This document shows positions 1 through 64,000 of a stretch of 64,000 bases of DNA, one piece after another. The notes below the pieces were generated by a model. It had not been told where the DNA came from, made no database searches, and saw only the letters and a program-made list of their open reading frames with translations. Positions within the stretch are counted from its first letter, which is position 1. The number at the start of each line of letters is the position of its first letter. The DNA lies in contig NZ_JBEJGX010000003.1 in the NCBI RefSeq assembly GCF_040253635.1, positions 5,543,501 to 5,607,500 on the forward strand. The letters run 5' to 3'. Both the position numbers and the translations under genes were made by a program. Source of the stretch: Streptomyces sp. Edi2 (GTDB taxonomy: Bacteria; Actinomycetota; Actinomycetes; Streptomycetales; Streptomycetaceae).

Positions 1-881
1 AACGGCGTCGCGTAGTCGAGACGGTCCGTGCCGATCCTGGCCGCTGCCGCGCTCGCCATCGCGAGCAGATCCCGTACCGCGTCGCGCCGGTCCAGGCGGA
101 CCGCGGCCGTTGCCGCACGGAGCAGCAAAACTCCCCACAGGGCCAGTTCGAGCGGTGGGGAGCGGAATCCCGGCTCGATGCGTTCGGCGGCGTTCAGCGC
201 GACGCGTTCGGCGTCGGCCAGCCGCCCCTGTTTGGTGAGCACCCAGGCAAGGGTGGAGAAGCCGGCGGTCTCCAGGTGAGGATCGTCCCCCTGGGCCGCC
301 GCTGTCATCGACCGTTCCAGGGCGGTGAAGGCGGCGTCCTCCTTGCCCAGTGCCGTCAGCGTCGTGGCGGCGACCTGATAGGCCTCGGCCAGGACCGAGT
401 GGGCCGCGGCAGCCTCGGCCCCGGTGGTGGCGCGGGCGGCCGCCTTGGCATCCCTGATCAACTGCGGCAGCAGCGCGCCGATTTCCGCCATCCGTCCCTC
501 GCGGCGAATGTGTTCCGTCGAACGCAGGGAGGCCTGCAGCGCCGCGATGCCCGGCGGGTCCTCGGGGTCCGGATCGTCGCCCAGGAGGTCGGACACGGGC
601 GAGACGGCCTGGCGCAGCGCCAGTACGGAGGGCTGTTCGCCCTCACTGCGCACCTCGAAGGTGGCAGGCTGCCCGACGAGCGCGGACGGCTCCACGTCCA
701 GGGCTCTGGCCAGCGCGTTGAGCGTCGTGAGCCGCGCTGTGCGGCGTACGCCCTGCTCGAGCTTCCGGACGGTGTCGACGCACAGGCCCGCCCGCTCGGC
801 GAGGGTCTCCTGCGTCAGCTTCCGGCGTGCGCGCAGCCGGGCGATGCGCTCACCGATGCCGGGCTCCTCGGACAACTCCAT
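1..881 (-). CDS. XRE-family HTH regulator with TPR-like C-terminus (3' end cut by window)
   Basis: Read right to left from ATG at 881, the frame stays open to the window edge, so the C-terminus is missing. Residues about 9-65 form a Cro/C1-type helix-turn-helix (RIARLRARRKLTQETLAERA, then a recognition helix containing DTVRKLEQG). The remainder is alanine-rich and helical, with paired helices that look like degenerate tetratricopeptide repeats. This architecture is common in Streptomyces regulators that sense peptides or partner proteins, but no ligand can be inferred here. A G-rich stretch about six bases upstream of the ATG may serve as ribosome binding site; GTG at 887 is a possible alternative start. 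Confidence 0.75.
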   Translation of the reverse strand, partial: MELSEEPGIGERIARLRARRKLTQETLAERAGLCVDTVRKLEQGVRRTARLTTLNALARALDVEPSALVGQPATFEVRSEGEQPSVLALRQAVSPVSDLLGDDPDPEDPPGIAALQASLRSTEHIRREGRMAEIGALLPQLIRDAKAAARATTGAEAAAAHSVLAEAYQVAATTLTALGKEDAAFTALERSMTAAAQGDDPHLETAGFSTLAWVLTKQGRLADAERVALNAAERIEPGFRSPPLELALWGVLLLRAATAAVRLDRRDAVRDLLAMASAAAARIGTDRLDYATP

Positions 882-1083
882 GGCCACCCCCGCGAGAAGG
901 ACGTACCGACCACGCTACGCCCGTGCACGGTGCCCACGCCCCCGGGTGCCCTCGTTCCGGGGAGCCCGGCCTGATCGGCTGACCCCATGGCACGCGAGGT
1001 GTATCCCGGGCACATCACCTGAGACGCGGGGCGCGAAGCCGACGGCGAACACGGCCATTTCTGCCCGATTCCGGGCAGAAAAT

Positions 1084-1113
1084 CTGGACGTTTCGGAGGG
1101 TTCGCTCTAGTGT
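1084..1113 (+). promoter_or_regulatory. Probable promoter of the HAD phosphatase gene
   Basis: CTGGAC at 1084-1089 and TAGTGT at 1108-1113 are 18 bases apart and resemble the principal-sigma consensus of Streptomyces. Transcription would begin around 1120, giving either a leaderless message from ATG 1122 or a very short leader for ATG 1140. Confidence 0.4.
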
Positions 1114-1139
1114 GATCGCTCATGATCAAGGACATCCGT

Positions 1140-1814
1140 ATGCGTCCGCTCCCCACCGACGCCGAGGCCGTGGTCTTCGACTGCGACGGGTTGCTGGTCG
1201 ACACCGAGGCCTGCGCGACCGTGGCGGAAACGGCCATCTTCGCGGCGCACGGCCATCCCTTCGGACCGGAACAGAAAGCCCTGGTCATCGGCCGCACCGT
1301 GGAGGCCGCCGGAGAGGCCATGGCGCAGTACTTCGGGCGCCCTGACGCCGGTGCCGAACTCGCCGCCGAACTCCTCCAACGGGTCCGCAAGGAGCTGTCC
1401 CGAGGCGCCGCGGCCCTCCCGGGGGCAAAAGACCTGGTGCGCGCCTGCCGGGCGGCCGTCCCCGTCGCCGTGGCCAGCAACAGCCCTCGCGAACTGCTCG
1501 ACGCGGCGCTGCGGTCGGCCGGCCTCGCCGACTGCTTCACCCACTCGTTCGCCGCCGACGAGGTGCGTTCCCCCAAGCCCGCACCGGAGCTCTACCTCAC
1601 GGCATGCGCGGCACTCGGTGTGGCCCCGGAGCGTTCCGTCGCCTTCGAGGACTCGGCCACCGGCATCGCCTCGGCGCGTGCTGCCGGGCTCTACGTCGTG
1701 GCCGTACCGTCCCTTCCGGGAGCCGACCTCGACCACGATTGGCTGGCCGGCAGCCTGGCCGACCTCGAATTGCGGGACTGGGCCAGGGGGCTGGGTCAGG
1801 AAACCGGGGTGTGA
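1140..1814 (+). CDS. HAD-superfamily hydrolase (beta-phosphoglucomutase/phosphatase-like)
   Basis: A 224-residue HAD subfamily IA protein with all four motifs: FDCDG near residue 13 (nucleophile Asp14 and acid/base Asp16), ASNS for motif II, the lysine in SPKPAPELY for motif III, and FEDSATG for motif IV. The helical insert between motifs I and II indicates a C1 cap, as in phosphoglycolate phosphatase or beta-phosphoglucomutase. The substrate, probably a small phosphorylated metabolite, cannot be read from sequence. ATG 1140 is preferred because AAGGA lies seven bases upstream; ATG 1122, six codons earlier, could be used as a leaderless start. The gene stands alone, convergent with the next. 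Confidence 0.85.
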   Translation: MRPLPTDAEAVVFDCDGLLVDTEACATVAETAIFAAHGHPFGPEQKALVIGRTVEAAGEAMAQYFGRPDAGAELAAELLQRVRKELSRGAAALPGAKDLVRACRAAVPVAVASNSPRELLDAALRSAGLADCFTHSFAADEVRSPKPAPELYLTACAALGVAPERSVAFEDSATGIASARAAGLYVVAVPSLPGADLDHDWLAGSLADLELRDWARGLGQETGV

Positions 1815-1920
1815 CACCGCCGGCTGACCCGGCCTCTTCGAGCCCGCACACAACGCTGCTGCACGGCGCGTCCGCTCAGGTCCTGGACGGCGCGCATGCG
1901 CCGCCTGCGCACGGCGCCCC

Positions 1921-2967
1921 CTACAGACCCCCGCCCCGTCCCACCGCCGCCGCCCGCAACCCCTCCGTCCGCAGAGCGCCGTACGTGCCGAAGCCGCGGC
2001 CGGTGGCCAGGACGACCACCGAGGTCATGGCCGCCAGGGCGTAGGCCGTCGTGGCCAGCGACAGGGCGCCCTGCGGGGTCTCGAAGGAGCGGTTGAAGAA
2101 GTCCGTCACCGTCAGCAGGACGACCGTCCGCACGGTGATGTACAGCTCCAGCGCGGCGAACACCAGGAGCGCGCCGCGCACTTCCCGTCGTCCGTTTATG
2201 GCCAGCACCCCGAGGACGAGGAGGGCGAGCACCGATCCGACGGTGGTGAACGGGCTGGGCGCCGCCAGGTCGAGGGTGCCGAGCACCGAGCCGTCGACCG
2301 CGTCATGCAGGTAGTGGCCCAGGTCCCCCTCGGGGGTCGTCAGATCGCTGACGAGCCAGCCGGTGCGTGCCAGGCACATCAGCAGGAACAGCACCCCGCA
2401 GATCCGGGACGGGCGGCGCCGCCAGGTTTCCGGGCCGTCCGCCGCCGGGGTGGACGGGTGACCGCCGCGCCGGCGCTCGGTGGCCGGGAACATCGTGCAC
2501 AGCACGACCAGCGCCACCACCAGCCCCAGCCCACGGGTGGCGAGCACCCAGCCGCCCAGCGGGTCGTGGCCGTACAGGTCGCGGTAGGCGGCGTCGAAGA
2601 GGCCCACGCCCTCCCGCAGGGAGACGGCGAGCAGCACCCAGCCCGACAGCAACGCCGCGGAGCGCGCCACCCGCCGCCGGGCCAGAGCCAGCCCGGCGAT
2701 CACCAGGAACCCGACGGTGATGGCCCATTCGTACGGGCCGAGGATCTGGGTCGTGGGGGAGGCGCCCGGGTTGAACAGGCCCTCCAGGAAGTCCCAGACG
2801 TTGCCGTCCCCTTGGGTGATGCCGTAGGCGGTCCAGGCGAGCAGCACACCGGAGTAGAGGGCGAGGGCCGCGGCGGTCGTGCGGTAGGCGGCGCCGTGCT
2901 CCGGGGCGGCCCGGCCCGGATCGGGGCCCGGACGGACATCCACCGTTCCACCGTCCTGCATCACCAT
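1921..2967 (-). CDS. Polytopic membrane protein of unknown function
   Basis: A 348-residue protein with about seven hydrophobic helices, for example ALALYSGVLLAWTAYGI, WAITVGFLVIAGLALA and GLVVALVVLCTMF, separated by short charged loops. I recognise no catalytic motif. The start is placed at ATG 2967, preceded by a GGGGG stretch; an in-frame ATG six bases later is equally possible, and the frame stays open further upstream. It is divergent from the Ser/Thr kinase gene and shares a 300-bp upstream region containing a perfect TTGACA box on the minus strand near 3034. The paired layout hints at, but does not prove, a functional link to the kinase. Confidence 0.7.
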   Translation of the reverse strand: MVMQDGGTVDVRPGPDPGRAAPEHGAAYRTTAAALALYSGVLLAWTAYGITQGDGNVWDFLEGLFNPGASPTTQILGPYEWAITVGFLVIAGLALARRRVARSAALLSGWVLLAVSLREGVGLFDAAYRDLYGHDPLGGWVLATRGLGLVVALVVLCTMFPATERRRGGHPSTPAADGPETWRRRPSRICGVLFLLMCLARTGWLVSDLTTPEGDLGHYLHDAVDGSVLGTLDLAAPSPFTTVGSVLALLVLGVLAINGRREVRGALLVFAALELYITVRTVVLLTVTDFFNRSFETPQGALSLATTAYALAAMTSVVVLATGRGFGTYGALRTEGLRAAAVGRGGGL

Positions 2968-3109
2968 GACCGACCCCCGATCCGCTTCTCGTGGCCACCG
3001 CACCGGTTGTTCCCGTACGACAGCCTCACTGTGTCAAGGACGGTGGAAGAGCAGGTGGAGGTTCCACCCCGTGTGTCGTGCGGTCCGGGGTTCCCGGCGG
3101 TCTGCCCGA

Positions 3110-3147
3110 CAACTGCCTCCCATGGGGGCAGTGCGGCAACTGCCCCC
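3110..3147. repeat. Nested inverted repeats between divergent genes
   Basis: GGGGGCAGT at 3124-3132 is perfectly complementary to ACTGCCCCC at 3139-3147 around a six-base loop. A third related copy, ACTGCC, lies just before it, so two alternative hairpins are possible. The site lies in the leader or promoter region of the divergent membrane-protein and kinase genes and could be an operator or attenuator. Confidence 0.4.
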
Positions 3148-3274
3148 GCAGGACGGGGGATCACGGTGCGCCGGGCCGGGGGGGGGGCCGGGTCGGCGCT
3201 GGGTCCCGGGCGACCTTGGCCGGTCCCCGAGGTGACGCCCTTCCGGTGGGGGACCGGTGCGGGAAGATGGGCCC

Positions 3275-5461
3275 ATGGGGATCTTCGGGGGCGAGGGCCG
3301 GCTGATCGGTGGCCGGTACCGCCTGGGAGTACGGCTGGGCCGTGGCGGTATGGGGACGGTCTGGCGCGCCACCGACGAGCTGCTGGCCCGCCAAGTCGCG
3401 GTCAAGGAACTGCACTTGGACGAGGGCGAGGACGAGTGCGTGGAGGGCGGGGCGGCCGAGGGCGCGAGCGGGCCGGAGCCGCGGGTGCAGCGTGAGCGGG
3501 CGATGCGGGAGGCGCGGACGGTCGCCGGGATCAAGCACCCGAATGTGATTGTCGTGCACGACGTCGTCGAGCAGGACGGCCGGCCGTGGATCGTGATGGA
3601 GCTGGTGGAGGGCCCGTCGCTGGCCGACCGGCTGCAGAGCGGCGGGCCGGTCGCGCCGCGCGAGGCCGCCCGGATCGGTGTCGCGCTGCTGGGCGCGCTG
3701 CGGGCCGCGCACACCCGCGGGGTGCTGCACCGCGACATCAAGCCCGCCAACGTCCTGATGGAGTCGGGCACCGGCCGGGTCGTGCTCACCGACTTCGGCA
3801 TCGCCCAGGTCCCCGGTGTCACCACGCTGACCGACACCGGCGGCTTCGTCGGCTCGCCCGAATACACCGCGCCGGAACGGATGTCAGGACGCGGCACGGG
3901 GCCCGAGGCCGATCTCTGGTCGCTCGGGGTGCTGCTGTGCGCCGCGCTCAGCGGAGCCTCGCCGTTCCACCGCGACTCGTTGGGCGGTGTGCTGCATGCC
4001 GTGGTGTACGAGGACATCGAATTCCCGGAGGCCGCACGGGCGTTGCGCGCCGTCGTCGAGGGGCTGCTGGAACGCGATCCGGAGCGCCGGCTCGGGGTCG
4101 CCGAGACGGAGCGGCTGTTACGGGGCTATCTGCGGTCGGGCCGCTCTCCGGAGCGGGGGGCGGGCGACCAGGGGGCCGGTCGCGATCACGGTCTTGGTCG
4201 CGGGGGCGGTCGTAGGGGTGGTCCCGGGGGTGGTCACGACGGTGGCCATGATCGCGGCCACGGTCACGGTCACAGCTACGGCCACGGCCGCGCGGGTGAG
4301 GGGAGTGGCGGGGCCGTGGGCCGCGCCGCCGAGGCCGTGGCGGGGGTGAGCGGGCCGCCGGGACCGGCCGGGCCCCGCCCCGGGGGTCCTCATGCCCCGC
4401 ACCACCCCGGGCCCGACGCCCACGCCTCCCCGTACGACGGGCCCGGCGACGGCCTGCCGGGTGAACATCCGCCGAGTGAACACCGGGCAAATGAACACCC
4501 GCCCAGCGAGGACCCGTTGGCCGCCGGCACGCCCTCCCCGGCCCCCTCCGGCCCCGGCCGTACGTCCTCCGGAGACGAAAGCGGGAGCGGAGACGGCGGT
4601 GAAGGCGGCGGTGAACACGGTGGTGCAGTCGCCAGGCAGCCGGCCGCCCGCGCGGGCGGGCGCGCAGGCGGCCGGGCCCCGGTCGCGCCGATCCGTGCCG
4701 CGCTCGACGACCGGGCGCTGGCGGCGGCCGCCCGGCCGCACACCGGCCGGCTCCGCACCGCCCTGCTGGTGGCGCTCGCGGCGGTGGTGATCGGCGGCGC
4801 GGGCGCGGGCCTCGCCGTCCTGCTGATGCACCGGAACGGGAGCGGCGGCCCAACCGGCGGCCCAATCGGCGGCGCAACCGACGGCCGGTCCCCGCAAGCT
4901 TCGGACGCGGGGCGGGGGCCGGGACCGGGACCTGCGCGGACTCCCGGCTCTGGCCCCGGCACCGCACAGCCCACCGTCACGGTCACCGCGCCGCCCTCCC
5001 GGCCCACCGGCACGATCCCCGCCGGCTACCGCCTCGTCCACGACCCGGGCGGCTTCGTGCTCGCCGTACCGGACGGCTTCATCCGCTCGTACGAGAACGG
5101 CCGCGTCTACTACTCCTCGCAGGGGAGACGGTTCCGGATCGGCATCCAGCTGCAGAAGCGGGTGCCGGACGGACCGCTGGGGGCGATGCGGACGGCGGAC
5201 GCGGAGGGCCCCGCGCACTACCGCGGCTACCGTCAGGGGCGGGTCACCGAGACCACCCACAACGGGCTCCGGGCCGGGCGCTGGGAGTTCGTCTGGGACG
5301 GCGGTGCGCAGGACGGCGGCCCCCGCTGCACCGACGACCTCAGCTGGGACGAGGGCGGCCGGATGATCGACGTGTGGATCTCCTCCCCGGCCGGCGCGCG
5401 CACCGAGGCCGCGCGGCACTTCGACACCGCGCTCGACGCGTTCCGGCTGACCGGGGCGTGA
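3275..5461 (+). CDS. Transmembrane Ser/Thr protein kinase (Hanks/PknB type)
   Basis: The N-terminal 280 residues are a complete Hanks kinase: P-loop GRGGMG, the lysine of VAVKEL, catalytic loop HRDIKPAN, DFGIA, and an APE-like PER. A charged low-complexity insert follows the lysine. A 200-residue linker rich in Gly, His, Asp and Pro leads to one membrane helix at about residues 494-518. The remaining 210 residues form an extracytoplasmic domain, beginning near a GYRLVHDPGGF motif, that is not PASTA. It probably phosphorylates cytoplasmic targets in response to an external cue. ATG 3275 is chosen because GGAAG lies eight bases upstream; the GTG at 3257 is less well placed. A paralogue lies at 22.5 kb. 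Confidence 0.9.
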   Translation: MGIFGGEGRLIGGRYRLGVRLGRGGMGTVWRATDELLARQVAVKELHLDEGEDECVEGGAAEGASGPEPRVQRERAMREARTVAGIKHPNVIVVHDVVEQDGRPWIVMELVEGPSLADRLQSGGPVAPREAARIGVALLGALRAAHTRGVLHRDIKPANVLMESGTGRVVLTDFGIAQVPGVTTLTDTGGFVGSPEYTAPERMSGRGTGPEADLWSLGVLLCAALSGASPFHRDSLGGVLHAVVYEDIEFPEAARALRAVVEGLLERDPERRLGVAETERLLRGYLRSGRSPERGAGDQGAGRDHGLGRGGGRRGGPGGGHDGGHDRGHGHGHSYGHGRAGEGSGGAVGRAAEAVAGVSGPPGPAGPRPGGPHAPHHPGPDAHASPYDGPGDGLPGEHPPSEHRANEHPPSEDPLAAGTPSPAPSGPGRTSSGDESGSGDGGEGGGEHGGAVARQPAARAGGRAGGRAPVAPIRAALDDRALAAAARPHTGRLRTALLVALAAVVIGGAGAGLAVLLMHRNGSGGPTGGPIGGATDGRSPQASDAGRGPGPGPARTPGSGPGTAQPTVTVTAPPSRPTGTIPAGYRLVHDPGGFVLAVPDGFIRSYENGRVYYSSQGRRFRIGIQLQKRVPDGPLGAMRTADAEGPAHYRGYRQGRVTETTHNGLRAGRWEFVWDGGAQDGGPRCTDDLSWDEGGRMIDVWISSPAGARTEAARHFDTALDAFRLTGA

Positions 5462-5597
5462 CCGGGGCCGTGACCCGGGGCGTGACCGGGGCCGTGATCG
5501 TGTGACCCGGGGCCCCGGTCCTCCCAGACCAGCCCCCTTGCGGCCAGCGGACACTGGCGTGATGGTGCGTACGGAGTGAAAACTCATTACTCCCGGG

Positions 5598-5626
5598 TAC
5601 ACAAAGCGTCCGGGGAGGAATACGCT
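5598..5626 (+). promoter_or_regulatory. Promoter of gabD2, probably giving a leaderless mRNA
   Basis: TACACA at 5598-5603 and TACGCT at 5621-5626 are exactly 17 bases apart. ATG 5634 starts seven bases after the -10 box, so the first transcribed base and the first codon probably coincide. Just upstream of the -35 box, GGAGT (5573-5577) and ACTCC (5589-5593) form a short inverted repeat with a nested ACTC direct repeat, a possible regulator site. Confidence 0.5.
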
Positions 5627-5633
5627 CGCCGAC

Positions 5634-7382
5634 ATGACGGACTCGCAGGACACCGGAACAGCCTCCGCCGAGGCCCCCGCCGCGACCCCGGAGGTCACCG
5701 CCCCGGAGGCCACCGCCCCCGAGGCGCCCGCCAAGACTCCCGCGGCCGCCGAGACTCCCGCGGCCGACGAGGCCCCCGCCGCGCCCGCCGCCCCCGCCGA
5801 CGGCAACCCGGTCGCCGCCACCCCGGCGGGCGCCCGTACCGCGGCGGATGTGGTCACCCCCGAACTCGCCGCCCGGCTCACCCGCGGTGTGGTCGGCGCG
5901 GGCCGCACCGCCAACCACAGCCCGTTCACCGGCGAGAAGCTGGCCGACCTGCCCGAGTCCACCCCCGAGGACGTCGCCACCGCCTTCGAGCGGGCCCGCG
6001 CCGCCCAGGAGCGCTGGGCCAGGGTCCCGGTCAAGCAGCGCGCCGCGGTCCTGCTCCGCTTCCACGACCTGGTGCTGCGCCGCCAGGCCGAAGTGCTCGA
6101 CCTGATCCAGCTGGAGACCGGCAAGGCGCGGCTGCACGCCCATGAGGAGGTGCAGGCGGTCACCGTCACCGCCCGCCACTACGGCCGCAAGGCCCATGCC
6201 TACCTCAAGCCCAAGGCCCGCACCGGCGTCGTACCGACCCTCACCAAGGTCACCGAACTCCGCCAGCCCCGGGGCGTGGTGGGGCAGATAGCCCCCTGGA
6301 ACTATCCCTTCGAGCTCTCCGTGGGCGACGCCCTGCCGGCCTTCGTCGCGGGCAACGCCGTCGTCATGAAGCCCGACACCGAGACCGCGCTGACCGCGCT
6401 GTGGGCCAGGGAACAGCTCATCGAGGCCGGGCTGCCGGAGGACGTCTGGCAGGTCGTGCTGGGCGAGGGCCCGGTCGTCGGCCCCGCCGTCGTCGAGCAC
6501 GCCGACTACGTCTCCTTCACCGGCTCGACCCGTACGGGCCGCGAGGTCGCCCAGGGCGCCGCCGCCCGGCTGGTCGGCGTCTCCCTCGAACTCGGCGGCA
6601 AGAACGCCATGCTGGTGCTGAAGGACGCCGACGTGGAGAAGGCCGCCGCCGGCGCCGTCCGCGGCTGCTTCGCCTCCGCCGGCCAGCTGTGCATCTCCAT
6701 CGAGCGGCTGTACGTCCACGAGTCCATCGCCGACGACTTCCTCCAGCGGTTCGCCGCCCGGACGAAGGCGATGCGGCTGGGCAACTCCCTCGCCTACGGC
6801 GCCGACATGGGCTCCCTGGTCGGCGAGCGCCAGCTGGAGACCGTCACCCGCCATGTCGAGGAGGCCGTCGCCAAGGGCGCCCGGCTGGTTGCCGGCGGCC
6901 GCCCCCGCCCCGATATCGGCCCGCTGTTCTACGAGCCGACCATCCTCGACGGCGTGCAGGCCCCGATGGCGGTCTGCGACGAGGAGACCTTCGGCCCGGT
7001 CGTCTCGATCTACCGCTTCAGCGACGAGGACGAGGCGGTGGCGCTCGCCAACGCCACCCCGTACGGGCTGAATTCCAGCGTCTGGACCAAGGACGGCCGC
7101 CGCGGGCGCGCGGTCGCCGCCCGGCTGCGCACGGGCACGGTCAACGTCAATGAGTCCTACGCCGCCGGATACGCGAGCGTGCAGGCGCCGATGGGCGGCA
7201 TGGGCGACTCGGGCCTGGGCCGCCGGCACGGCTCCGAGGGCATCCTCAAGTACACCGAGGCGCAGACCGTCGCCCATCAGCGCCTGATGCCGCTGGCACC
7301 GTCCTTCGGCATGACCGACGAGAAGTACGCACAGTTCATGACCCGCAGCCTGCGCGCGATGAAGGCGTTCCGACTCCGCTAA
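5634..7382 (+). CDS. gabD2: Succinate-semialdehyde dehydrogenase, GabD2 type
   Basis: Oxidises succinate semialdehyde to succinate with NAD(P)+, feeding 4-aminobutyrate carbon into the TCA cycle in the cytoplasm. The aldehyde dehydrogenase core is intact: APWNYPF, the FTGST nucleotide-binding turn, catalytic-base Glu319 in LELGGKN and nucleophile Cys353 in GQLCIS, with the usual 34-residue spacing. The sequence resembles mycobacterial GabD2 more than E. coli GabD. The first 65 residues are an Ala/Pro/Thr/Glu-rich low-complexity extension that is not part of the family fold and may be disordered. The next gene, a GMC oxidoreductase, starts 19 bases after the stop with AGGGAG between, so the two are likely one operon. 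Confidence 0.9.
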   Translation: MTDSQDTGTASAEAPAATPEVTAPEATAPEAPAKTPAAAETPAADEAPAAPAAPADGNPVAATPAGARTAADVVTPELAARLTRGVVGAGRTANHSPFTGEKLADLPESTPEDVATAFERARAAQERWARVPVKQRAAVLLRFHDLVLRRQAEVLDLIQLETGKARLHAHEEVQAVTVTARHYGRKAHAYLKPKARTGVVPTLTKVTELRQPRGVVGQIAPWNYPFELSVGDALPAFVAGNAVVMKPDTETALTALWAREQLIEAGLPEDVWQVVLGEGPVVGPAVVEHADYVSFTGSTRTGREVAQGAAARLVGVSLELGGKNAMLVLKDADVEKAAAGAVRGCFASAGQLCISIERLYVHESIADDFLQRFAARTKAMRLGNSLAYGADMGSLVGERQLETVTRHVEEAVAKGARLVAGGRPRPDIGPLFYEPTILDGVQAPMAVCDEETFGPVVSIYRFSDEDEAVALANATPYGLNSSVWTKDGRRGRAVAARLRTGTVNVNESYAAGYASVQAPMGGMGDSGLGRRHGSEGILKYTEAQTVAHQRLMPLAPSFGMTDEKYAQFMTRSLRAMKAFRLR

Positions 7383-7401
7383 AACTCAGCAGGGAGAGCC
7401 A

Positions 7402-9306
7402 GTGCCCCAGGAGAACTCTGCCCGGAACCAGGACGCGAACGGCGGCCGGGACGCCCAGGACGGCCAGGACGCCCAGGACGCCCAGGACGGCCGGGACGGC
7501 CATGACGACGACCACGGCTACGACTACGACGTGCTCGTCGTCGGCTCCGGCTTCGGCGGCTCGGTCTCCGCGCTCCGGCTGACCGAGAAGGGCTACCGCG
7601 TCGGCGTCCTGGAGGCCGGCCGCCGCTTCACCCGGCAGACGCTGCCGAAGAACTCCTGGGACATCCGCAACTACCTGTGGGCCCCGGCGCTCGGCTGCTA
7701 CGGCATCCAGCGGGTGCATCTGCTCGGCAACGTCATGGTGCTCGCCGGAGCCGGGGTCGGCGGCGGCTCGCTCAACTACGCCAACACCCTCTACGTCCCG
7801 CCGAAGCAGTTCTTCGAGGACCAGCAGTGGGGCCACATCACCGACTGGCACGCGGAGTTGACGCCGTACTACGACCAGGCCAAACGCATGCTCGGGGTGC
7901 GTCTCAACCCGACGATGACGCCCTCCGACGTCCACCTCAAGGAGACCGCCGAGAAGATGGGCGTCGGCGACTCCTTCCACTTTGCGCCGGTGGGCGTCTT
8001 CTTCGGGGACGGCCGGGACGCCGTCAGCGGGGAGGAGGCGGACGGGGCGTCGAAAACCGCGCCGGGTACAGAGGTCCCCGACCCGTACTTCGGCGGCAAG
8101 GGCCCCTCCCGTAAGGCGTGCACGGAGTGCGGGGAGTGCATGACCGGCTGCCGGCACGGCGCCAAGAACACCCTCAACGAGAACTACCTCCACCTCGCCG
8201 AGCAGGCAGGGGCCGTGATCCACCCCATGACCTCGGTCGTCACCGTCACCGAGGACTCCCGCGGCGGGTTCGCCGTCGCCACCCTGCCCACCGACAACAA
8301 GCGCACCGGCCGGGGCCGCACCTTCACCGCCCGCCGGGTCGTCCTCGCGGCCGGTACGTACGGCACCCAGACCCTGCTGCACAAGATGAAGGACAGCGGA
8401 CTGCTCCCCGGCCTCTCCGGCTGGCTCGGCGAGCTGACCCGTACCAACTCCGAGGCGCTGGTGGGCGCCCAGACCGACAACCGCCGCTACCGCAAGCGGC
8501 ACGGCGCGGAGAAGGCCGACTTCACCAAGGGCGTGGCGATCACGTCGTCGATCCACCCCGACGAGAACACCCACATCGAACCGGTGCGCTACGGCAAGGG
8601 CTCCAACGCGATGGGGGGCATGACGATCCTCCAGGTCCCCTACCGGCCCGCCGGACGCGTCGCGGGCTGGTTGGGCAACGTGGCCCGCCACCCCTGGCTG
8701 GCGCTCCGCTCGCTCTCCAACCGCCGCTGGTCGGAGCGGACCATCATCGGCCTGGTCATGCAGTCCCTCGACAACTCCCTGACGACGTACCGGAAGCCGA
8801 AGGGGCTGGGCAAGGGCCTGCTCACCGCACGCCAGGGGCACGGGGCCCCAAACCCGAATCAGATTCCCGAGGCCACCCGGGCGGCGACGCTGCTGTCCGA
8901 GGAGATCAACGGCTTCGCGGGCTCCAACATCGGGGAGCTGATGGGCACCCCGCTCACCGCGCACTTCCTGGGCGGCTGCCCGATCGGCGAGGACGCGGAC
9001 CACGGCGTCCTCGACCCGTACCACCGCCTCTACGGCCACCCGGGCATCTCGGTCGTCGACGGCTCCGCGGTCTCCGCCAACCTCGGCGTCAACCCGTCCC
9101 TGACCATCACCGCACAGGCCGAGCGCGCGATGTCGCTGTGGCCCAACAAGGGCGAGCCGGACCCGCGCCCCGCCCCTGGCCGGGCCTACCGGCGGCTGGC
9201 GCCCGTCGAACCGGTCCGCCCCGCGGTCCCTCCCCAGGCCTTCGGCGCACTGAACCTCCCGTTCCTGGCCGTCCCGCCGGTGCCACCGAAGAAGTCCCTG
9301 ACGTAG
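7402..9306 (+). CDS. choD: Cholesterol-oxidase-type GMC oxidoreductase (ChoD-like)
   Basis: A 634-residue FAD enzyme of the glucose-methanol-choline superfamily. The dinucleotide fold VVGSGFGGS lies near residue 50, after a Gln/Asp/Gly-rich disordered start. The family C-terminus (VVDGSAVSANLGVNPS) is intact. Whole segments such as LGCYGIQRVH and AGAGVGGGSLNYANT recall M. tuberculosis ChoD (Rv3409c), once called cholesterol oxidase but with debated substrate. A cysteine cluster CTECGECMTGC fits the CxxCxxCxxxC pattern of ferredoxin-type iron-sulfur sites and is also present in ChoD as I remember it. No export signal is visible, so it is probably cytoplasmic. The start is GTG 7402 with AGGGAG five bases upstream. 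It follows gabD2 closely. Confidence 0.85.
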   Translation: MPQENSARNQDANGGRDAQDGQDAQDAQDGRDGHDDDHGYDYDVLVVGSGFGGSVSALRLTEKGYRVGVLEAGRRFTRQTLPKNSWDIRNYLWAPALGCYGIQRVHLLGNVMVLAGAGVGGGSLNYANTLYVPPKQFFEDQQWGHITDWHAELTPYYDQAKRMLGVRLNPTMTPSDVHLKETAEKMGVGDSFHFAPVGVFFGDGRDAVSGEEADGASKTAPGTEVPDPYFGGKGPSRKACTECGECMTGCRHGAKNTLNENYLHLAEQAGAVIHPMTSVVTVTEDSRGGFAVATLPTDNKRTGRGRTFTARRVVLAAGTYGTQTLLHKMKDSGLLPGLSGWLGELTRTNSEALVGAQTDNRRYRKRHGAEKADFTKGVAITSSIHPDENTHIEPVRYGKGSNAMGGMTILQVPYRPAGRVAGWLGNVARHPWLALRSLSNRRWSERTIIGLVMQSLDNSLTTYRKPKGLGKGLLTARQGHGAPNPNQIPEATRAATLLSEEINGFAGSNIGELMGTPLTAHFLGGCPIGEDADHGVLDPYHRLYGHPGISVVDGSAVSANLGVNPSLTITAQAERAMSLWPNKGEPDPRPAPGRAYRRLAPVEPVRPAVPPQAFGALNLPFLAVPPVPPKKSLT

Positions 9307-9608
9307 GGGCGGGCCCGGCGGAACGCATGCGGAGGGCGGGTACGGAAGACGACGAAGGCGCACGGCAAGCGACGGAAGGCGCCGGGAGGGGACGGCAGGC
9401 GTACTGGGGGCAACGGATCGCATACGGCCATGGCCGAAAGAAGTTGCCCCTTCAACAGGAAGCCTGCCGTGATGCCGATCGCTTCCGTCACAGCAGCCTC
9501 ACAGGAGAGTCACCACAGCCGCACGGCCACCCCATAGGCGTCACGAAGACAGGGCGCAGAACCGGGCTCGGCGACGGCCGTGCGCCGGGCGTACTCCCCC
9601 CCACAGCG

Positions 9609-9735
9609 AAGGGCCCCGGATACCGTCCGCGAGGGGGGTTGCGGACGGCCACGGGGCCCTTTGCTTTCGGTGCCGGCGTCAGGGCAGCGCCGGCACCGAC
9701 GGGCGGCGCTGGGGGGGGGGTAGCGCCGCTGGCTT
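9609..9735 (-). ncRNA. Probable 6C small RNA
   Basis: Read on the minus strand there are three strong stem-loops in a row. The first has stem GCGGCGCT/AGCGCCGC (9722-9729 with 9703-9710) and a loop of ten cytosines at 9711-9720. The second is GGTGCCGGCG/CGCCGGCACC (9669-9697). The third has an inner stem CCGTCCGC/GCGGACGG (9641-9648 with 9623-9630) with six cytosines in its loop (9633-9638), enclosed by an outer stem GGGCCCCG/CGGGGCCC (9652-9659 with 9611-9618). Two hairpins with loops of six or more Cs define the actinobacterial 6C RNA family. In S. coelicolor that RNA has been linked to development. The outer stem may double as terminator. The exact 5' end is unknown. Confidence 0.7.
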
Positions 9736-10310
9736 TTGGGTGGTGCGCGAGGGTGCGAATGCTGCGGTGGTCGGACCAATGGCAGTGGAAAAGTCCGTAC
9801 CGGATACGGCAGGTCGTTCGTCAAGCATCGTCCTGGATGCGCCTCACCTGGCGCAACCTTTTCGACCGGATGCGGTCGGTCCCGGGCGTCCCCAGGACCG
9901 ACCACCCCATCGGATGTGACCGGGCTGCTGTCCCCTGCTGTCCGGTCACGGCTCCGGAGCGAGGTCCCACGACGCGGGCCGCGGCTGGCGGCCGGCGTCT
10001 CATCGCTCCGGGTTTCCGCCCGTGAGGCGGCGTCTACGCGTAGTCCTGCAGGCCGCGCCTGGCTGGCGTGGCACCGGGAACAACGAAGCCTCGCGGCGGC
10101 CGGTCACGCGCCGTACGGGTGAGTCGGCAACCGAACGCAGATCCGGCAGCTGCGCCGGGGCGCGTGTGCTTCGTCACGCGCCCCGGCCGGCCGCGAAACC
10201 GACCACATACCGTCCAGAACCAGCCACGGCAGCATGGCCGGCTCTGATCCCCGCCGCCTCTGATCCCCGATGCCGGACCGCCGGAACACCGGCCGGAGCC
10301 GCGCCGGCCA

Positions 10311-10412
10311 CTCCCGGCAGCCGGCCGCTCCCGGCAGCCGGCCGCTCCCGGCAGCCGGCCGCTCCCGGCAGCCGGCCGCTCCCGGCAGCCGGCCGCTCCC
10401 GGCAGCCGGCCG
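10311..10412. repeat. Six perfect tandem copies of a 17-bp unit
   Basis: The unit ctcccggcagccggccg occurs six times head to tail with no mismatches, about 80 bp downstream of the chorismate mutase stop codon. Each unit contains the inverted motif CCGGC..GCCGG, so the array can fold into many alternative hairpins. Copy number probably varies between strains. Confidence 0.95.
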
Positions 10413-10488
10413 GGCCCCGCCGGGGGGCTCTCGCCTCCCGGCCTCGCCTATCGGCCCTGGCCTCCCGGCCCCCGGCCTCCCGTCCGCC

Positions 10489-10806
10489 TCAGATCTGCCC
10501 CCGGGACAGCTCCAGCAGGGTCATCGCCAGCGCGGTGCCCGGCTTGCCGAGCTGGTCGCGGTAGTGGGCAAGGATCTCCATCTCGCGGGAGAGGTTCACC
10601 CGCCGTCCGCCGGAGGAGAGGCGTTCGCGCTGGATGACGGCCGAGACGGCCATCCGTTCCTGGACGAGGCCGATGATCCGGCCGTCGAGATCATCGATCC
10701 GCTGCCGTGCGTCCTGGATGACCCCGGCCGCCTCCGGCGTGTGGGCGCCGGTGGGGGTGTCGTTGCCGGGGGCGGGAGCGGGGGCGGTGGTGGTCCGAGG
10801 GCTCAT
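10489..10806 (-). CDS. Chorismate mutase, AroQ delta (Rv0948c-like)
   Basis: A 105-residue all-helical enzyme converting chorismate to prephenate for Phe/Tyr synthesis. The first 30 residues are a Thr/Ala/Pro tail. The core begins at RQRIDDLDGRI, with the first active-site arginine. Then follow QERMAVS, the loop RLSSGGRRV and SREMEIL, closely matching the short secretion-less mutase of M. tuberculosis (Rv0948c). That enzyme is weak alone and is activated by binding DAHP synthase, so the same control is likely. The C-terminal LLELSRGQI parallels the segment that contacts DAHP synthase. ATG 10806 has AGGAG seven bases upstream. The gene is divergent from guaA. Confidence 0.88.
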   Translation of the reverse strand: MSPRTTTAPAPAPGNDTPTGAHTPEAAGVIQDARQRIDDLDGRIIGLVQERMAVSAVIQRERLSSGGRRVNLSREMEILAHYRDQLGKPGTALAMTLLELSRGQI

Positions 10807-11008
10807 GTCCGTATCTCCTGGGGTGAGTGGCCCCGGAGCCGATGATCGGTCCTGACAGACGCAGACGCCCCGGACCATTTCGGCCCGGGGCGCCTGGGAA
10901 GTTGCTTGTCAGTGGATCAAGCAGCACGACCATGGCAGCCGGACGGGCCGGTGCCATAGGTAAAGACGAAGGTCAGCTGCTTGGACATGGGGCCAAGTAT
11001 GAGCCCGT

Positions 11009-11014
11009 TAGAAT
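11009..11014 (+). promoter_or_regulatory. Possible -10 box of guaA
   Basis: TAGAAT fits the Streptomyces -10 consensus and lies 43 bases before the guaA start. TTGGAC at 10981 is 22 bases upstream, too far for a standard -35, so the -35 is unclear. A GCCCCGG/CCGGGGC hairpin (10866-10890) lies in the same divergent region, in the leader of chorismate mutase. Confidence 0.35.
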
Positions 11015-11057
11015 CGAAAGTCCAACCCCTGCTCCACACCGCCGGAAGGCCGCCGAA

Positions 11058-12644
11058 GTGCCATCAGCGCCCCCTGCCGCTGCCCCGGACGTCGTCCTCG
11101 TAGTCGACTTCGGCGCACAGTACGCCCAGCTCATCGCCCGACGGGTCCGTGAGGCCCGGGTCTACAGCGAGATCGTGCCGTCCACCATGCCGGTGGCGGA
11201 GATGCTTGCGAAGAACCCGAAGGCGATCATCCTCTCCGGCGGTCCCTCGTCGGTCTACGCCGAAAGCGCCCCCAGCCTGGACCGCTCGCTGTTCGAGGCC
11301 GGGGTTCCGGTCTTCGGCATGTGCTACGGATTCCAGCTCATGGCGACCGCCCTCGGCGGCACCGTCGACAACACCGGCGCCCGGGAGTACGGCCGTACCC
11401 CGCTGACCGTCTCCCGCCCCGGATCCACCCTCTTCGAGGGCACCCCCACCGAGCAGTCGGTGTGGATGTCCCACGGCGACGCCTGCTCGGCCGCGCCCGA
11501 GGGCTTCACGGTCACCGCGTCCACGGACGTGGTGCCGGTCGCCGCCTTCGAGAACGACGAGAAGAAGCTCTACGGCGTCCAGTACCACCCCGAGGTCATG
11601 CACTCCACGCACGGCCAGCAGGTCCTGGAGCACTTCCTCTACCGCGGTGCCGGCATCGAGCCGAGCTGGACCACCACCAGCGTGGTCGAGGAGCAGGTCG
11701 CCGCGATCCGCGCCCAGGTCGGCACCAAGCGCGCCATCTGCGCGCTGTCCGGCGGCGTGGACTCCTCGGTGGCCGCTGCCATCGTGCAGAAGGCCATCGG
11801 CGACCAGCTGACCTGCGTCTACGTCGACCACGGCCTCCAGCGCAAGGGCGAGTCCGAGCAGGTCGAGAAGGACTTCGTGGCCGCCACCGGCGTCCAGCTG
11901 AAGGTCGTCGACGCCGAGGAGCGCTTCCTGACCGCGCTGGCCGGGGTCAGCGACCCCGAGCAGAAGCGGAAGATCATCGGGCGCGAGTTCATCCGCGTCT
12001 TCGAGCAGGCCCAGGCCGAGCTGGTCGCCGAGGCCGGCGCCGAGGGCGAGGAAGTCGCCTTCCTGGTCCAGGGCACGCTCTACCCGGACATCGTCGAGTC
12101 CGGCGGCGGCACGGGCACCGCCAACATCAAGTCGCACCACAACGTCGGCGGGCTCCCCGACGACATCGAGTTCCAGCTCGTCGAGCCGCTGCGCCAGCTG
12201 TTCAAGGACGAGGTCCGGATGGTCGGCTCGGAGCTCGGCCTGCCGGACGAGATCGTCCACCGCCAGCCGTTCCCCGGCCCCGGCCTGGGCATCCGGATCG
12301 TCGGCGAGGTCACCAAGGAGCGCCTGGACCTGCTGCGCGAGGCCGACGCCATCGCCCGCGAGGAGCTGACCGCGGCCGGTCTGGACCGCGAGATCTGGCA
12401 GTGCCCGGTGGTCCTGCTCGCCGATGTCCGCTCGGTCGGCGTCCAGGGCGACGGCCGTACGTACGGCCACCCGATCGTGCTGCGCCCGGTGTCCTCCGAG
12501 GACGCGATGACCGCGGACTGGACCCGGATGCCGTACGAGGTCCTGGCCCGGATCTCCACCCGCATCACCAACGAGGTCGCCGACGTCAACCGCGTCGTCC
12601 TCGACGTCACCAGCAAGCCCCCGGGCACCATCGAGTGGGAGTGA
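11058..12644 (+). CDS. guaA: GMP synthase (glutamine-hydrolysing)
   Basis: Converts XMP to GMP using glutamine and ATP, the last step of guanine nucleotide synthesis. The 528 residues carry an N-terminal class I amidotransferase with nucleophile Cys89 in GMCYGFQ and the His of YHPEV. The ATP pyrophosphatase domain follows with P-loop SGGVDSS. The C-terminal dimerisation domain contains [13 protein letters not shown]. Length matches the family (about 525). The frame is open far upstream, but GTG 11058 is preferred: GGAAGG lies eight bases before it, and family homology begins at [13 protein letters not shown] just after. It is a single-gene unit with a strong hairpin downstream. Confidence 0.97.
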
Positions 12645-12718
12645 TCCCGCCCGTCGGGTGATCCCGCCCCTCTGGTGGTCCCACCCGTCGTGGGGAGTGA
12701 TCCCGCCGACTGCCTGAT

Positions 12719-12753
12719 GATGCCGCCGCTCGGACCGACCGAGCGGCGGCATC
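12719..12753 (+). terminator. Hairpin terminator after guaA
   Basis: GATGCCGCCGCTCGG (12719-12733) pairs perfectly with CCGAGCGGCGGCATC (12739-12753) around a five-base loop. No U-run follows, as is common in Streptomyces. Three copies of GTGATCCCGCC-like sequence lie between the stop codon and the stem. Confidence 0.75.
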
Positions 12754-12885
12754 GTCGTGTCGGCGGCCTGCAGGATTCTGCGGGCCGGGGCATTCCCACC
12801 GGCCCCAGCCCTGGTTACCTGCGGTAGTGGAAGGTAGCTTCCGCATCGAGCATCAAGTGCCGTACGTGCCAGGAGGAGAGCCGCG

Positions 12886-13671
12886 ATGCCCGAGCCGACC
12901 CCGATACCCACCGATCAGCTGCAGTTCGCGATGCCGCCGACGCACCAGACCGTCGAGGACGAACGGCGACACCGTAAGGAGCGCCTGGTCGTGGCGCTGC
13001 GCCTGTTCGGGCACTACGGCTTCGAGGAGGGCGTCGCGGGCCATATCACCGTGCGCGACCCGGAGTTCCCCCACTGCTTCTGGGTCAATCCCTTCGGCAT
13101 GTCGTTCCGGCACCTCACGGTCAGTGATCTGCTGCTGGTGAACGCGGAGGGGAAGGTCATCCAGGGCCGCCACCACGTCAACCAGGCGGCGTTCGCCATC
13201 CACGCCCAGGTCCACCAGGCCCGGCCCGATGTCGTCGCGGCCGCCCACAGCCACTCCACGTACGGCCGGGCACTGTCCGCGCTGGGGGAGCTGCTGGACC
13301 CGATCACCCAGGACGTCTGTGCGTTCTACGAGGACCATGCGCTCTTCGACGACTACACGGGCGTGGTGGTGGACGAGGCGGAAGGCCGGCGGATCGCGGC
13401 CGCCCTCGGGCCGCACAAGGCGGTGATCCTGCGCAACCACGGCCTGCTGACGGTCGGCGACTCGGTGGACGCGGCGGCGTGGTGGTTCGTCACGATGGAA
13501 CGCTCCTGCCAGGTCCAGCTGACCGCGAAGGCCGCCGGCAAACCGGTACTGATCGACCACCACAACGCCGTCCGCACCCGCGAACAGCTGGGGAACGACC
13601 TGGTGGCCTGGATCAACTACCAGCCGCTGTACCAGCAGATCGTGCGCAGCGAGCCGGATCTTTTCGGATAG
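12886..13671 (+). CDS. Class II aldolase/adducin-family protein
   Basis: A 261-residue protein with the zinc-dependent class II aldolase fold. The metal-binding pair HSHSTYGR (near residue 121) and RNHGLLT (near residue 184) is present, as is the GHITVRDPE segment typical of fuculose-phosphate-aldolase relatives. Enzymes of this kind cleave or epimerise phosphorylated sugars, or decarboxylate or dehydrate related acids; the substrate cannot be assigned. The start ATG is preceded by AGGAGGAG at good spacing. It stands alone downstream of guaA and is convergent with the DUF4239 gene. Confidence 0.85.
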   Translation: MPEPTPIPTDQLQFAMPPTHQTVEDERRHRKERLVVALRLFGHYGFEEGVAGHITVRDPEFPHCFWVNPFGMSFRHLTVSDLLLVNAEGKVIQGRHHVNQAAFAIHAQVHQARPDVVAAAHSHSTYGRALSALGELLDPITQDVCAFYEDHALFDDYTGVVVDEAEGRRIAAALGPHKAVILRNHGLLTVGDSVDAAAWWFVTMERSCQVQLTAKAAGKPVLIDHHNAVRTREQLGNDLVAWINYQPLYQQIVRSEPDLFG

Positions 13672-13793
13672 GGCGGGCTCGGTGGCGGGGTCGGCGACAG
13701 GGTCGGCGGCCGTTCCGGTGGCAGGCTCTTCCGGATCGCCGTCCGGCCGGGCCCTGCGGTGCGGGCGGCCGTCCCGCAGGGCCCGGGGCCGTC

Positions 13794-14549
13794 TCACGGG
13801 TGCGGGAACAGATCGAAGAACGGTGCGGCGGCGGCGAGGCCCCGGCTGTAGGGCGCGTCGAAGTCCCAGACGAGGAACAGCAGGAAGGCGATCAACGCGC
13901 TGAAGAGTCCGGCCATCAGCAACTCCCGCCCCGAGCGCCGGATCTGCAGGGTGAACATGACGCCGATCGAAATGGCGCCGCCGATGATCAGCCCGAACCA
14001 CACCACGCCCGGAAGCGTCGAACCGGCCGCGTCCGCACGGGCGGAGCGGGCGCCGTCGGCCACCGCGACCTGGTCGACGAGGGGCTGGTAGGACTGCCCT
14101 TCGAAGTCGTTGCGCGGGCGGTAGTCGGTGACATCCGCCCGGACCTTCGTCAGCAGTGCGGTGCCGCGGTCGGTCAGTTCGCCCTTCTCGGCCATGACCG
14201 GCCATTCCTTGTGCACGACGTAGGACACATAGGTGCCGACGTCCGAGCGGATGCGGTCCCGGACCGGCGCGGGGTAGGCCCGGGCCCGCGCGCTGACCTC
14301 GTGCAGCGCCTGCGCCTCGGTCCGTACGGTGTCCTCGGCCGCGCTCCTGGCCTCCCAGACCCCGGCGATGGCCAGGCCCAGCACGATCGCGTACACCACC
14401 CCCACCATCATCGTCAGATACTCGATCACATCAGGCGTTTCGGTCGGGTCGTCGTCCTCGCTGATCCGGCGTTCCTTGAGGACGGTGATGGTCAGGACGA
14501 CGCCACAGGCGGCGACCATGGCGAGGGTCAGCACCAGCCATTGCGACAT
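13794..14549 (-). CDS. DUF4239 (bestrophin-like) membrane protein
   Basis: A 251-residue protein with two helices at the N-terminus (LVLTLAMVAACGVVLTITV and YLTMMVGVVYAIVLGLAIAG), a cytoplasmic or periplasmic helical middle, and two helices near the end (WFGLIIGGAISIGVMF and LLMAGLFSALIAFLLFLVW). This arrangement is that of DUF4239, described as bestrophin-like, so ion conduction is conceivable but unproven. AGGAGG lies six bases before the ATG. The upstream Pro-rich gene stops nine bases before the ribosome site region, so both are probably cotranscribed. Confidence 0.78.
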   Translation of the reverse strand: MSQWLVLTLAMVAACGVVLTITVLKERRISEDDDPTETPDVIEYLTMMVGVVYAIVLGLAIAGVWEARSAAEDTVRTEAQALHEVSARARAYPAPVRDRIRSDVGTYVSYVVHKEWPVMAEKGELTDRGTALLTKVRADVTDYRPRNDFEGQSYQPLVDQVAVADGARSARADAAGSTLPGVVWFGLIIGGAISIGVMFTLQIRRSGRELLMAGLFSALIAFLLFLVWDFDAPYSRGLAAAAPFFDLFPHP

Positions 14550-14558
14550 GGAGACCTC

Positions 14559-15239
14559 CTACGAGGAACGGCGCCCGGCGGAACCGGACGAGCTCGAACG
14601 GGGACGGAGGGCGGCTCCGGCCAATACGGCCGGGGCGGTGATCAGCAGAGTCGTGGTGACCATGGAGCGCCCGGCGCGCGGTTTGTGGGACACCGGCGCA
14701 TAGCTGCGGGGCAGGGCGGGCGGAGGTGACGCCGGGCGGCTGACGACCGGCTTGGGTTTGGGCTTGGGCTTGGGCTTGGGCGCCGGCTCGGGCGGCGGGG
14801 CCACGGGGCGTGCACGGGGTGGGGGCGGTGGAGGCGGCGGGGGTGGTGGTGTCGGCCGGGGTCTGGGCGCGGGCGGCCGTGGGGGCGCGGGCTTCGGGCT
14901 CGGTGGGCGGGGCGCCGGCTTGTGGGAGGCCGGGGGCGGGGGCTTGGTTTCGGTGCAGGGGAAGTGCCAGTGGCGGGGCATGGGGAAGCCGGTCGGTACG
15001 TCCACGGGGGGCGCGGTACCGGCATAGGCGCAGTTGTCGCCGGTCGGCGCGCGGTGGTGGCGGTCATGGGCGGTTGCCGTCGGCGCGCCGGCGAGCAGTG
15101 CGGCGGCACCGGTCAGGAGCAGGAGCGTGGCGGTGGTCAGAAGCACGGCGCCCAGGCGCAGGATGCCGCCGCGTTTGCCGAGTTCGCCGCGTCTGTCAAT
15201 GCCGCGGTGCGATCCATGAGGTCGGTGTATTTGGCACAC
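14559..15239 (-). CDS. Proline-rich envelope protein with N-terminal signal and C-terminal hydrophobic anchor
   Basis: A 226-residue protein. Residues about 27-55 form a signal or anchor helix (AVLLTTATLLLLTGAAALLAG). A short conserved-looking region follows (DNCAYAGTAPPVDVPTGFP) with two cysteines. Then come about 90 residues of proline-rich sequence including PPPPPPPPPPP and a (PK)n run. A second hydrophobic stretch (MVTTTLLITAPAVLAGAAL) with an Arg/Ser tail ends it. The tail resembles a sorting signal, yet there is no LPxTG motif, only LPRSY well upstream. The protein may span the wall. Start GTG 15239 is the first available; no clear ribosome site is seen. Confidence 0.6.
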   Translation of the reverse strand: MCQIHRPHGSHRGIDRRGELGKRGGILRLGAVLLTTATLLLLTGAAALLAGAPTATAHDRHHRAPTGDNCAYAGTAPPVDVPTGFPMPRHWHFPCTETKPPPPASHKPAPRPPSPKPAPPRPPAPRPRPTPPPPPPPPPPPRARPVAPPPEPAPKPKPKPKPKPVVSRPASPPPALPRSYAPVSHKPRAGRSMVTTTLLITAPAVLAGAALRPRSSSSGSAGRRSS

Positions 15240-15552
15240 GGCGAGAGCTTGCGCAGCGCGTGGACCACTCAGCCGTCGCCGTGCCCCGGTTCGCCCGAAT
15301 AGGGGACGCGCCGGGTTTTCGGGGTCGGCTGCCGGTCAGGTGTGCGTAAGGGCGGGCAGAAGTCTGCGAACACCGGTACGGAGCTACCGGGCGCGTGCGA
15401 CGGCACGGGGCGCGCCGTTTTTCGTACGTCAACGCGCCGATGCGCCCGCCACCCGTCACCAACTGGACGTTTGATATCCGCCCCGGCCACCTGGGGCACA
15501 ATTCGCCTTTGCAGACAACAAGTTGGCGGCGAGGCGGCGGGCGGTAACGGAC
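15240..15552. other. Divergent intergenic region
   Basis: No gene is visible. It contains the upstream regions of two divergent membrane-protein genes. A TTGACG box on the minus strand near 15430 is the best -35 candidate, without a clear -10 partner; a palindromic GGCGCGCC lies next to it. Confidence 0.45.
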
Positions 15553-16854
15553 GTGTCGGTTGAGGCGGCGGGCAGGATGGCCGGAACGGGCGAGCCGGGG
15601 GACGGCGCGGAGCGTGCCGCCGGTGGCGAGTGCCAGTGCGGGCGGTGCCCGCACGGCGCCCGTACGGGGCACCGGCAGGCGGTCGCCGCATTCATCGCGC
15701 TGCGCGAGGACTTCGCCGCCGGGCACGGGGTGCCGGCCGGGCTCGCCCGCTCCGCCGGCGCCGCCCGCCAGTGGGTCTCCGATGAACTGACGCTGTCCGC
15801 ACGGGAGGTGGCCAAGCGGGGCGTTGCCGAAGGGGCCGCCTGGCTGGCGTCCGTACGGTGGCGCACCCTGCTCGTCGTCTGGGGCGCGGTGATCGCGCTG
15901 CTGCTCGGGCAGGCGCTGACCGCCATCGGCGGTGGCTGGACGGCGTCCCGTACGGCGGGGCTGCTCGCGGCCGTCGTCCTCGCGCTGGGCCTGACGGCGG
16001 CGGCCTGGTGGCACCGCGCGCACGGCGGGGCGCTGGCGCCGCTGATCGGCGAGGACGGACGGCTGTCCACCTCGCGGACGGTGGCGGCGGGCTGGGCGGC
16101 CGCGGTGCTTTTCGCCGTGCTGACGACGGCCGTGCAGCTGGCGGCGGCCGCCGGGCCGGGGGAGCGGCGGGCGCTGCTCCAGGGCCTGGAACTCGCCCGG
16201 TCGGGTGCCCTGTTGACGACGCTCGCCGTCGGGTGCGGGGTGGCCGTGGTGGCGTACGGGCTGGTGGCCGCGCGGGTCCGGTCGGGGCGGTTGCAGAAGG
16301 TGCCCGCCCAGCGGCCGCGGGCCGCCGACCTGCTGGCGGACGACGCGGGCCGGGGCAGCCTCCTGGATGTGCAGTACGTCCTGGTGAATGCGGCCGTGCT
16401 GGTGTGCGCCCTGGTGCGGCTGGCCGGGGAGCCGGGGCACCTGCCGCAGCTTCCTTGGGGGCTGGTGGTGCTCCTCGCCCTCTCCGGGGCGACCTATCTG
16501 TGGGGGAAGGCGGTGGCGGGCGGGCGTCCGGTGATCCTCTCCGTCGTCCGCTCCCGCGAGCTGGGTGATCTTGCCGCGCCGGTCCGTACCGGCGACGACA
16601 TCGAGATCCGCGGCGCCGGCTTCGTTCCGCCGGGCGCCGGGACACCCGACCGGCTCGCCCGGACCGTCGTGCGGATCGGCGATGTCCACGTCCCCGTTCC
16701 CCTGGTTCCGGTGGCCGGCGGCTTCGCCAATCCGACGGACGGGGTGCTGACCGTCCCCGTGCCGGTCGATGTCGAGCCGGGGCGGGTGACGGTCCGGGTG
16801 ATCACGGCGGCGGGCGTGGAGTCGAACGGTTACCCGGTCGACGTGCTGGACTGA
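15553..16854 (+). CDS. Membrane protein with C-terminal IPT/TIG-like beta domain
   Basis: About 433 residues. An N-terminal cytoplasmic region with a small Cys cluster (CQCGRCPHG) is followed by six or so hydrophobic helices (for example LLVVWGAVIALLLGQAL and LLAAVVLALGLTAAAWW). The final 110 residues are predicted beta-rich, starting PVILSVVRSRELGD, with the pattern I-x-G-x-GF typical of IPT/TIG immunoglobulin-like folds. Function unknown. The start is uncertain: GTG 15553 and ATG 15577 both have weak G-rich sequences upstream, and TTG 15523 would give the longest form. No operon partner on this strand. Confidence 0.65.
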   Translation: MSVEAAGRMAGTGEPGDGAERAAGGECQCGRCPHGARTGHRQAVAAFIALREDFAAGHGVPAGLARSAGAARQWVSDELTLSAREVAKRGVAEGAAWLASVRWRTLLVVWGAVIALLLGQALTAIGGGWTASRTAGLLAAVVLALGLTAAAWWHRAHGGALAPLIGEDGRLSTSRTVAAGWAAAVLFAVLTTAVQLAAAAGPGERRALLQGLELARSGALLTTLAVGCGVAVVAYGLVAARVRSGRLQKVPAQRPRAADLLADDAGRGSLLDVQYVLVNAAVLVCALVRLAGEPGHLPQLPWGLVVLLALSGATYLWGKAVAGGRPVILSVVRSRELGDLAAPVRTGDDIEIRGAGFVPPGAGTPDRLARTVVRIGDVHVPVPLVPVAGGFANPTDGVLTVPVPVDVEPGRVTVRVITAAGVESNGYPVDVLD

Positions 16855-17204
16855 GGTCCACGGTGGGTGGGGCGGCCGGGGCGTCGTGGGGCCGGGCGTG
16901 GCGGAGCCGGGGTGGGGCGGGACTGGGGAATGCGGCGGGCCCGGGAGAGCGTGGCAGGGCCGGGGTTTGTGATGCGGCTCCGGGGAGTGTGGTGCGGGTC
17001 CGGAGAGTGTGGAACGGCCTTCCGAGGGCGGCTGGGGCGGTGCGGCATCGCCCGGGCGGCCGCTGGGTGATGATTTTGTGTGCCGCAGCCGCCCGAAGTG
17101 CATCGGTCCGTTGAACCTCTCGCGTACGTGCGTACGTATCTCCCCAGGAGGCGTGGGCGGGGGCACAATCGTCTGCGCCCGGAGGCAACGGAGAGGCGGA
17201 CGTC
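16855..17204 (+). other. G-rich intergenic region upstream of doxX-like gene
   Basis: The first 200 bases are a degenerate G-rich series (variants of GGAGCCGGGG and CCGGAGAGTGTGG) with no coding signal. The last 100 bases hold the likely promoter of the DoxX gene at 17111-17138. Confidence 0.5.
17111..17138 (+). promoter_or_regulatory. Probable promoter of the DoxX-family gene
   Basis: TTGAAC (17111-17116) and TACGTA (17133-17138) are separated by 16 bases. The -10 box is within a CGTACGTGCGTACG direct/inverted repeat that could bind a regulator. The gene starts about 60 bases beyond. Confidence 0.45.
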
Positions 17205-17753
17205 ATGGTTCACGCGAATCGCACGATCGGTGCCGAATTGGGGGGAGTGGCCGTTGAGGGCTCCGGCGTCGCCGGGCTGCGGGGGCGGCTGGCGCGCCAT
17301 GCGCTGCTGCCGTTGCGGCTGTTTCTGGGGGCGACCTTCCTCTATGCGGGCATCGACAAGCTGATGGACCGGTCGTTCCTGGCGGCCAGTGGTGCGGGAT
17401 CGATCGGTGAGACGCTGCGCCAGGTCCATGACGCGGCGGCGCTGCCGCAGCTCGTGGACCTCGCGCAGCAGAACCCGGTCGGCTTCGGCTACGCCATCGC
17501 GGCGGGCGAACTGGCGGTGGGCCTCGGAACCCTCGTCGGCCTGCTGGGGCGGCTGGCGGCGCTGGGCGGTGCGCTGATTTCGCTGTCCCTGTGGCTCACC
17601 GTGAGCTGGGCGACCACTCCGTACTACTACGGCAACGACCTCGCGTACCTGATGGCCTGGGTCCCGCTCGTACTGGCCGGCACCCCGCGGTTCTCCCTGG
17701 ACGCGGCCTGGGCCCACCGCCGCAAGCGGCATGGGACGCAGTTGTTCGGCTAG
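17205..17753 (+). CDS. DoxX-family membrane protein
   Basis: A 182-residue protein with four hydrophobic helices. The family signature LRLFLGATFLYAGIDKL lies near residue 37, followed by YAIAAGELAVGLGTLVG and GALISLSLWLT. DoxX proteins are small quinone-associated membrane proteins, first seen as thiosulfate:quinone oxidoreductase subunits; in actinobacteria they are implicated in redox or thiol homeostasis (for example the mycobacterial RseA-type DoxX complex). The AYGxAxG-like elements and charged loop motifs are typical. ATG 17205 follows GGAGAGG. Monocistronic, convergent with the lipase-like gene. Confidence 0.82.
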   Translation: MVHANRTIGAELGGVAVEGSGVAGLRGRLARHALLPLRLFLGATFLYAGIDKLMDRSFLAASGAGSIGETLRQVHDAAALPQLVDLAQQNPVGFGYAIAAGELAVGLGTLVGLLGRLAALGGALISLSLWLTVSWATTPYYYGNDLAYLMAWVPLVLAGTPRFSLDAAWAHRRKRHGTQLFG

Positions 17754-17809
17754 CGAGAAGCCGGGACGCCGCGGTCCGGCCAGGACGCCGCTGTCCGGCC
17801 GGGGAGTAC

Positions 17810-19069
17810 CTATGCTCCGGGCAGATTGCGCTCGAAGAACGTGAGGACGGGGTCGCGCACCATGGGTACCGAGCGCGCCGGGTCGAGCGCGCCCACCATC
17901 TGGTCGCGGCCTTCGGCGGTCATCAGGCCGTCCGCCTGGAGCTGGGGCACCAGGGCGGCGAAGTCGCTGAACACCCAGTGCATCGCGTCGTCGATCTGCC
18001 GTCGGCGGGTGCGCCGTCCCGGGTGGTCGAGCATGGCCGACCAGGAGCGGTCGATGTCCGCGTTGCGGAAGCCGTCGGTGCCGAGCAGGAGCATCGGCCG
18101 GTTCATTCCGTACCGTGCCACGGGCAACAACGGCGCCGGCTCGCCGGGTTGGTCCGGCGGACAGGCCAGGTAGCCTTCCAGGTTGACCACCGCGCGGATC
18201 CGGCGGTCCTCGTACGCGGCCTGGGCAGCGGCCGTGCCGCCCGCCGAGTGCCCGTACATGCCCACCCGTGTCAGATCCAGCGCTTGCGGGAGGTGCCGGG
18301 GCAGCGGGCGGCCGGCGGTGTCGGGATGGTGCCCGGCCGCCAGGAGCTCAAGCTGGTCCAGGACGAACCGGATATCGGCGAGGCGAGCGTCGATCATGGT
18401 GCGGTAGACGTCCGGCTGTGTCCAGGGGTTTGTGCGGAACACCGTCGTGCGGATGCGCTTGCGCCGGTAGCTCGTGGTGACGGGGAACTGCACGGCGCAG
18501 GCGTCTCCGGGGTGGTCGATCGACACCACCACGTAGCCCCGGCTCGCCAACTCCTCGGCGACGTACGTGCCGAGGGTGCGCGGGTCACCACCGCCGGGAC
18601 TGTAGAGCACGACAGGCCGTCGTGTGGCCTGAGCGGGTGCGCCCGCGTGTGCATGGGTCATGGTGGCGGCCCAGTCCACCCCGGCGGACGGCAGCTGCGG
18701 GTTGCTCCGGGGGGCGATCCGGGCGAAATGCGCTGCTGTCCTCGGGGGCATCTGCGGTGTGATCGGGTAGCGGCCGCCATCCGCCCGCGCGGCGGGATAG
18801 AGCACCGTCACCATCACCTCGCGGACGGGGATGGACGGGTCCCACGGGTCGCGTCTACCGGTATCGACGAGGTAGAGCGTGGTCGCCCCGAGTGGATGTG
18901 GCCCGGTCGGCGCCGGCAGCCGCAGGGCCGCTCCCTCCGCCGGCCGTTCCCGCCCCCGTACCGCGGCTCGTGCGATGCCGCCGCCCGAAAGCAGCAGCGT
19001 GCCGGCCGCCAGGGCGGACCTGGCAACCATCCGGCGACTCACGCCTCTTGACGAAGATGAAGACTCCAT
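17810..19069 (-). CDS. Exported alpha/beta hydrolase, PAF-acetylhydrolase-like
   Basis: A 419-residue protein with a twin-arginine-like signal (SRRMVARSALAAGTLLLSGG, residues 11-30), so it is probably exported folded. The fold is alpha/beta hydrolase: VVLYSPGGG forms the oxyanion region, GHSAGG holds the nucleophilic serine near residue 269, and an Asp (LGTDGF) and a late His (DAMHWVF) complete a likely triad. Overall order matches the platelet-activating-factor acetylhydrolase group, which cleave short or oxidised acyl chains from phospholipids; polyester depolymerases share the fold. The start is ATG 19069. It is divergent from the ArsR-type regulator, which may control it. Confidence 0.82.
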   Translation of the reverse strand: MESSSSSRGVSRRMVARSALAAGTLLLSGGGIARAAVRGRERPAEGAALRLPAPTGPHPLGATTLYLVDTGRRDPWDPSIPVREVMVTVLYPAARADGGRYPITPQMPPRTAAHFARIAPRSNPQLPSAGVDWAATMTHAHAGAPAQATRRPVVLYSPGGGDPRTLGTYVAEELASRGYVVVSIDHPGDACAVQFPVTTSYRRKRIRTTVFRTNPWTQPDVYRTMIDARLADIRFVLDQLELLAAGHHPDTAGRPLPRHLPQALDLTRVGMYGHSAGGTAAAQAAYEDRRIRAVVNLEGYLACPPDQPGEPAPLLPVARYGMNRPMLLLGTDGFRNADIDRSWSAMLDHPGRRTRRRQIDDAMHWVFSDFAALVPQLQADGLMTAEGRDQMVGALDPARSVPMVRDPVLTFFERNLPGA

Positions 19070-19155
19070 GCCCCGGATGCTCGCGCCCGGCGGCGGGCAC
19101 GGGCGATCTTTTAGGCTCTGCCTGAAACCATGGCGGCGTTGTGGCAGGGGGAGTA

Positions 19156-20126
19156 GTGATCCGGATCCACCTCACCGTCGCCGATGCCGCCCGCATCCGC
19201 TTCGCGCCCCGGCCCGCACCGCTGCAGGAACTGAACGCCGCCCTGTCCATGGCGTGCGGCCGCGACAGCGATCTGCTCTTCGGCCACTGGCGGGGGCGGC
19301 TGCTGCGCTCCCTGCCCGACGCCGTGCTTCCGCTGAGGGACCTCGTGCCTGCCGGACGGGCCCCCGGGTTCCTGGACGTCTTCCGCGACACGCTGCAAGA
19401 GGGGTTCGACGCCGCCCGCTCCTGGCGCCCGGAGCTGGTCCGCGCCGAACTCGAGCGCGTTTACGCCGGCGTCCCGGACTCTTCTCCGCCTCCGCCCTGG
19501 GTCCGCGACCTGCACCGGGGCGACGCGGACGCCTGGCAGATCCTCAGCCGCGCGCAGCAGGCCGCCTTCGAGGCCGTGCTGCGACCGGTCTGGCCGGCCG
19601 TACAGGACCTGCATCACGCGGAATTCACCCGCCACGCCGTGACCGTCGCGGAACACGGCATCGGCGCCGCCCTCACCGCCCTCGTCCCCGGCTCCCGGCT
19701 GGTCGGCAGCGTCTGGGAGCTGGACGCGCCGGGCAGTCTCGACATCAGGCCGGACGGCGGCCGTGGTCTGCTGCTCCTGCCCACCTTCCACTGGACCGGC
19801 CATCCCCTCGTCTCCGACCTGCCCGGCCACCCCGTGGCCGTGACCTATCCGGCCGGCCCCGGCCTGCCGCTCCCGTCCGCACGCGAGAACTCACTGCCCG
19901 AGGTGCTCGGCCGGACGCGCTTCGCGATGCTCCTGCTCCTCGAACACGAGCACACCACCAGCGACCTGGCCCGGCGGCTCGGCGTCAGCAACGCCACCGT
20001 CTCGGTCCACACCACCGCCCTGCGCGGCGCGGGCCTGATCACCACGTGCCGGGCCGGGCGTGCCGTCATCCACCACCGCACCCCCTGGGCAACCTCCTCG
20101 TGCACCGTGCACAGAGCCGGGTCTGA
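19156..20126 (+). CDS. ArsR-type winged-helix regulator with a probable one-base frameshift near the end
   Basis: About 310 residues of a Streptomyces-type regulator: an alpha-helical N-terminal ligand domain (VIRIHLTVADAARIRF onward) and a C-terminal winged helix (TSDLARRLGVSNATVSVHTT, then LRGAGLIT). Family members end with a TPLG-like motif and a few residues. Here the frame reads HRTPWATS, but the next frame gives PLGNLLVHRAQSRV and stops at 20124-20126. One missing C in the run at 20081-20085 restores the expected end. As sequenced, the frame continues to 20544 with about 140 residues of repeat-derived Ser/Asp/Arg-rich sequence, overlapping the next gene. GTG 19156 has AGGGGGAG upstream. 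Divergent from the PAF-AH-like gene. Confidence 0.72.
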
Positions 20127-20205
20127 CCGTCGGGCCAACTTTGACCGGGCCAGCTTTGACCGCGGGGCCGGCTCTGACCGCCGGACCGGCTCTGACCGCC
20201 GGGCG
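20121..20205. repeat. Degenerate 15-19 bp tandem repeat around CTGACCG/TTTGACCG
   Basis: Five imperfect copies built on the core GGCCNGCTNTGACCG follow directly after the natural stop of the regulator. The remaining bases to 20470 show G-rich sequence with no gene signal, and would only be translated because of the frameshift. Confidence 0.7.
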
Positions 20206-20470
20206 GCGCCGGGCGCCGGGCCGTATCCGGCGCGAGGCTGCACCTGCTCCGGCCTCTGCCTCCGCAGGGGGATTCATCGGTCCGTACCTGCCGGTTGGCG
20301 AGATCTGCCGGTTGGCGATGCGGCCTGGACGCCAGGCACCTGCGGCAGCAGTTCGAGCGACGTCCCCGGACAACAGGCCCAGGGCCGCCGGGGCGGGCGT
20401 TCGTGTCGTGGCGGAGTGGGGCGGTCAGGGGTGGCGTCACGGCGGTCACGGGGGGGCGTCATCACGGGGG

Positions 20471-20698
20471 TCAGGTGTGCGGCAGGGGTGGCGGGTCGGG
20501 GTGCGGGGTGTTGCGGCGGGTTGTGGCCCGGACGGCGGCGGTGATGCCGGAGAGGATCAGGCCGACGGGTAGGGCGAGGAAGAGCCAGAGGCCGGGGGCC
20601 TGCCAGAGGCCGACGGCGTCGAGGCCGTAGCCGGTGCCGATGGTGAGGGCGGTGAGGCCCGCGATCAGCCGAGCCGGTTCGAAGCTATGGCGTTTCAC
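20471..20698 (-). CDS. Small two-helix membrane protein
   Basis: A 75-residue protein. Helices RLIAGLTALTIGTGYGL and LWLFLALPVGLILSGITA flank a short loop containing the aromatic pair LW. The tail is Arg/Thr/Pro-rich. The start is GTG 20698 (VKRHSFEPARL), which overlaps the stop of the PspC/LiaF-like gene as GTGA and has AGGGAG eight bases upstream, so translation is probably coupled. I do not recognise the family; position suggests an accessory subunit of the upstream membrane protein. Confidence 0.7.
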   Translation of the reverse strand: MKRHSFEPARLIAGLTALTIGTGYGLDAVGLWQAPGLWLFLALPVGLILSGITAAVRATTRRNTPHPDPPPLPHT

Positions 20699-22278
20699 TC
20701 GGGGGCTCCCTCGGGGGTGGGGGCGGTCAGCGGTGCGGGGACCCATGGTGCGGAGGCCGACGGGGTACGCGCCGACGCTGCCGAGGGGGTGAGCAGGGAT
20801 GACGCGGGCGCCGACGGTGAGGGGGCCGAGGGTGAGGAGGCCGATGGGGTGGGGGCCGACGGGGCGGGGGCCGAAGGGGAAGAGGCCGGTGTCGCGCGCT
20901 CGATGGCGACCTGGCCCGCGCCGAGGGCGAGGTCGAGATCCAGCGAGCCGCGCGGCTTCTCGCCCTTCTTGAGGCCGTCGGCGGGCAGCGTGATGGTCCG
21001 CTGGTCGCCTCCCGCCGAGAAGTCCACGTTGCGCGGCGATTCACCGGGCAACTGGATGTCGCCGAAGCCGAGGGAGATATGGAGGTGGGTGGTGACACCG
21101 TGCGGCAGCGTCACCTGGAGGCGGCCGAAGCCCACCCGCGCGCTGGTGTGGACCGTACGGCCGTCCTTGAGGGGCAGGGCTCCGAGGTCCAGCCGCCCTT
21201 CCCCCGAACCGACCTCGTAGTGCGGCCGGACGGCGCCGATGGTGGCGGGAGTCCAGGTGCGCTGCTGCCAGTCGGTGGTGAGGTTGTCGGGCAGTGCCGT
21301 CGCGGCCGCCAGCAGCACGGTCGTGCACACCACCATGAAGACCGTGCCGCCGCCCGTCCGCCCATACCAGGCGCTGAGGACGAGTCCCAGGCCGAAGACG
21401 GCCAACGCGCCTGCCAGCCCTGCCTGGAGGGCGGGCGCGAAGCCGTCCTGGTGGGAGACGGTGAGGGCCGTGGCGCCTCCGGCGAGCAGCGCGAGCAGGA
21501 ACGTCCAGCCGCCGATCGGGCGGCCGCTGGGGCGAGTTCGGCGCGGGGCGGGGGCGGGCGGTGCGCCGTACGGTGATGGGCCGGGCGGACTGCCGGCGCC
21601 GGGCCAGGAGCGGGATCGGTCAGCAGCCGTCGCGCCCGCGCCGTGGTCGGGGCGGTAGGTGATGTCCAGTGGGAGCGGGGTGTTCTCGGGCCCCCACAGA
21701 TAGCCCGGGCCGCCTGCCTCCCTGGAGCGCTGGTTGCGCCACCAGGACGGACTGGCCGGCACCGGGGGCGCCGTGGTCTCGGGCGGGGCGTCGGCGACGG
21801 CCTGGGCGGTGGCGGCGTCCACCGACTCCGGGCCCTTGGCCTCCATCTCCCGGCGCCGCCGGGACCAATGGGCGGAACCTGCCGCCGCCAGCGTCAGCAT
21901 GATGGCGAACGACATCATGCTGCCCTTGGCGAGGGTCGTCAGGAACAGTCCGCAGCCGACCAGCGCGAAGAGCAGGGCCGTCAGGGCCGAGCCCTCGACC
22001 CGGCCGGAGAGCAGCTTGCGGCCCTCGTTCTCGTTCTCCCCGTCGAGGGGGATGAGCAGCCAGGCGAAGCCGTAGACGATGAGGCCGAGACCGCCGACGG
22101 AGAGCACGGCGAGCACGATCCGGAAGATCACCGGGTCGAGATCCCACCGGCGGCCCAGCCCGCCGCACACCCCGCCGATCACCTTGCGCCGCCGGCTGCG
22201 GCGCAGCGGGGCCTGCGGCGAAGTGGGGCCGACGGGGTCGGAGGGCGCCGACTCGTCGACGGGGGCTGCATCGTTCAT
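20695..22278 (-). CDS. PspC-domain membrane protein with LiaF-like C-terminus
   Basis: 527 residues. An N-terminal PspC domain (RRRKVIGGVCGGLGRRWDLD) is followed by hydrophobic helices, a soluble linker, four more helices and a beta-rich C-terminus (about residues 370-460) with regularly spaced short strands (RLDLGALPL, RVGFGRLQVTLP, SLGFGDIQLPG). That pattern matches the beta-helical domain of LiaF and related cell-wall-antibiotic-response proteins. A Ser/Ala/Pro-rich tail of 70 residues ends the protein. Such proteins usually restrain a sensor kinase in the absence of envelope damage. ATG 22278 is chosen; the frame is open another 66 codons upstream without homology. It is divergent from the kinase/two-component genes. 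Confidence 0.8.
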   Translation of the reverse strand: MNDAAPVDESAPSDPVGPTSPQAPLRRSRRRKVIGGVCGGLGRRWDLDPVIFRIVLAVLSVGGLGLIVYGFAWLLIPLDGENENEGRKLLSGRVEGSALTALLFALVGCGLFLTTLAKGSMMSFAIMLTLAAAGSAHWSRRRREMEAKGPESVDAATAQAVADAPPETTAPPVPASPSWWRNQRSREAGGPGYLWGPENTPLPLDITYRPDHGAGATAADRSRSWPGAGSPPGPSPYGAPPAPAPRRTRPSGRPIGGWTFLLALLAGGATALTVSHQDGFAPALQAGLAGALAVFGLGLVLSAWYGRTGGGTVFMVVCTTVLLAAATALPDNLTTDWQQRTWTPATIGAVRPHYEVGSGEGRLDLGALPLKDGRTVHTSARVGFGRLQVTLPHGVTTHLHISLGFGDIQLPGESPRNVDFSAGGDQRTITLPADGLKKGEKPRGSLDLDLALGAGQVAIERATPASSPSAPAPSAPTPSASSPSAPSPSAPASSLLTPSAASARTPSASAPWVPAPLTAPTPEGAPE

Positions 22279-22528
22279 GGACCCATGGTGACAAGCGCGG
22301 CGCGCTCCGGGCATCAGTGGAAACCCTGGCAGATCCCTGAGATCCCCGACGGCGGCCCCGATATGCCCCCGGGGGGTCCCGAAACCCCTCGTGCCTTCGT
22401 ATATGCCCCTCCGCTTAGGCATCGGACCGGAACACGCGTGCGGACAAGCGGTGGGCGGAGCCCGTTCCACCGGCATGGGCGACTATCGTTGCCCCCTGAA
22501 TACGTACGGGTTTCCGGAGGGGCGTGCG

Positions 22529-24478
22529 GTGACGGAGGCGGCGTCGGTGGACGAGGGGCGACTGGTCGCCGGGCGGTATCGCCTGGTTGAGCGGATAGGC
22601 CAGGGCGGTATGGGCACCGTCTGGCGGGCCCGCGATGAGGTCCTTGGGCGTCAGGTCGCGGTCAAGCGTCTGCATGTGGCCCCGTATCTCGAAGCGGACG
22701 AACTGGCGAGGCGCTACGAGCGCACCACTCGCGAGGCGCAGGCCGCCGCACGCATCAACCACCCCAATGTGGTGGGGGTCCACGACGTCGTGGACGACGC
22801 CGGCATGCCGTGCATCGTCATGGAGTACGTCCCCTCGACGACCCTCGGCGATCTCATCAAGGAGGCCGCGCGGCAGGACAGTTCGGTCACGCCGCGCGAG
22901 GCCGCCCGTATCGGACGCGGCATGGTGGCGGCGCTGCGGGCCGCACACTCCGCCGGTGTGCTGCACCGTGACGTCAAGCCGGGCAATGTGCTGCTCGGTG
23001 AGGACGGCCGGGTCGTGCTCACCGACTTCGGCATCGCGGTCGCCAGTGGTACGTCCACGCTCACCAAGACGGGCGAGCTGGTGGGCTCCATCGACTACTT
23101 GGCGCCCGAGCGGGTCAGAAGCGGTCGCCCGGGTCCCGCCTCCGACCTGTGGGCGCTGGGCGCGACGCTCTATCAAGCGGTCGAGGGGCGGCCCCCGTTC
23201 CGGAAGGACACCGCGGTCGAGACGGCGTACGCGATCGCCATGGATCCGCTCGAGGCGCCGCGCAGCGCCGGGTCGCTGAGCCCGCTGATCGAGGCGCTGC
23301 TCGCCAAGGAGCCGGCCGACCGCCCGACGGCCGAGGTCGTCGAGCAGGCACTGCGGGCCGTCGAGGCGGAGGCGGAGACGGCGCTGCACGGCTGGCCGAC
23401 GCTGGCACTGGGCACAGCCGGACGCGGGGAGGCGGAACCGGCCGCGTCCGGCGAGCAGTCGGAGGCACCGACGCGTCAGGTGCCGCATACGGGCGCGACG
23501 GGAGACACCTCGGGTGGCACCGGGACCGGGACTGGGACCGGCACCGGTACCGGCGTCGGCACGGGGACGGGCACCGGCACCGGAACCGGCACCGGGACGC
23601 GCGCCGCCACGGCCACGGGCCTGCGCGCGAACACGGGTTCGGGTACCGGCATCGGCACGGGGACGGGCGTCGGCTCGGGTACCGGCCCTGGCACCGGCAC
23701 GTCGGGTACGGATCTCGGCGGCGGCGCCGTCACCGGCCCCATGGCTCTCCCGGACGGGGCCGGCGGCGGACGGGCCGACGGGAACCGGACGGAAGCGCTG
23801 TCCGGCGGCAAGGCCTCCCGTAAGGGGCGTGCCGCCCGGGCCGTGATCTGGAGCGTCGTCGGGGTGCTGTTCGCCGGGGGAGGTGCGGGCACGGCCTGGT
23901 ACCTGATGCGCCATGACGACTCCGGTGTGGCACAGAGCGCCTCCGACAAGGGCGCACCGAGTATTCCCAGCGCGCCGAAGAACACCCTCGGACCGCCGCC
24001 GCCCCTCCCCGACGGCTACCGGACGGCAAAGGAGTCGGCGCTCGGCGTGACCATCCCGGTACCCAAGGGGTGGAGGCGCATTGTCAAGGACGGCGGCCGG
24101 CAGATCGTCTATGCCTCGGGGGCCTCCGAGGCGGAGGACACCGAGCGCGCCCAGCTGACCCTGAGCGTTCTGGACTTCTCCTCGCCGGATCAGGTGCAGC
24201 ACTTCAAAGACGTCGAGGTGGAGTTCAAGAAGATCTACCCCATCTACTCGCGGCTGCGGATGCAGCCGACGACCTTCCAGGACGATCCCGCCGCGATCTG
24301 GGAGTCCACCTTCCAAGGCCGGGCCCGCCCCTTCCGGGCGATCGACCTCGGGTTCGGCCGTGAGGGCGGCAAGGAGTACGCGATCTACGTCTCCGCGCCG
24401 GAAGCCGACTGGACCAAGTTCGAGAAGGTCTTCGAGGTGGCGAAGGACGGCTTCCGCAGGACCGACCCGAAGAGCTGA
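22529..24478 (+). CDS. Transmembrane Ser/Thr protein kinase with Gly-Thr linker
   Basis: 649 residues. The kinase domain is at about 10-280: [25 protein letters not shown] and the PER motif are intact. A linker at about 330-400 consists largely of alternating Gly-Thr. One membrane helix ([16 protein letters not shown], about 437-460) leads to a 190-residue outer domain beginning with [15 protein letters not shown]. That domain shares the pattern GYR...DP/ES..GV/F...P.G(W/F) with the outer domain of the kinase at 3.3 kb, so the two kinases are paralogues and share a sensor fold. GTG 22529 has GGAGGGG seven bases upstream. The neighbouring PspC and two-component genes suggest an envelope-stress role. 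Confidence 0.9.
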
Positions 24479-24588
24479 GGCCGGCCGGCGGAGCAGCGGG
24501 CGGCAGCGACGAGGGGGAGAAACGTCAGGGACGGGTTCAGGGTCGTCCCTGATGCCCCGGGCCCCGGCGCCGTGTGACGATCGGGGGC

Positions 24589-25890
24589 ATGACCACCGCT
24601 CCGCCCCGCGCCGAATCGGGCTACGCCCCGGCGCCGGACCCCGATGAACCGCCCGTGCGCAAGCTGTACCGCAGCGCCGACGGCCGGTTGCTCGGCGGTG
24701 TCGCGCGCGGTCTGGCGGGGCATCTCGGGCTGCCGGTCTCCTGGGTGCGGATCGTCTTCGTGGCCCTGTTCCTGGCCGACGGCATGGGCGCCGTGCTGTA
24801 TGCCGCGTTCTGGTTCTTCGTCCCGCTGGGCGTCGGCGGTGTGGACCGCCGGTACCCCGCCGCGGCGGCCGGCGGGAAGTGGGCGCTGCGGCGGCACAAG
24901 CCCGACAAGGGCCAGGTCTTCGCGCTGATCGCGCTGCTCATCGGCAGCGCGATCGTCGCCTCCAGATTCCAGCTGGGCCAGGCCAAGGGCTATGTCTGGC
25001 CGGTGCTGCTGATCGGCGCCGGTGTCGCCCTGGTGTGGCGCCAGGCGGACAACTCCCGCCGGGCGCAATGGCTTGAGCTCGGCCGCCGCAAGGGCGTGCT
25101 GCCGGTGGTGCGCGGCGCGGCCGGTGTGCTGCTGGTCGGCGTCGGGGTGACCGGCATCGTCGTGCTGCAGGGCTCGGTGCGCCATCTCGGCTCGGTGCTG
25201 CAGGCCTCGCTCGCCGTCGTCGTCGGCATCGCGCTGCTGGCGGGCCCCTATCTCGTGCGGATCACCCAGGACCTCTCCGAGGAGCGGCTGATGCGCATCC
25301 GCGCCCAGGAACGCGCCGAAGTGGCCGCCCATGTCCATGACTCCGTCCTGCACACCCTCACCCTGATCCAGCGCAACGCCGAGGACCCCCGGGAGGTGGC
25401 GCGGCTGGCCCGCGCCCAGGAGCGGGAGCTGCGCGCCTGGCTCTACAAACCCGAAGGCCGCGGCAAGGAGGAGGACGAGGAACCGGCCACCCTGGCGGAG
25501 GCGGTCCGTGCGTCCGCCGCCGAGGTGGAGGACGACCACGGTGTCCCCATCGAAGTCGTGATCGTCGGCGACTGCCCGCTGGACGACACTCTCGGCGCCC
25601 AGATACAGGCCGCACGCGAGGCGATGGTCAACGCCGCCAAGTACGGTGGCGAGGGCGGTGCGGTGCAGGTGTTCGCCGAGGTCGAGGGCCGTACGGTCTT
25701 CGTCTCGGTGCGCGACCGCGGACCCGGATTCGACCTGGACGCGGTCCCCGAGGACCGGATGGGCGTACGGGAGTCCATCATCGGCCGTATGGAGCGCAAC
25801 GGCGGTACGGCCCGGCTGCGTTCCGCCCCCGAGGGCGGCACGGTCGTCGAGCTGGAGATGGAACGCCCGACGACGGAGGGCGGCACATGA
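24589..25890 (+). CDS. PspC-domain sensor histidine kinase
   Basis: 433 residues. An N-terminal PspC domain (LYRSADGRLLGGVARGLAGH) contains the first membrane helix (VFVALFLADGMGAVLYAAFW). Three or so further helices precede the transmitter. The dimerisation/phosphorylation helix AAHVHDSVLHTL carries the likely phospho-acceptor His250 followed by Asp, as in the NarL/LiaS-type HisKA_3 kinases. The ATPase domain has the N box (AREAMVNAAKYG) and a GPGFD G1 box. It pairs with the LuxR-type regulator whose ATG overlaps the TGA stop. Start ATG 24589 is preceded by GGGG. It has no separate periplasmic sensor domain, so signals are probably sensed within the membrane or by the PspC module. Confidence 0.9.
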   Translation: MTTAPPRAESGYAPAPDPDEPPVRKLYRSADGRLLGGVARGLAGHLGLPVSWVRIVFVALFLADGMGAVLYAAFWFFVPLGVGGVDRRYPAAAAGGKWALRRHKPDKGQVFALIALLIGSAIVASRFQLGQAKGYVWPVLLIGAGVALVWRQADNSRRAQWLELGRRKGVLPVVRGAAGVLLVGVGVTGIVVLQGSVRHLGSVLQASLAVVVGIALLAGPYLVRITQDLSEERLMRIRAQERAEVAAHVHDSVLHTLTLIQRNAEDPREVARLARAQERELRAWLYKPEGRGKEEDEEPATLAEAVRASAAEVEDDHGVPIEVVIVGDCPLDDTLGAQIQAAREAMVNAAKYGGEGGAVQVFAEVEGRTVFVSVRDRGPGFDLDAVPEDRMGVRESIIGRMERNGGTARLRSAPEGGTVVELEMERPTTEGGT

Positions 25891-26801
25891 CCGGCCGGGC
25901 AGGCGGTAGCCGGTGGCGGCACACGTCGGCCGGCCGGGCGGTAGCCGGTGGTGGCCACATGACCGGACCGGTCGAACGGCGGCCGGTGACGGCGGCGCGG
26001 GACGGAGCAGGAGACGGAGCACGGGACGGAGCAGGGGGCGAAGCACGGGATGATGGCCGGGCAGACATCGAGGGACGGGCGGAAGAGATGAGCAGCGAGG
26101 GCGCACAGCAGGGCGGGACCGGCGGCGAGGCGGACGGGGGCCGGACCGTACGGGTCGTGCTGGTCGACGACCACCGGATGTTCCGTACGGGCGTCCAGGC
26201 CGAGATCGGCGAAACCGCCCGCACCGGCGTCGAGGTGGTCGGCGAGGCGGCCGATGTCGACCAGGCGGTCACGGTCATCACGGCCACCCGCCCCGAGGTC
26301 GTCCTCCTGGACGTCCACCTCCCCGGGGGCGGCGGTGTCGAGGTGCTGCGCCGCAGCGCCGCGATGATGGCCGACGCGGAGCGCCCGGTCCGCTTCCTCG
26401 CGCTCTCCGTCTCCGACGCGGCCGAGGACGTCATCGGCGTCATCCGCGGCGGCGCCCGCGGCTATGTCACCAAGACCATCACCGGCACGGACCTGGTCAA
26501 CGCGGTCTTCCGGGTCTCCGACGGCGATGCGGTGTTCTCCCCGCGGCTGGCCGGCTTCGTCCTGGACGCCTTCGCCTCCACGGATGCCCCGCCGGTCGAC
26601 GAGGACATGGACCGCCTCACCCAGCGCGAGCGCGAGGTCCTGCGGCTGATCGCCCGCGGCTATGCGTACAAGGAGATCGCCAAGCAGCTCTTCATCTCCG
26701 TGAAGACCGTGGAATCCCACGTCTCCGCGGTGCTGCGCAAGCTCCAGCTCTCCAACCGCCATGAGCTGACCCGCTGGGCGGCGGCCCGGCGGCTGGTCTG
26801 A
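25887..26801 (+). CDS. LuxR/NarL-family response regulator
   Basis: Partner of the preceding kinase, with a 4-base ATGA overlap. The receiver domain starts near RVVLVDDHRMFR; the phospho-acceptor is the Asp in LLDVHLPG (residue 142 from this start). The output domain is a LuxR-type helix-turn-helix (LTQREREVLRLIARGYAYKE, then VKTVESHVSAVLRKL). The first 67 residues are Gly/Asp/Arg low complexity encoded by a GACGGAGCA-type repeat and a 35-bp duplication of GGCGGTAGCCGGTGG (25902 and 25937), so the true start may be ATG 25959 or ATG 26088, the latter preceded by GGAAGAG. It probably activates envelope-stress genes, possibly including the divergent PspC/LiaF-like gene. Confidence 0.9.
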   Translation: MTGRAGGSRWRHTSAGRAVAGGGHMTGPVERRPVTAARDGAGDGARDGAGGEARDDGRADIEGRAEEMSSEGAQQGGTGGEADGGRTVRVVLVDDHRMFRTGVQAEIGETARTGVEVVGEAADVDQAVTVITATRPEVVLLDVHLPGGGGVEVLRRSAAMMADAERPVRFLALSVSDAAEDVIGVIRGGARGYVTKTITGTDLVNAVFRVSDGDAVFSPRLAGFVLDAFASTDAPPVDEDMDRLTQREREVLRLIARGYAYKEIAKQLFISVKTVESHVSAVLRKLQLSNRHELTRWAAARRLV

Positions 26802-26984
26802 CCTGCACCACCGCCGCGCGCCCGGGAACGGGCCGCCGGCGGACGGGGTCGTAAAGAACGGCCAAAGACGGGCAACCAGGCCCACGCGGATCACCATCTA
26901 AAGGCGCGGAGAGGCTCACTGCCGAAGGCGGGGCCGGAACCATCCCCACGTCCTTCGCGTAGTTGTCCTGGAAACGAGATCCCG

Positions 26985-28109
26985 ATGAGCCTGACGGGCA
27001 CGCCCTTCTTCCTCACCTCGATCCTGCTGTTGATCGTCGCCTTTGTGCTGCCGTTCGCCCTGTGGGGCCGAATAACCGGGCCGCCCCTGCTGCGCAGCCT
27101 CGGCCGGCTGCTGATGCTGCTGTTCGCCCAGGTCACGGCCATCACCGTGGTCTTCGTCATGGTCAACAACGCCAATAATCTCTACGACACCTGGGGCGAT
27201 CTGCTCGGCACCGGCAGCCATATCGAGGAGGCCCGGAACCTCGGCCCCGACGGCATGGGCGGCCGGCAGATCAAGAACGAGCCCAAGCAGCTCCAGCGGT
27301 TCCGCCCCGCCGACGACCCCAAGGTGGGCCCGGGCGTGCAGATGACCGACCTCAGGGGCCGGATCTCGGGCGTGCAGGGCGAGGTGTACGTATGGCTGCC
27401 GCCGCAGTACAACGACCCGGCCTACCGCAACAAGAAATTCCCCGTGGTCGAGCTGCTGCCCGGCTACCCGGGCTCGGCGAAGACCTGGCTGGGCTCCCTG
27501 CGGGTGGCCGATCAGCTCCGGCCGATGATGCTGAACGGCCAGGTCAAGCCGGCCATCCTGGTGTCACCGCGGACCGACGTCTTCCCCGGCGCCGACACCG
27601 GCTGCGTCAACATCCCCGGAAAGGTCAACGCCGACAGCTGGCTGACCGTCGATGTCCGCAAGATGATCGTGGACAACTTCCGGGCCGGCAGTACGGCGGA
27701 CTCCTGGGCCCTGGCCGGCTATTCGGCGGGCGCGCACTGCGCCGCCAAGCTCGCCCTGTCCCACCCGGACCGCTACCGCGCCGCGGTCGCCATGTCCGGC
27801 TACAACGACCCGGCGCTCGAACGCGATTCGCTGGCCGGCAAGGACCCCAAGCTGCGCGTCGAGTCCAACCCGATGCACATCCTGAAGTCCGCCAACGCCG
27901 CGGGGAAGCCGCCGCGTACGGCCCTGTACGTGTCGGGCGCGGCGGGCGACGGCTACCAAGCCGGCCTCGGTCTGCGGCAGTTCGCGCGGTTCCCGACGAC
28001 GGTGAACGTCCACCAGATCTCGTCGGGCGCCGGCGGCCACACCATGAAGGTGTGGGAGCACCAGGTACCGCAGGTCTTCCGCTGGCTGGGGACTGAGCTC
28101 AGGTCCTGA
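26985..28109 (+). CDS. Membrane-anchored esterase-family protein (Esterase D/antigen 85 fold)
   Basis: 374 residues. Two N-terminal membrane helices (PFFLTSILLLIVAFVLPFALWG and LLMLLFAQVTAITVVFVMV) tether an outer alpha/beta hydrolase of the putative esterase family. The nucleophile is Ser247 in GYSAGA; TGCVN and the late histidine in GGHTMKVWEH fit an esterase triad. The family includes mycolyltransferases and S-formylglutathione hydrolases. In Streptomyces, which lack mycolates, such membrane-bound versions probably act on surface lipids or wall esters. GGAAACGAG precedes the ATG. It is convergent with the first NlpC/P60 gene. Confidence 0.82.
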   Translation: MSLTGTPFFLTSILLLIVAFVLPFALWGRITGPPLLRSLGRLLMLLFAQVTAITVVFVMVNNANNLYDTWGDLLGTGSHIEEARNLGPDGMGGRQIKNEPKQLQRFRPADDPKVGPGVQMTDLRGRISGVQGEVYVWLPPQYNDPAYRNKKFPVVELLPGYPGSAKTWLGSLRVADQLRPMMLNGQVKPAILVSPRTDVFPGADTGCVNIPGKVNADSWLTVDVRKMIVDNFRAGSTADSWALAGYSAGAHCAAKLALSHPDRYRAAVAMSGYNDPALERDSLAGKDPKLRVESNPMHILKSANAAGKPPRTALYVSGAAGDGYQAGLGLRQFARFPTTVNVHQISSGAGGHTMKVWEHQVPQVFRWLGTELRS

Positions 28110-28147
28110 GCGCCCGGCCCGCCCGGCGCGCCCGGCCACGGCGGCCC

Positions 28148-29335
28148 CTACGCCGGCCGGGTCGCCGCCGCGAACGGCATCTGGTCGATCGGCGCGATCC
28201 GCACCGGCGCCCCCGGATGCGGCGCGTGGATCATCTTCCCGTCCCCGATGTAGAGCCCCACATGGCTGATGCCGGAGTAGAAGAACACCAGGTCACCGGG
28301 GGCGAGTCGGGACCTGTCGATACGCGGTCCGGAGCTGATCTGGGTGTAGGTCGTACGGGGCAGCGACACCCCGCCCGACTTCCAGGCGGCCTGGGTCAGC
28401 CCCGAGCAGTCGAAGCCGGCCGGGCCCGTCGCGCCCCAGATGTACGGCTTGCCGAGGGCGGCGTAGGCGTAGGCGACGGCCCGCGCGGCCCGGGGGTCGG
28501 GGGCCTGCGCCGCAGCTTGCGCCGCAGCCGTAGCCGCGGCGGCTCCCGGACCGGCCGGGACCTTGCCGGGGAGACCGCCCCCGTGCCCCGTCCCGCGGCC
28601 CTGGCCGGCGCCGCCGTGCGCAGCGCCGCGGCCCGCCATCCGCTGCCGTTGCTCCGCGGTGAGCTGGTTCAGCAACTGCTCGGCGGCGCCCAGCTTGTGG
28701 ACGACCGTGACCCGGTGCTTCTTCAGCGCCGCCTCGGTGTCCGCCAGCCGTTGTGCGGTGTCCTCGGCCCGCCGCTGGACCTGCCGTACGCTGCCGAGCC
28801 GGCGCGCGTACCCGGCCACCGCGGTCGCCTGGTGGCTGCCCGCCCGTTCCAGGACCGCGGCGCCGTCCAGATAGCGCTGCGGGTCCGCGGAGAGCAGCAG
28901 CCGTACGGTCGGGTCGACGCCGCCGGAGCGGTACTGGCTCGCGGCCACGGTGCCCAGCTCGCTGCGGGCGGCGTTCAGTTCCGCGGTTCGGCGGGCGGCC
29001 TCGTCCTGCAGCCTGCTCAGCTCCTCGCGTGCGGCGCCGGCGGCTTCCTTCGCGCCGTTGTAGCTCTGCGTGGCCACCTCTGCCTCCTGGTACAGCGCGT
29101 TGACCCGGTCCTTGACCCGGTCGGGGGTGAGCCGGTGAGCGGCCTGGCCGGCGCCGTCGGCAACGGCGGTGACCGGGGCGGCGGTGGCGGCTTCCGCCTC
29201 CGCCGGAGCGAAGCCGGTGGCGGTGGCGGCACCCGCCAGGGCCAGGGTGGCGGCCGTGCGGGCGGTGCGTGCGCTGCGTGCGCCGCCGGTGAGCGCGGCG
29301 AGCGGATGCTGCCGCGGCTTGCGGTGCGAGGCCAC
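28148..29335 (-). CDS. Secreted NlpC/P60 endopeptidase with coiled-coil domain (paralogue 1)
   Basis: 395 residues. Start VASHRKP (GTG 29335) with GGAAGGA about 12 bases upstream; the paralogue begins with the same ASHRKP motif. A signal peptide (about 20-50) precedes a long coiled coil (about 70-240) like those of RipA/CwlO-type hydrolases, which hold the enzyme inactive until an activator such as FtsX acts. A Gly/Ala linker leads to the NlpC/P60 catalytic domain. Cys310 in FDCSGLTQAAW, the His in SHVGLYIG and the His in IHAPHPG form the Cys-His-His triad. It cleaves stem peptides of peptidoglycan. Unlike paralogue 2, its leader has no riboswitch but does have a strong hairpin at 29376-29406. 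Confidence 0.88.
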   Translation of the reverse strand: MASHRKPRQHPLAALTGGARSARTARTAATLALAGAATATGFAPAEAEAATAAPVTAVADGAGQAAHRLTPDRVKDRVNALYQEAEVATQSYNGAKEAAGAAREELSRLQDEAARRTAELNAARSELGTVAASQYRSGGVDPTVRLLLSADPQRYLDGAAVLERAGSHQATAVAGYARRLGSVRQVQRRAEDTAQRLADTEAALKKHRVTVVHKLGAAEQLLNQLTAEQRQRMAGRGAAHGGAGQGRGTGHGGGLPGKVPAGPGAAAATAAAQAAAQAPDPRAARAVAYAYAALGKPYIWGATGPAGFDCSGLTQAAWKSGGVSLPRTTYTQISSGPRIDRSRLAPGDLVFFYSGISHVGLYIGDGKMIHAPHPGAPVRIAPIDQMPFAAATRPA

Positions 29336-29375
29336 GGTGGCCGTCACTTCCTTCCCTTGGTGCCCGCGGGCCCGG

Positions 29376-29406
29376 CGGCGGTCCGTCACGAGGGAACGGA
29401 CCGCCG
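29376..29406 (-). promoter_or_regulatory. Leader hairpin of NlpC/P60 paralogue 1
   Basis: CGGCGGTCCGT pairs perfectly with ACGGACCGCCG around a nine-base loop, ending about 40 bases before the start codon on the minus strand. It may control mRNA stability or elongation. A candidate TTAGCG -10 box lies further upstream at 29486-29491. Confidence 0.45.
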
Positions 29407-29658
29407 TCGCACCTCACGGCGGGGCGGCCGACAGGACGCCGGTGGGAGGCCGGCGAGGGCGGGGAGTCGACCGCCTGGAGGAGGACGCTAAGCCTGGGTG
29501 TTGCGGTGATGAGTCCACTTGCCCGGGATTGTTCGCTTTCGACCGGGGGTGGTGCGCGGGTGACCATGGCGCCACGGCCACGCGGCCGGGACCGGGCCCG
29601 GCCTGACCGAAGCGGCGATTGTGGGCGCCCTGCCTGAAGGGCCGTGCTATGCGGCGGC

Positions 29659-29664
29659 TACGAT
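29659..29664 (+). promoter_or_regulatory. -10 box implying leaderless transcription
   Basis: TACGAT is followed by eight bases and then ATG 29673. No Shine-Dalgarno sequence precedes the ATG, so transcription and translation probably begin at nearly the same base. Confidence 0.4.
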
Positions 29665-29672
29665 CCAGCACT

Positions 29673-30026
29673 ATGGACGTAGTAATCAATCTCTTCGTCG
29701 GCCTGCACATCATCGGCATCGCCTCCCTGCTGGGCGGCTTCCTGACCCAGATGAAGGCGATGGGCGCGGGCACCGCCCGTTTCGTGCCGGCGATGCTGCA
29801 CGGCGCGCTGACGATGCTGGTCACCGGCATCGTGCTGGTCGGCCTCAACCAGGCCGAGGGCCACAGCCTCAACACCATCAAGCTCGGCATCAAGATGGCC
29901 GTTCTGGTGGTCATCCTGGCGCTGGTCTACGTCAAGCGGGACGACGAGAAGATCGCCCCGCCGCTCTTCGGCGCGGTCGGTGCGCTGACGGTGGCCAACA
30001 TCTTCATCGCCGTGCTCTGGACCTGA
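29673..30026 (+). CDS. Small four-helix membrane protein
   Basis: 117 residues almost entirely in four hydrophobic helices (VVINLFVGLHIIGIASLLGG, AMLHGALTMLVTGIVLVGL, LGIKMAVLVVILALVYV, AVGALTVANIFIAVLW) with short loops. Function unknown; the small size and even spacing resemble integral-membrane DUF proteins conserved in Streptomyces. A frame extension to 29619 exists, but ATG 29673 fits a leaderless start (see promoter). It lies between the two NlpC/P60 genes, convergent with the second; a bidirectional terminator follows. Confidence 0.72.
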   Translation: MDVVINLFVGLHIIGIASLLGGFLTQMKAMGAGTARFVPAMLHGALTMLVTGIVLVGLNQAEGHSLNTIKLGIKMAVLVVILALVYVKRDDEKIAPPLFGAVGALTVANIFIAVLWT

Positions 30027-30170
30027 GCGGAACGGCGGACGCCCCGCGAGCCGGGCTCGGGGCGCAGGCCAGGGCGGCGGCACCCCGTGGCAGGGCTCCG
30101 GCCGCCGGCCACAGCGACGTGCCCCCGCGAGCAGGGCTCCGGGCGCCGACGCACAGGCCCCTCAACGGCA

Positions 30171-30220
30171 CACCGCGCGGTCGTCGCACTCCTCAGAGGG
30201 GAGGCGACGGCCGCGCGGTG
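30171..30220. terminator. Bidirectional terminator between convergent genes
   Basis: CACCGCGCGGTCGTCGC (30171-30187) pairs with GCGACGGCCGCGCGGTG (30204-30220), with one G-U pair and a 16-base loop. A second GC-rich hairpin lies at 30040-30064 just after the four-helix protein gene. Confidence 0.6.
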
Positions 30221-30287
30221 GCGTGTGGGGGGTGGCCGTGGGGGGTGGCCATGGGGGGTGGTCTGGCGGGGAAGCGAAGGCCGGGCC

Positions 30288-31439
30288 TCAGCCCGGGCGG
30301 ACGCTCCCGTAGATCGGCATGTAGTAGATCGACTCCTCCCGGACATTGGCGCCCGGGTGCGGGGCGTGGATCATCTTGCCGCCGCCTATGTACATGCCGA
30401 CATGGCTGATGTCGTCATAGAAGAAGACCAGGTCACCGGGCTTGAGGTCCTTGGTGGCGACCCGCTGGCCGGTCTTGACCTGGTCCCAGGTGGTCCGCGG
30501 CAGCTTGACGCCGGCCGCCTTCCACGCCGCCTGGGTCAGTCCCGAGCAGTCGTACGAGCTGGGCCCGGTCGCGCCCCACACATACGGCTTGCCCATCTGG
30601 GAGCGGGCGAAGGCGAGCGCCTTCTCGGCCTGGGCGGAGGACGAACCCCCGGTCGAGCCGCCGTTGTCGGAGCCGCCGCCGGTCTGGCCGCCGGACGGGC
30701 CGCCCCCGTCGTGCTGCTGCCGGCGCTCGCGCTCCTGCTGCTTGCGGGCCGCCTCCTCGGCCTTGCGCTTGGCCGCCGCCTCCTTCTGGCGTTCCAGTTC
30801 CGCCAGCCGCGCCTTCTCTTGGGCGGTCAGCCGGGACAGCAGCTGCCGGGCCTCGGTCAGCTTCTGCTGGACGGACTGCTTGGACTCCTTGAGCGAGGCC
30901 TGCGACGTCTGCAGCCGCTCCAGGTCGCGGGTCGCCTCCGCCCGCTGCCGGGCGGCCGCGGCCTGCTGCTCCTGGTAGTCGGAGACGGCCTCCTTCTGGC
31001 GCCCGGTCAGCCGCTCCATGAGGTGGCTGCGGTCGAAGAACTGCTGCGGGTCCTTGGCGAGCATCAGCTGCGCCGTCGGGTTCATGCCGCCGGTGCGGTA
31101 CTGCGCCGCGGCGAAGGTGCCCAGCCGGCGCCGGGCCTCGTTCATCTTCTCGGCCCTCTTGGCGGCGGCGTCGAGCAGGCCGTCGACGCGGTCCCGCTGG
31201 CCGTCGGCGTGCTCCTTGGCGGCGTTGTACTTCTGGGTGGCCACCTCGGCCTGGTGGTAGAGGCCGTCGACCTTCTGTTTGACCTCTTCGATGCTGGGTT
31301 TGGGCGCCCGGGGGGCCGCGTCGGCGGACTGCGAGAGCAGCGTGGCCGAGGCGAGGGCGGCGGTGGTGAGCCCGACCGCCGTACGCCGTCCTCCGGGCGA
31401 GGTGAGAATGCTGGTGCGCGGCTTGCGATGCGACGCCAA
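30288..31439 (-). CDS. Secreted NlpC/P60 endopeptidase with coiled coil (paralogue 2), c-di-AMP-controlled
   Basis: 383 residues. The start is taken as TTG 31439 (LASHRKPRT) because GAAGGAG lies nine bases before it; an open frame extends into the riboswitch but is not coding. A signal peptide (20-42) ends at AADA-like sequence. A long coiled coil (about 45-235) rich in Glu/Lys/Ala/Gln is followed by a Gly/Ser linker and the NlpC/P60 domain with Cys298 in YDCSGLTQAAW, HVGMYIGG and HAPHPG. It resembles RipA-type peptidoglycan endopeptidases needed for growth and spore germination. Expression is probably switched off by c-di-AMP through the leader. Confidence 0.9.
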   Translation of the reverse strand: MASHRKPRTSILTSPGGRRTAVGLTTAALASATLLSQSADAAPRAPKPSIEEVKQKVDGLYHQAEVATQKYNAAKEHADGQRDRVDGLLDAAAKRAEKMNEARRRLGTFAAAQYRTGGMNPTAQLMLAKDPQQFFDRSHLMERLTGRQKEAVSDYQEQQAAAARQRAEATRDLERLQTSQASLKESKQSVQQKLTEARQLLSRLTAQEKARLAELERQKEAAAKRKAEEAARKQQERERRQQHDGGGPSGGQTGGGSDNGGSTGGSSSAQAEKALAFARSQMGKPYVWGATGPSSYDCSGLTQAAWKAAGVKLPRTTWDQVKTGQRVATKDLKPGDLVFFYDDISHVGMYIGGGKMIHAPHPGANVREESIYYMPIYGSVRPG

Positions 31440-31461
31440 GGCCGGCGACTCCTTCCGTGGA

Positions 31462-31628
31462 CCGCCTACCGGGTTAGCTGTCGGGTTCGGGCGGTGTCGC
31501 TGACGGAAGGCTTGCCCTACGGTCCGGATCTCCGCTGGCGACGGCTGTCCGGATCGATTCACCCCGGTGGTGCTGGTGGGTCCCCGGCTCCGGGTGCCCG
31601 AAGGCAGGGCCGGACTCGGCGTGGGCGG
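31462..31628 (-). promoter_or_regulatory. c-di-AMP riboswitch (ydaO/yuaA class)
   Basis: On the minus strand the conserved blocks appear in order: CCGGGGACCCA, then GGGGTGAATC, a variable arm, then CCGAACCC followed by GACAGCTAACCCGGTAGG. These match the ydaO consensus blocks GGGGACCCA, GGGGUGAAUC, CCGAAUCC and CAGCUAAC..CGUAGGC. The closing helix is CCGCC (31624-31628) with GGCGG (31462-31466). The aptamer ends 22 bases before the NlpC/P60 start codon. In Streptomyces this class binds c-di-AMP and turns off wall hydrolase genes such as rpfA. Seen directly: the motifs. Ligand response: known for the class. Confidence 0.92.
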
Positions 31629-31676
31629 CCCGTGCGGACGCTGTCGTCCACGGGGAGGCGGGCTGCCTGAGCGAGG

Positions 31677-31706
31677 ACGTTAGCCAACTCGTGTGGCTCC
31701 TGTGAA
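31677..31706 (-). promoter_or_regulatory. Promoter of the riboswitch/NlpC transcript
   Basis: TTCACA (31706 down to 31701) and TAACGT (31682 down to 31677) are 18 bases apart. Transcription would start near 31670, about 40 bases before the aptamer. Confidence 0.5.
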
Positions 31707-31906
31707 GGCTGATGTTCGATATGCCCGAAACCTTTTTGTGACCTGAACGCGATGCGGGGGTTGTCATGGCAGATGTCGGATTCGGGTAGACGAGCCGCCG
31801 ACCGGTTTGCGAGCGCCCCGGACGCCTGACCTGCCGCGGTGCCACCGCCCGCGGCGAAAGCGGGCCGCAATCGGCTACTGGGCCGCGGGCTGTCAGTGCG
31901 GCCGCC

Positions 31907-31912
31907 TAGACT
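31907..31912 (+). promoter_or_regulatory. -10 box of pcrA, probably leaderless
   Basis: TAGACT lies nine bases before ATG 31922. There is no good Shine-Dalgarno site in between, so the message may begin at or next to the start codon. No -35 box is evident at the usual distance. Confidence 0.4.
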
Positions 31913-31921
31913 CGGTGGGCG

Positions 31922-34384
31922 ATGAGCAGCCTCTTTGACGACAGCTTCCTGGCGGACCTCGGCCACAAGGGCGAGGAGGAACCCCCTCCGCCCCCCGAGG
32001 ACGAGCACGGCCCGGCCCCCGAGGAGATCCCTGCCGACCTCTTCGGCGGGAGGTTCGACGCGCCCCCGCCCAGAGAGGCGTATTACCGCGACGGTGCCGC
32101 CCGCCCCGCCCTCGACCCGGCGACGCTGCTGGAAGGGCTCAACGACGAGCAGAAGGCCGCCGTGGTGCACACGGGCGGCCCGCTGCTGATCGTCGCCGGT
32201 GCCGGCTCCGGCAAGACCCGGGTGCTCACCCACCGCATCGCTCATCTGCTCGCCGAGCGCCATGTCCACCCCGGCCAGATCCTCGCGATCACGTTCACGA
32301 ACAAGGCCGCCGGCGAGATGAAGGAGCGCGTCGAGGAGCTGGTCGGCCCGCGCGCCAACGCCATGTGGGTCTCCACCTTCCACAGCGCCTGCGTCCGCAT
32401 CCTGCGCCGCGAGTCCAAGCAGTTGGGCTTCACCTCCTCCTTCTCCATCTACGACGCCGCCGACTCCAAGCGCCTGATGGCCCTGGTCTGCCGCGATCTG
32501 GACCTGGACCCCAAGCGCTACCCGCCCAAGTCCTTCAGCGCGAAGATCTCCAACCTCAAGAACGAGCTCATCGACGAGGAGACCTTCGCGGGGACGGCCG
32601 CCGACGGATTTGAGAAGACGCTGGCCGAGGCGTATGCGATGTACCAGGCGCGGCTGCGCGAGGCCAACGCCCTGGACTTCGACGACATCATCATGACGAC
32701 GGTCAATCTGCTCCAGGCCTTCCCGGACGTCGCCGAGCACTACCGCCGGCGCTTCCGCCATGTCCTCGTCGACGAGTACCAGGACACCAACCACGCCCAG
32801 TACACCCTCGTGCGTGAACTGGTCGGCCCCGGCACGGCCGAGATGCCCGCGGCCGAGCTGTGCGTCGTCGGTGACGCCGACCAGTCGATCTACGCCTTCC
32901 GCGGCGCCACGATCCGCAACATCCTCCAGTTCGAGGAGGACTACCCGGACGCGACCACGATCCTGCTGGAGCAGAACTACCGCTCCTCGCAGACCATCCT
33001 GTCCGCCGCCAACGCCGTCATCGAGCGCAATGAGAACCGCCGCCCCAAGAACCTCTGGACCGACGCCGGCGCCGGCCCCAAGATCACCGGCTATGTCGCC
33101 GACACCGAGCACGACGAGGCGCAGTTCGTCGCCGACGAGATCGACCGGCTGACCGACGCCGGTGACGCCAAGGCCGCCGAGGTCGCGGTCTTCTACCGCA
33201 CCAACGCCCAGTCCCGCGTCTTCGAAGAGATCTTCATCCGGGTCGGACTGCCCTACAAGGTCGTCGGCGGGGTGCGCTTCTACGAGCGCAAGGAGGTCCG
33301 CGATGTCCTCGCCTATCTGCGGGTGCTCAGCAACCCCGAGGACACCGTCCCGCTCCGCCGCATCCTGAACGTCCCCAAGCGCGGCATCGGCGACCGCGCC
33401 GAGGCGATGATCGACGCCCTGTCGCTGCGCGAGAAGATCACCTTCCCGCAGGCGCTGCGCCGGGTCGACGAGGCGTACGGCATGGCGGCCCGGTCCGCCA
33501 ACGCCGTCAAGCGCTTCAACGTCCTCATGGAGGAGCTGCGCACCATCGTCGAGTCCGGCGCCGGACCCGCCACGATCCTGGAAGCGGTCCTGGAGCGTAC
33601 GGGCTACCTCGCCGAACTCCAGGCCTCCACCGACCCCCAGGACGAGACCCGGATCGAAAACCTCCAGGAACTCGCCGCCGTGGCCCTGGAGTTCGAGCAG
33701 GACCGTGGCGAGGACAATCCGGGCACGCTCTCCGACTTCCTGGAGCAGGTCGCGCTGGTCGCCGACTCCGACCAGATCCCGGACGAGGACGAGGAGGGCA
33801 GCGGCGTGATCACGCTGATGACGCTGCACACCGCCAAGGGCCTGGAGTTCCCGACCGTCTTCCTGACCGGCCTGGAGGACGGCGTCTTCCCGCATATGCG
33901 CTCGCTGGGCCAGACCAAGGAGCTGGAGGAGGAGCGCCGGCTGGCCTATGTCGGCATCACCCGCGCCCGCGAGCGGCTCTACGTCACCCGCTCGACGATG
34001 CGCAGCGCCTGGGGCCAGCCCTCGTACAACCCGCCCTCCCGGTTCCTGGAGGAGATCCCGGCCGACCACCTGGAGTGGAAGCGCACGGGCCCGGCGACGC
34101 CGTCCGCGTCCATGGGCGGCCTGTCGGCGGGCGGAGGCGGCGGCTTCGGCTCCACGCTCTCGTCGTCGCGCGCCAAGGGCCCCAGCGGCTTCGCGACCCG
34201 CCGCGCCGGCGACCGTCCGGTGGTCTCCCTGACCATCGGCGACCGTGTCACCCACGACAGCTTCGGGCTCGGCACGGTCGTCGGCGTCAAGGGCAGCGGC
34301 GACAACGCCGAGGCGACGATCGACTTCGGCGGCGAGAAGCCGAAGCGGCTGCTGCTGCGGTATGCGCCGGTGGAGAAGCTGTAA
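31922..34384 (+). CDS. pcrA: ATP-dependent DNA helicase PcrA/UvrD (UvrD1)
   Basis: 820 residues of superfamily 1A helicase acting in nucleotide-excision repair and removal of RecA or stalled polymerase. After an acidic, Pro-rich N-terminal 60 residues come motif Q (LNDEQ), Walker A (GAGSGKTRVLTHR), motif II (VDEYQDTN), GDADQSIYAFRG, NYRSS, HTAKGLEFP and YVGITRAR. The C-terminus is a Tudor-like domain (about 770-820: VTHDSFGLGTVVGV), which binds RNA polymerase in PcrA. All catalytic motifs are intact and the length is normal. As in M. tuberculosis, an M23 peptidase gene lies beside it. Confidence 0.96.
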   Translation: MSSLFDDSFLADLGHKGEEEPPPPPEDEHGPAPEEIPADLFGGRFDAPPPREAYYRDGAARPALDPATLLEGLNDEQKAAVVHTGGPLLIVAGAGSGKTRVLTHRIAHLLAERHVHPGQILAITFTNKAAGEMKERVEELVGPRANAMWVSTFHSACVRILRRESKQLGFTSSFSIYDAADSKRLMALVCRDLDLDPKRYPPKSFSAKISNLKNELIDEETFAGTAADGFEKTLAEAYAMYQARLREANALDFDDIIMTTVNLLQAFPDVAEHYRRRFRHVLVDEYQDTNHAQYTLVRELVGPGTAEMPAAELCVVGDADQSIYAFRGATIRNILQFEEDYPDATTILLEQNYRSSQTILSAANAVIERNENRRPKNLWTDAGAGPKITGYVADTEHDEAQFVADEIDRLTDAGDAKAAEVAVFYRTNAQSRVFEEIFIRVGLPYKVVGGVRFYERKEVRDVLAYLRVLSNPEDTVPLRRILNVPKRGIGDRAEAMIDALSLREKITFPQALRRVDEAYGMAARSANAVKRFNVLMEELRTIVESGAGPATILEAVLERTGYLAELQASTDPQDETRIENLQELAAVALEFEQDRGEDNPGTLSDFLEQVALVADSDQIPDEDEEGSGVITLMTLHTAKGLEFPTVFLTGLEDGVFPHMRSLGQTKELEEERRLAYVGITRARERLYVTRSTMRSAWGQPSYNPPSRFLEEIPADHLEWKRTGPATPSASMGGLSAGGGGGFGSTLSSSRAKGPSGFATRRAGDRPVVSLTIGDRVTHDSFGLGTVVGVKGSGDNAEATIDFGGEKPKRLLLRYAPVEKL

Positions 34385-34398
34385 CGGGGGCAGCGCGG

Positions 34399-34425
34399 GC
34401 CGGGTGACGGGGATCGTCACCCGGC
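34399..34425 (+). terminator. Hairpin after pcrA
   Basis: GCCGGGTGAC (34399-34408) pairs perfectly with GTCACCCGGC (34416-34425), 15 bases past the stop codon. The downstream GGCCCAAGAC repeats carry no gene. The hairpin also serves the convergent M23 gene end. Confidence 0.65.
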
Positions 34426-34546
34426 GGAACGGCCCAAGACGGCCCAAGACGGCCGGAGCGGCTGGAACGGCTCGACACGGTGGAACGCCGTCACGATTGA
34501 ACGGCGGCACGGTGGCACGCCGGTCGGTGCGGGTGGAGGCGGTGCG

Positions 34547-36496
34547 TCAGTTCGGGTTGAGGCCGTGATCGCGCAGCCACGGCTGCGGGTCGACCGCCGC
34601 GCCACCGCCGGGGCGCACTTCGAAGTGCAGATGCGGTCCCGTGGAGTTGCCGGAGTTACCCGAATAGGCAATCTGGTCACCGGCCTTGACCGACCCGGAC
34701 CGGATCTTGGTGCTGCTCAGATGGCAGTACCACGTCTCGGTGCCGTCGGGCGCGGTCACGATCGCCATGTTCCCGTAGGCGGAGTTCCACTGGGTGCGGA
34801 TGGTGCCGTCGGTGGCGGACATGACGGGAGTGCCGTAGCTGACCGGGAAATCGATGCCGGTGTGCACGGACATCCAGTTCACACCGGCCTGGCCGAAGGT
34901 GGCGCTCAGCCCGTGCTGGGTGACCGGCAGGACGAACTTGGGGCGGGCGGCCTCCTTGCGGGCCGCCTCCTCCACCTTGCGCTTGCGCTCCTGCGCCTGG
35001 CGCTCCTTGAGGTCGATCCGCTCCTGGGTGCGGCTCGCCCGGTCGCGGAAGTCGTCGGCGCTGGCGCTGAGTCCGGCGAGCTGGGTGTCGAGCTTGTTGT
35101 TGGCCGCGGACGGTTTGACGGCGCCCGCGTCGGGCGCGGCCTGGGCGGTCGCCTCGCTCTTGTCGTCCCCGGTGAATCCGGTGACGGACGCGGCGGCCAC
35201 CGCGCACACGCCCATGGCGGCGACCGAGGGGACGGCGACGGTCAGCAGTGCCGACCGCTTCACCGGGCGCTTCCGGCCGCGGCCACGGACGACCCTCCCG
35301 GCGTCCGGTCCGGCGACCCGCCGTGCGGTGGGGGCCGCGGCGGTGACCGGCATGGCCTGCGTCATGGCGTCCGCCACGGCAGTGGCATCGCCGGTGCCGG
35401 TGGCGCCGTCGGAGCGAGGGGCCCAGCCGGGGGAGCCGCCGTCGGTCCCGGGCCGGCCGGCCTCGAAAACGTCGGTCTCGAAGGCGCCGGCGTCGAACTG
35501 CTGGGTGTCGAGCTGACTGACATCGAGCTGACCGACGTCGAGCTGAGTGAAGTCGAGCTGACCGGTGTCGCCCTGACCTGTGTCGCCCCACCCGGTGGTG
35601 TCCCACTGGACGGTGTCGTTCGGGGGCGGGCCGGCCTGGGCCGGGATGCCGGCGATCAGGTTCCGGTCCGTGGTGGGCCAGATCGCCGTGGCCTCGTAGC
35701 TCGCGGCCTCCTGGAGGGCGGTCTCCTGAAGGGAGGCATCCTGGAGAGCGGTGGCTTGCAGGCCGACGGCCTCGAAGCCGCCGGTGGACTCGAAGTCGCC
35801 GGGGGTCTCGTATGCGCCGGTGGCGTAACTCCCGGTGTCATACGTGCCGGTGGGGTAGCTCCCGGTGTCGTACCCGCCGTGCCCGTAGGCGGTGGCTTCG
35901 TATGCGGCGTTCCCGTACGTGGTGGCTGCCGTGTCGTAGGCGGGCGACGCGTACGCGGCCGGGTCCTGCGCCGGGGAGTCGTACGAGGTGTGCGCGTACG
36001 GGTCGTAGCCCGCGGCGGCCGGGTGCGGGTCGGCGGCGGGGTAGGAACCGGTCTCGTAGGCGCCGGTCTCGTAGGAACCGGTGTCCCACTGCGCCGAGGC
36101 GTAGCTGCCGGTGTCGTAGCTGCCGGTGTCATAGGCACCGGTGGCGTAGCCGTCGCCCGCCGCGTACGCGCCTGTGTCGTGGGCACCCGTGTCGTATGCA
36201 CCGGTGTGGAAGGTGCCCGTGCCATAGGCGCTCATGCCGTAGGCGCCCGCGCTGTGGGTACCGGTGTCGTACGTCCCGGTGCTGTAGCTGCCGGTGTCGT
36301 AAGTACCGGTGTCGTACATACCGGTCTCGTACGAGCCGGGGAGCGAGCCGAAGAGCGGGTCGCCGTCGCCGTATTCGGCGTTGCCCGACGGGGAGTGCTG
36401 CTGCCCGTAGGAGTCGTAAGCGGGATAGTGCGCATACGAGGCGTCGGAAGCGGATCCGGTCGGGAGCTGAGCCCCCGATGGGTGACGGTCGTTCAC
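34547..36496 (-). CDS. M23 metallopeptidase with long Tyr-Asp-Thr-Gly repeat region
   Basis: 649 residues. Residues about 25-250 are a tandem series of five-to-six residue units such as YDTGSY, YETGAY and YDTGTY, predicted disordered and probably cytoplasmic because the only membrane helix (LLTVAVPSVAAMGVCAVAA) is at about 440. A coiled coil (about 480-540) and the M23 peptidase domain follow. Zinc ligands are in HTGIDF and HLHFE, with GNSGNSTGPHLH as in LytM endopeptidases. It cuts cross-bridges or stem peptides outside the membrane. Start GTG 36496; the frame is open upstream without homology. Neighbour pcrA is convergent. Confidence 0.88.
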   Translation of the reverse strand: MNDRHPSGAQLPTGSASDASYAHYPAYDSYGQQHSPSGNAEYGDGDPLFGSLPGSYETGMYDTGTYDTGSYSTGTYDTGTHSAGAYGMSAYGTGTFHTGAYDTGAHDTGAYAAGDGYATGAYDTGSYDTGSYASAQWDTGSYETGAYETGSYPAADPHPAAAGYDPYAHTSYDSPAQDPAAYASPAYDTAATTYGNAAYEATAYGHGGYDTGSYPTGTYDTGSYATGAYETPGDFESTGGFEAVGLQATALQDASLQETALQEAASYEATAIWPTTDRNLIAGIPAQAGPPPNDTVQWDTTGWGDTGQGDTGQLDFTQLDVGQLDVSQLDTQQFDAGAFETDVFEAGRPGTDGGSPGWAPRSDGATGTGDATAVADAMTQAMPVTAAAPTARRVAGPDAGRVVRGRGRKRPVKRSALLTVAVPSVAAMGVCAVAAASVTGFTGDDKSEATAQAAPDAGAVKPSAANNKLDTQLAGLSASADDFRDRASRTQERIDLKERQAQERKRKVEEAARKEAARPKFVLPVTQHGLSATFGQAGVNWMSVHTGIDFPVSYGTPVMSATDGTIRTQWNSAYGNMAIVTAPDGTETWYCHLSSTKIRSGSVKAGDQIAYSGNSGNSTGPHLHFEVRPGGGAAVDPQPWLRDHGLNPN

Positions 36497-36536
36497 CAAC
36501 TTCTCTTTCGCCTCGGCAGCAGGAGAATTAGCGGCG

Positions 36537-36566
36537 ACTGTACCCGGCGGTACACGGCGGCGACAA
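36537..36566 (-). promoter_or_regulatory. Promoter of the M23 peptidase gene
   Basis: On the minus strand TTGTCG (36566 down to 36561) and TACAGT (36542 down to 36537) are 18 bases apart, about 40 bases before GTG 36496. The spacer holds a GTACC..GGTAC inverted repeat. Confidence 0.55.
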
Positions 36567-36745
36567 TCTTCAACAGGTTTTGGGCTCGGCGAGACCGGGC
36601 ATTTGGCCGCCTTTCGGCAGTCCCCATGCGAGCTCTTGGCGCCCCGTTCGATGCTTGTTCGACAACGCGTCAAGATCAGGCAGCCACTGCGGCGCCGTTT
36701 CGGCGTCGCGCGGGACGGGTGTCGGGCCATCCTCACCGGCCGGGG

Positions 36746-37798
36746 TCAGGCCACCGAAATGACGTCCGCGGCTCCTTCCGCGGTCTGTGCCGAGGTCAGC
36801 GCCTCGCGTATGCCGGCGGCGACGGTGCCGCTGACCGGTAGCGCGAGATGTCCGACACCGGCGACATGCACGTTGTCGGCATGCAAATCCGGATGATTGA
36901 TTCTGGCCGTCGTGGCAGGGACCATCACCCGGTCTTCCTCGCTCCAGAAAGCGACAAAGTGCGTCCGGCAATGCGGCGCCGGAAGCGACAACTCCGTAAT
37001 CACCTCCGAATCGGGGCGCATTTGGCGGACGATCGGGTGCGCCGACATCAGGGGGGCGATGGCGGTGCCGGAGTGCGGGGTGCCGAGCGTGATCAGCGTA
37101 CGGACGTGGGTGTCGCCGCCGAGCCGCTGCACGTAGTAGCGGGCGATGAGCCCGCCCAGGCTGTGGCCCACGAGGTCCACCCGGCGATGCCCGGTCCGCG
37201 CGCACACCTCCTCCACATGGCGGCTCAGCAGCTCGGCCGCCTTGCGGAGATCACAGGTCAGCGGCGAGTAGTTGAGCGCTTCGACATGACGCCAGCCGTG
37301 CCGGTGCAGCGAGCGGCGCAGCAGCAGGAAGACCGAGCGGTTGTCGATGAAGCCGTGGAGCAGGAGGACCGGCGGATGGGCCCGGCCCTCGGTCGGCAGC
37401 ATCGACGGCGCGCCGGGGGCGGGCTGCGCGGTCTCCGGTGCCGGGTGTCCGTCCGGGGTCCCCGCGGCGGGGTGCGGTGCGGGCGGTGGCACGGGTCGTT
37501 CCCGGGAGATGCCGGTGGGATAGAGGAGGAGGTGGCCGGCGAGAACCGCCAGCTCCACGGCCGTGCTGCGCAGGAGCAGGGGAGAGGCGTGGGTGGGGAG
37601 CCGGCGTGCGTGCCGGAAGGGCGCGGCGAAAAGGCGCGCGAAGAGCAGGGGTGCAGAGACCAGGGGAGCGGAGATCAGGGGTGCGGAGAGAAGGGGAGCG
37701 GAGCGAAAGAGTGCGGACAGGAGCGGTGCGGAGCGAAGGGGTGCGGACAGGAGCGGTGCGGAGCGAAAGGGTGTGGAGAGAAAGGGCAGGGCCTGCAT
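36746..37798 (-). CDS. Alpha/beta-hydrolase lipase with repeated N-terminal leader
   Basis: 350 residues. Residues about 8-60 consist of repeats of SAPLL/SAPLR encoded by a G-rich tandem DNA repeat; a hydrophobic stretch (AVELAVLAGHLLLYP) follows and may be the membrane anchor. The catalytic domain is of the triacylglycerol lipase/PGAP1-like group: VLLLHGFIDN for the oxyanion hole, the nucleophile in GHSLGG, Asp in the ITLGTPH/SEEDRVM region, and His in GVGHLALP. Start ATG 37798 has GGAGG six bases upstream, so the repeats are really translated. The frame is open much further upstream (to 38851) but without a supporting start. Confidence 0.85.
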   Translation of the reverse strand: MQALPFLSTPFRSAPLLSAPLRSAPLLSALFRSAPLLSAPLISAPLVSAPLLFARLFAAPFRHARRLPTHASPLLLRSTAVELAVLAGHLLLYPTGISRERPVPPPAPHPAAGTPDGHPAPETAQPAPGAPSMLPTEGRAHPPVLLLHGFIDNRSVFLLLRRSLHRHGWRHVEALNYSPLTCDLRKAAELLSRHVEEVCARTGHRRVDLVGHSLGGLIARYYVQRLGGDTHVRTLITLGTPHSGTAIAPLMSAHPIVRQMRPDSEVITELSLPAPHCRTHFVAFWSEEDRVMVPATTARINHPDLHADNVHVAGVGHLALPVSGTVAAGIREALTSAQTAEGAADVISVA

Positions 37799-38173
37799 GG
37801 CCGACCTCCCGAACGGCACGCGGGAGGCGGCTTCGACCCCCGTATGCCCTCGTGGGAAGCCATGAGCAGCGACGGCGGGCATGCGGCGTACCCGCCCTGA
37901 TGCGCGCCCGGCGGCGCGGTGGCCCGGCTGCGACTCCCCGAGCGCCCGCCCCGCGCGTACGGATCCGCCCGGCCGGGGCGGTACGACACGCGGAACACGG
38001 CGCGTAGCGAACGTGTCCCAGGTGTGATTTCCCCCTCCCCGGATGTCACGAAACGGCTGGGTACGGGATGCTGGCGATAACGTTCGTTCACGCTCGTGGC
38101 CGCCGGATCGCGGTCGCGCGATCGGTTGTCGGCTCGGCGGCACCACAGTGCCGTGCATGGCTTGGAGGCAGTG
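37799..38173. other. Divergent intergenic region between lipase and B12-subunit genes
   Basis: No gene is seen. It holds a GATCGCG-GTCG-CGCGATC hairpin (38106-38123) in the leader of the downstream gene and an AACGTTCGTTCACG segment near 38076 that may be part of a promoter. Confidence 0.45.
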
Positions 38174-38632
38174 ATGAGTGTGGCTCGGCATGACGGAGCG
38201 CAAGCGGGAAGCCAGGGCACGGCGGGCAGGTCGGGTCCGATCCGTGTGGTCGTGGCCAAGCCGGGCCTGGACGGGCACGACCGGGGTGCCAAGGTCATCG
38301 CACGTGCGCTGCGCGACGCCGGTATGGAGGTGATCTACACCGGGCTGCACCAGACCCCGGAGCAGATCGTCGACACCGCGATCCAGGAGGACGCCGACGC
38401 GATCGGGCTGTCCATCCTCTCCGGCGCGCACAACACCCTCTTCGCGAAGGTCATCGCCCTCCTGGAGGAGCGCGACGCCGCGGACATCAAGGTCTTTGGC
38501 GGCGGCATCATCCCCGAGGGCGACATCGCCCCGCTCAAGGCGCAGGGCGTCGCGGAGATCTTCACGCCGGGCGCGACGACCGCCTCGATCGTGGAGTGGG
38601 TCAACGCGAATGTGCGCTCGCTGGCGGTCTGA
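38174..38632 (+). CDS. icmB: Cobalamin-binding small subunit of acyl-CoA mutase (IcmB-type)
   Basis: 152 residues forming a stand-alone B12-binding Rossmann domain. [11 protein letters not shown] contains the DxHxxG motif that donates the lower-ligand histidine to adenosylcobalamin; LSILSGAH and VFGGGIIP complete the B12 pocket. It matches the small subunit of isobutyryl-CoA mutase, which interconverts isobutyryl-CoA and n-butyryl-CoA with the large subunit IcmA. No large-subunit gene is nearby, which is usual in Streptomyces. The first 25 residues are a short Ser/Gly/Ala tail. ATG 38174 has GGAGG six bases before it. Confidence 0.85.
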
Positions 38633-38639
38633 GCCGTAG

Positions 38640-38780
38640 GGCAGGTCTGAGCTGCGGGTCGGGCCTGGGGCACGGAGCAGGTCTGGGTCACGGGTCAGGC
38701 CTGAGGCACAGGGCAGGTCTGGGTCACGGGTCAGGCGTGAGCCACAGGGCAGGCCTGAGTTGCGGGACAGCCGGGTGGCG
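38640..38780. repeat. Degenerate tandem repeat downstream of icmB
   Basis: Imperfect copies of about 18 bp with cores GGGCAGGTCTG and GGTCACGGGTCAGGC alternate over 140 bp between convergent genes. No ribosome site or gene. It may arise from replication slippage. Confidence 0.75.
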
Positions 38781-38847
38781 AGGGTGGCCGGGCCGGACCT
38801 GCCTGCCGGGGCGCTGGCAGGTCCGGAGCGGAGGGGCACGCGGAGGG

Positions 38848-40800
38848 TCATGGGGCGAGGGGCTGTCGTGTGGCCCGGACCGGGCCGTGGGCCGGGGTGG
38901 TGTTAGGGCGGCCGGTGCCGGTGCCGGTGCCTGTGCCTGTGCCGCTGTCGCCCGTGCCGTCGTGGCCGGTCGGTTCCGGGGCGAGTTCCGCCTGCATGGT
39001 GGCGCGCAGGCGCAGGGTGCCGACCAGGCGCTGGAAGGCCTCGGACCAGTAGCCGCCGGAGCCGGGTGAGGCACCTTCCGGCTCGTCCGTGACGGCGGTG
39101 AGCATGGCGAGGCGGTCTGCCGCCGCCGGGTCCAGACAGCGCTCGGCCAGGCCCATCACCCCGCTGAAGCTCCACGGGTAGCTACCCGCGTCCCGGGCGA
39201 TGTCCAGCGCGTCGACGACGGCCCCGCCGAGCGGTTCGGCCCAGGGGACCGCGCACACGCCGAGCATCCGGAAGGCCTCCGACAGTCCGTGGGCCGCGAT
39301 GAACTCCGCGACCCACCGGGCGCGTTCGGCGTTGGGCAGTACGGTCAGCAGCTTGGTCAGGTCCCGCGACGAGCCGGCCGGCGCGACCTCGGCCGCCTGG
39401 GACGGAGCGCCCGGCGCACCCAGCAGCGCCCGCGCCCAGTCGGTGTTCCGCTGGCGCACCGCGGCGCGGCACCAGGCGTCGTGCAGCTCCGTCCGCCAGT
39501 CGTCGCCCACCGGCAGCGCGACGATCGCCGCCGCGTCGCGGCCCCCGAAGCGGGCGTGCCATCCGTCCAGCGGGGCCGCCTCCACCAACTGGCCCAACCA
39601 CCAGGACCGTTCGCCCCGCCCGGAGGGCGGCTTGGGCGCCACGCCGTCCCGCTGCATCCCGGCATCGCACTCGTGCGGCGCCTCCACGGCGATCGCCGGT
39701 GCGCCGGCCGTACGGTCCAGGCCGACGCAGGTGTGCGCGCGCTGCGCCATCCGGGCCGCGAGGGCGGATCCGGGCAGCGTGGAGAGCAGTTCGGCGGCCG
39801 TGGCGCGGACGTTCCGGCTGCGGTCGGACAGCGCCTGTTCCAGGAAGGGCTCATCAGCCGTCGAGAGCCCGTCGCGCAGCGAGTCGAGGAACATCAGACG
39901 GTCCTCGGCCCGCTCCGTGGGCCAGGTCGTGGACAGCAGTGCCAGGCCGGCCCCCGGGTCCTGGCGGCGCAGCGCGGTCAGCAGGGCGACCCGCTCGGCG
40001 AACAGGCCCTCCTCCCACCGGCGTCGTACGCCGTCGGGGCCATTGGGGCCATTGGGGCCATTGGGGCCATTGGGGCCGTTGGGGCTACCGGTGCCGGTGC
40101 CGGTGCCGTTGTCGCCGTCGTTGCCGGAGAGCTCGGCCGGGCCGCCGATCCCCCGGAGCGCGAACTTCCACTCCGCGTTGAGCCGCGCCAGCCACAGGGC
40201 GCGCGGCCCCGCCAGCGCCAGCGTGGCGGGACGCAGGTCCGTACGGGCGCGGGCCGCGTCGAGCAGTGCGGGCAGCAGCGCCTCCGGGGCCCGGTAGCCG
40301 TACTCACCGGCGGCGGCCAGCCACTGGGGGAGCAGTTCGGTGAGGTCAGGGGCCGTGCCGCGGCGGCTGCCGCCGCTGCCACCGCGGTCGGCGAGCAACA
40401 GGGCCAGCCGGCGGCGCGCGGCGGGCGGCAGCGGAGGCCGCGGGTCGGCCGGGGCCGGGGCGGGCCGTTCGCCGGCCGGGGCGGGGCGCAGCGCGGCACG
40501 GCGGCGCACCGTGCTCACCGCGGCCGCGTCCAGCAGTGCGGCCGCGGCACCCTGCCCGGAACGCACCGCCACCGGCGGCGTCCGCCGCTCGGTCCCCAGG
40601 AGCGCGGCGCTCACGAGATCGGCCCAGGGGGCCGGGGCGGTCGGGGTGGGGGCGGGAGAAGGAGGCGTGGCGGATGCGGATGTGGATGTGGATGTGGGTG
40701 CGGAGGCATGGGCCGGGACGGGAATGGGGGAGGTGGATGAAGCGAGTGACGTGGATGAAGCGGGTGAAGTGAGTGCAGTGGTCCTGGTGATGGTCGTCAT
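38848..40800 (-). CDS. DUF5691-family protein of the MoxR/vWA operon
   Basis: 650 residues, predicted mostly alpha-helical and HEAT-like. The first 55 residues are Ser/Thr/Pro/Ala low complexity. The conserved region starts at WADLVSAALLGTERRTP, the typical opening of DUF5691. Helical repeats such as EQALSDRSRNVRATAAELL follow. An (NGP)n tract is encoded by five 9-bp repeats at 40036-40080, and a (GT)n tract lies near the end. No catalytic motif is recognised; such helical-repeat proteins usually act as scaffolds. It follows the SWIM protein gene by 91 bases on the same strand, with GGAGGAAGG before the ATG. The other three genes of the set lie just past that gene, divergent. Confidence 0.8.
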   Translation of the reverse strand: MTTITRTTALTSPASSTSLASSTSPIPVPAHASAPTSTSTSASATPPSPAPTPTAPAPWADLVSAALLGTERRTPPVAVRSGQGAAAALLDAAAVSTVRRRAALRPAPAGERPAPAPADPRPPLPPAARRRLALLLADRGGSGGSRRGTAPDLTELLPQWLAAAGEYGYRAPEALLPALLDAARARTDLRPATLALAGPRALWLARLNAEWKFALRGIGGPAELSGNDGDNGTGTGTGSPNGPNGPNGPNGPNGPDGVRRRWEEGLFAERVALLTALRRQDPGAGLALLSTTWPTERAEDRLMFLDSLRDGLSTADEPFLEQALSDRSRNVRATAAELLSTLPGSALAARMAQRAHTCVGLDRTAGAPAIAVEAPHECDAGMQRDGVAPKPPSGRGERSWWLGQLVEAAPLDGWHARFGGRDAAAIVALPVGDDWRTELHDAWCRAAVRQRNTDWARALLGAPGAPSQAAEVAPAGSSRDLTKLLTVLPNAERARWVAEFIAAHGLSEAFRMLGVCAVPWAEPLGGAVVDALDIARDAGSYPWSFSGVMGLAERCLDPAAADRLAMLTAVTDEPEGASPGSGGYWSEAFQRLVGTLRLRATMQAELAPEPTGHDGTGDSGTGTGTGTGTGRPNTTPAHGPVRATRQPLAP

Positions 40801-40891
40801 GCCCTTCCTCCGGGATCGGTGGTGGACGGTGTGTGCGGCCGGCGGGGGACGGGGGTGAGGGGGCTGGTCGGCGGTGTGGTGGGGGGCCGGG

Positions 40892-42286
40892 TCACAGGGA
40901 CACCGGGGCCGGGTCCCAGGCGGTCAGCGGCAGGAAGCCGCGGTGGCCGCATTCGCCGAAGACCGTGATCGGCGCCCCGCCCGATATGGCGGCCAGCTGC
41001 CACAGGCTCGTCTGTGCCGGACCGCGCGGGTCCAGTGGCAGTGCCGACTCCCCGTCCGCGTCGGCTAGTTGCCAGCCCTTGCCGTCGCGGCCGGGGATCG
41101 GGGTGACCTCGGCGAGCACCACCGGCCAGGAATCCAGCCACGGGTCGTCGCGCAGAGCGTCGCCGTACGCGGCCAGGGCGGCGTCGATACCGCAGCCCGA
41201 CGGCACCGGACCCGGGACCGCGGGGGCGTGCCGCTCGCCCAGGGCGGCGCGCAGCGGGCGGGCGCCGGGGTAGTAGGCGAGGTCCGCATCGAGCACCAGA
41301 CCGGGGGGCAGGGCCAGAGCCGGCGGGCGGTGGGCCCCGCCGCCGAAGGAGAGGTGCAGCGCCATCCGGCCGGTCCGCTCGCCCCGGAGGAAGATTCTGC
41401 GGGTGGTCAACGTGCCGTCATCGGTGTCCTGTTGGGCGAGCACCAGCCAGCGGTCCCGGACCGTCGCCGCCTCAGGGCCGGTCAGCAGGTCCGCCGCCTC
41501 CGTGGTCAGCCCCACGCGGGAGCGGACCGTCGCCGCGAGCGGGGCCGGCAGCCGCTCGATGCCGAGGAACCCCTGGTCGAGGAGGTGCAGCAGGGCGCAC
41601 TCCTCCAGCAGCCGGGCCGGCCAGTCCGGACCGGACGCCATGACCGCACTCAGCTCGCGCACCCGCGAGGCGAGTCCGGGCGCCTGGGCGTCGACCATGC
41701 GGGCGGCCGTCTCGCCCCAGGAGCCCCCTCCGCCACCGCCTGGCCGGGAGGTCTCCCCGTCGGTGCGGCCGGCCGAGGCCAGCCCCGACTGGAGCAGATC
41801 CTCCAGGCGCTGCTCCAGCTCCGTCGCACCGGCGCCGATCCGCTGCATCCGGCGCTCCGCGCGCCGCTTGGCGGCCTCCGGGTCGGCAGGCGCCCGCGAG
41901 GGAGCGCCGCCGCCCGGGCCCTGGCCCGCGGACCGCTCGGCGCGCTCCCGGCGTCCGGCCAGCCACTCGCCCGCCCACGACGCCGGTTCCCCCACCGTCA
42001 CCTCCCGGCCGTCGCCCGCCCAGAGCAGCAGCAGCCCCAGCGCGTGCTTGCACGGAAATTTGCGGCTCGGGCAACTGCACTTGAAGGCCGGGCCGTTGAG
42101 GTCCACGACCGTTTGGTACGGCTTCTTGCCGCTGCCCTTGCACTGCCCCCACACCGCGCTCGCGTCCGCGCCCGTTTCCGACCACGGACCCGGCGCCGCG
42201 AGCTTGCCGCCCGCCCTGCGCGAGGCCTCGTCAGGCGCCAGCGCGAGCACCTGATCCGTCGTCCAGCGTTCCCCCTGCGGATTCAT
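40892..42286 (-). CDS. SWIM zinc-finger protein (YehQ-like)
   Basis: 464 residues. The SWIM motif CxCx6CxH is intact as Cys70, Cys72, Cys79 and His81 (KCSCPSRKFPCKH), preceded by QTVVDLNGPAF, the usual strand pair. SWIM fingers bind DNA or proteins. The long C-terminal part (about 150-464) is helical, then beta-rich, and lacks recognised enzyme motifs; it fits the YehQ-type SWIM protein encoded beside yehLMP in E. coli. The start is ATG 42286; the possible -10 TAGCGT lies only seven bases upstream, suggesting a near-leaderless message. First gene of the leftward pair with DUF5691. Confidence 0.83.
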   Translation of the reverse strand: MNPQGERWTTDQVLALAPDEASRRAGGKLAAPGPWSETGADASAVWGQCKGSGKKPYQTVVDLNGPAFKCSCPSRKFPCKHALGLLLLWAGDGREVTVGEPASWAGEWLAGRRERAERSAGQGPGGGAPSRAPADPEAAKRRAERRMQRIGAGATELEQRLEDLLQSGLASAGRTDGETSRPGGGGGGSWGETAARMVDAQAPGLASRVRELSAVMASGPDWPARLLEECALLHLLDQGFLGIERLPAPLAATVRSRVGLTTEAADLLTGPEAATVRDRWLVLAQQDTDDGTLTTRRIFLRGERTGRMALHLSFGGGAHRPPALALPPGLVLDADLAYYPGARPLRAALGERHAPAVPGPVPSGCGIDAALAAYGDALRDDPWLDSWPVVLAEVTPIPGRDGKGWQLADADGESALPLDPRGPAQTSLWQLAAISGGAPITVFGECGHRGFLPLTAWDPAPVSL

Positions 42287-42306
42287 GTCTTCGACGCTAC
42301 GACGCC

Positions 42307-42375
42307 CCACTGACAATCGCCGCGGATCGCGATGAACTCGCAGGCCAGGATGGGTTTTCGGGGGATTGTCAGTGG
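42307..42375. promoter_or_regulatory. 12-bp perfect inverted repeat in the divergent promoter of the MoxR/vWA gene set
   Basis: CCACTGACAATC (42307-42318) and GATTGTCAGTGG (42364-42375) are exact inverted copies separated by 45 bases. Each arm carries TTGTCA pointing outward, so each could be a -35 box for one of the two divergent transcripts, or both arms could be half-sites of one regulator. The SWIM start codon is at 42286 and the AAA start at 42454. Confidence 0.65.
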
Positions 42376-42453
42376 CGTGGTGCAGGCTTGATTCCGCAAG
42401 CGGCCGCAGGGATTTCGCCGTCCCGGCCGCACACGTTGCGACGAGGGGGAACC

Positions 42454-43608
42454 ATGTCCGAGAACAGCTTCACGACGACGGACGACGAGACCGATGCGAA
42501 CGGCGGGACGGCGCCGCAAGGCGGGGGCGGCCAAGCGCTGCGACCGCACGCCGAGGACAGTTTCGCGGCGGAGTTGAAGGCCCTCGCGGCGGCCGACGAC
42601 CGGCCGCGCCCGGAGCGCTGGCGGCTCTCGCCGTGGGCGGTCGCGACCTACCTCCTCGGCGGCACCCTCGCGGACGGCACGGTCATCACACCCAAGTACG
42701 TCGGCCCGCGCCGGATCGTCGAGGTCGCCGTGACGACCTTGGCGACGGACCGTGCACTGCTCCTGCTGGGCGTGCCCGGCACCGCGAAGACCTGGGTGTC
42801 CGAGCATCTGGCGGCGGCCGTCAGCGGCGACTCCACCCTGCTGGTCCAGGGCACGGCCGGCACCCCCGAAGAGGCGATCCGCTACGGCTGGAACTACGCC
42901 CAGCTGCTCGCCAACGGCCCCAGCCGCGAGGCGCTGGTGCCCAGCCCGGTGATGCGCGCGATGGCACAGGGCATGACCGCACGGGTCGAGGAACTGACCC
43001 GCATCCCCGCCGACGTCCAGGACACGCTCATCACGGTCCTGTCGGAGAAGACCCTGCCCATCCCGGAGCTGGGGCAGGAGGTGCAGGCCGTCCGCGGCTT
43101 CAACCTGATCGCCACCGCCAACGACCGCGACCGCGGCGTCAACGAACTCTCCAGCGCGCTGCGCCGCCGCTTCAACACCGTCGTCCTGCCGCTGCCCGCC
43201 ACCCCGGACGAAGAGGTGGACATCGTCTCGCGCCGGGTCGAGCAGATCGGGCGCTCGCTGGATCTCCCGGCCGGTCCTGAGGGGCTGGACGAGATCCGCC
43301 GGGTCGTCACGGTCTTCCGCGAGCTGCGGGCCGGCCTCAGCTCCGACGGCCGCACCAAGCTCAAGTCGCCGTCCGGCACCCTCTCCACGGCCGAGGCCAT
43401 CTCGGTGGTGACGAACGGGCTGGCGCTGGCCGCCCACTTCGGGGACGGTGTGCTGCGCGCCGGGGACGTGGCCGCGGGCATCCTGGGGGCCGTGGTCCGC
43501 GATCCGGCGGCGGACCGGGTCGTATGGCAGGAGTACCTGGAGACCGTGGTGCGCGAGCGCGACGGCTGGAAGGACTTCTACCGCGCCTGCCGTGAGGTGA
43601 GCGCATGA
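42454..43608 (+). CDS. MoxR-type AAA+ ATPase (YehL-like)
   Basis: 384 residues. After a 40-residue acidic, Gly-rich start comes the AAA+ core with Walker A GVPGTAKT at about residue 106. The Walker B region is RVEELTRIPADVQDTLITVL, with acidic EE. Then come sensor-1 IATANDRDRG and the arginine-finger region SSALRRRF. MoxR ATPases work with vWA proteins as chaperones that insert metals or assemble complexes. The family is the one including E. coli YehL. GGGGGAACC lies before ATG 42454, and the stop overlaps the next start (ATGA), so stoichiometric expression with the DUF5682 protein is likely. Confidence 0.9.
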   Translation: MSENSFTTTDDETDANGGTAPQGGGGQALRPHAEDSFAAELKALAAADDRPRPERWRLSPWAVATYLLGGTLADGTVITPKYVGPRRIVEVAVTTLATDRALLLLGVPGTAKTWVSEHLAAAVSGDSTLLVQGTAGTPEEAIRYGWNYAQLLANGPSREALVPSPVMRAMAQGMTARVEELTRIPADVQDTLITVLSEKTLPIPELGQEVQAVRGFNLIATANDRDRGVNELSSALRRRFNTVVLPLPATPDEEVDIVSRRVEQIGRSLDLPAGPEGLDEIRRVVTVFRELRAGLSSDGRTKLKSPSGTLSTAEAISVVTNGLALAAHFGDGVLRAGDVAAGILGAVVRDPAADRVVWQEYLETVVRERDGWKDFYRACREVSA

Positions 43609-46253
43609 CCGGGCCGGTACTGCTCGGGGTGCGGCACCACGGCCCTGGCTCGGCGCGGGCGGTGCGTGCCGCCCTCAACCAGTGTATGCCGGACGCGGTC
43701 CTGATCGAGGGGCCGCCGGAGGCGGACGCGCTGGTGCCGTTGGCCGCCCAGGAGGGGATGCGCCCGCCCGTCGCGCTGCTCGCCCATGCCACGGACGATC
43801 CCGGCCGCGCGGCGTTCTGGCCGCTGGCCGAGTTCTCCCCGGAGTGGGTGGCGATGCGCTGGGCACTGGAGCACGGCGTCCCCGTCCGCTTCATCGACCT
43901 GCCCGCGGCGCACTCCCTGGCGATGGGGGACGGCGAGGGGGCGGTGTCCGGTGAGGGGCCAGTGACTGGTGGGGGGCCGGCGGCCGGCGAGGACGCGGTG
44001 ACCGGTGAGGGGCCGGCCGACGGCCTTCCGGCCGATGGGCCTCCGGCGAACGGGCTTCCGGCCGACGGGCCCCCGGCCGACGGGCCCCCGGCCGCAGGAC
44101 AGGCGCAGGAAGAGCTGCCCGCCGAGGCCGAGGTGCGGGTCGATCCGATCCGGGTGCTGGCCGAGACGGCCGGGTACGACGATCCCGAGCGCTGGTGGGA
44201 GGACGTGGTCGAACACCGCGGGGGCGCGGGAGGAGCAGGGGCCGGAGGGGGCGCCGGTGCGGATGCGCTGGCTCCGTTCGCGGCCCTCGCCGAGGCGATG
44301 GGGGCGCTGCGCGAGGCGTACGGGGACGGCGGCCATGACCGTGATCCGGTGCGCGAGGCCCATATGCGGCTGCGACTGCGCGCCGCCCGAAAGGAGTTCG
44401 GGGACGATATCGCCGTGGTGTGCGGTGCCTGGCACGTACCGGCCCTGGCGCGACGCACCACCATGGCCGCCGACCGGCAGCTGCTCAAGGGCCTGCCGAA
44501 GGTGAAGGCGGCGGTGACCTGGGTGCCCTGGACGCACCAACGGCTCTCCCGCCACAGCGGCTACGGCGCCGGTATCGCCTCACCGGGCTGGTACGGCCAT
44601 CTCTTCGGCGCCCCCGACCGCCCCGTGGAACGCTGGCTGACCAAGGTCGCCGGGCTGCTCCGCGAAGAGGACTACGCGGTCTCGTCGGCGCATGTCATCG
44701 AAGCGGTGCGGCTCGCCGAGGGGCTGGCCACGGTACGCGGCCGCCCGCTGGCCGGACTGACGGAACTGAACGACGCGGTCCGGGCCGTGATGGGGGATGG
44801 CTCCGATGCGCCGTCCTCGCTGATCCACGACCGGCTGGTGGTGGGGGAGGTGCTGGGCGAGGTTCCCCAGGATGCCCCCGCGGTGCCGCTGCAACGGGAC
44901 CTCACCCGCAGCCAGCGCACGCTGCGGCTCAAACCGGAGGCCCCGGAACGGGAACTGGCGCTGGACCTGCGCAAGGAGACCGACGCCGGCCGCAGCCGCC
45001 TGCTGCACCGGCTCCGGCTGCTCGGCATCCCGTGGGGCGAGCCCGAGCGCTCCCGGGGCGGCACCGGCACGTTCCGGGAGACCTGGCGGTTGCGCTGGGA
45101 GCCCGAACTGTCGGTGCGGGTCGCGGAGGCCGGCATCTGGGGCACGACCGTGCTCTCGGCCGCCACGGCCAAGGCCGCGTCCGAGGCGTCCGGGGCGGCC
45201 ACGCTCGCCGAGGTCACGGCGCTCGCCGAGCGCTGCCTGCTGGCCGGACTCCCCGACGCCCTCCCGGTGGTGATGCGCGCGCTGTCGGACCGTGCGGCGC
45301 TGGACGCGGACGTGGGCCATCTCGCCCAGGCACTCCCCGCCCTCGTACGGTCCGTGCGCTACGGCGATGTGCGCGGCACGGACGCCGCGGCGCTGCGCGA
45401 GGTGGCGACGGGCCTGGCCGAGCGCGTCTTCGTCGGACTGCCCCCCGCCTGCCTGGGGCTGGATGCCGACGGCGCCGCCGACATGCGCCGCCACCTCGAC
45501 GCCACCCACCAGGCCGTCGGCCTCCTCGGCCAGCCACAGGCCAGGCCGCAGACCGGGCCGGAGCCCGGACCGGAGCCCGGACCGGAGCCCGGGCAGCAGA
45601 CCGGGCCGGAGCCCGGCCCACAGCCCGGCCCACAGCCCGGCCCGCAGCACCTGCGGACGCGGTGGGCCGGGGTGCTGCGGGCCGTGAGTGAACGGGACGC
45701 CGTACCGGGCCTGATCCGCGGGCGGGCGGCCAGACTCCTGCTCGACGAAGGGGAGTTGGGCGACGGGGGAGCGGAGCGGCTGATGGGGCTCGCCCTCTCG
45801 CCGGGCACCCCGCCCACCGACGCCGCCGGCTGGATCGAGGGATTCGTCGGCGGCGGGGACGGCGGCATGCTGCTGGTCCACGACGAACGGCTGCTCGCGC
45901 TGGTCGACGGCTGGCTGACCGGTGTGCCGGACGCCGCGTTCACGGACGTTCTGCCACTGCTGCGGCGGACCTTCGCGGAGTACGAGGCCGGTGTCCGGCG
46001 CACCCTCGGCGAACTGGTCCGTCGCGGCCCCACGGCCCCGTCCCGCCACCCGGCCGACGGCACGCCGGACGCCGCCGCCAACGGCTTCGGCCCCGGCCTG
46101 GACCGCGACCGCGCCGCGGCCGTCCTCCCCACCCTGCGCCTGCTGCTGGGGATCGGAGCGCCCGGCTTCGCCGACGAGCCCGGCGAGCGGCCGGACGACG
46201 ACCCACCGGACACCACCCGACCGGCCGACGACCTCACGGGGGCACGGACATGA
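43605..46253 (+). CDS. DUF5682-family protein (YehM-like)
   Basis: 882 residues, the largest member of the set. It starts with GVRHHGPGSARAV and VLIEGPPEAD, the DUF5682 opening, which recalls the TraB/ChaN-like fold with conserved His and Glu (GxRHHGP...IEGP). VVCGAWHVPAL near residue 275 adds a conserved histidine, so a metal-dependent activity is conceivable but unproven. Two disordered linkers interrupt it: an ADGPPA/GEGPVT repeat (about 115-165) and a PEPGPQPG repeat (about 645-680). Start and stop both overlap neighbours by four bases, so it is translationally coupled to both the AAA ATPase and the vWA gene. Confidence 0.85.
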   Translation: MTGPVLLGVRHHGPGSARAVRAALNQCMPDAVLIEGPPEADALVPLAAQEGMRPPVALLAHATDDPGRAAFWPLAEFSPEWVAMRWALEHGVPVRFIDLPAAHSLAMGDGEGAVSGEGPVTGGGPAAGEDAVTGEGPADGLPADGPPANGLPADGPPADGPPAAGQAQEELPAEAEVRVDPIRVLAETAGYDDPERWWEDVVEHRGGAGGAGAGGGAGADALAPFAALAEAMGALREAYGDGGHDRDPVREAHMRLRLRAARKEFGDDIAVVCGAWHVPALARRTTMAADRQLLKGLPKVKAAVTWVPWTHQRLSRHSGYGAGIASPGWYGHLFGAPDRPVERWLTKVAGLLREEDYAVSSAHVIEAVRLAEGLATVRGRPLAGLTELNDAVRAVMGDGSDAPSSLIHDRLVVGEVLGEVPQDAPAVPLQRDLTRSQRTLRLKPEAPERELALDLRKETDAGRSRLLHRLRLLGIPWGEPERSRGGTGTFRETWRLRWEPELSVRVAEAGIWGTTVLSAATAKAASEASGAATLAEVTALAERCLLAGLPDALPVVMRALSDRAALDADVGHLAQALPALVRSVRYGDVRGTDAAALREVATGLAERVFVGLPPACLGLDADGAADMRRHLDATHQAVGLLGQPQARPQTGPEPGPEPGPEPGQQTGPEPGPQPGPQPGPQHLRTRWAGVLRAVSERDAVPGLIRGRAARLLLDEGELGDGGAERLMGLALSPGTPPTDAAGWIEGFVGGGDGGMLLVHDERLLALVDGWLTGVPDAAFTDVLPLLRRTFAEYEAGVRRTLGELVRRGPTAPSRHPADGTPDAAANGFGPGLDRDRAAAVLPTLRLLLGIGAPGFADEPGERPDDDPPDTTRPADDLTGART

Positions 46254-47554
46254 CCCACCCGACACCGGACAACCTGACGACGACGGATACGACCACCGCC
46301 CCGGCGACAGCAACGAGCACGACTGCGGCCCTGGCGAGCGCAACGCACACGACTGCCGCCCCCACGACTGCCGCCCCCACCGGCGCCCCCACCCCCGAGG
46401 CCGAACGGCTGCGCCGCTGGCGGCTGGTGCTCGGTGGTGGCGGTGCGGACGGTACGGGGTGTCAGCTTCGGGGGCGGGACGCGGCGATGGACGGGGCGCT
46501 CGCCTCGCTCTACGGCCGGGAGAAGGGCAGCGGCGGCACGGCACCCGCCGGCAGGCGCTCGGCGGGGCTCGGGGCTTCGGCGCCCGGGGTGGCGCGCTGG
46601 CTCGGCGACATCCGTACGTACTTCCCGTCCTCCGTGGTGCAGGTGATGCAGCGGGACGCCATCGACCGGCTGGGGCTGTCCGCACTGCTGCTGGAGCCGG
46701 AGATGCTGGAGGCCGTCGAGGCGGATGTGCATCTGGTGGGCACGCTGCTCTCGCTCAACAAGGTCATGCCGGAGACCACCAAGGAGACCGCCCGCGCCGT
46801 CGTCCGCAAGGTCGTCGAGCAGTTGGAGAAGAAGCTGGCGCAGCGCACCCGCGCCACCCTCACCGGCGCACTGGACCGCTCCGCCCGGATCAGCCGGCCG
46901 CGGCATCGCGACATCGACTGGAACCGCACGATCCGGGCGAACCTCAAGAACTACCTCCCGGAGTACCGCACGGTCGTCCCCGAGCGGCTGATCGGCTACG
47001 GCCGCGCGGCGCAGTCGGTGAAGAAGGACGTGGTGCTCTGCATCGACCAGTCCGGCTCGATGGCCGCCTCGGTCGTCTACGCCTCGGTGTTCGGCGCGGT
47101 GCTCGCCTCCATGCGGGCCCTCGACACCCGGCTCGTCGTCTTCGACACCTCGGTCGTCGACCTGACGGACCAACTGGACGACCCGGTGGACGTCCTCTTC
47201 GGCACCCAGCTCGGCGGCGGCACGGACATCAACCGTGCGCTCGCCTACTGCCAGTCCCGCATCACCCGCCCCACCGAAACCGTCGTCGTCCTCATCAGCG
47301 ACCTCTACGAGGGCGGCATCCGGGACGAGATGCTGAAGCGGGTCGCCGCGATGAAGGCGTCCGGCGTGCAGTTCGTGACCTTGCTGGCGCTCTCCGACGA
47401 GGGGGCGCCCGCCTACGACCGCGACCACGCCGCCGCCCTCGCGGCCCTGGGCGCACCGGCGTTCGCCTGCACCCCGGATCTGTTTCCGGACGTGATGGCG
47501 GCCGCGATCGAGAAACGGCCGCTGCCCATACCGGACATGGCGGAGCAACGGTGA
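46250..47554 (+). CDS. vWA-domain protein with intact MIDAS (YehP-like)
   Basis: 434 residues. A Thr/Ala/Pro-rich N-terminal 45 residues precedes an all-helical domain containing RDAIDRLGLSALLLEPEML and a conserved KKLAQRTRATLTGAL region. The C-terminal von Willebrand A domain has the complete MIDAS: DQSGSM near residue 265, the TD of GGGTDIN, and LISDLYEGG. MIDAS domains bind Mg2+ and a partner's acidic residue, typically the MoxR ATPase or a substrate. Start ATG overlaps the DUF5682 stop. Last gene of the rightward operon. Confidence 0.9.
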   Translation: MTHPTPDNLTTTDTTTAPATATSTTAALASATHTTAAPTTAAPTGAPTPEAERLRRWRLVLGGGGADGTGCQLRGRDAAMDGALASLYGREKGSGGTAPAGRRSAGLGASAPGVARWLGDIRTYFPSSVVQVMQRDAIDRLGLSALLLEPEMLEAVEADVHLVGTLLSLNKVMPETTKETARAVVRKVVEQLEKKLAQRTRATLTGALDRSARISRPRHRDIDWNRTIRANLKNYLPEYRTVVPERLIGYGRAAQSVKKDVVLCIDQSGSMAASVVYASVFGAVLASMRALDTRLVVFDTSVVDLTDQLDDPVDVLFGTQLGGGTDINRALAYCQSRITRPTETVVVLISDLYEGGIRDEMLKRVAAMKASGVQFVTLLALSDEGAPAYDRDHAAALAALGAPAFACTPDLFPDVMAAAIEKRPLPIPDMAEQR

Positions 47555-47649
47555 CAGGAACCCCCGGGGGACTTGCGTGGCACCTGGCTGCTCATGCAAG
47601 GATCAGGCCATCGCTCGATCGCCCGCGACGCGCGTGACGCCGAGGCCGC

Positions 47650-48564
47650 ATGCCCCGGCTGTCCCCGTCCGTAGGGGAAGGTCCCTCCTTGTCTGCTGTG
47701 CTCGCCCTGCCTGCCGCCGTGCGCCTCCCGCGCACCGTGGCCGCGCGGCGTGCGCTGCTGGCCGGGCTCTTCCTGGTGGGCTTTGTCGCCCTCGGCTTCG
47801 CCTTCGGTCCCGGCGCCCATGCCGACGACCGCACGGGCAGCGCGGACCTGACCGGGGTGGCAACCCCGGCCAAGACCGCGGCCGAGGCGTCCGGTCCGGA
47901 CCGGGCCGCCACCCGGGACGGGGCGGCGAACGGGCTGTCCGGCTCCAGGGCCGCGCTCCAGCGGCAGGGCAACGCGTCCGGCGCGAAGCTCGCCGAGCAC
48001 ACCCACCCCGCGTCCGGCGCGGTGGCCAAGGCCGTACGTCCCGCCGCCGAGCAGGCCGCGCCGGTCACCGACCGGATCACCGAGCCGGTGAACCGTGTCG
48101 TACGGGAGGTCGGGGACTCGGCAGGCGCCGCGCTTCCCGTGCACCTCCCCTCCGGCGAGCACACCGGAGGCTCCGGAGACGGCGCCACGCATCAGCACGG
48201 CCGTACGCCGGGCGACGCTCAGCCGGCCGGTCCGCGGACCGCTGACCAGGCTGCCGGCCCGTCCGCCGCGCCGTCGTCGGATGTCGCCGACTGCCTGCAC
48301 AAGACGGCGGCCGAGCACCCCTCGGCCGCCGCCCACGATCAGCACGCCCCGGGCCGCAACGGCCTTCCGGGACAGTGCCCGCAGGCTCCGGTGGCGCCTG
48401 CCTCGCACACCGCCGGTGACGGCCACGGTCCCCGTGGCGGGGACCAGCACGCCGCCGCCCCGGCGGACCCTCTGCGCTTCCGGCTCCTGCCCGGTGGCGT
48501 CCGCACGGCCGATGGCGCTCCGACGCGTCGGCGTGCCGAAGAAATCCTCGAATTCCCGGGCTAG
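47650..48564 (+). CDS. Secreted Ala/His/Gly-rich protein of unknown function
   Basis: 304 residues. A signal peptide (about 30-56: ALLAGLFLVGFVALGFAFG) ends at AHADD. The mature part has no recognised domain: helical segments such as AVRPAAEQAAPVTDRITEP and a His/Gly/Pro-rich C-terminus with two cysteines (VADCLHK and PGQCPQA). Start is ambiguous: ATG 47650 (GAGG upstream) or a TTG near 47689 with GGGGAAGG before it. The next gene encodes a larger secreted repeat protein and starts about 90 bases after a terminator-like hairpin; the pair may form a surface-protein locus. Confidence 0.7.
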   Translation: MPRLSPSVGEGPSLSAVLALPAAVRLPRTVAARRALLAGLFLVGFVALGFAFGPGAHADDRTGSADLTGVATPAKTAAEASGPDRAATRDGAANGLSGSRAALQRQGNASGAKLAEHTHPASGAVAKAVRPAAEQAAPVTDRITEPVNRVVREVGDSAGAALPVHLPSGEHTGGSGDGATHQHGRTPGDAQPAGPRTADQAAGPSAAPSSDVADCLHKTAAEHPSAAAHDQHAPGRNGLPGQCPQAPVAPASHTAGDGHGPRGGDQHAAAPADPLRFRLLPGGVRTADGAPTRRRAEEILEFPG

Positions 48565-48625
48565 GGCAGACCGCTCCGCGTCTGTAACTGACCTGCCGCG
48601 CGGGGGCGGGACAGGTCTGCCCTTT
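48564..48625 (+). terminator. Hairpin with T-run between the two secreted-protein genes
   Basis: GGGCAGACC (48564-48572) pairs with GGTCTGCCC (48614-48622), followed by TTT. The large loop is GC-rich. It may be a partial terminator or leader of the next gene. Confidence 0.5.
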
Positions 48626-48657
48626 CACCCCTCCTGAATTCGAAGGACTTCACCTCC

Positions 48658-50175
48658 ATGCGCTCGAACATTCGCCGTTCCATCGTCGTTGCCACCGCCG
48701 CCACCGGTCTGTGGGCCCTGGGCTCCGTCGCCGCCAACGCCGCCGAGCTGCCCGTCGGCTCGGACCTGCCGGCCGCCGGCACGGTGACCGACACCGCGAA
48801 GCAGCTGCCCACCGGTGACGTGTCCGGCACCGTGACGAAGACGGCCAAGACCGTCACCACGACCGCCAAGAGCGCCACCACGACCGCCAAGAAGACGGCG
48901 GGCAAGGCCACCGGTGCCCTCGGCGGCGACGCGACCACCCAGGACCTGCCCACCGGCACGCTGCCGCAGGCCGGCGACCTGACCGGTGTGGTGGACGGCG
49001 TGCGGAAGCAGGCCCACGGCGCCGGCCTGCCGAAGACCGGTGAGGTGCGCAAGGCCGCCGACCTGAAGAAGGCCAAGAAGGCCGCCAAGGCCGTCAAGAA
49101 GGCCGCCCAGGCCGCCGACCTGGGCAAGGCCGGCCGCCTGGCGAAGGGCACGCTGCCCTCCGTTCCGTCGCTGCCCGCCACCCCGGGCGTCCCGTCCGCC
49201 CACCTGCCCGGCGGCCTGCCCCAGGGCCTGCCCGGCACCCCGGCGCTGCCCAAGGCCCCCGCGCTGCCCAAGACTCCGGGCTCGGTCGACAACCTGCTGG
49301 CCGGTCTCGCCGGTGCGGGCGTCCGTCCCGAGCAGCTGACGAAGCCGGTCCAGGGCGGTCTGGCCACCGCCCGTCCGGTCGTCGGCAAGGCGGCCTCCGA
49401 CGCGCTGCCGCCCGTCGCCCGCCGGGTCGTCGTCAAGGTCGTGCCGGTCGCGCAGGGCGCGGTCGGCGGTGCCGGTCACCTCGCCGGTGACGCGGCCGGC
49501 CAGGCCACCCCGTTCGTGATCACGGTCGGCGGCCAGGCGCAGCTGTTCGCACAGGGTGCGGCCGGTGACGCGGTGCCCTTCGCCCAGGGCGTGGCCGGCG
49601 ACGCGGTCCCGTTCGCGCAGGGTGCGGCCGGTGACGCGGCGCCGTTCGTCCAGGGCAAGGCGACCGACACCGTGGCGTTCGCCCGGGGCGCGGCCGCTGA
49701 CGCCACCCCGTTCGCGCAGGGTCTGACCGCCGTTGTCGCGACCGACGCGCAGGGCACCGCAGGCCAGGCCGTCGCCGGTGTACGGGACCTGGCCCCGGTG
49801 AAGTCGGTGCCGGCCGTTCCCGCCGTTCCGTCCGTTCCCGCGGTGCCGGCCAACGTGACCGACGCCGTCCCGGCCGTTCCGGCTGTGCCCGCCGTCCCGG
49901 CCAACGTGACTGACGCCGTGCCGGCCGTCCCCTCCGTCCCCTCCGTCCCGTCCGTCCCCGCGGTGCCGGCCAACGTGACCGACGCGCTCCCGTCCGTTCC
50001 CTCGGTCCCGTCCGTTCCCTCGGTCCCGGCCGTCCCTGCCAACCTGGCCGACGCCGTTGCCGCCCCGGCCGCCCCGGCCCTCCCGGCCGTGCCCGCCAAC
50101 CTGGCCGACCTGACCAACGCCGCCAACATCCCGGCGCTGCCGGCCCTCCCGGCCCTCCCGGTCCAGGCGGTCTGA
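48658..50175 (+). CDS. Large secreted repeat protein (Val-Pro, Ala-Gln-Gly and Lys-Thr repeats)
   Basis: 505 residues with a signal peptide (1-28, cut after ANAAE). Four repeat zones follow: Thr/Lys-rich (VTKTAKTVTTTAKSATTTAK, about 55-85), Ala/Lys helical (about 135-165), 11-residue units like GDAVPFAQGAA (about 280-345), and Val-Pro-Ala units such as VPAVPANVTDA (about 380-505). No enzyme domain, LPxTG motif or membrane anchor is visible. The Lys-rich helices and the beta-like VPAVP repeats suggest a wall-associated or hydrophobic surface protein. GAAGGA lies ten bases before the ATG. I cannot name a family. Confidence 0.72.
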   Translation: MRSNIRRSIVVATAATGLWALGSVAANAAELPVGSDLPAAGTVTDTAKQLPTGDVSGTVTKTAKTVTTTAKSATTTAKKTAGKATGALGGDATTQDLPTGTLPQAGDLTGVVDGVRKQAHGAGLPKTGEVRKAADLKKAKKAAKAVKKAAQAADLGKAGRLAKGTLPSVPSLPATPGVPSAHLPGGLPQGLPGTPALPKAPALPKTPGSVDNLLAGLAGAGVRPEQLTKPVQGGLATARPVVGKAASDALPPVARRVVVKVVPVAQGAVGGAGHLAGDAAGQATPFVITVGGQAQLFAQGAAGDAVPFAQGVAGDAVPFAQGAAGDAAPFVQGKATDTVAFARGAAADATPFAQGLTAVVATDAQGTAGQAVAGVRDLAPVKSVPAVPAVPSVPAVPANVTDAVPAVPAVPAVPANVTDAVPAVPSVPSVPSVPAVPANVTDALPSVPSVPSVPSVPAVPANLADAVAAPAAPALPAVPANLADLTNAANIPALPALPALPVQAV

Positions 50176-50240
50176 GGCCTCAGGCCGACACCACCGGACC
50201 TCGGCCGCGGCGGCGGCCGAAGCCGGAACACCCATGAACA

Positions 50241-50286
50241 GCCGGGCGGACCTCTGTGGGGGAGGGCCGCCCGGCCTTGGTGTTTT
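50241..50286 (+). terminator. Terminator after the secreted repeat protein
   Basis: GCCGGGCGG (50241-50249) pairs with CCGCCCGGC (50267-50275), followed by CTTGGTGTTTT. It lies between convergent genes. Confidence 0.7.
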
Positions 50287-50288
50287 CC

Positions 50289-50378
50289 ACCGCACCACGG
50301 CACCACCGCACCACGGCACCACCGCATCGCCGCATCGCCGCATCGCCGCACCAACGCATCACCGCACCAACGCACCGC
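50289..50378. repeat. 9-bp-based tandem repeat in the convergent gap
   Basis: Units of CACCGCACC, CACGGCACC and CATCGCCG run for about 90 bp between the terminator and the amidase stop codon. No gene or ribosome site is seen in this 310-bp gap. Confidence 0.75.
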
Positions 50379-50484
50379 TCCCGCCCCGCGGTGCGCCAAC
50401 GGCTCGGAAGGAGACAGACGTTGGGCTCTGCGCCGGGCTCCGTTGGCTCTGCCTCGGGCTACGTCGGCGGGCCTACGTGCTGGG

Positions 50485-51360
50485 CTATGCGCGCGGCACC
50501 CGCAACCGATCCCAGCTGACCTGCCCCGGCACCCCGTCCGCGTCCTTGCCGTGGAAGCCGAGCTTGCGCTGCCAGGCCGCGTACGACTTCCGGTCCGCCT
50601 CGGTCCACTCCGGACCGGGGCCGATTTCGTAGTGGCCGCAGTCCTCGGCCACCAGTCGTTCCCCCATCGCCGTGATCACCGGGCTGCGGGTCCCGGACCG
50701 GAAGAAGTCGTGGCCCGGGAACGGCTCGTACGCCGGCTGCTGCGGCTCCGGTGAGCCCTCCGCCGGCTTAGCCAGCCGCTTCTTGATCCGGCCCCGCAGG
50801 TCGTTCATCGCGACGCCCCGCGGATCGACCTTCCCCGGCTGCCACTCGAGGTGCCCGATCACCGAGCGTTCGCTCCAGCCGTGCGCCCGGCAGACCGCCG
50901 CCGCGGCCTTCTCCATGGCGACCTGCTGCTCGGTGGGCCAAGGGTCCTTGCCATCCCCGAGGTTGATGCATTCGAAGCCGTAGAAGTACCGGTTGCCGTC
51001 GGTGTCCGCGGCGTTGTCCGGCGGCAGTGGCGCATCCTCGTTGATCACCGCGCGCAGGACGTCGGCGTCACCGAGCCCGGCGTGGTTGGCGCGGCCGTTG
51101 CCGACGAGATGGACCTCGCCCGCTTTGTCGATCACGCCGTGGCACAGCGGCCCCGGCAGGTCGGTACGCCCGTCGTAGCAAAGGTCCACCGAGCTGTCGG
51201 TGCCCTGGGTGGCGGTGTGATGCATCATCACGCCGTGCATCGGTCCCCAGGGGCCCTTGGAGTTCCGGTTGTGCTCGCGCCAGTCGCGGACCTCGTGGAC
51301 CACCAGGCCCTCGTCGCGCAGCGCCGCGATCAGCTTGCTCGCGGTCAGGGGAGTGGCCAT
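50485..51360 (-). CDS. Endolysin-like N-acetylmuramoyl-L-alanine amidase with peptidoglycan-binding C-terminus
   Basis: 291 residues without any signal peptide. The N-terminal Amidase_2/PGRP domain includes MHHTATQG (zinc His and catalytic Thr-adjacent), the substrate region NYFYGFECINLGDG-like segment, and GHLEWQPGKVDP with the second His and the Lys. The last 75 residues, ending in SYAAWQRKLGFHGKDADG, fit a peptidoglycan-binding or phage-type C-terminal repeat. The layout is that of a phage endolysin, yet no holin, portal or other phage gene is near. ATG 51360 has AGGAGG nine bases upstream. It cleaves the bond between muramic acid and L-Ala. Confidence 0.82.
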   Translation of the reverse strand: MATPLTASKLIAALRDEGLVVHEVRDWREHNRNSKGPWGPMHGVMMHHTATQGTDSSVDLCYDGRTDLPGPLCHGVIDKAGEVHLVGNGRANHAGLGDADVLRAVINEDAPLPPDNAADTDGNRYFYGFECINLGDGKDPWPTEQQVAMEKAAAAVCRAHGWSERSVIGHLEWQPGKVDPRGVAMNDLRGRIKKRLAKPAEGSPEPQQPAYEPFPGHDFFRSGTRSPVITAMGERLVAEDCGHYEIGPGPEWTEADRKSYAAWQRKLGFHGKDADGVPGQVSWDRLRVPRA

Positions 51361-51525
51361 CGGCCCATACCTCCTACGTCGACCGCGGCTTCGGCCGCCG
51401 CGGTGGTCTGTGCCCTGCTCGGCACCGGACCCGCCGCGCCGTACGCCGCTTCCGGTGCCGGGTGTGCGGGCGCCGGGAAATCGAGAAAGGGGGAGCGGGG
51501 CCAAGCCTGAAGTGTGTGACTCCTG

Positions 51526-51552
51526 ATTCGTAGGTATCCGTTGTATCCGTAA
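51526..51552. repeat. Three 9-bp direct repeats upstream of the amidase gene
   Basis: ATTCGTAGG, TATCCGTTG and TATCCGTAA follow each other with a strict 9-bp period. A TTGAAG box on the minus strand lies just outside them, so the array is positioned like an operator over a promoter. Confidence 0.6.
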
Positions 51553-51992
51553 GTGCTTCAAGGCAGTGTCTGCAGCGGGAAGTTGAAGGGTCAAGAGGCC
51601 TTTCCGAACCCGCCTGCGGCGACCTGGCGGCCTGAAGGCCTTGAGGTATCGAGGCCTGGAGGTCTCGCGACCTGAAGGTCTCGAGGTCCGATGAGCGCGA
51701 GTGGCGGCTCCTTCTCCCACAGATTCCCGTGTCATCGGAACCGGAATCGCCGGAGGCGGGGCGCACAGAGGCGTAGCGGGAGGAGGCCGCGGCGATGCGC
51801 GACGTGAGCGCGCACGCCGAGTGACAACGGGCCCGTCGCACGGCGCGGCCGACTGCCCCGACGGCAGGGCCGGCTACCCCGACGCTCAAGGTCGTCGGGA
51901 CGGTCGGAAAAGGCCCGCGGCAAACCACCCCACCGCAATCCAGCTCACGACAAACCGGCCGACGACATGCAGAAATCCCGAGAAGGCGTAAC

Positions 51993-52020
51993 TTGGCCAA
52001 AAGATCTGTGATGGTAATCA
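51993..52020 (+). promoter_or_regulatory. Possible sucCD promoter
   Basis: TTGGCC (51993-51998) and TAATCA (52015-52020) are 16 bases apart in an AT-richer patch that stands out from the surroundings. The leader would be about 190 bases. Confidence 0.35.
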
Positions 52021-52217
52021 CCGCTGGAGTGTGATCTGCGATTTAGGGCCGCACGTCCTCCGGCGATAACCTGCGGGACGGACATGCCGCGTATCCGGTC
52101 ACCGTGTACGCCTCCCTCAGTGACAGCGCCGTCACGTTGCCCTTCGCGGCACGCCCATCGCAGACGAACGAACCGCGATCACTACGGCGATTCTGAGAAG
52201 ACAAGGGACGGACGCGC

Positions 52218-53393
52218 GTGGACCTGTTCGAGTACCAGGCGAGGGACCTCTTCGCCAAGCACGGTGTACCGGTGCTGGCCGGTGAAGTCATCGACACGCC
52301 TGAGGCGGCGCGCGAGGCGACCCAGCGGCTGGGCGGCAAGTCGGTCGTCAAGGCGCAGGTGAAGGTCGGTGGCCGCGGCAAGGCCGGCGGCGTGAAGCTG
52401 GCCACCAGTGAGGACGACGCGGTCGAGAAGGCCGGTCAGATCCTGGGCATGGACATCAAGGGCCACACGGTCCACAAGGTGATGATCGCCGAGACCGCTC
52501 CGGAGATCGCCGAGGAGTACTACGTCTCGTACCTCCTCGACCGCACCAACCGCACCTTCCTGGCCATGGCCTCCGTCGCCGGCGGCATGGACATCGAGGA
52601 GGTCGCGGCGACCCGGCCCGACGAGCTCGCGAAGGTCCCGGTCGACGCCAACGAGGGCGTCACGATCGAGAAGGCCCGCGAGATCGTCGCCCAGGCGAAG
52701 TTCCCGGCCGAGGTTGCCGAGCAGGTCGCCGAGGTCATGGTGACCCTGTGGAAGACCTTCGTCGCCGAGGACGCGCTCCTCGTCGAGGTCAACCCGCTCG
52801 CCAAGGTCGCGAGCGGCGAGGTCATCGCCCTCGACGGCAAGGTGTCCCTGGACGAGAACGCCGAGTTCCGCCAGCCGGAGCACGAGGCCCTGGAGGACAA
52901 GGACGCAGCCAACCCGCTCGAGGCTGCTGCCAAGGCCAAGGGTCTGAACTACGTCAAGCTCGACGGCCAGGTCGGCATCATCGGCAACGGCGCGGGTCTC
53001 GTCATGAGCACCCTGGACGTCGTCGCCTACGCCGGCGAGAACCACAGCAACGTCAAGCCCGCCAACTTCCTCGACATCGGTGGCGGCGCCTCCGCCGAGG
53101 TCATGGCGAACGGCCTGGAGATCATCCTCGGCGACCCGGACGTCAAGTCCGTCTTCGTCAACGTCTTCGGTGGCATCACCGCGTGTGACGAGGTCGCCAA
53201 CGGCATCGTCCAGGCCCTGGAGCTGCTCAAGTCCAAGGGCGAGGACGTCAACAAGCCCCTGGTCGTGCGCCTCGACGGCAACAACGCGGAGCTCGGTCGC
53301 GAGATCCTGTCGAAGGCCAACCACCCGCTGGTGCAGCGCGTGGACACCATGGACGGCGCGGCCGACAAGGCCGCCGAGCTGGCTGCTAAGTAA
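52218..53393 (+). CDS. sucC: Succinyl-CoA synthetase, beta subunit
   Basis: 391 residues. With SucD it converts succinyl-CoA, phosphate and ADP/GDP to succinate, CoA and ATP/GTP in the TCA cycle. It starts [16 protein letters not shown] with an ATP-grasp domain ([17 protein letters not shown]). Near the C-terminus are [30 protein letters not shown] and the CoA-ligase fold. Length and order match the family. GTG 52218 has AGGGACGG upstream. sucD begins 20 bases after the stop, with AAAGGACGAGG between, so they form one operon. Confidence 0.97.
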
Positions 53394-53413
53394 AGGACGA
53401 GGACACAACAACC

Positions 53414-54298
53414 ATGGCTATCTTCCTGACCAAGGAAAGCAAGGTCATCGTCCAGGGCATGACCGGTGCCACTGGCATGAAGCACACCAAGCTGATGCTC
53501 GGTGACGGCACCAACATCGTCGGCGGTGTGAACCCGCGCAAGGCCGGCACCAGCGTCGACTTCGACGGCACCGACGTGCCCGTCTTCGGCTCGGTCGCCG
53601 AGGCGATGGAGAAGACCGGCGCCGACGTGTCCGTGCTCTTCGTGCCGCCGGCCTTCGCCAAGGCCGCCGTCGTCGAGGCGATCAACGCCGAGATCCCGCT
53701 GGCCGTCGTGATCACCGAGGGCATCGCGGTGCACGACTCCGCCGCCTTCTGGGCGTACGCGAAGGCCAAGGGCAACAAGACCCGGATCATCGGCCCGAAC
53801 TGCCCCGGCCTGATCACCCCCGGCCAGTCCAACGCCGGCATCATCCCGGGCGACATCACCAAGCCCGGCCGCATCGGTCTGGTGTCGAAGTCCGGCACGC
53901 TGACCTACCAGATGATGTACGAGCTCCGTGACCTCGGCTTCTCCTCGGCCGTCGGCATCGGTGGCGACCCGGTCATCGGCACCACGCACATCGACGCCCT
54001 CCAGGCGTTCGAGGCGGACCCCGACACCGACCTGATCGTGATGATCGGCGAGATCGGCGGTGACGCCGAGGAGCGTGCGGCCGACTTCATCAAGGCCAAC
54101 GTCTCCAAGCCGGTCGTCGGCTACGTCGCGGGCTTCACCGCGCCCGAGGGCAAGACCATGGGCCACGCCGGCGCCATCGTCTCCGGCTCCTCCGGCACCG
54201 CACAGGCGAAGAAGGAGGCCCTGGAGGCCGCCGGCGTCAAGGTCGGCAAGACCCCGTCGGAGACCGCGCGGCTGGCCCGCGAGATCCTCGGCGGCTGA
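53414..54298 (+). CDS. sucD: Succinyl-CoA synthetase, alpha subunit
   Basis: 294 residues. The CoA-binding Rossmann domain has [13 protein letters not shown]. The phosphohistidine is in [12 protein letters not shown] (near residue 250), where the phosphate is held before transfer to the nucleotide on SucC. IGPNCPG and [13 protein letters not shown] are further family blocks. Second gene of the sucCD operon; a strong hairpin follows 90 bases after the stop. Confidence 0.97.
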
Positions 54299-54386
54299 CT
54301 GCCTCCCGGCGTCGTTGCCGGAAGGGATGTACATCGTCCTTGACGGCCGCCATCGATACCGCCGGACCCTCGCCCTCGTGGCGCCT

Positions 54387-54423
54387 CGCCCCCGCGGTGG
54401 AAGAATCTTCCGCCGCGGGGCGC
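54387..54423 (+). terminator. Terminator of sucCD
   Basis: CCGCGGTGGAAG (54392-54403) pairs with CTTCCGCCGCGG (54407-54418) around a three-base loop, extended by outer GC pairs. No U-run. It lies between convergent genes. Confidence 0.7.
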
Positions 54424-54479
54424 TCGGCGAACGGGGCAGGGTCCGGCGGTGTGCGTTTGGGGGGACTTTGAAGACGCCC

Positions 54480-55577
54480 CTAGGGGACGTCCGGCGTCAG
54501 GCGGGCCTCCCGGAGCCGCTTCCGTACCGCGGCATTGCCCTGTTTCTTGACGTCCGCGCCAGGGTGGCCGGTGGGCGAGGCGTGATGGTGCCCGGCGGGT
54601 GACGAGCCACGGTGCCCGGTGGCCGGCGCGCCACGGTGCCCCGTTGCCGGCGTGCCACGGTGTCCGGTGGCCGGCGCTCCGCGGTGCCCCGTGGGTGAGA
54701 CGACGGCGTGCGGCGCGGTCGCCAGGGGCCTGTCCGGCGGCGGCGTGGAGTGGTCCGGCGTCACGAGCATCATCACCACGGCCGCCAGCGCGAACCCTCC
54801 GGCCAGCCCGAACGCCGCCCGTGTGGTCCGCAGATCGCTGCGTTCGGCGTCGCTCCGTACGCGCTCCGCGGCCGTCGGCGTCACCTGCTGCGCGGCCGTC
54901 AGCGCGGTGAGCCGGGCCCGCAGGATCTCGCCCTGCCGCACCGGCGGGTGCCCGTCGAGCCCCAGCTCCGGCAGCCGCTCGGCGACCCGTTCCCGCGCAT
55001 GCGTCAGCCGCCCGGCCGCGGCCGGGGTACTCGCTTCGAGCTCTGCCGCCATGTCGTAGAGCCCCAGCCCGACCCCGTCGTGCAGCAGCAGCGCCCGCCG
55101 GTAGGGGGCGGGCAGCCGCAGCACTGCCGTCAGCAGCGCACGGTCCGCGGGCTCGCCGGTCTCATGGAACTGCCGCGGTTTCCGGGCGGTCCGCAGTCCG
55201 GGACACAGCCGGTGCCACGGCGTCAGCGCGTACTCGTACGCGGCCGCCCGCACCCACCCCGCCGGATCCGGGTCCACCGCGACCTGCGGCCAGTGCTGCC
55301 AGGCGCGCCGGAACCCCTGCTGCACGGCCCGCCGCGCGAGCCACGGCCGCCCGGTGAGGAGATAGGTCTGCCGCATCAGCGCTGCCGCGTGCCGGGTGTG
55401 GAGGTCGTCGAAGGCGGCGGTGGCCTGCTCGGGCCGGGGCATCGGGCGCCGGATCACCCGGCGCTGGTTCATCTCGGGCCGGGCCGTCTCGGGCCGGTTC
55501 GTCTCGGGCCGGTTCGTCTCGGGCCGGGGCAGCCCGCCCCGGGGCATCCCGTCCGGGGGGATCTCGCGCCGGTTCAT
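54480..55577 (-). CDS. Sigma-70-like protein fused to a membrane helix and repeat tail
   Basis: 365 residues. Residues 50-150 look like sigma region 2 ([20 protein letters not shown], then [16 protein letters not shown]). Residues 165-225 look like region 4 ([39 protein letters not shown]), as in SigE/SigK-type ECF factors. A membrane helix ([18 protein letters not shown]) follows, and then an outer tail with four [12 protein letters not shown] repeats encoded by 24-bp DNA repeats (54596-54690). The DNA-contact helix in region 4 is weak, so this may be a membrane-held or degenerate sigma factor. The Asn/Arg/Pro PETNR repeats at the start are also tandem. Start ATG 55577. Confidence 0.75.
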
Positions 55578-55700
55578 CGGGTCGTCTCGCGCTGGGTCAT
55601 ACAGAGCAGTGTGGAAAACCGGCATTGCCGGATGCAGCGCGACACGTCGGGCATTTCGCCAGTGCCGGGAGGAAACGCCTCTTGTTGGCAGCATGGCCGC

Positions 55701-57368
55701 GTGAGCCAGTTGACCGAGCGTGGCCCCACCTTGTCCTCGCACGGCCGAGCCGCCGCGCAGCGCTCGTCCGCGATCGGCGCGGCCTTCCTCGGCGGCGTGA
55801 CGGCCGCCGGCCTCGGCCTCGGCGCGCTGGCGGTCGCCGTGCTGCTGCTCTGGGTCGCCTCCCCCGAGCCCGACAGCGGCCCGTCCCGGGCCCTGCACCT
55901 CGCCGCCGACCTGTGGCTGATGGCGCACGGCGGCGCCCTTGAACGCACCACGGGCCACTCCGCCGCCCCGGTCGCCGTGACCCCGCTGCTGCTCGCCGTC
56001 CTCCCCGTCTGGCTGCTCCACCGGGCCGCCCGCCACACCCTGGCGACCGCGGCCGACGCGCGTACCGGCCTCGGCGTGGTCCCCGGCACGGGCCCTGGCA
56101 CGGGCCCCGGCAACGCTGCGGACGCCACCCTGGCGGTGGTGCCGCGCACCCTTCTCGGTGCGCTGCTCACCGGCTATCTGCTGATCGCGGCCGGGGCGAT
56201 GGTCTACGCCTCCGCCGGGCAGCTGAGCGCCGAGCCGCTGAGCGTGCTGGTGTCCGTACCGGCCACCGCGCTCGCCACGCTCGCCGGAACGGCCTGGTTC
56301 CTGCTCCGGCATCCGGGTGCCGACCTGCTGCCCGCCTGGGCGCTGCGGGCCGGGGCCGCGGTGCCGGGCGGTCTGCGCAGCCTGCTCGGCGGCCCCCGGT
56401 TCGCCGTCGCGGCGCGCGCCGCCGGTGCCGCCCTCAGTGCGCTGCTGGTGTCCGGCGCCCTGCTCACCCTGCTCTCCCTCGGTCTGCACGCGGGCCGGGT
56501 GCGCGACGACCTGCTCCACCTGGCGCCCGACTGGGCGAGCCACGCCACGGTGCTGCTGCTGTGCCTCGTCCTGCTCCCGAACGCGGCCGTCTGGGGCGCC
56601 GCATACGCCCTGGGGCCGGGTTTCACGGTCGGCGCGGGCAGCACGGTCGGCCCGCTGGCCGCCTCGCCGCCTTCGGCGCTGCCCCGGCTGCCGCTGCTCG
56701 GCGGGCTGCCGGAGGCCGGCCCGGGAACCCCGCTGACCTGGGCGGTGGTCGTGGTGCCCCTGGTCGCCGGGGCACTGCTGGCCCGCTCGGTCGCCCGCTC
56801 GGTGACCCGCCCCGTGCCGGCGCCCGGTGCCCCGGGACACCCCTGGTCGTGGTGGACGACGGCAGGTGCGGCAGCTCTGGGGGCCGGTCTCTGCGGCGTC
56901 GTCACCGCAGTGCTCGCGGGCCTTTCCGGTGGCGCACTGGGCACCGGAGCGCTCGCCGCATTCGGCCCGAGCTGGTGGCGTACGGGCCTCGCGGCAGCGG
57001 GCTGGACCGCCCTGACCGGCGTCCCGGGCGCGATCGCGCTACGGGCCTGGTGGCTGCGGGCGGGCCGACGGGGTCAGGAGGAGGACACCTGCCCGGGCGC
57101 CAAGGCGGGGGGTACGGGCACTGCGACGGGTGCCGGCATCGCGACCGGCCGCGGCGGGGCGACGGCCGAGGGCGGGGGAGCCGAGGGTGGTGGCGCCGTC
57201 CCCGGCCCCGCAGGGGCCGATGGCAAGCACACCGTTCCCGGCCCCGGCTCGGGCTCCGGCGTAGCTGATCCCGGCCCCGATGACCGCACGGCCACGGATC
57301 CGGCGACTCCCACGGAGCCGGCAGCCGCCACGAAACCGGCCACCGCCCCCGTCACCCCGAACGGCTGA
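55701..57368 (+). CDS. DUF6350 polytopic membrane protein (PerM-like)
   Basis: 555 residues with about nine hydrophobic helices, e.g. [28 protein letters not shown] and [11 protein letters not shown], and a Gly/Ala/Pro/Thr-rich cytoplasmic tail of about 100 residues. Its location directly before purN-purH and after sucCD is the same as that of M. tuberculosis perM (Rv0955), a membrane protein needed for division under low Mg2+, as I recall. Functional equivalence is inferred from position and topology, not from motif identity. Start GTG 55701 lacks a good ribosome site. An open frame extends upstream in the sigma-like gene's antisense but is not coding. Confidence 0.75.
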
Positions 57369-57407
57369 CCGGCCGCACCCCGCCGTCGCCCCCGCCGCTG
57401 CCTCCGC

Positions 57408-58322
57408 CTACTGCTGCGCGCTCAGCAACGGCCGCAGCTGCGGCGGCAGCAGCTTCTCGCAGGACTTGCCCGCCGACTGGGTCAGGGCGTCGTTCACGCA
57501 GGTGAAGTAGTCGCGGTAGACGATCTGCACGGTGAAGGTCGCGGCCACCATCACCAGCGCCAGCGAGGCGATCACCAGGCCCGAGACCGCCGCGGTGACC
57601 TGCGGCCGGGTGCTGCCCGGCGAGGCCGGGGCACCGGGCTGTGCGCCCGGGGCGGACGGGGCGGACGGGGCGACGGGGGCGGGGCGGCCCTCCATGGCGG
57701 CGGTGGTGGCTGCGGCGTCGGCCTTCGCCGTGCTCGGCTTGGCGCGCAGCGAGCTGACGCCCCAGTACAGCGCCAGCGCGCCCAGCAGCAGGGCCACCTC
57801 CGGCAGACCGAACAGCACGCAGAAGAACGACCAGAGCCCGCCGAGCAGGGCGAAGCGGGCCCGGCGCTGGGCCGGGTCGGTGGGGTCCCAGCGCAGCCCG
57901 CCGGGGTTGCCGGGGCCACCGGGGCCGTTGCCCTGCTGGCTGTTGCGGTTGCCCGGCCGGGTGCCGAAGCCGCCGCCCTGCCGCCCCGGCTGCCGGGGGC
58001 TCCACTGGCTGCCCCAGCCCGGCGCCGACTCGTCCTGCGACGGCCGGTCCTCGTCGCCGTCGCCGTTGCCGTCCGCGCCGTGCGGGCCGGGGTGGCGCGG
58101 GCGCCACTCCTGATCGGGTGCGTCGGCCGGCGGCGGGGCGAAGGGGTTGTTGTCCTGGTCGGAGTCCGGGGAGTGCGGGGCGGCGGGCTCCGGGGACGAG
58201 GACGACGGCTTGCGCTCACGCGGCAGCAGCACCATCCCGGGGGAGGTGGTGGGCTGGGGGAACCACCCAGCGGTAGCCGGGGGAGGGAGCAGGAGGGCCG
58301 CGCGGCGGCGTCGGTCCGTCAT
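57408..58322 (-). CDS. DUF-type membrane protein with Gly/Pro/Asp-rich cytoplasmic domain
   Basis: 304 residues. The first 150 residues are Pro, Gly, Asp, Ser-rich and disordered (NSQQGNGPGGPGNPGG). Three hydrophobic helices follow: FALLGGLWSFFCVLFGLPEVALL, VALLLGALALYWGV and LVIASLALVMVAATFTVQIVYR. The C-terminal segment has two cysteines (YFTCVNDAL and GKSCEKLL) in an outer loop. This layout resembles the proline-rich DUF4190/Rv0954-like proteins near sucCD-purNH in mycobacteria. Start ATG 58322 is chosen over ATG 58235; the ribosome site GGGGAAG is a little far. Confidence 0.7.
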   Translation of the reverse strand: MTDRRRRAALLLPPPATAGWFPQPTTSPGMVLLPRERKPSSSSPEPAAPHSPDSDQDNNPFAPPPADAPDQEWRPRHPGPHGADGNGDGDEDRPSQDESAPGWGSQWSPRQPGRQGGGFGTRPGNRNSQQGNGPGGPGNPGGLRWDPTDPAQRRARFALLGGLWSFFCVLFGLPEVALLLGALALYWGVSSLRAKPSTAKADAAATTAAMEGRPAPVAPSAPSAPGAQPGAPASPGSTRPQVTAAVSGLVIASLALVMVAATFTVQIVYRDYFTCVNDALTQSAGKSCEKLLPPQLRPLLSAQQ

Positions 58323-58567
58323 CTGGAGTGTGTCTTCCCCTTGTCTCGTCCGTACGCGGGCCGTCACGACGGGCGCCCGGTTACCACGAACTGCATGCAG
58401 TCTTAGGCCTGACGCTACCTCCCGTGCCCGCCCCCGTCCCGTGGGGGCCGCGCGGTGTGCCGGTATCGTTGCTGACGGTCGGCGCCTTCGTAGGGTTCCC
58501 CGGATCTGCGGTACCCGCAGTCTTGTACGACCACACAAAGCACGCGAGATCGGAAAAGAGCCCCGCC

Positions 58568-59224
58568 GTGGCTTCCTCCCCACCCCCCGCCCCGTCCGCC
58601 GAGCCCGGCCGCCCGGCCCGCATCGTCGTCCTCGTCTCCGGTTCCGGAACGAACCTGCAGGCGCTGCTGGACGGCATCGCCGACCTGGGCCCGGAGGAGT
58701 ACGGCGCCGAGATCGTGGCCGTCGGAGCCGACCGGGGCGCCATCGCGGGCCTGGAGCGCGCCGCGGCCGCCGGGCTCCCCACGTTTGTCTGCCGGGTCAA
58801 GGACTACGACAGCCGCCCGGACTGGGACGCCGCGCTCACCGAGGCGACCGCCGCGTACGAGCCCGATCTGGTGGTCTCGGCCGGTTTCATGAAGATCCTG
58901 GGCAAGGCGTTCCTTGCCCGCTTCGGCGGCCGCACCGTCAATACCCACCCGGCGCTGCTGCCGAGCTTTCCCGGTGCCCATGGCGTGCGCGATGCGCTCG
59001 CGTACGGCGCAAAGGTCACCGGATGCACCGTCCACTTCGTCGACGACGGTGTCGACACCGGCCCGATCATCGCCCAGGGCGTGGTCGAGGTCCGGGACGA
59101 GGACGACGAATCCGCGCTGCATGAGCGCATCAAGGAAGTCGAGCGATCGCTGCTCGTCGAGGTCGTGGGGCGCCTGGCCCGGCACGGCTACCGCATTGAG
59201 GGACGAAAGGTACGTATCTCGTGA
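58568..59224 (+). CDS. purN: Phosphoribosylglycinamide formyltransferase
   Basis: 218 residues. Transfers a formyl group from 10-formyl-THF to GAR, the third step of de novo purine synthesis. After a short Ser/Pro start, [15 protein letters not shown] opens the GAR-binding site. The catalytic Asn-His pair is in [15 protein letters not shown] and the Asp in [12 protein letters not shown], giving the Asn-His-Asp triad. GTG 58568 has GGAAAAGAG upstream. The stop overlaps purH by four bases (GTGA), so coupling is expected. Confidence 0.96.
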
Positions 59225-60810
59225 CCGCCACCGAAGGTACGCAGCGGCCCATCCGCCGCGCGCTGGTCAGCGTCTATGACAAGTCCGGGCTGGAGGAGCT
59301 GGCCCAGGGGCTGCACGCGGCGGGCGTCCAGCTCGTCTCGACCGGGTCGACGGCCGCGAAGATCGCCGCGGCCGGGGTGCCGGTCACCAAGGTCGAGGAG
59401 CTGACGGGCTTCCCCGAGTGCCTGGACGGCCGGGTCAAGACCCTGCACCCCAAGGTGCACGCCGGCATCCTGGCCGACCTCCGCCTGGAGGACCACCGCC
59501 GCCAGCTGGCCGATCTCGGTGTCGAGCCGTTCGACCTGGTGATCGTGAACCTCTACCCGTTCCGGGAGACCGTCGCCTCCGGCGCCACCCCCGACGAGTG
59601 CGTGGAGCAGATCGACATCGGCGGCCCCTCGATGGTCCGCGCCGCCGCCAAGAACCACCCGTCGGTGGCCGTGGTCGTCAACCCCGCCCGCTACGGCGAT
59701 GTCCTGGAGGCCGTCACCGGCGGCGGCTTCGAACTGGCTCAGCGCAAGCGGCTCGCGGCCGAGGCCTTCCAGCACACCGCGGCCTACGACGTGGCCGTCG
59801 CCTCCTGGTTCGCCGATGCCCGCGGCGGAGCCGCTGATGACTCCAGCGCGGCCGCCGACGACTCCGCCTTCCCCGAGTTCCTGGGCGCCACCTACGCCCG
59901 CAAGAACGTCCTGCGCTACGGCGAGAACCCGCACCAGGGCGCCGCGCTGTACGTGGACGGCAGCGGCGGACTCGCGGAGGCCGAGCAGCTGCACGGCAAG
60001 GAGATGTCGTACAACAACTACACGGACACCGACGCCGCGCGCCGGGCCGCGTACGACCACGCCGAGCCGTGTGTGGCGATCATCAAGCACGCCAACCCGT
60101 GCGGTATCGCGGTTGCCGCGGACGTCGCCGAGGCGCACCGCAACGCGCACGCCTGTGACCCGCTGTCCGCCTTCGGTGGCGTCATCGCCGTCAACCGCCC
60201 GGTCTCCGTGGCGATGGCCGAGCAGGTCGCCGAGATCTTCACCGAGGTCATCGTGGCCCCCGGCTACGAGGACGGCGCGGTCGAGATCCTGGCCCGCAAG
60301 AAGAACATCCGGGTGCTGCGCTGCCCCGACGCGCCGTCCAACCCCGTCGAGGTCAAGCCCGTTGACGGCGGCGCCCTGCTCCAGGAGACCGACCGGCTGC
60401 AGGCCGAGGGCGACGACCCGGCGAACTGGACGCTGGCCAGCGGGGCCGCACTGCCCGCCGACGAGCTGGCCGAGCTGGCCTTCGCCTGGCGCGCCTGCCG
60501 CGCCGTGAAGTCCAACGCCATCCTGCTCGCCAAGGACAGCGCCACGGTCGGTGTCGGCATGGGCCAGGTCAACCGCGTGGACTCCGCGAAGCTCGCGGTG
60601 CAGCGTGCGGGTGAGGAGCGGGCGCGCGGCTCCTACGCCGCCTCCGACGCCTTCTTCCCGTTCCCCGACGGCTTCGAGGTGCTGGCCGAGGCCGGCGTCA
60701 AGGCCGTGGTCCAGCCGGGCGGTTCGGTCCGCGATGAACTCGTCGTCGAGGCCGCCGCGAAGGCCGGCGTGACGATGTACTTCACCGGGACCCGGCACTT
60801 CTTCCACTGA
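59221..60810 (+). CDS. purH: Bifunctional AICAR transformylase / IMP cyclohydrolase
   Basis: 529 residues catalysing the final two steps to IMP. The N-terminal IMP cyclohydrolase domain has [10 protein letters not shown] and STGSTAAKI, and the [20 protein letters not shown] block. The C-terminal transformylase has [12 protein letters not shown] and the catalytic Lys-His region IIKHANPCG. The end QPGGSVRD...[11 protein letters not shown] is the family terminus. GTG 59221 overlaps the purN stop. IMP produced here feeds guaA at 11 kb through IMP dehydrogenase, which lies outside the window. A near-perfect terminator follows. Confidence 0.97.
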
Positions 60811-60873
60811 GCCCGAGGCTGGGCCCGAGTCCGAGGCCGAGCCTGAGTCCGAGGCCGAGCCGCCGGAGCCGGC

Positions 60874-60911
60874 GCGAAGGGCCGCACCCCAGCCGGGGTG
60901 CGGCCCTTCGC
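60874..60911. terminator. Terminator of purNH
   Basis: GCGAAGGGCCGCACCCC (60874-60890) pairs perfectly with GGGGTGCGGCCCTTCGC (60895-60911) around the loop AGCC. It is symmetric enough to serve the convergent membrane-protein gene too. Confidence 0.88.
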
Positions 60912-60963
60912 GCTGCATTCGTGCGGTAACCGAAACGGTAAAGCGGTAACCGACGACGTCAGG

Positions 60964-61011
60964 AACTCAGCAACTCAGCAACTCAGTAACTCGGCAACTC
61001 AGTAACGCGGC
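60964..61011. repeat. Six 8-bp tandem repeats reaching into a stop codon
   Basis: AACTCAGC, AACTCAGC, AACTCAGT, AACTCGGC, AACTCAGT and AACGCGGC follow in exact 8-bp steps. The last two units contain the stop and final codons of the next gene (minus strand), so slippage here would alter the C-terminus RPRY. Confidence 0.85.
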
Positions 61012-61571
61012 CTGTTGAACCAGTACTTGCTCTCATCCTTGGAGATGAAGGCGATCACCATGATGCCCAGGATGGTGTGGACCAGGCCGAGCGGGAAGGT
61101 GCACAGGCTCAGGATGAGGGTGCCGACACCGAAGACGATGCTGCCCACCCGGACCCCGTTGCCCCCGTTGCCGAACTGCAGGGCCAGCGTGACCGCGAGC
61201 ACCGTGAAGATCACGATGAGCACGATCACCGCGATCAGCAGGCCCTTGCTGATGTTGATAGCGGTGGCGTCCTCCGCGGCGGAGTACGGCGAGACATCGT
61301 GCGCGGCCTTGCTGACGCCGCCCAGCCCCGCCACGGCGATGATCAGGCCGATGAGGTTCAGACCGGTGAGCACGAACATGACCACCCGGGCGGCCTTGAC
61401 CCCGCCGGGCATCGCCACCGGGTACTGCGGTTGCATACCGGGCATCCCGCCGCCACCCGGGTACGGCCCGTACGGGGCCGGCTGCGGTGGCTGTGGCTGC
61501 TGCTGCGGGTAGCCGTAATGGGGTTGTTGGCCCGGCGGCGGACCGTAAGGATTCTGTGGGGGATAACTCAC
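60999..61571 (-). CDS. Pro/Gln-rich small membrane protein (DUF4190-like)
   Basis: 190 residues. The first 55 are Pro/Gln/Tyr/Gly-rich (GPPPGQQPHYGYPQQQPQPP). Then come three hydrophobic helices: VVMFVLTGLNLIGLIIAVAGL, GLLIAVIVLIVIFTVLAVTL and LILSLCTFPLGLVHTILGIMV. The end FISKDESKYWFNRPRY is charged. Such proteins are often cotranscribed with RDD proteins and are thought to act at division or secretion sites, without proof. GTG 61571 (VSYPPQNPYG) is preferred: GAAGGA lies seven bases upstream, whereas ATG 61586 has no ribosome site. The RDD gene lies 112 bases upstream on the same strand. Confidence 0.78.
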   Translation of the reverse strand: MSYPPQNPYGPPPGQQPHYGYPQQQPQPPQPAPYGPYPGGGGMPGMQPQYPVAMPGGVKAARVVMFVLTGLNLIGLIIAVAGLGGVSKAAHDVSPYSAAEDATAINISKGLLIAVIVLIVIFTVLAVTLALQFGNGGNGVRVGSIVFGVGTLILSLCTFPLGLVHTILGIMVIAFISKDESKYWFNRPRY

Positions 61572-61682
61572 GAGCGTGTCCTTCATGCGACGTGAACGGA
61601 GCCGCGAAGGCCCCGGTCGCGCAGGGGCGAAGGGGCCTTCACGGAGTGGTACACCTCGGGCCGGGGTGGCACCCCCAGCCGC

Positions 61683-62447
61683 CTACTGGGTCTTGACGAC
61701 CACCGAGCCCACGGCCTTGTCGGCGAAGGTCTGGGACTTGTCGTCCCACAGCGGCCACAGCCAGCCGACGTAGCACGCGATGCTGTCGAGGAAGTGCGCC
61801 AGGCGGCGGACGAAAGCCATGCCGAAGCCGAGCGGCTGACCGGTGTCCTCGCGGACCAGCCGGATGTTCATGGCCTTCTTGCCCACCGTCTGGCCCTTGT
61901 TGCCTTCCTGGATGAGCATGAAGATGCCGCCCGCCATGATCGCCAGGGCGGCGATGACGATCAGGATGAAGGCGATGGCCGGCGGGCCTGCCGAGGACGC
62001 TTCCGCCCGGCAGTTGTAGTCGTCGTAGGCGCAGCTGTTGATCTTGCTCGTGGAGGAGGCGATCATGCCGAACCCGATCGCGTACAGGATGCCGGGTACC
62101 AGGGCCACGATCAGGCCGTCGATGAGCGTGGCGCACAGCCGCGCACCCCAGCTCGCGTAACCCGTCGGCATGCCCATGGGCTGGCCGTAGGGGGCCGCCG
62201 CCTGCTGCGGGTAGCCGTACGCCTGCTGCTGCGGGACCTGCTGCTGGGGGTAGCCGTAGGGCTGCTGCGGGGCCTGCTGCGGGGCCTGCTGCGGGGCCTG
62301 CTGGGGGTATCCGTAGCCGGGCTGTCCCTGCGGCGGGACCGGGGGCTGCTGCCCGTACGGACCCTGCGGCGCCTGCGGCTGCTGCCCGTACGGGCCCTGC
62401 GGCGGCTGCGGCTGGCCGTAGGGGTTGTTCGGGTCGCCGAAACTCAT
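61683..62447 (-). CDS. RDD-family membrane protein with Pro/Gln-rich start
   Basis: 254 residues. Residues 5-95 are GPYGQQP and YPQQ repeats. The RDD domain follows: [16 protein letters not shown] with the conserved Arg and Asp, a second helix ([21 protein letters not shown]), [14 protein letters not shown] with the conserved Gly-Lys block, and a C-terminal helix near [22 protein letters not shown] proteins are small membrane proteins, some shown to aid Na+/H+ or cell-surface transport, but mostly unknown. ATG 62447 is preceded by GGAGGAAA. Shares its repeat-rich style with the next gene downstream on the minus strand. Confidence 0.85.
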
Positions 62448-62688
62448 CTGCTGTTTTCCTCCGTTGGGTGACTGGGGCACGACGCGGCGTGACTCGGAGG
62501 AAAAACAGGTTTCACTGGCCACCCCCCGACAAAGCCTGCGGCACTGTGCGTCAATCCTTCTAGTTGCCCATTCACTCTGTCCAGTCAAGACCCATGGCTG
62601 TTGTGCAAGTGCAATGATCAATTCCGGCCATGGACGCCCCGCATGCCCTGATTGGAACGCCGCCGCCCCCATCCGCGAAGATGGGGGT

Positions 62689-63543
62689 ATGACTGCCCAG
62701 ATCCTGGATGGCAAGGCCACCGCAGCCGCTATCAAGTCCGAGCTCACCACCCGCGTCGAAGCGCTGAAGGCCAAGGGCGTGCAGCCCGGTCTCGGCACCC
62801 TCCTGGTGGGCGACGACCCGGGCAGCCGCTGGTACGTCAACGGCAAGCACCGTGACTGCGCCCAGGTCGGCATCGCCTCGATCCAGCGGGAACTGCCGGA
62901 AACCGCCACCCAGGAGGAGATCGAGGCGGTCGTCCGGGAGCTGAACGAGGACCCGGCCTGCACCGGCTACATCGTCCAACTCCCGCTCCCCAAGGGCATC
63001 GACGCGAACCGTGTCCTGGAGCTGATGGACCCGGCCAAGGACGCCGACGGACTGCACCCGATGAGCCTGGGCCGCCTGGTGCTCGGCATCGAGGGGCCGC
63101 TGCCGTGCACCCCGTACGGCATCGTCCAGCTGCTGCGGCGCCACGACGTCGAGATCAAGGGCGCGCATGTGGTGGTCGTCGGCCGCGGCATCACCATCGG
63201 CCGCCCGATGCCGCTGGTGCTCACCCGCAAGTCCGAGAACGCCACGGTGACCCAGTGCCACACCGGCACCCGTGATCTGTCCGCACACCTCAAGCAGGCC
63301 GACATCATCGTCGCCGCGGCCGGTGTGCCGCACATCATCAAGCCCGAGGACATCAAGCCCGGTGCGGCGGTCCTGGACGTCGGCGTCAGCCGCGACGAGG
63401 CCGGCAAGATCGTCGGCGATGTGCACCCGGGCGTCGCCGAGGTGGCCGGCTGGGTCGCCCCCAACCCCGGCGGCGTCGGCCCGATGACCCGCGCCCAGCT
63501 GCTGGTCAACGTCGTCGAGGCCGCCGAGCGCGCGGCGGGCTGA
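62689..63543 (+). CDS. folD: Methylenetetrahydrofolate dehydrogenase / methenyl-THF cyclohydrolase
   Basis: 284 residues. Interconverts 5,10-methylene-THF and 10-formyl-THF, supplying the formyl donor used by PurN and PurH encoded 2-4 kb away. The active-site Tyr-x3-Lys is in [22 protein letters not shown] and the NADP fold [14 protein letters not shown] follow, and the family ends with [16 protein letters not shown]. Length is standard (284). ATG 62689 is preceded by GATGGGGG. A second, DUF3017, gene starts 90 bases later. Confidence 0.96.
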
Positions 63544-63554
63544 CCCCCACGGGA

Positions 63555-63600
63555 TCTGAGACCCTGTCCCTGAGACATCTGAGACGCTGTCCCTGAGACA
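63555..63600. repeat. Two 23-bp direct repeats after folD
   Basis: TCTGAGACCCTGTCCCTGAG and the same with one changed base are in direct tandem (63555-63577 and 63578-63600), just upstream of the ribosome site of the next gene. They may act as an operator or mark slippage. Confidence 0.75.
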
Positions 63601-63632
63601 GACGGATCCGGACACCGAAGGGACTGCCAGTC

Positions 63633-64000
63633 ATGGGTGCCGAAGCGCACGCGGACGGAGCCGGCGAGCCACAGCGCGCCTCGCGCCGTTTTCCGACGCT
63701 GACCCGCGACACCGCCCGGCCGGAAGGCGGCGGACGGGCCGCCTCGGGCGGCTTCCCCGCGCCCGCCCGGCAGTGGCCGCTGCTCAGCGTCATGGGCGGG
63801 GTCGCGCTCGGGCTGCTGCTGGTGGCGCTCGATGCGTTCCGTATCGGGTCGATTGTGATCGGGCTCTCCCTGCTGGCCGGCGCGGTGCTGCGGTGGGCGC
63901 TGCCGTCGGTCGGGATGCTGGCCGTGCGCTCCCGCTTCACCGATATGGCGACGTACGGGGGGCTCGGCTTCGTGATCGTGATGCTGGCGCTGATGGTGCA
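63633..64000 (+). CDS. DUF3017 membrane protein (3' end cut by window)
   Basis: The first 122 residues are visible. An Arg/Ala/Gly-rich cytoplasmic start (about 50 residues) leads to helices LLSVMGGVALGLLLVAL, IVIGLSLLAGAVLRW and GLGFVIVMLALMV. DUF3017 proteins often follow folD in Streptomyces and precede mdh; their function is unknown. ATG 63633 has GAAGGGA about ten bases upstream. The last helix runs to the window edge, so the tail is short but unseen. Confidence 0.8.
   Translation, partial: MGAEAHADGAGEPQRASRRFPTLTRDTARPEGGGRAASGGFPAPARQWPLLSVMGGVALGLLLVALDAFRIGSIVIGLSLLAGAVLRWALPSVGMLAVRSRFTDMATYGGLGFVIVMLALMV

Follow-up and report, generated by a model that had tools for sequence, protein, structure and literature searches.

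The window, the whole stretch of 64,000 nucleotides of Streptomyces sp. Edi2 DNA that was analysed, contains two divergent gene units, and a check of its open reading frames (ORFs) found DUF5691, SWIM, AAA, DUF5682 and vWA genes all present at the places assigned to them in the first-pass annotation. The leftward unit, on the minus strand, comprises a gene for a SWIM zinc-finger protein (40892..42286, 464 aa from the ATG at 42286; PF04434, E 7.4e-6) and, as its second gene, one for a DUF5691 protein (38848..40800, 650 aa; PF18944, E 6.9e-176 over aa 61-606). The rightward unit, on the plus strand, encodes a MoxR-type AAA+ ATPase of the YehL kind (42454..43608, 384 aa from the ATG at 42454; AAA_5, E 5.8e-37), a DUF5682 protein (43605..46253, 882 aa; PF18934, E 1.3e-297) and a CoxE-like vWA protein (46250..47554, 434 aa; VWA_CoxE, E 3.5e-61) with an intact MIDAS (DQSGS, GGGTD, LISD). 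The stop/start overlaps noted earlier in this operon are confirmed, being four bases long at both the AAA/DUF5682 and the DUF5682/vWA junction (listed ORFs 42388-43608, 43605-46253 and 46250-47554). Among relatives, the CxC...CxH zinc ligands of the SWIM protein are constant in all 76 of 80 aligned rows that have letters there, the Walker A motif GxPGT[AG]K[TS] and the R-x-E-E at the Walker B position of the ATPase occur in 89/89 rows, and the vWA MIDAS is retained as DQSGS in 87 and as GGGTD in 84 of 91 rows. The proposed MoxR-vWA pairing is supported by this P-loop AAA protein standing beside a MIDAS vWA protein and DUF5682. The mechanically listed TTG starts of the AAA (42388) and SWIM (42316) genes are probably not the real ones and therefore need correcting; more likely are ATG 42454 for AAA, preceded by the ribosome-binding-site-like GAGGGGGAACC, and ATG 42286 for SWIM. 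With these starts, the shared intergenic region becomes 42287-42453, which agrees with the suggestion that both units are served by one promoter region.

The five genes are a real and closed conserved module. The first-pass annotation had proposed a single conserved five-gene set, to be doubted if the families were rarely found together, and of 80 loci with DUF5682, which span about ten phyla, 72 hold all five families. The order SWIM-DUF5691-AAA-DUF5682-vWA occurs in 58 of the 72 complete loci and the SWIM-DUF5691 half is inverted in the other 14, every one of which is Streptomyces-type. Moreover, among 296 genomes of the phylum, each of the 18 DUF5691 genes above the cut-off has a DUF5682 gene no more than about 3.5 kb away, and fusions have been found of SWIM with DUF5691 (seven loci) and of DUF5682 with vWA (locus L010). 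Four of the five families had also been ascribed to Escherichia coli as yehL, yehM, yehP and yehQ, and this is borne out by the K-12 annotation (AAA, uncharacterised, vWA and SWIM, respectively) and by the match of YehM to DUF5682 at E 2.4e-98. As in the module, yehL-yehM-yehP follow the order AAA-DUF5682-vWA, and the four genes all run in one direction. The E. coli set (with yehF, yehH and yehI) differs in having no DUF5691 and in placing SWIM last, and a PF05406 gene, which we take to be of the WGR family, and DUF4132 genes stand upstream; no DUF4132 was found in the genome studied here.

The distribution of the module bears on the possibility of an anti-phage or other conflict system, which would sense damaged or foreign nucleoprotein and then kill or block. 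MoxR-vWA ternary conflict systems with VMAP, iSTAND, FtsH or beta-propeller components have been described (Kaur et al., 2020, PMC7159879), and they resemble the present locus in combining MoxR, vWA and further components in one neighbourhood. The patchy occurrence in the phylum (21/296 genomes), the relatives in 36 plasmid records from several phyla, some of them chromosome-sized, and a plasmid relative (L011) adjoining a type I restriction system also fit such a role. Against this, the module is present in 9/9 same-genus genomes among those listed, its own included, its chromosomal neighbours are shared by up to 13 Streptomyces-type loci, and most loci consist of constant parts without a variable effector. 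PADLOC returned no match for any of the five proteins, and none of the ternary third components was found among their Pfam matches at E 0.001, save for a bpMoxR match below its own cut-off; the terms 'SWIM' and 'yeh' are absent from the text of PMC7159879. A phage origin was considered and set aside, as none of the 23 hits that two conserved patterns produced in a scan of IMG/VR viral contigs was a relative. AAA-DUF5682-vWA does occur in an unverified 'Bacteriophage sp.' record (L012); that record is probably bacterial, because a RarA-like gene (recognised by eye) is also present. Taken as a whole, a conflict role seems distinctly unlikely.

The intergenic region provides a different lead. The consensus of the RecA-NDp promoter, the kind serving PafBC-controlled DNA-damage genes, is printed as tTGTCRgtg-8 nt-TannnT in PMC5656591. 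Facing SWIM-DUF5691 on the minus strand, TTGTCAGTG-N8-TAGCGT (42294..42316) matches it exactly, the promoter extending to the SWIM start codon with the ATG at 42286 placed 7 nt past the TAnnnT. Facing AAA-DUF5682-vWA on the plus strand, TTGTCAGTG-N8-CAGGCT (42366..42388) is a near match, in which the first nine bases agree exactly and CAnnnT replaces TAnnnT. These two outward-facing elements give rise to a perfect 12-bp inverted repeat, CCACTGACAATC (42307-42318) and GATTGTCAGTGG (42364-42375), spanning 42307..42375. Both halves of the module lie behind this divergent RecA-NDp-type promoter pair, exact leftward and near rightward, and the presence of such a promoter at this module is new here. 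The genome holds 41 exact sites versus 0 for a reversed-pattern control, and further exact sites stand before recA, uvrB, ruvC and dnaE; the 41st, on contig C6, has the same letters as the first and was set aside in the reading. Of the 42 ORFs read as downstream candidates, 19 have their start codon 6-7 nt past the TAnnnT, as SWIM does; 30 of the 42, mechanically picked and perhaps in some cases the wrong gene, were scanned with Pfam, the other 12 being poorly coding by eye, duplicates or the cluster itself (L161). In its letters, spacing and start-codon distance, the SWIM promoter is like those of the PafBC regulon. The genome has 14 WYL matches, and a tandem pair among them, about 2.3 kb away from a match to Pup ligase, is assigned by place and domain as putative PafB and PafC.

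The RecA-NDp motif recurs in 15/15 Streptomyces-type loci, window included, as does an equivalent of the AAA-facing site; L031 was excluded from the promoter count, its contig having no SWIM. Among other actinobacterial loci, the motif is found in 7/21 and absent from 14/21, and in 44 loci from outside the actinobacteria the sequence before SWIM contains no exact LexA box (up to 220 bases each, with only 20 bases for L022 and 133 for L064); both of these results count against the damage reading. The E. coli yeh region likewise has no LexA box, with 0.39 expected by chance. In S. atratus, a one-mismatch site lies about 85 bases before the first gene of a DUF4132-type operon, and as shuffling that locus 200 times produced a match at up to two mismatches in 53 cases, this site is only suggestive. 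Induction of the two module operons by DNA damage is what these promoter letters would predict.

The largest protein of the module supplies a candidate activity. The N-terminal domain of DUF5682 (43605..44678, plus strand, aa 1-358) is supported, by its modelled fold and its motifs, as a member of the TIKI/TraB/ChaN superfamily with the His-Glu-His set kept, and is followed by a predicted HEAT/ARM-like helical repeat (44892..46034, plus strand, about aa 430-810; fold search of the model). AlphaFold2 modelled the full protein at pLDDT 83.9 and pTM 0.80. Helical repeats dominated the matches of the whole-length fold search, which was therefore uninformative on the N-terminal domain, and the latter was folded alone, with pLDDT 88.3 for the domain of a Kribbella orthologue. 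The domain model matches the TIKI/TraB/ChaN/esterase fold with its parallel beta-sheet core. Its motifs are GVRHH (H11), E35, FIDLP (D98), R250-E251...M254 and GAWH (H277), and the R, H, E, D, R-E, M and H positions are constant in 94/94 aligned rows, partly non-independent as L001 is the window's own gene, in keeping with the conserved His/Glu reported for this protein at first pass. By order and spacing, DUF5682 displays the superfamily layout of GxxH, a Glu some 25-30 residues on and a second GxxH: G5-H8, E32 and G193-H196 are invariant in 55/55 sequences of the DUF5682 set, G16-H19, E45 and G240-H243 in 23/23 of the TraB set, and G14-H17, E45 and G197-H200 in 12/12 of the ChaN set. Sequence similarity to the superfamily is at the edge of detection: hhalign gave 0.6-10% for DUF5682 against the superfamily profiles, every time on the second GxxH, and 67% for TraB against ChaN, and Pfam TraB matched one relative at E 0.18, below the cut-off. 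These weak profile scores, together with the weak Foldseek scores of the domain, count against the TIKI reading. A sequence search of the PDB with DUF5682 profiles gave no credible match. A sequence search with the TraB profile likewise brought up no TraB structure, so the Tetrahymena chain is identified through a figure legend in PMC10060162, which gives no chain name. No TraB family member was found in the genome. Unlike the known superfamily members, DUF5682 carries a long HEAT-like repeat and has an AAA-vWA partner pair.

Is the domain catalytic? Of the 2His/2Glu set of RRSP and Ere, DUF5682 shows two His and one clear Glu, the Glu two residues before the first His being absent, and inactive superfamily members do exist, such as PMT, which has no 2His/2Glu motif (PMC6254334). 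The domain might accordingly be a dead TIKI-fold scaffold and the module a pure ATP-driven remodeller that acts at damaged DNA by unfolding or disassembly, a reading that is possible though doubtful. The TraB alignment likewise lacks that first Glu, and the invariant His, Glu and His speak against a dead scaffold because such a scaffold would not need them. The match of a TIKI-type domain with an invariant His-Glu-His to the start of DUF5682 is new here; the module probably includes a cutting domain, and hydrolysis by DUF5682 is predicted from the model.

The MoxR-vWA core is most readily compared with NorQ-NorD and RavA-ViaA, which pair a MoxR AAA protein with a MIDAS vWA partner as the module does (the vWA protein matches the ViaA model weakly, at E 1.1e-4 and 21.6 bits, where the cut-off is 500). 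In contrast to these systems, the module adds three conserved proteins, has a DNA-damage-type promoter in Streptomyces and has no client enzyme seen alongside. The comparison raises the alternative of a maturation chaperone, in which AAA-vWA loads a client enzyme with a metal or other cofactor, much as cNOR is served by NorQD, with a ChaN-fold DUF5682 carrying the cofactor; ChaN is haem-binding. Damage induction would then be secondary, e.g., renewing an oxidised metalloenzyme. Such a role is unlikely, since no client was found beside the module among shared neighbours by BLAST within 6 kb, a comparison that very divergent neighbours could escape. A conserved client enzyme was sought among the 25 largest shared-neighbour groups and rejected: nearly all are Streptomyces-type only, and the two wider ones (10 and 7 loci) look generic by eye. 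The neighbour and distance counts exclude L001, L012 and L013, and the neighbour count also excludes the window. Neither SWIM nor DUF5691 is known to take part in any established metal-insertion pair.

The module is best read as a MoxR-vWA remodelling machine that is induced by damage and includes a TIKI-fold hydrolase, with induction, hydrolysis, substrate and complex formation all being predicted. DNA damage would switch on both operons through the RecA-NDp-type promoters, and, by analogy with NorQ-NorD and RavA-ViaA, the MoxR AAA ring would bind the vWA protein, act with it as a pair and hydrolyse ATP. The SWIM-DUF5691 arm may carry the machine to DNA or nucleoprotein, where the ring would remodel a bound protein and hand it to DUF5682, which would hydrolyse a bond in the presented protein; protein complexes on damaged DNA would thereby be cleared or reactivated. 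That the five genes form one ATP-driven protein-remodelling machine with this job is a proposal to which we give roughly even credence. A narrower version, in which a PafBC-induced MoxR-vWA ring strips DNA-bound or crosslinked proteins, SWIM-DUF5691 (WGR-DUF4132 in the E. coli type) targets it and the DUF5682 TIKI-fold protease cleaves, appears rather improbable. Of the three jobs suggested at first pass, action on DNA-protein complexes gains regulatory support, metal insertion gains none, no client enzyme having been seen among the shared neighbours, and little speaks for anti-phage defence.

A literature search that had subscription journals and preprints outside its range found no paper on DUF5682, and none of the titles listed for yehL/M/P/Q or MoxR/vWA/SWIM/TraB was a study of what the module does. 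The MoxR proteins include YehL as a recognised subfamily (PMC3893208), yet the E. coli K-12 yeh genes are annotated merely as putative, uncharacterised or by domain. The link to a DNA-damage promoter gives the module a testable job and the TIKI-type domain gives DUF5682 a predicted active site, and both results make the puzzle of these E. coli y-genes experimentally tractable. Unlike the known repair enzymes of the PafBC regulon, the module is a predicted multi-gene remodelling machine, and it would add such a machine to the actinobacterial damage response. Should the narrower and rather improbable version be true, it would be a bacterial machine of a new kind, one that removes proteins from damaged DNA.

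Five adjoining genes at 38848-47554 encode proteins with Pfam matches to DUF5691, SWIM, AAA_5, DUF5682 and VWA_CoxE, and the first-pass annotation had treated them as one set. This view holds across genomes: among the best 80 of at least 578 DUF5682 relatives, all five families are neighbours in 72 loci. A genome collection was searched with an alignment headed by a Deinococcus row; 578 of at least 591 matched stretches encoded relatives. The families were called by running profiles, made from the window's proteins and those of relatives, over all ORFs. Since the sample was drawn by a DUF5682 search, the counts are conditional on DUF5682. The loci come from Planctomycetota, Pseudomonadota, Cyanobacteria, Chloroflexi, Actinomycetota, Bacteroidota, Verrucomicrobia, Acidobacteria, Armatimonadetes and other phyla, as judged from record titles and partly inferred from genus names, and the Deinococcus and Fusobacterium relatives derive from a plasmid collection. 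In 58 of the 72 complete loci (three with an extra match) the order is SWIM-DUF5691-AAA-DUF5682-vWA in a single direction; in the other 14, all Streptomyces or Streptantibioticus, the SWIM-DUF5691 half is inverted as in the window.

Eight of the 80 loci do not have all five families (L017, L027, L031, L032, L034, L036, L050 and L083), five of them (L017, L031, L034, L036, L050) being short contigs or lying at a contig end. With several kb of flank covered, the Acaryochloris MAG locus L083 has DUF5682 and none of the other four families, and L027 has only vWA of those four. A candidate set aside was the unverified record L012 (MT835988, 'Bacteriophage sp.'), which has AAA-DUF5682-vWA; since it also carries a gene that resembles RarA by eye, a bacterial origin is more likely. 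SWIM and DUF5691 form a single protein in seven loci of Bacteroidota, Planctomycetota and Actinomycetota (L006, L014, L019, L023, L038, L066, L072), and DUF5682 and vWA in one, L010, on a Streptomyces atratus replicon. Of 296 sampled genomes from the window's phylum, 21 carry DUF5682 and 18 carry DUF5691 above the cut-off. Each of these 18 DUF5691 genes has a DUF5682 gene on its contig no more than about 3.5 kb away; three further genomes have DUF5691 matches below the cut-off and lack DUF5682. Both families are present in all nine same-genus genomes listed for this sample, the window's own included.

MoxR proteins usually carry an LxDRF-like stretch and an Asp-Glu Walker B. The AAA protein (42454-43608) has the Walker A motif GxPGT[AG]K[TS] in 89 of 89 aligned rows. 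The same rows, E. coli YehL among them, all read R-x-E-E where Walker B is expected, which we take to stand in for the usual Asp-Glu; in place of the LxDRF-like stretch the protein has A-[LM]-x-[RL]-R-F. The MIDAS letters of the vWA protein are intact, and the SWIM ligands CxC...CxH are constant in all 76 rows with letters at that place. NCBIfam gave no matches above cut-off for the five proteins and PADLOC none of any kind. Rival readings make the module a metal insertion system or a phage defence system. Structural modelling supports a TIKI-type N-domain and a helical-repeat C-domain in DUF5682; a further rival reading makes the N-domain a dead TIKI scaffold.

The AAA/DUF5682 and DUF5682/vWA junctions each overlap by four bases. 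The two divergent first genes likely start at ATG 42286 (SWIM) and ATG 42454 (AAA), so that the shared region spans 167 bases. Within it, CCACTGACAATC and GATTGTCAGTGG form a perfect 12-bp inverted repeat. Towards SWIM, TTGTCAGTG-N8-TAGCGT exactly matches tTGTCRgtg-8 nt-TannnT, the consensus given for the RecA-independent DNA-damage promoter (RecA-NDp; PMC5656591), and towards AAA stands TTGTCAGTG-N8-CAGGCT. PafBC is described as acting via this promoter (PMC6789036, PMC8223512), and a 'von Willebrand factor' protein of M. smegmatis, MSMEG_5511, a possible counterpart of the module's vWA protein, is listed as lower without pafBC (PMC5656591). The pafBC candidate of the window's own genome is a tandem pair of WYL genes in the expected place, some 2.3 kb away from a Pup ligase match.

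That genome has 41 exact RecA-NDp sites, and none for the pattern read backwards. There are 42 candidate downstream ORFs, with starts picked by a rule that favours the first ATG or GTG; in 19 of them, SWIM included, this start falls 6-7 bases beyond TAnnnT, as in leaderless messages. Eleven of the 30 proteins scanned with Pfam are UDG, RarA/MgsA, RuvC, RecD2-HHH, UvrB, O6-methylguanine methyltransferase, DnaE, AlkZ-like, DnaX, UvrD and RecA; the rest include unrelated families (two amidases, an ABC transporter, an aldolase), and five had no Pfam match. Among these five is the macrodomain protein L171, whose best PDB match is 5e3b; it resembles SCO6735, for which a RecA-NDp promoter and UV induction are reported (PMC5087735). 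A whole RecA-NDp regulon can be read from the letters of this Streptomyces genome (site places L134-L173), in contrast to a published remark that S. venezuelae does not conserve the PafBC motif of mycobacteria (PMC9380542).

The promoter was compared in 36 actinobacterial loci with SWIM, 15 Streptomyces-type (the window counted) and 21 others. All 15 have at least 8/9 core bases with TAnnnT towards SWIM, and a second site of at least 8/9 with CAnnnT towards AAA. Seven of the 21 others (L003, L042, L043, L052, L068, L081, L091) have at least 7/9 with TAnnnT, placed 41-44 bases ahead of where the SWIM profile begins, and 14 fall below this threshold; L072 has a 9/9 core with two of three -10 bases. 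Sites with at least 8/9 and a full -10 number 19 in 15.5 kb of upstream stretches versus 3 in 785 kb elsewhere. The chance of at least seven among the 21 is 3.8e-22 with cluster matches taken out of the background and 4.6e-19 with them left in, for a threshold chosen after the data were seen and related genera that are not independent. Among 44 non-actinobacterial loci, one (L070) has a RecA-NDp-like site, with two mismatches, and none a LexA-type box; this last result and the S. venezuelae remark count against the damage-promoter link.

No specific neighbour spans phyla among the 25 largest shared-neighbour groups. Common neighbours recur in up to 13 Streptomyces-type loci, with window copies of a PcrA/UvrD helicase, an M23 peptidase, a B12-binding protein and sucC-sucD. 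The gene of the 820-aa helicase (31922-34384, forward strand) is probably a second damage-inducible gene of the region, because a one-mismatch RecA-NDp site, CTGTCAGTG-N8-TAGACT (31890-31912, forward), ends nine bases before its start. Two forward ORFs directly after the vWA gene (47650-48564, 48658-50175) have no Pfam family at E 1e-5; the second has many VPAVPSVP-like repeats and, by eye, a secreted-protein-like start.

Escherichia coli K-12 has another type of cluster, in the order yehF (PF05406), yehH (a pseudogene), yehI (DUF4132), yehK, then yehL, yehM, yehP and yehQ. An Iodobacter plasmid and the S. atratus replicon, with DUF4132 genes and no DUF5691 match in these loci, are of the same type; long DUF5682 proteins are also present in Streptomyces species. 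In the S. atratus cluster (L010, 1872-14582), which bears the DUF5682-vWA fusion, a one-mismatch RecA-NDp site (1765-1787) lies about 85 bases before the first DUF4132 gene, and taken alone is only suggestive of a damage promoter. WGR is known from PARPs, and a tie to DNA damage would also suit the WGR gene of the E. coli cluster.

We give about equal weight for and against a composite explanation, in which the module is a damage-induced AAA-vWA remodelling machine with a TIKI-type DUF5682. DNA damage would induce the module; on the damaged DNA, SWIM-DUF5691 would locate a nucleoprotein, whose protein the AAA-vWA pair would pull or remodel, and DUF5682, linked to vWA (by fusion in one lineage), may hydrolyse that protein or its modification. 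The bolder form, that the module clears crosslinks, is unlikely. No papers on DUF5682 were found in the literature searched. MoxR-vWA systems are already known, and YehL is a recognised MoxR subfamily (PMC3893208); what is new here is a version built from five proteins, with a modelled TIKI domain and a predicted damage promoter.
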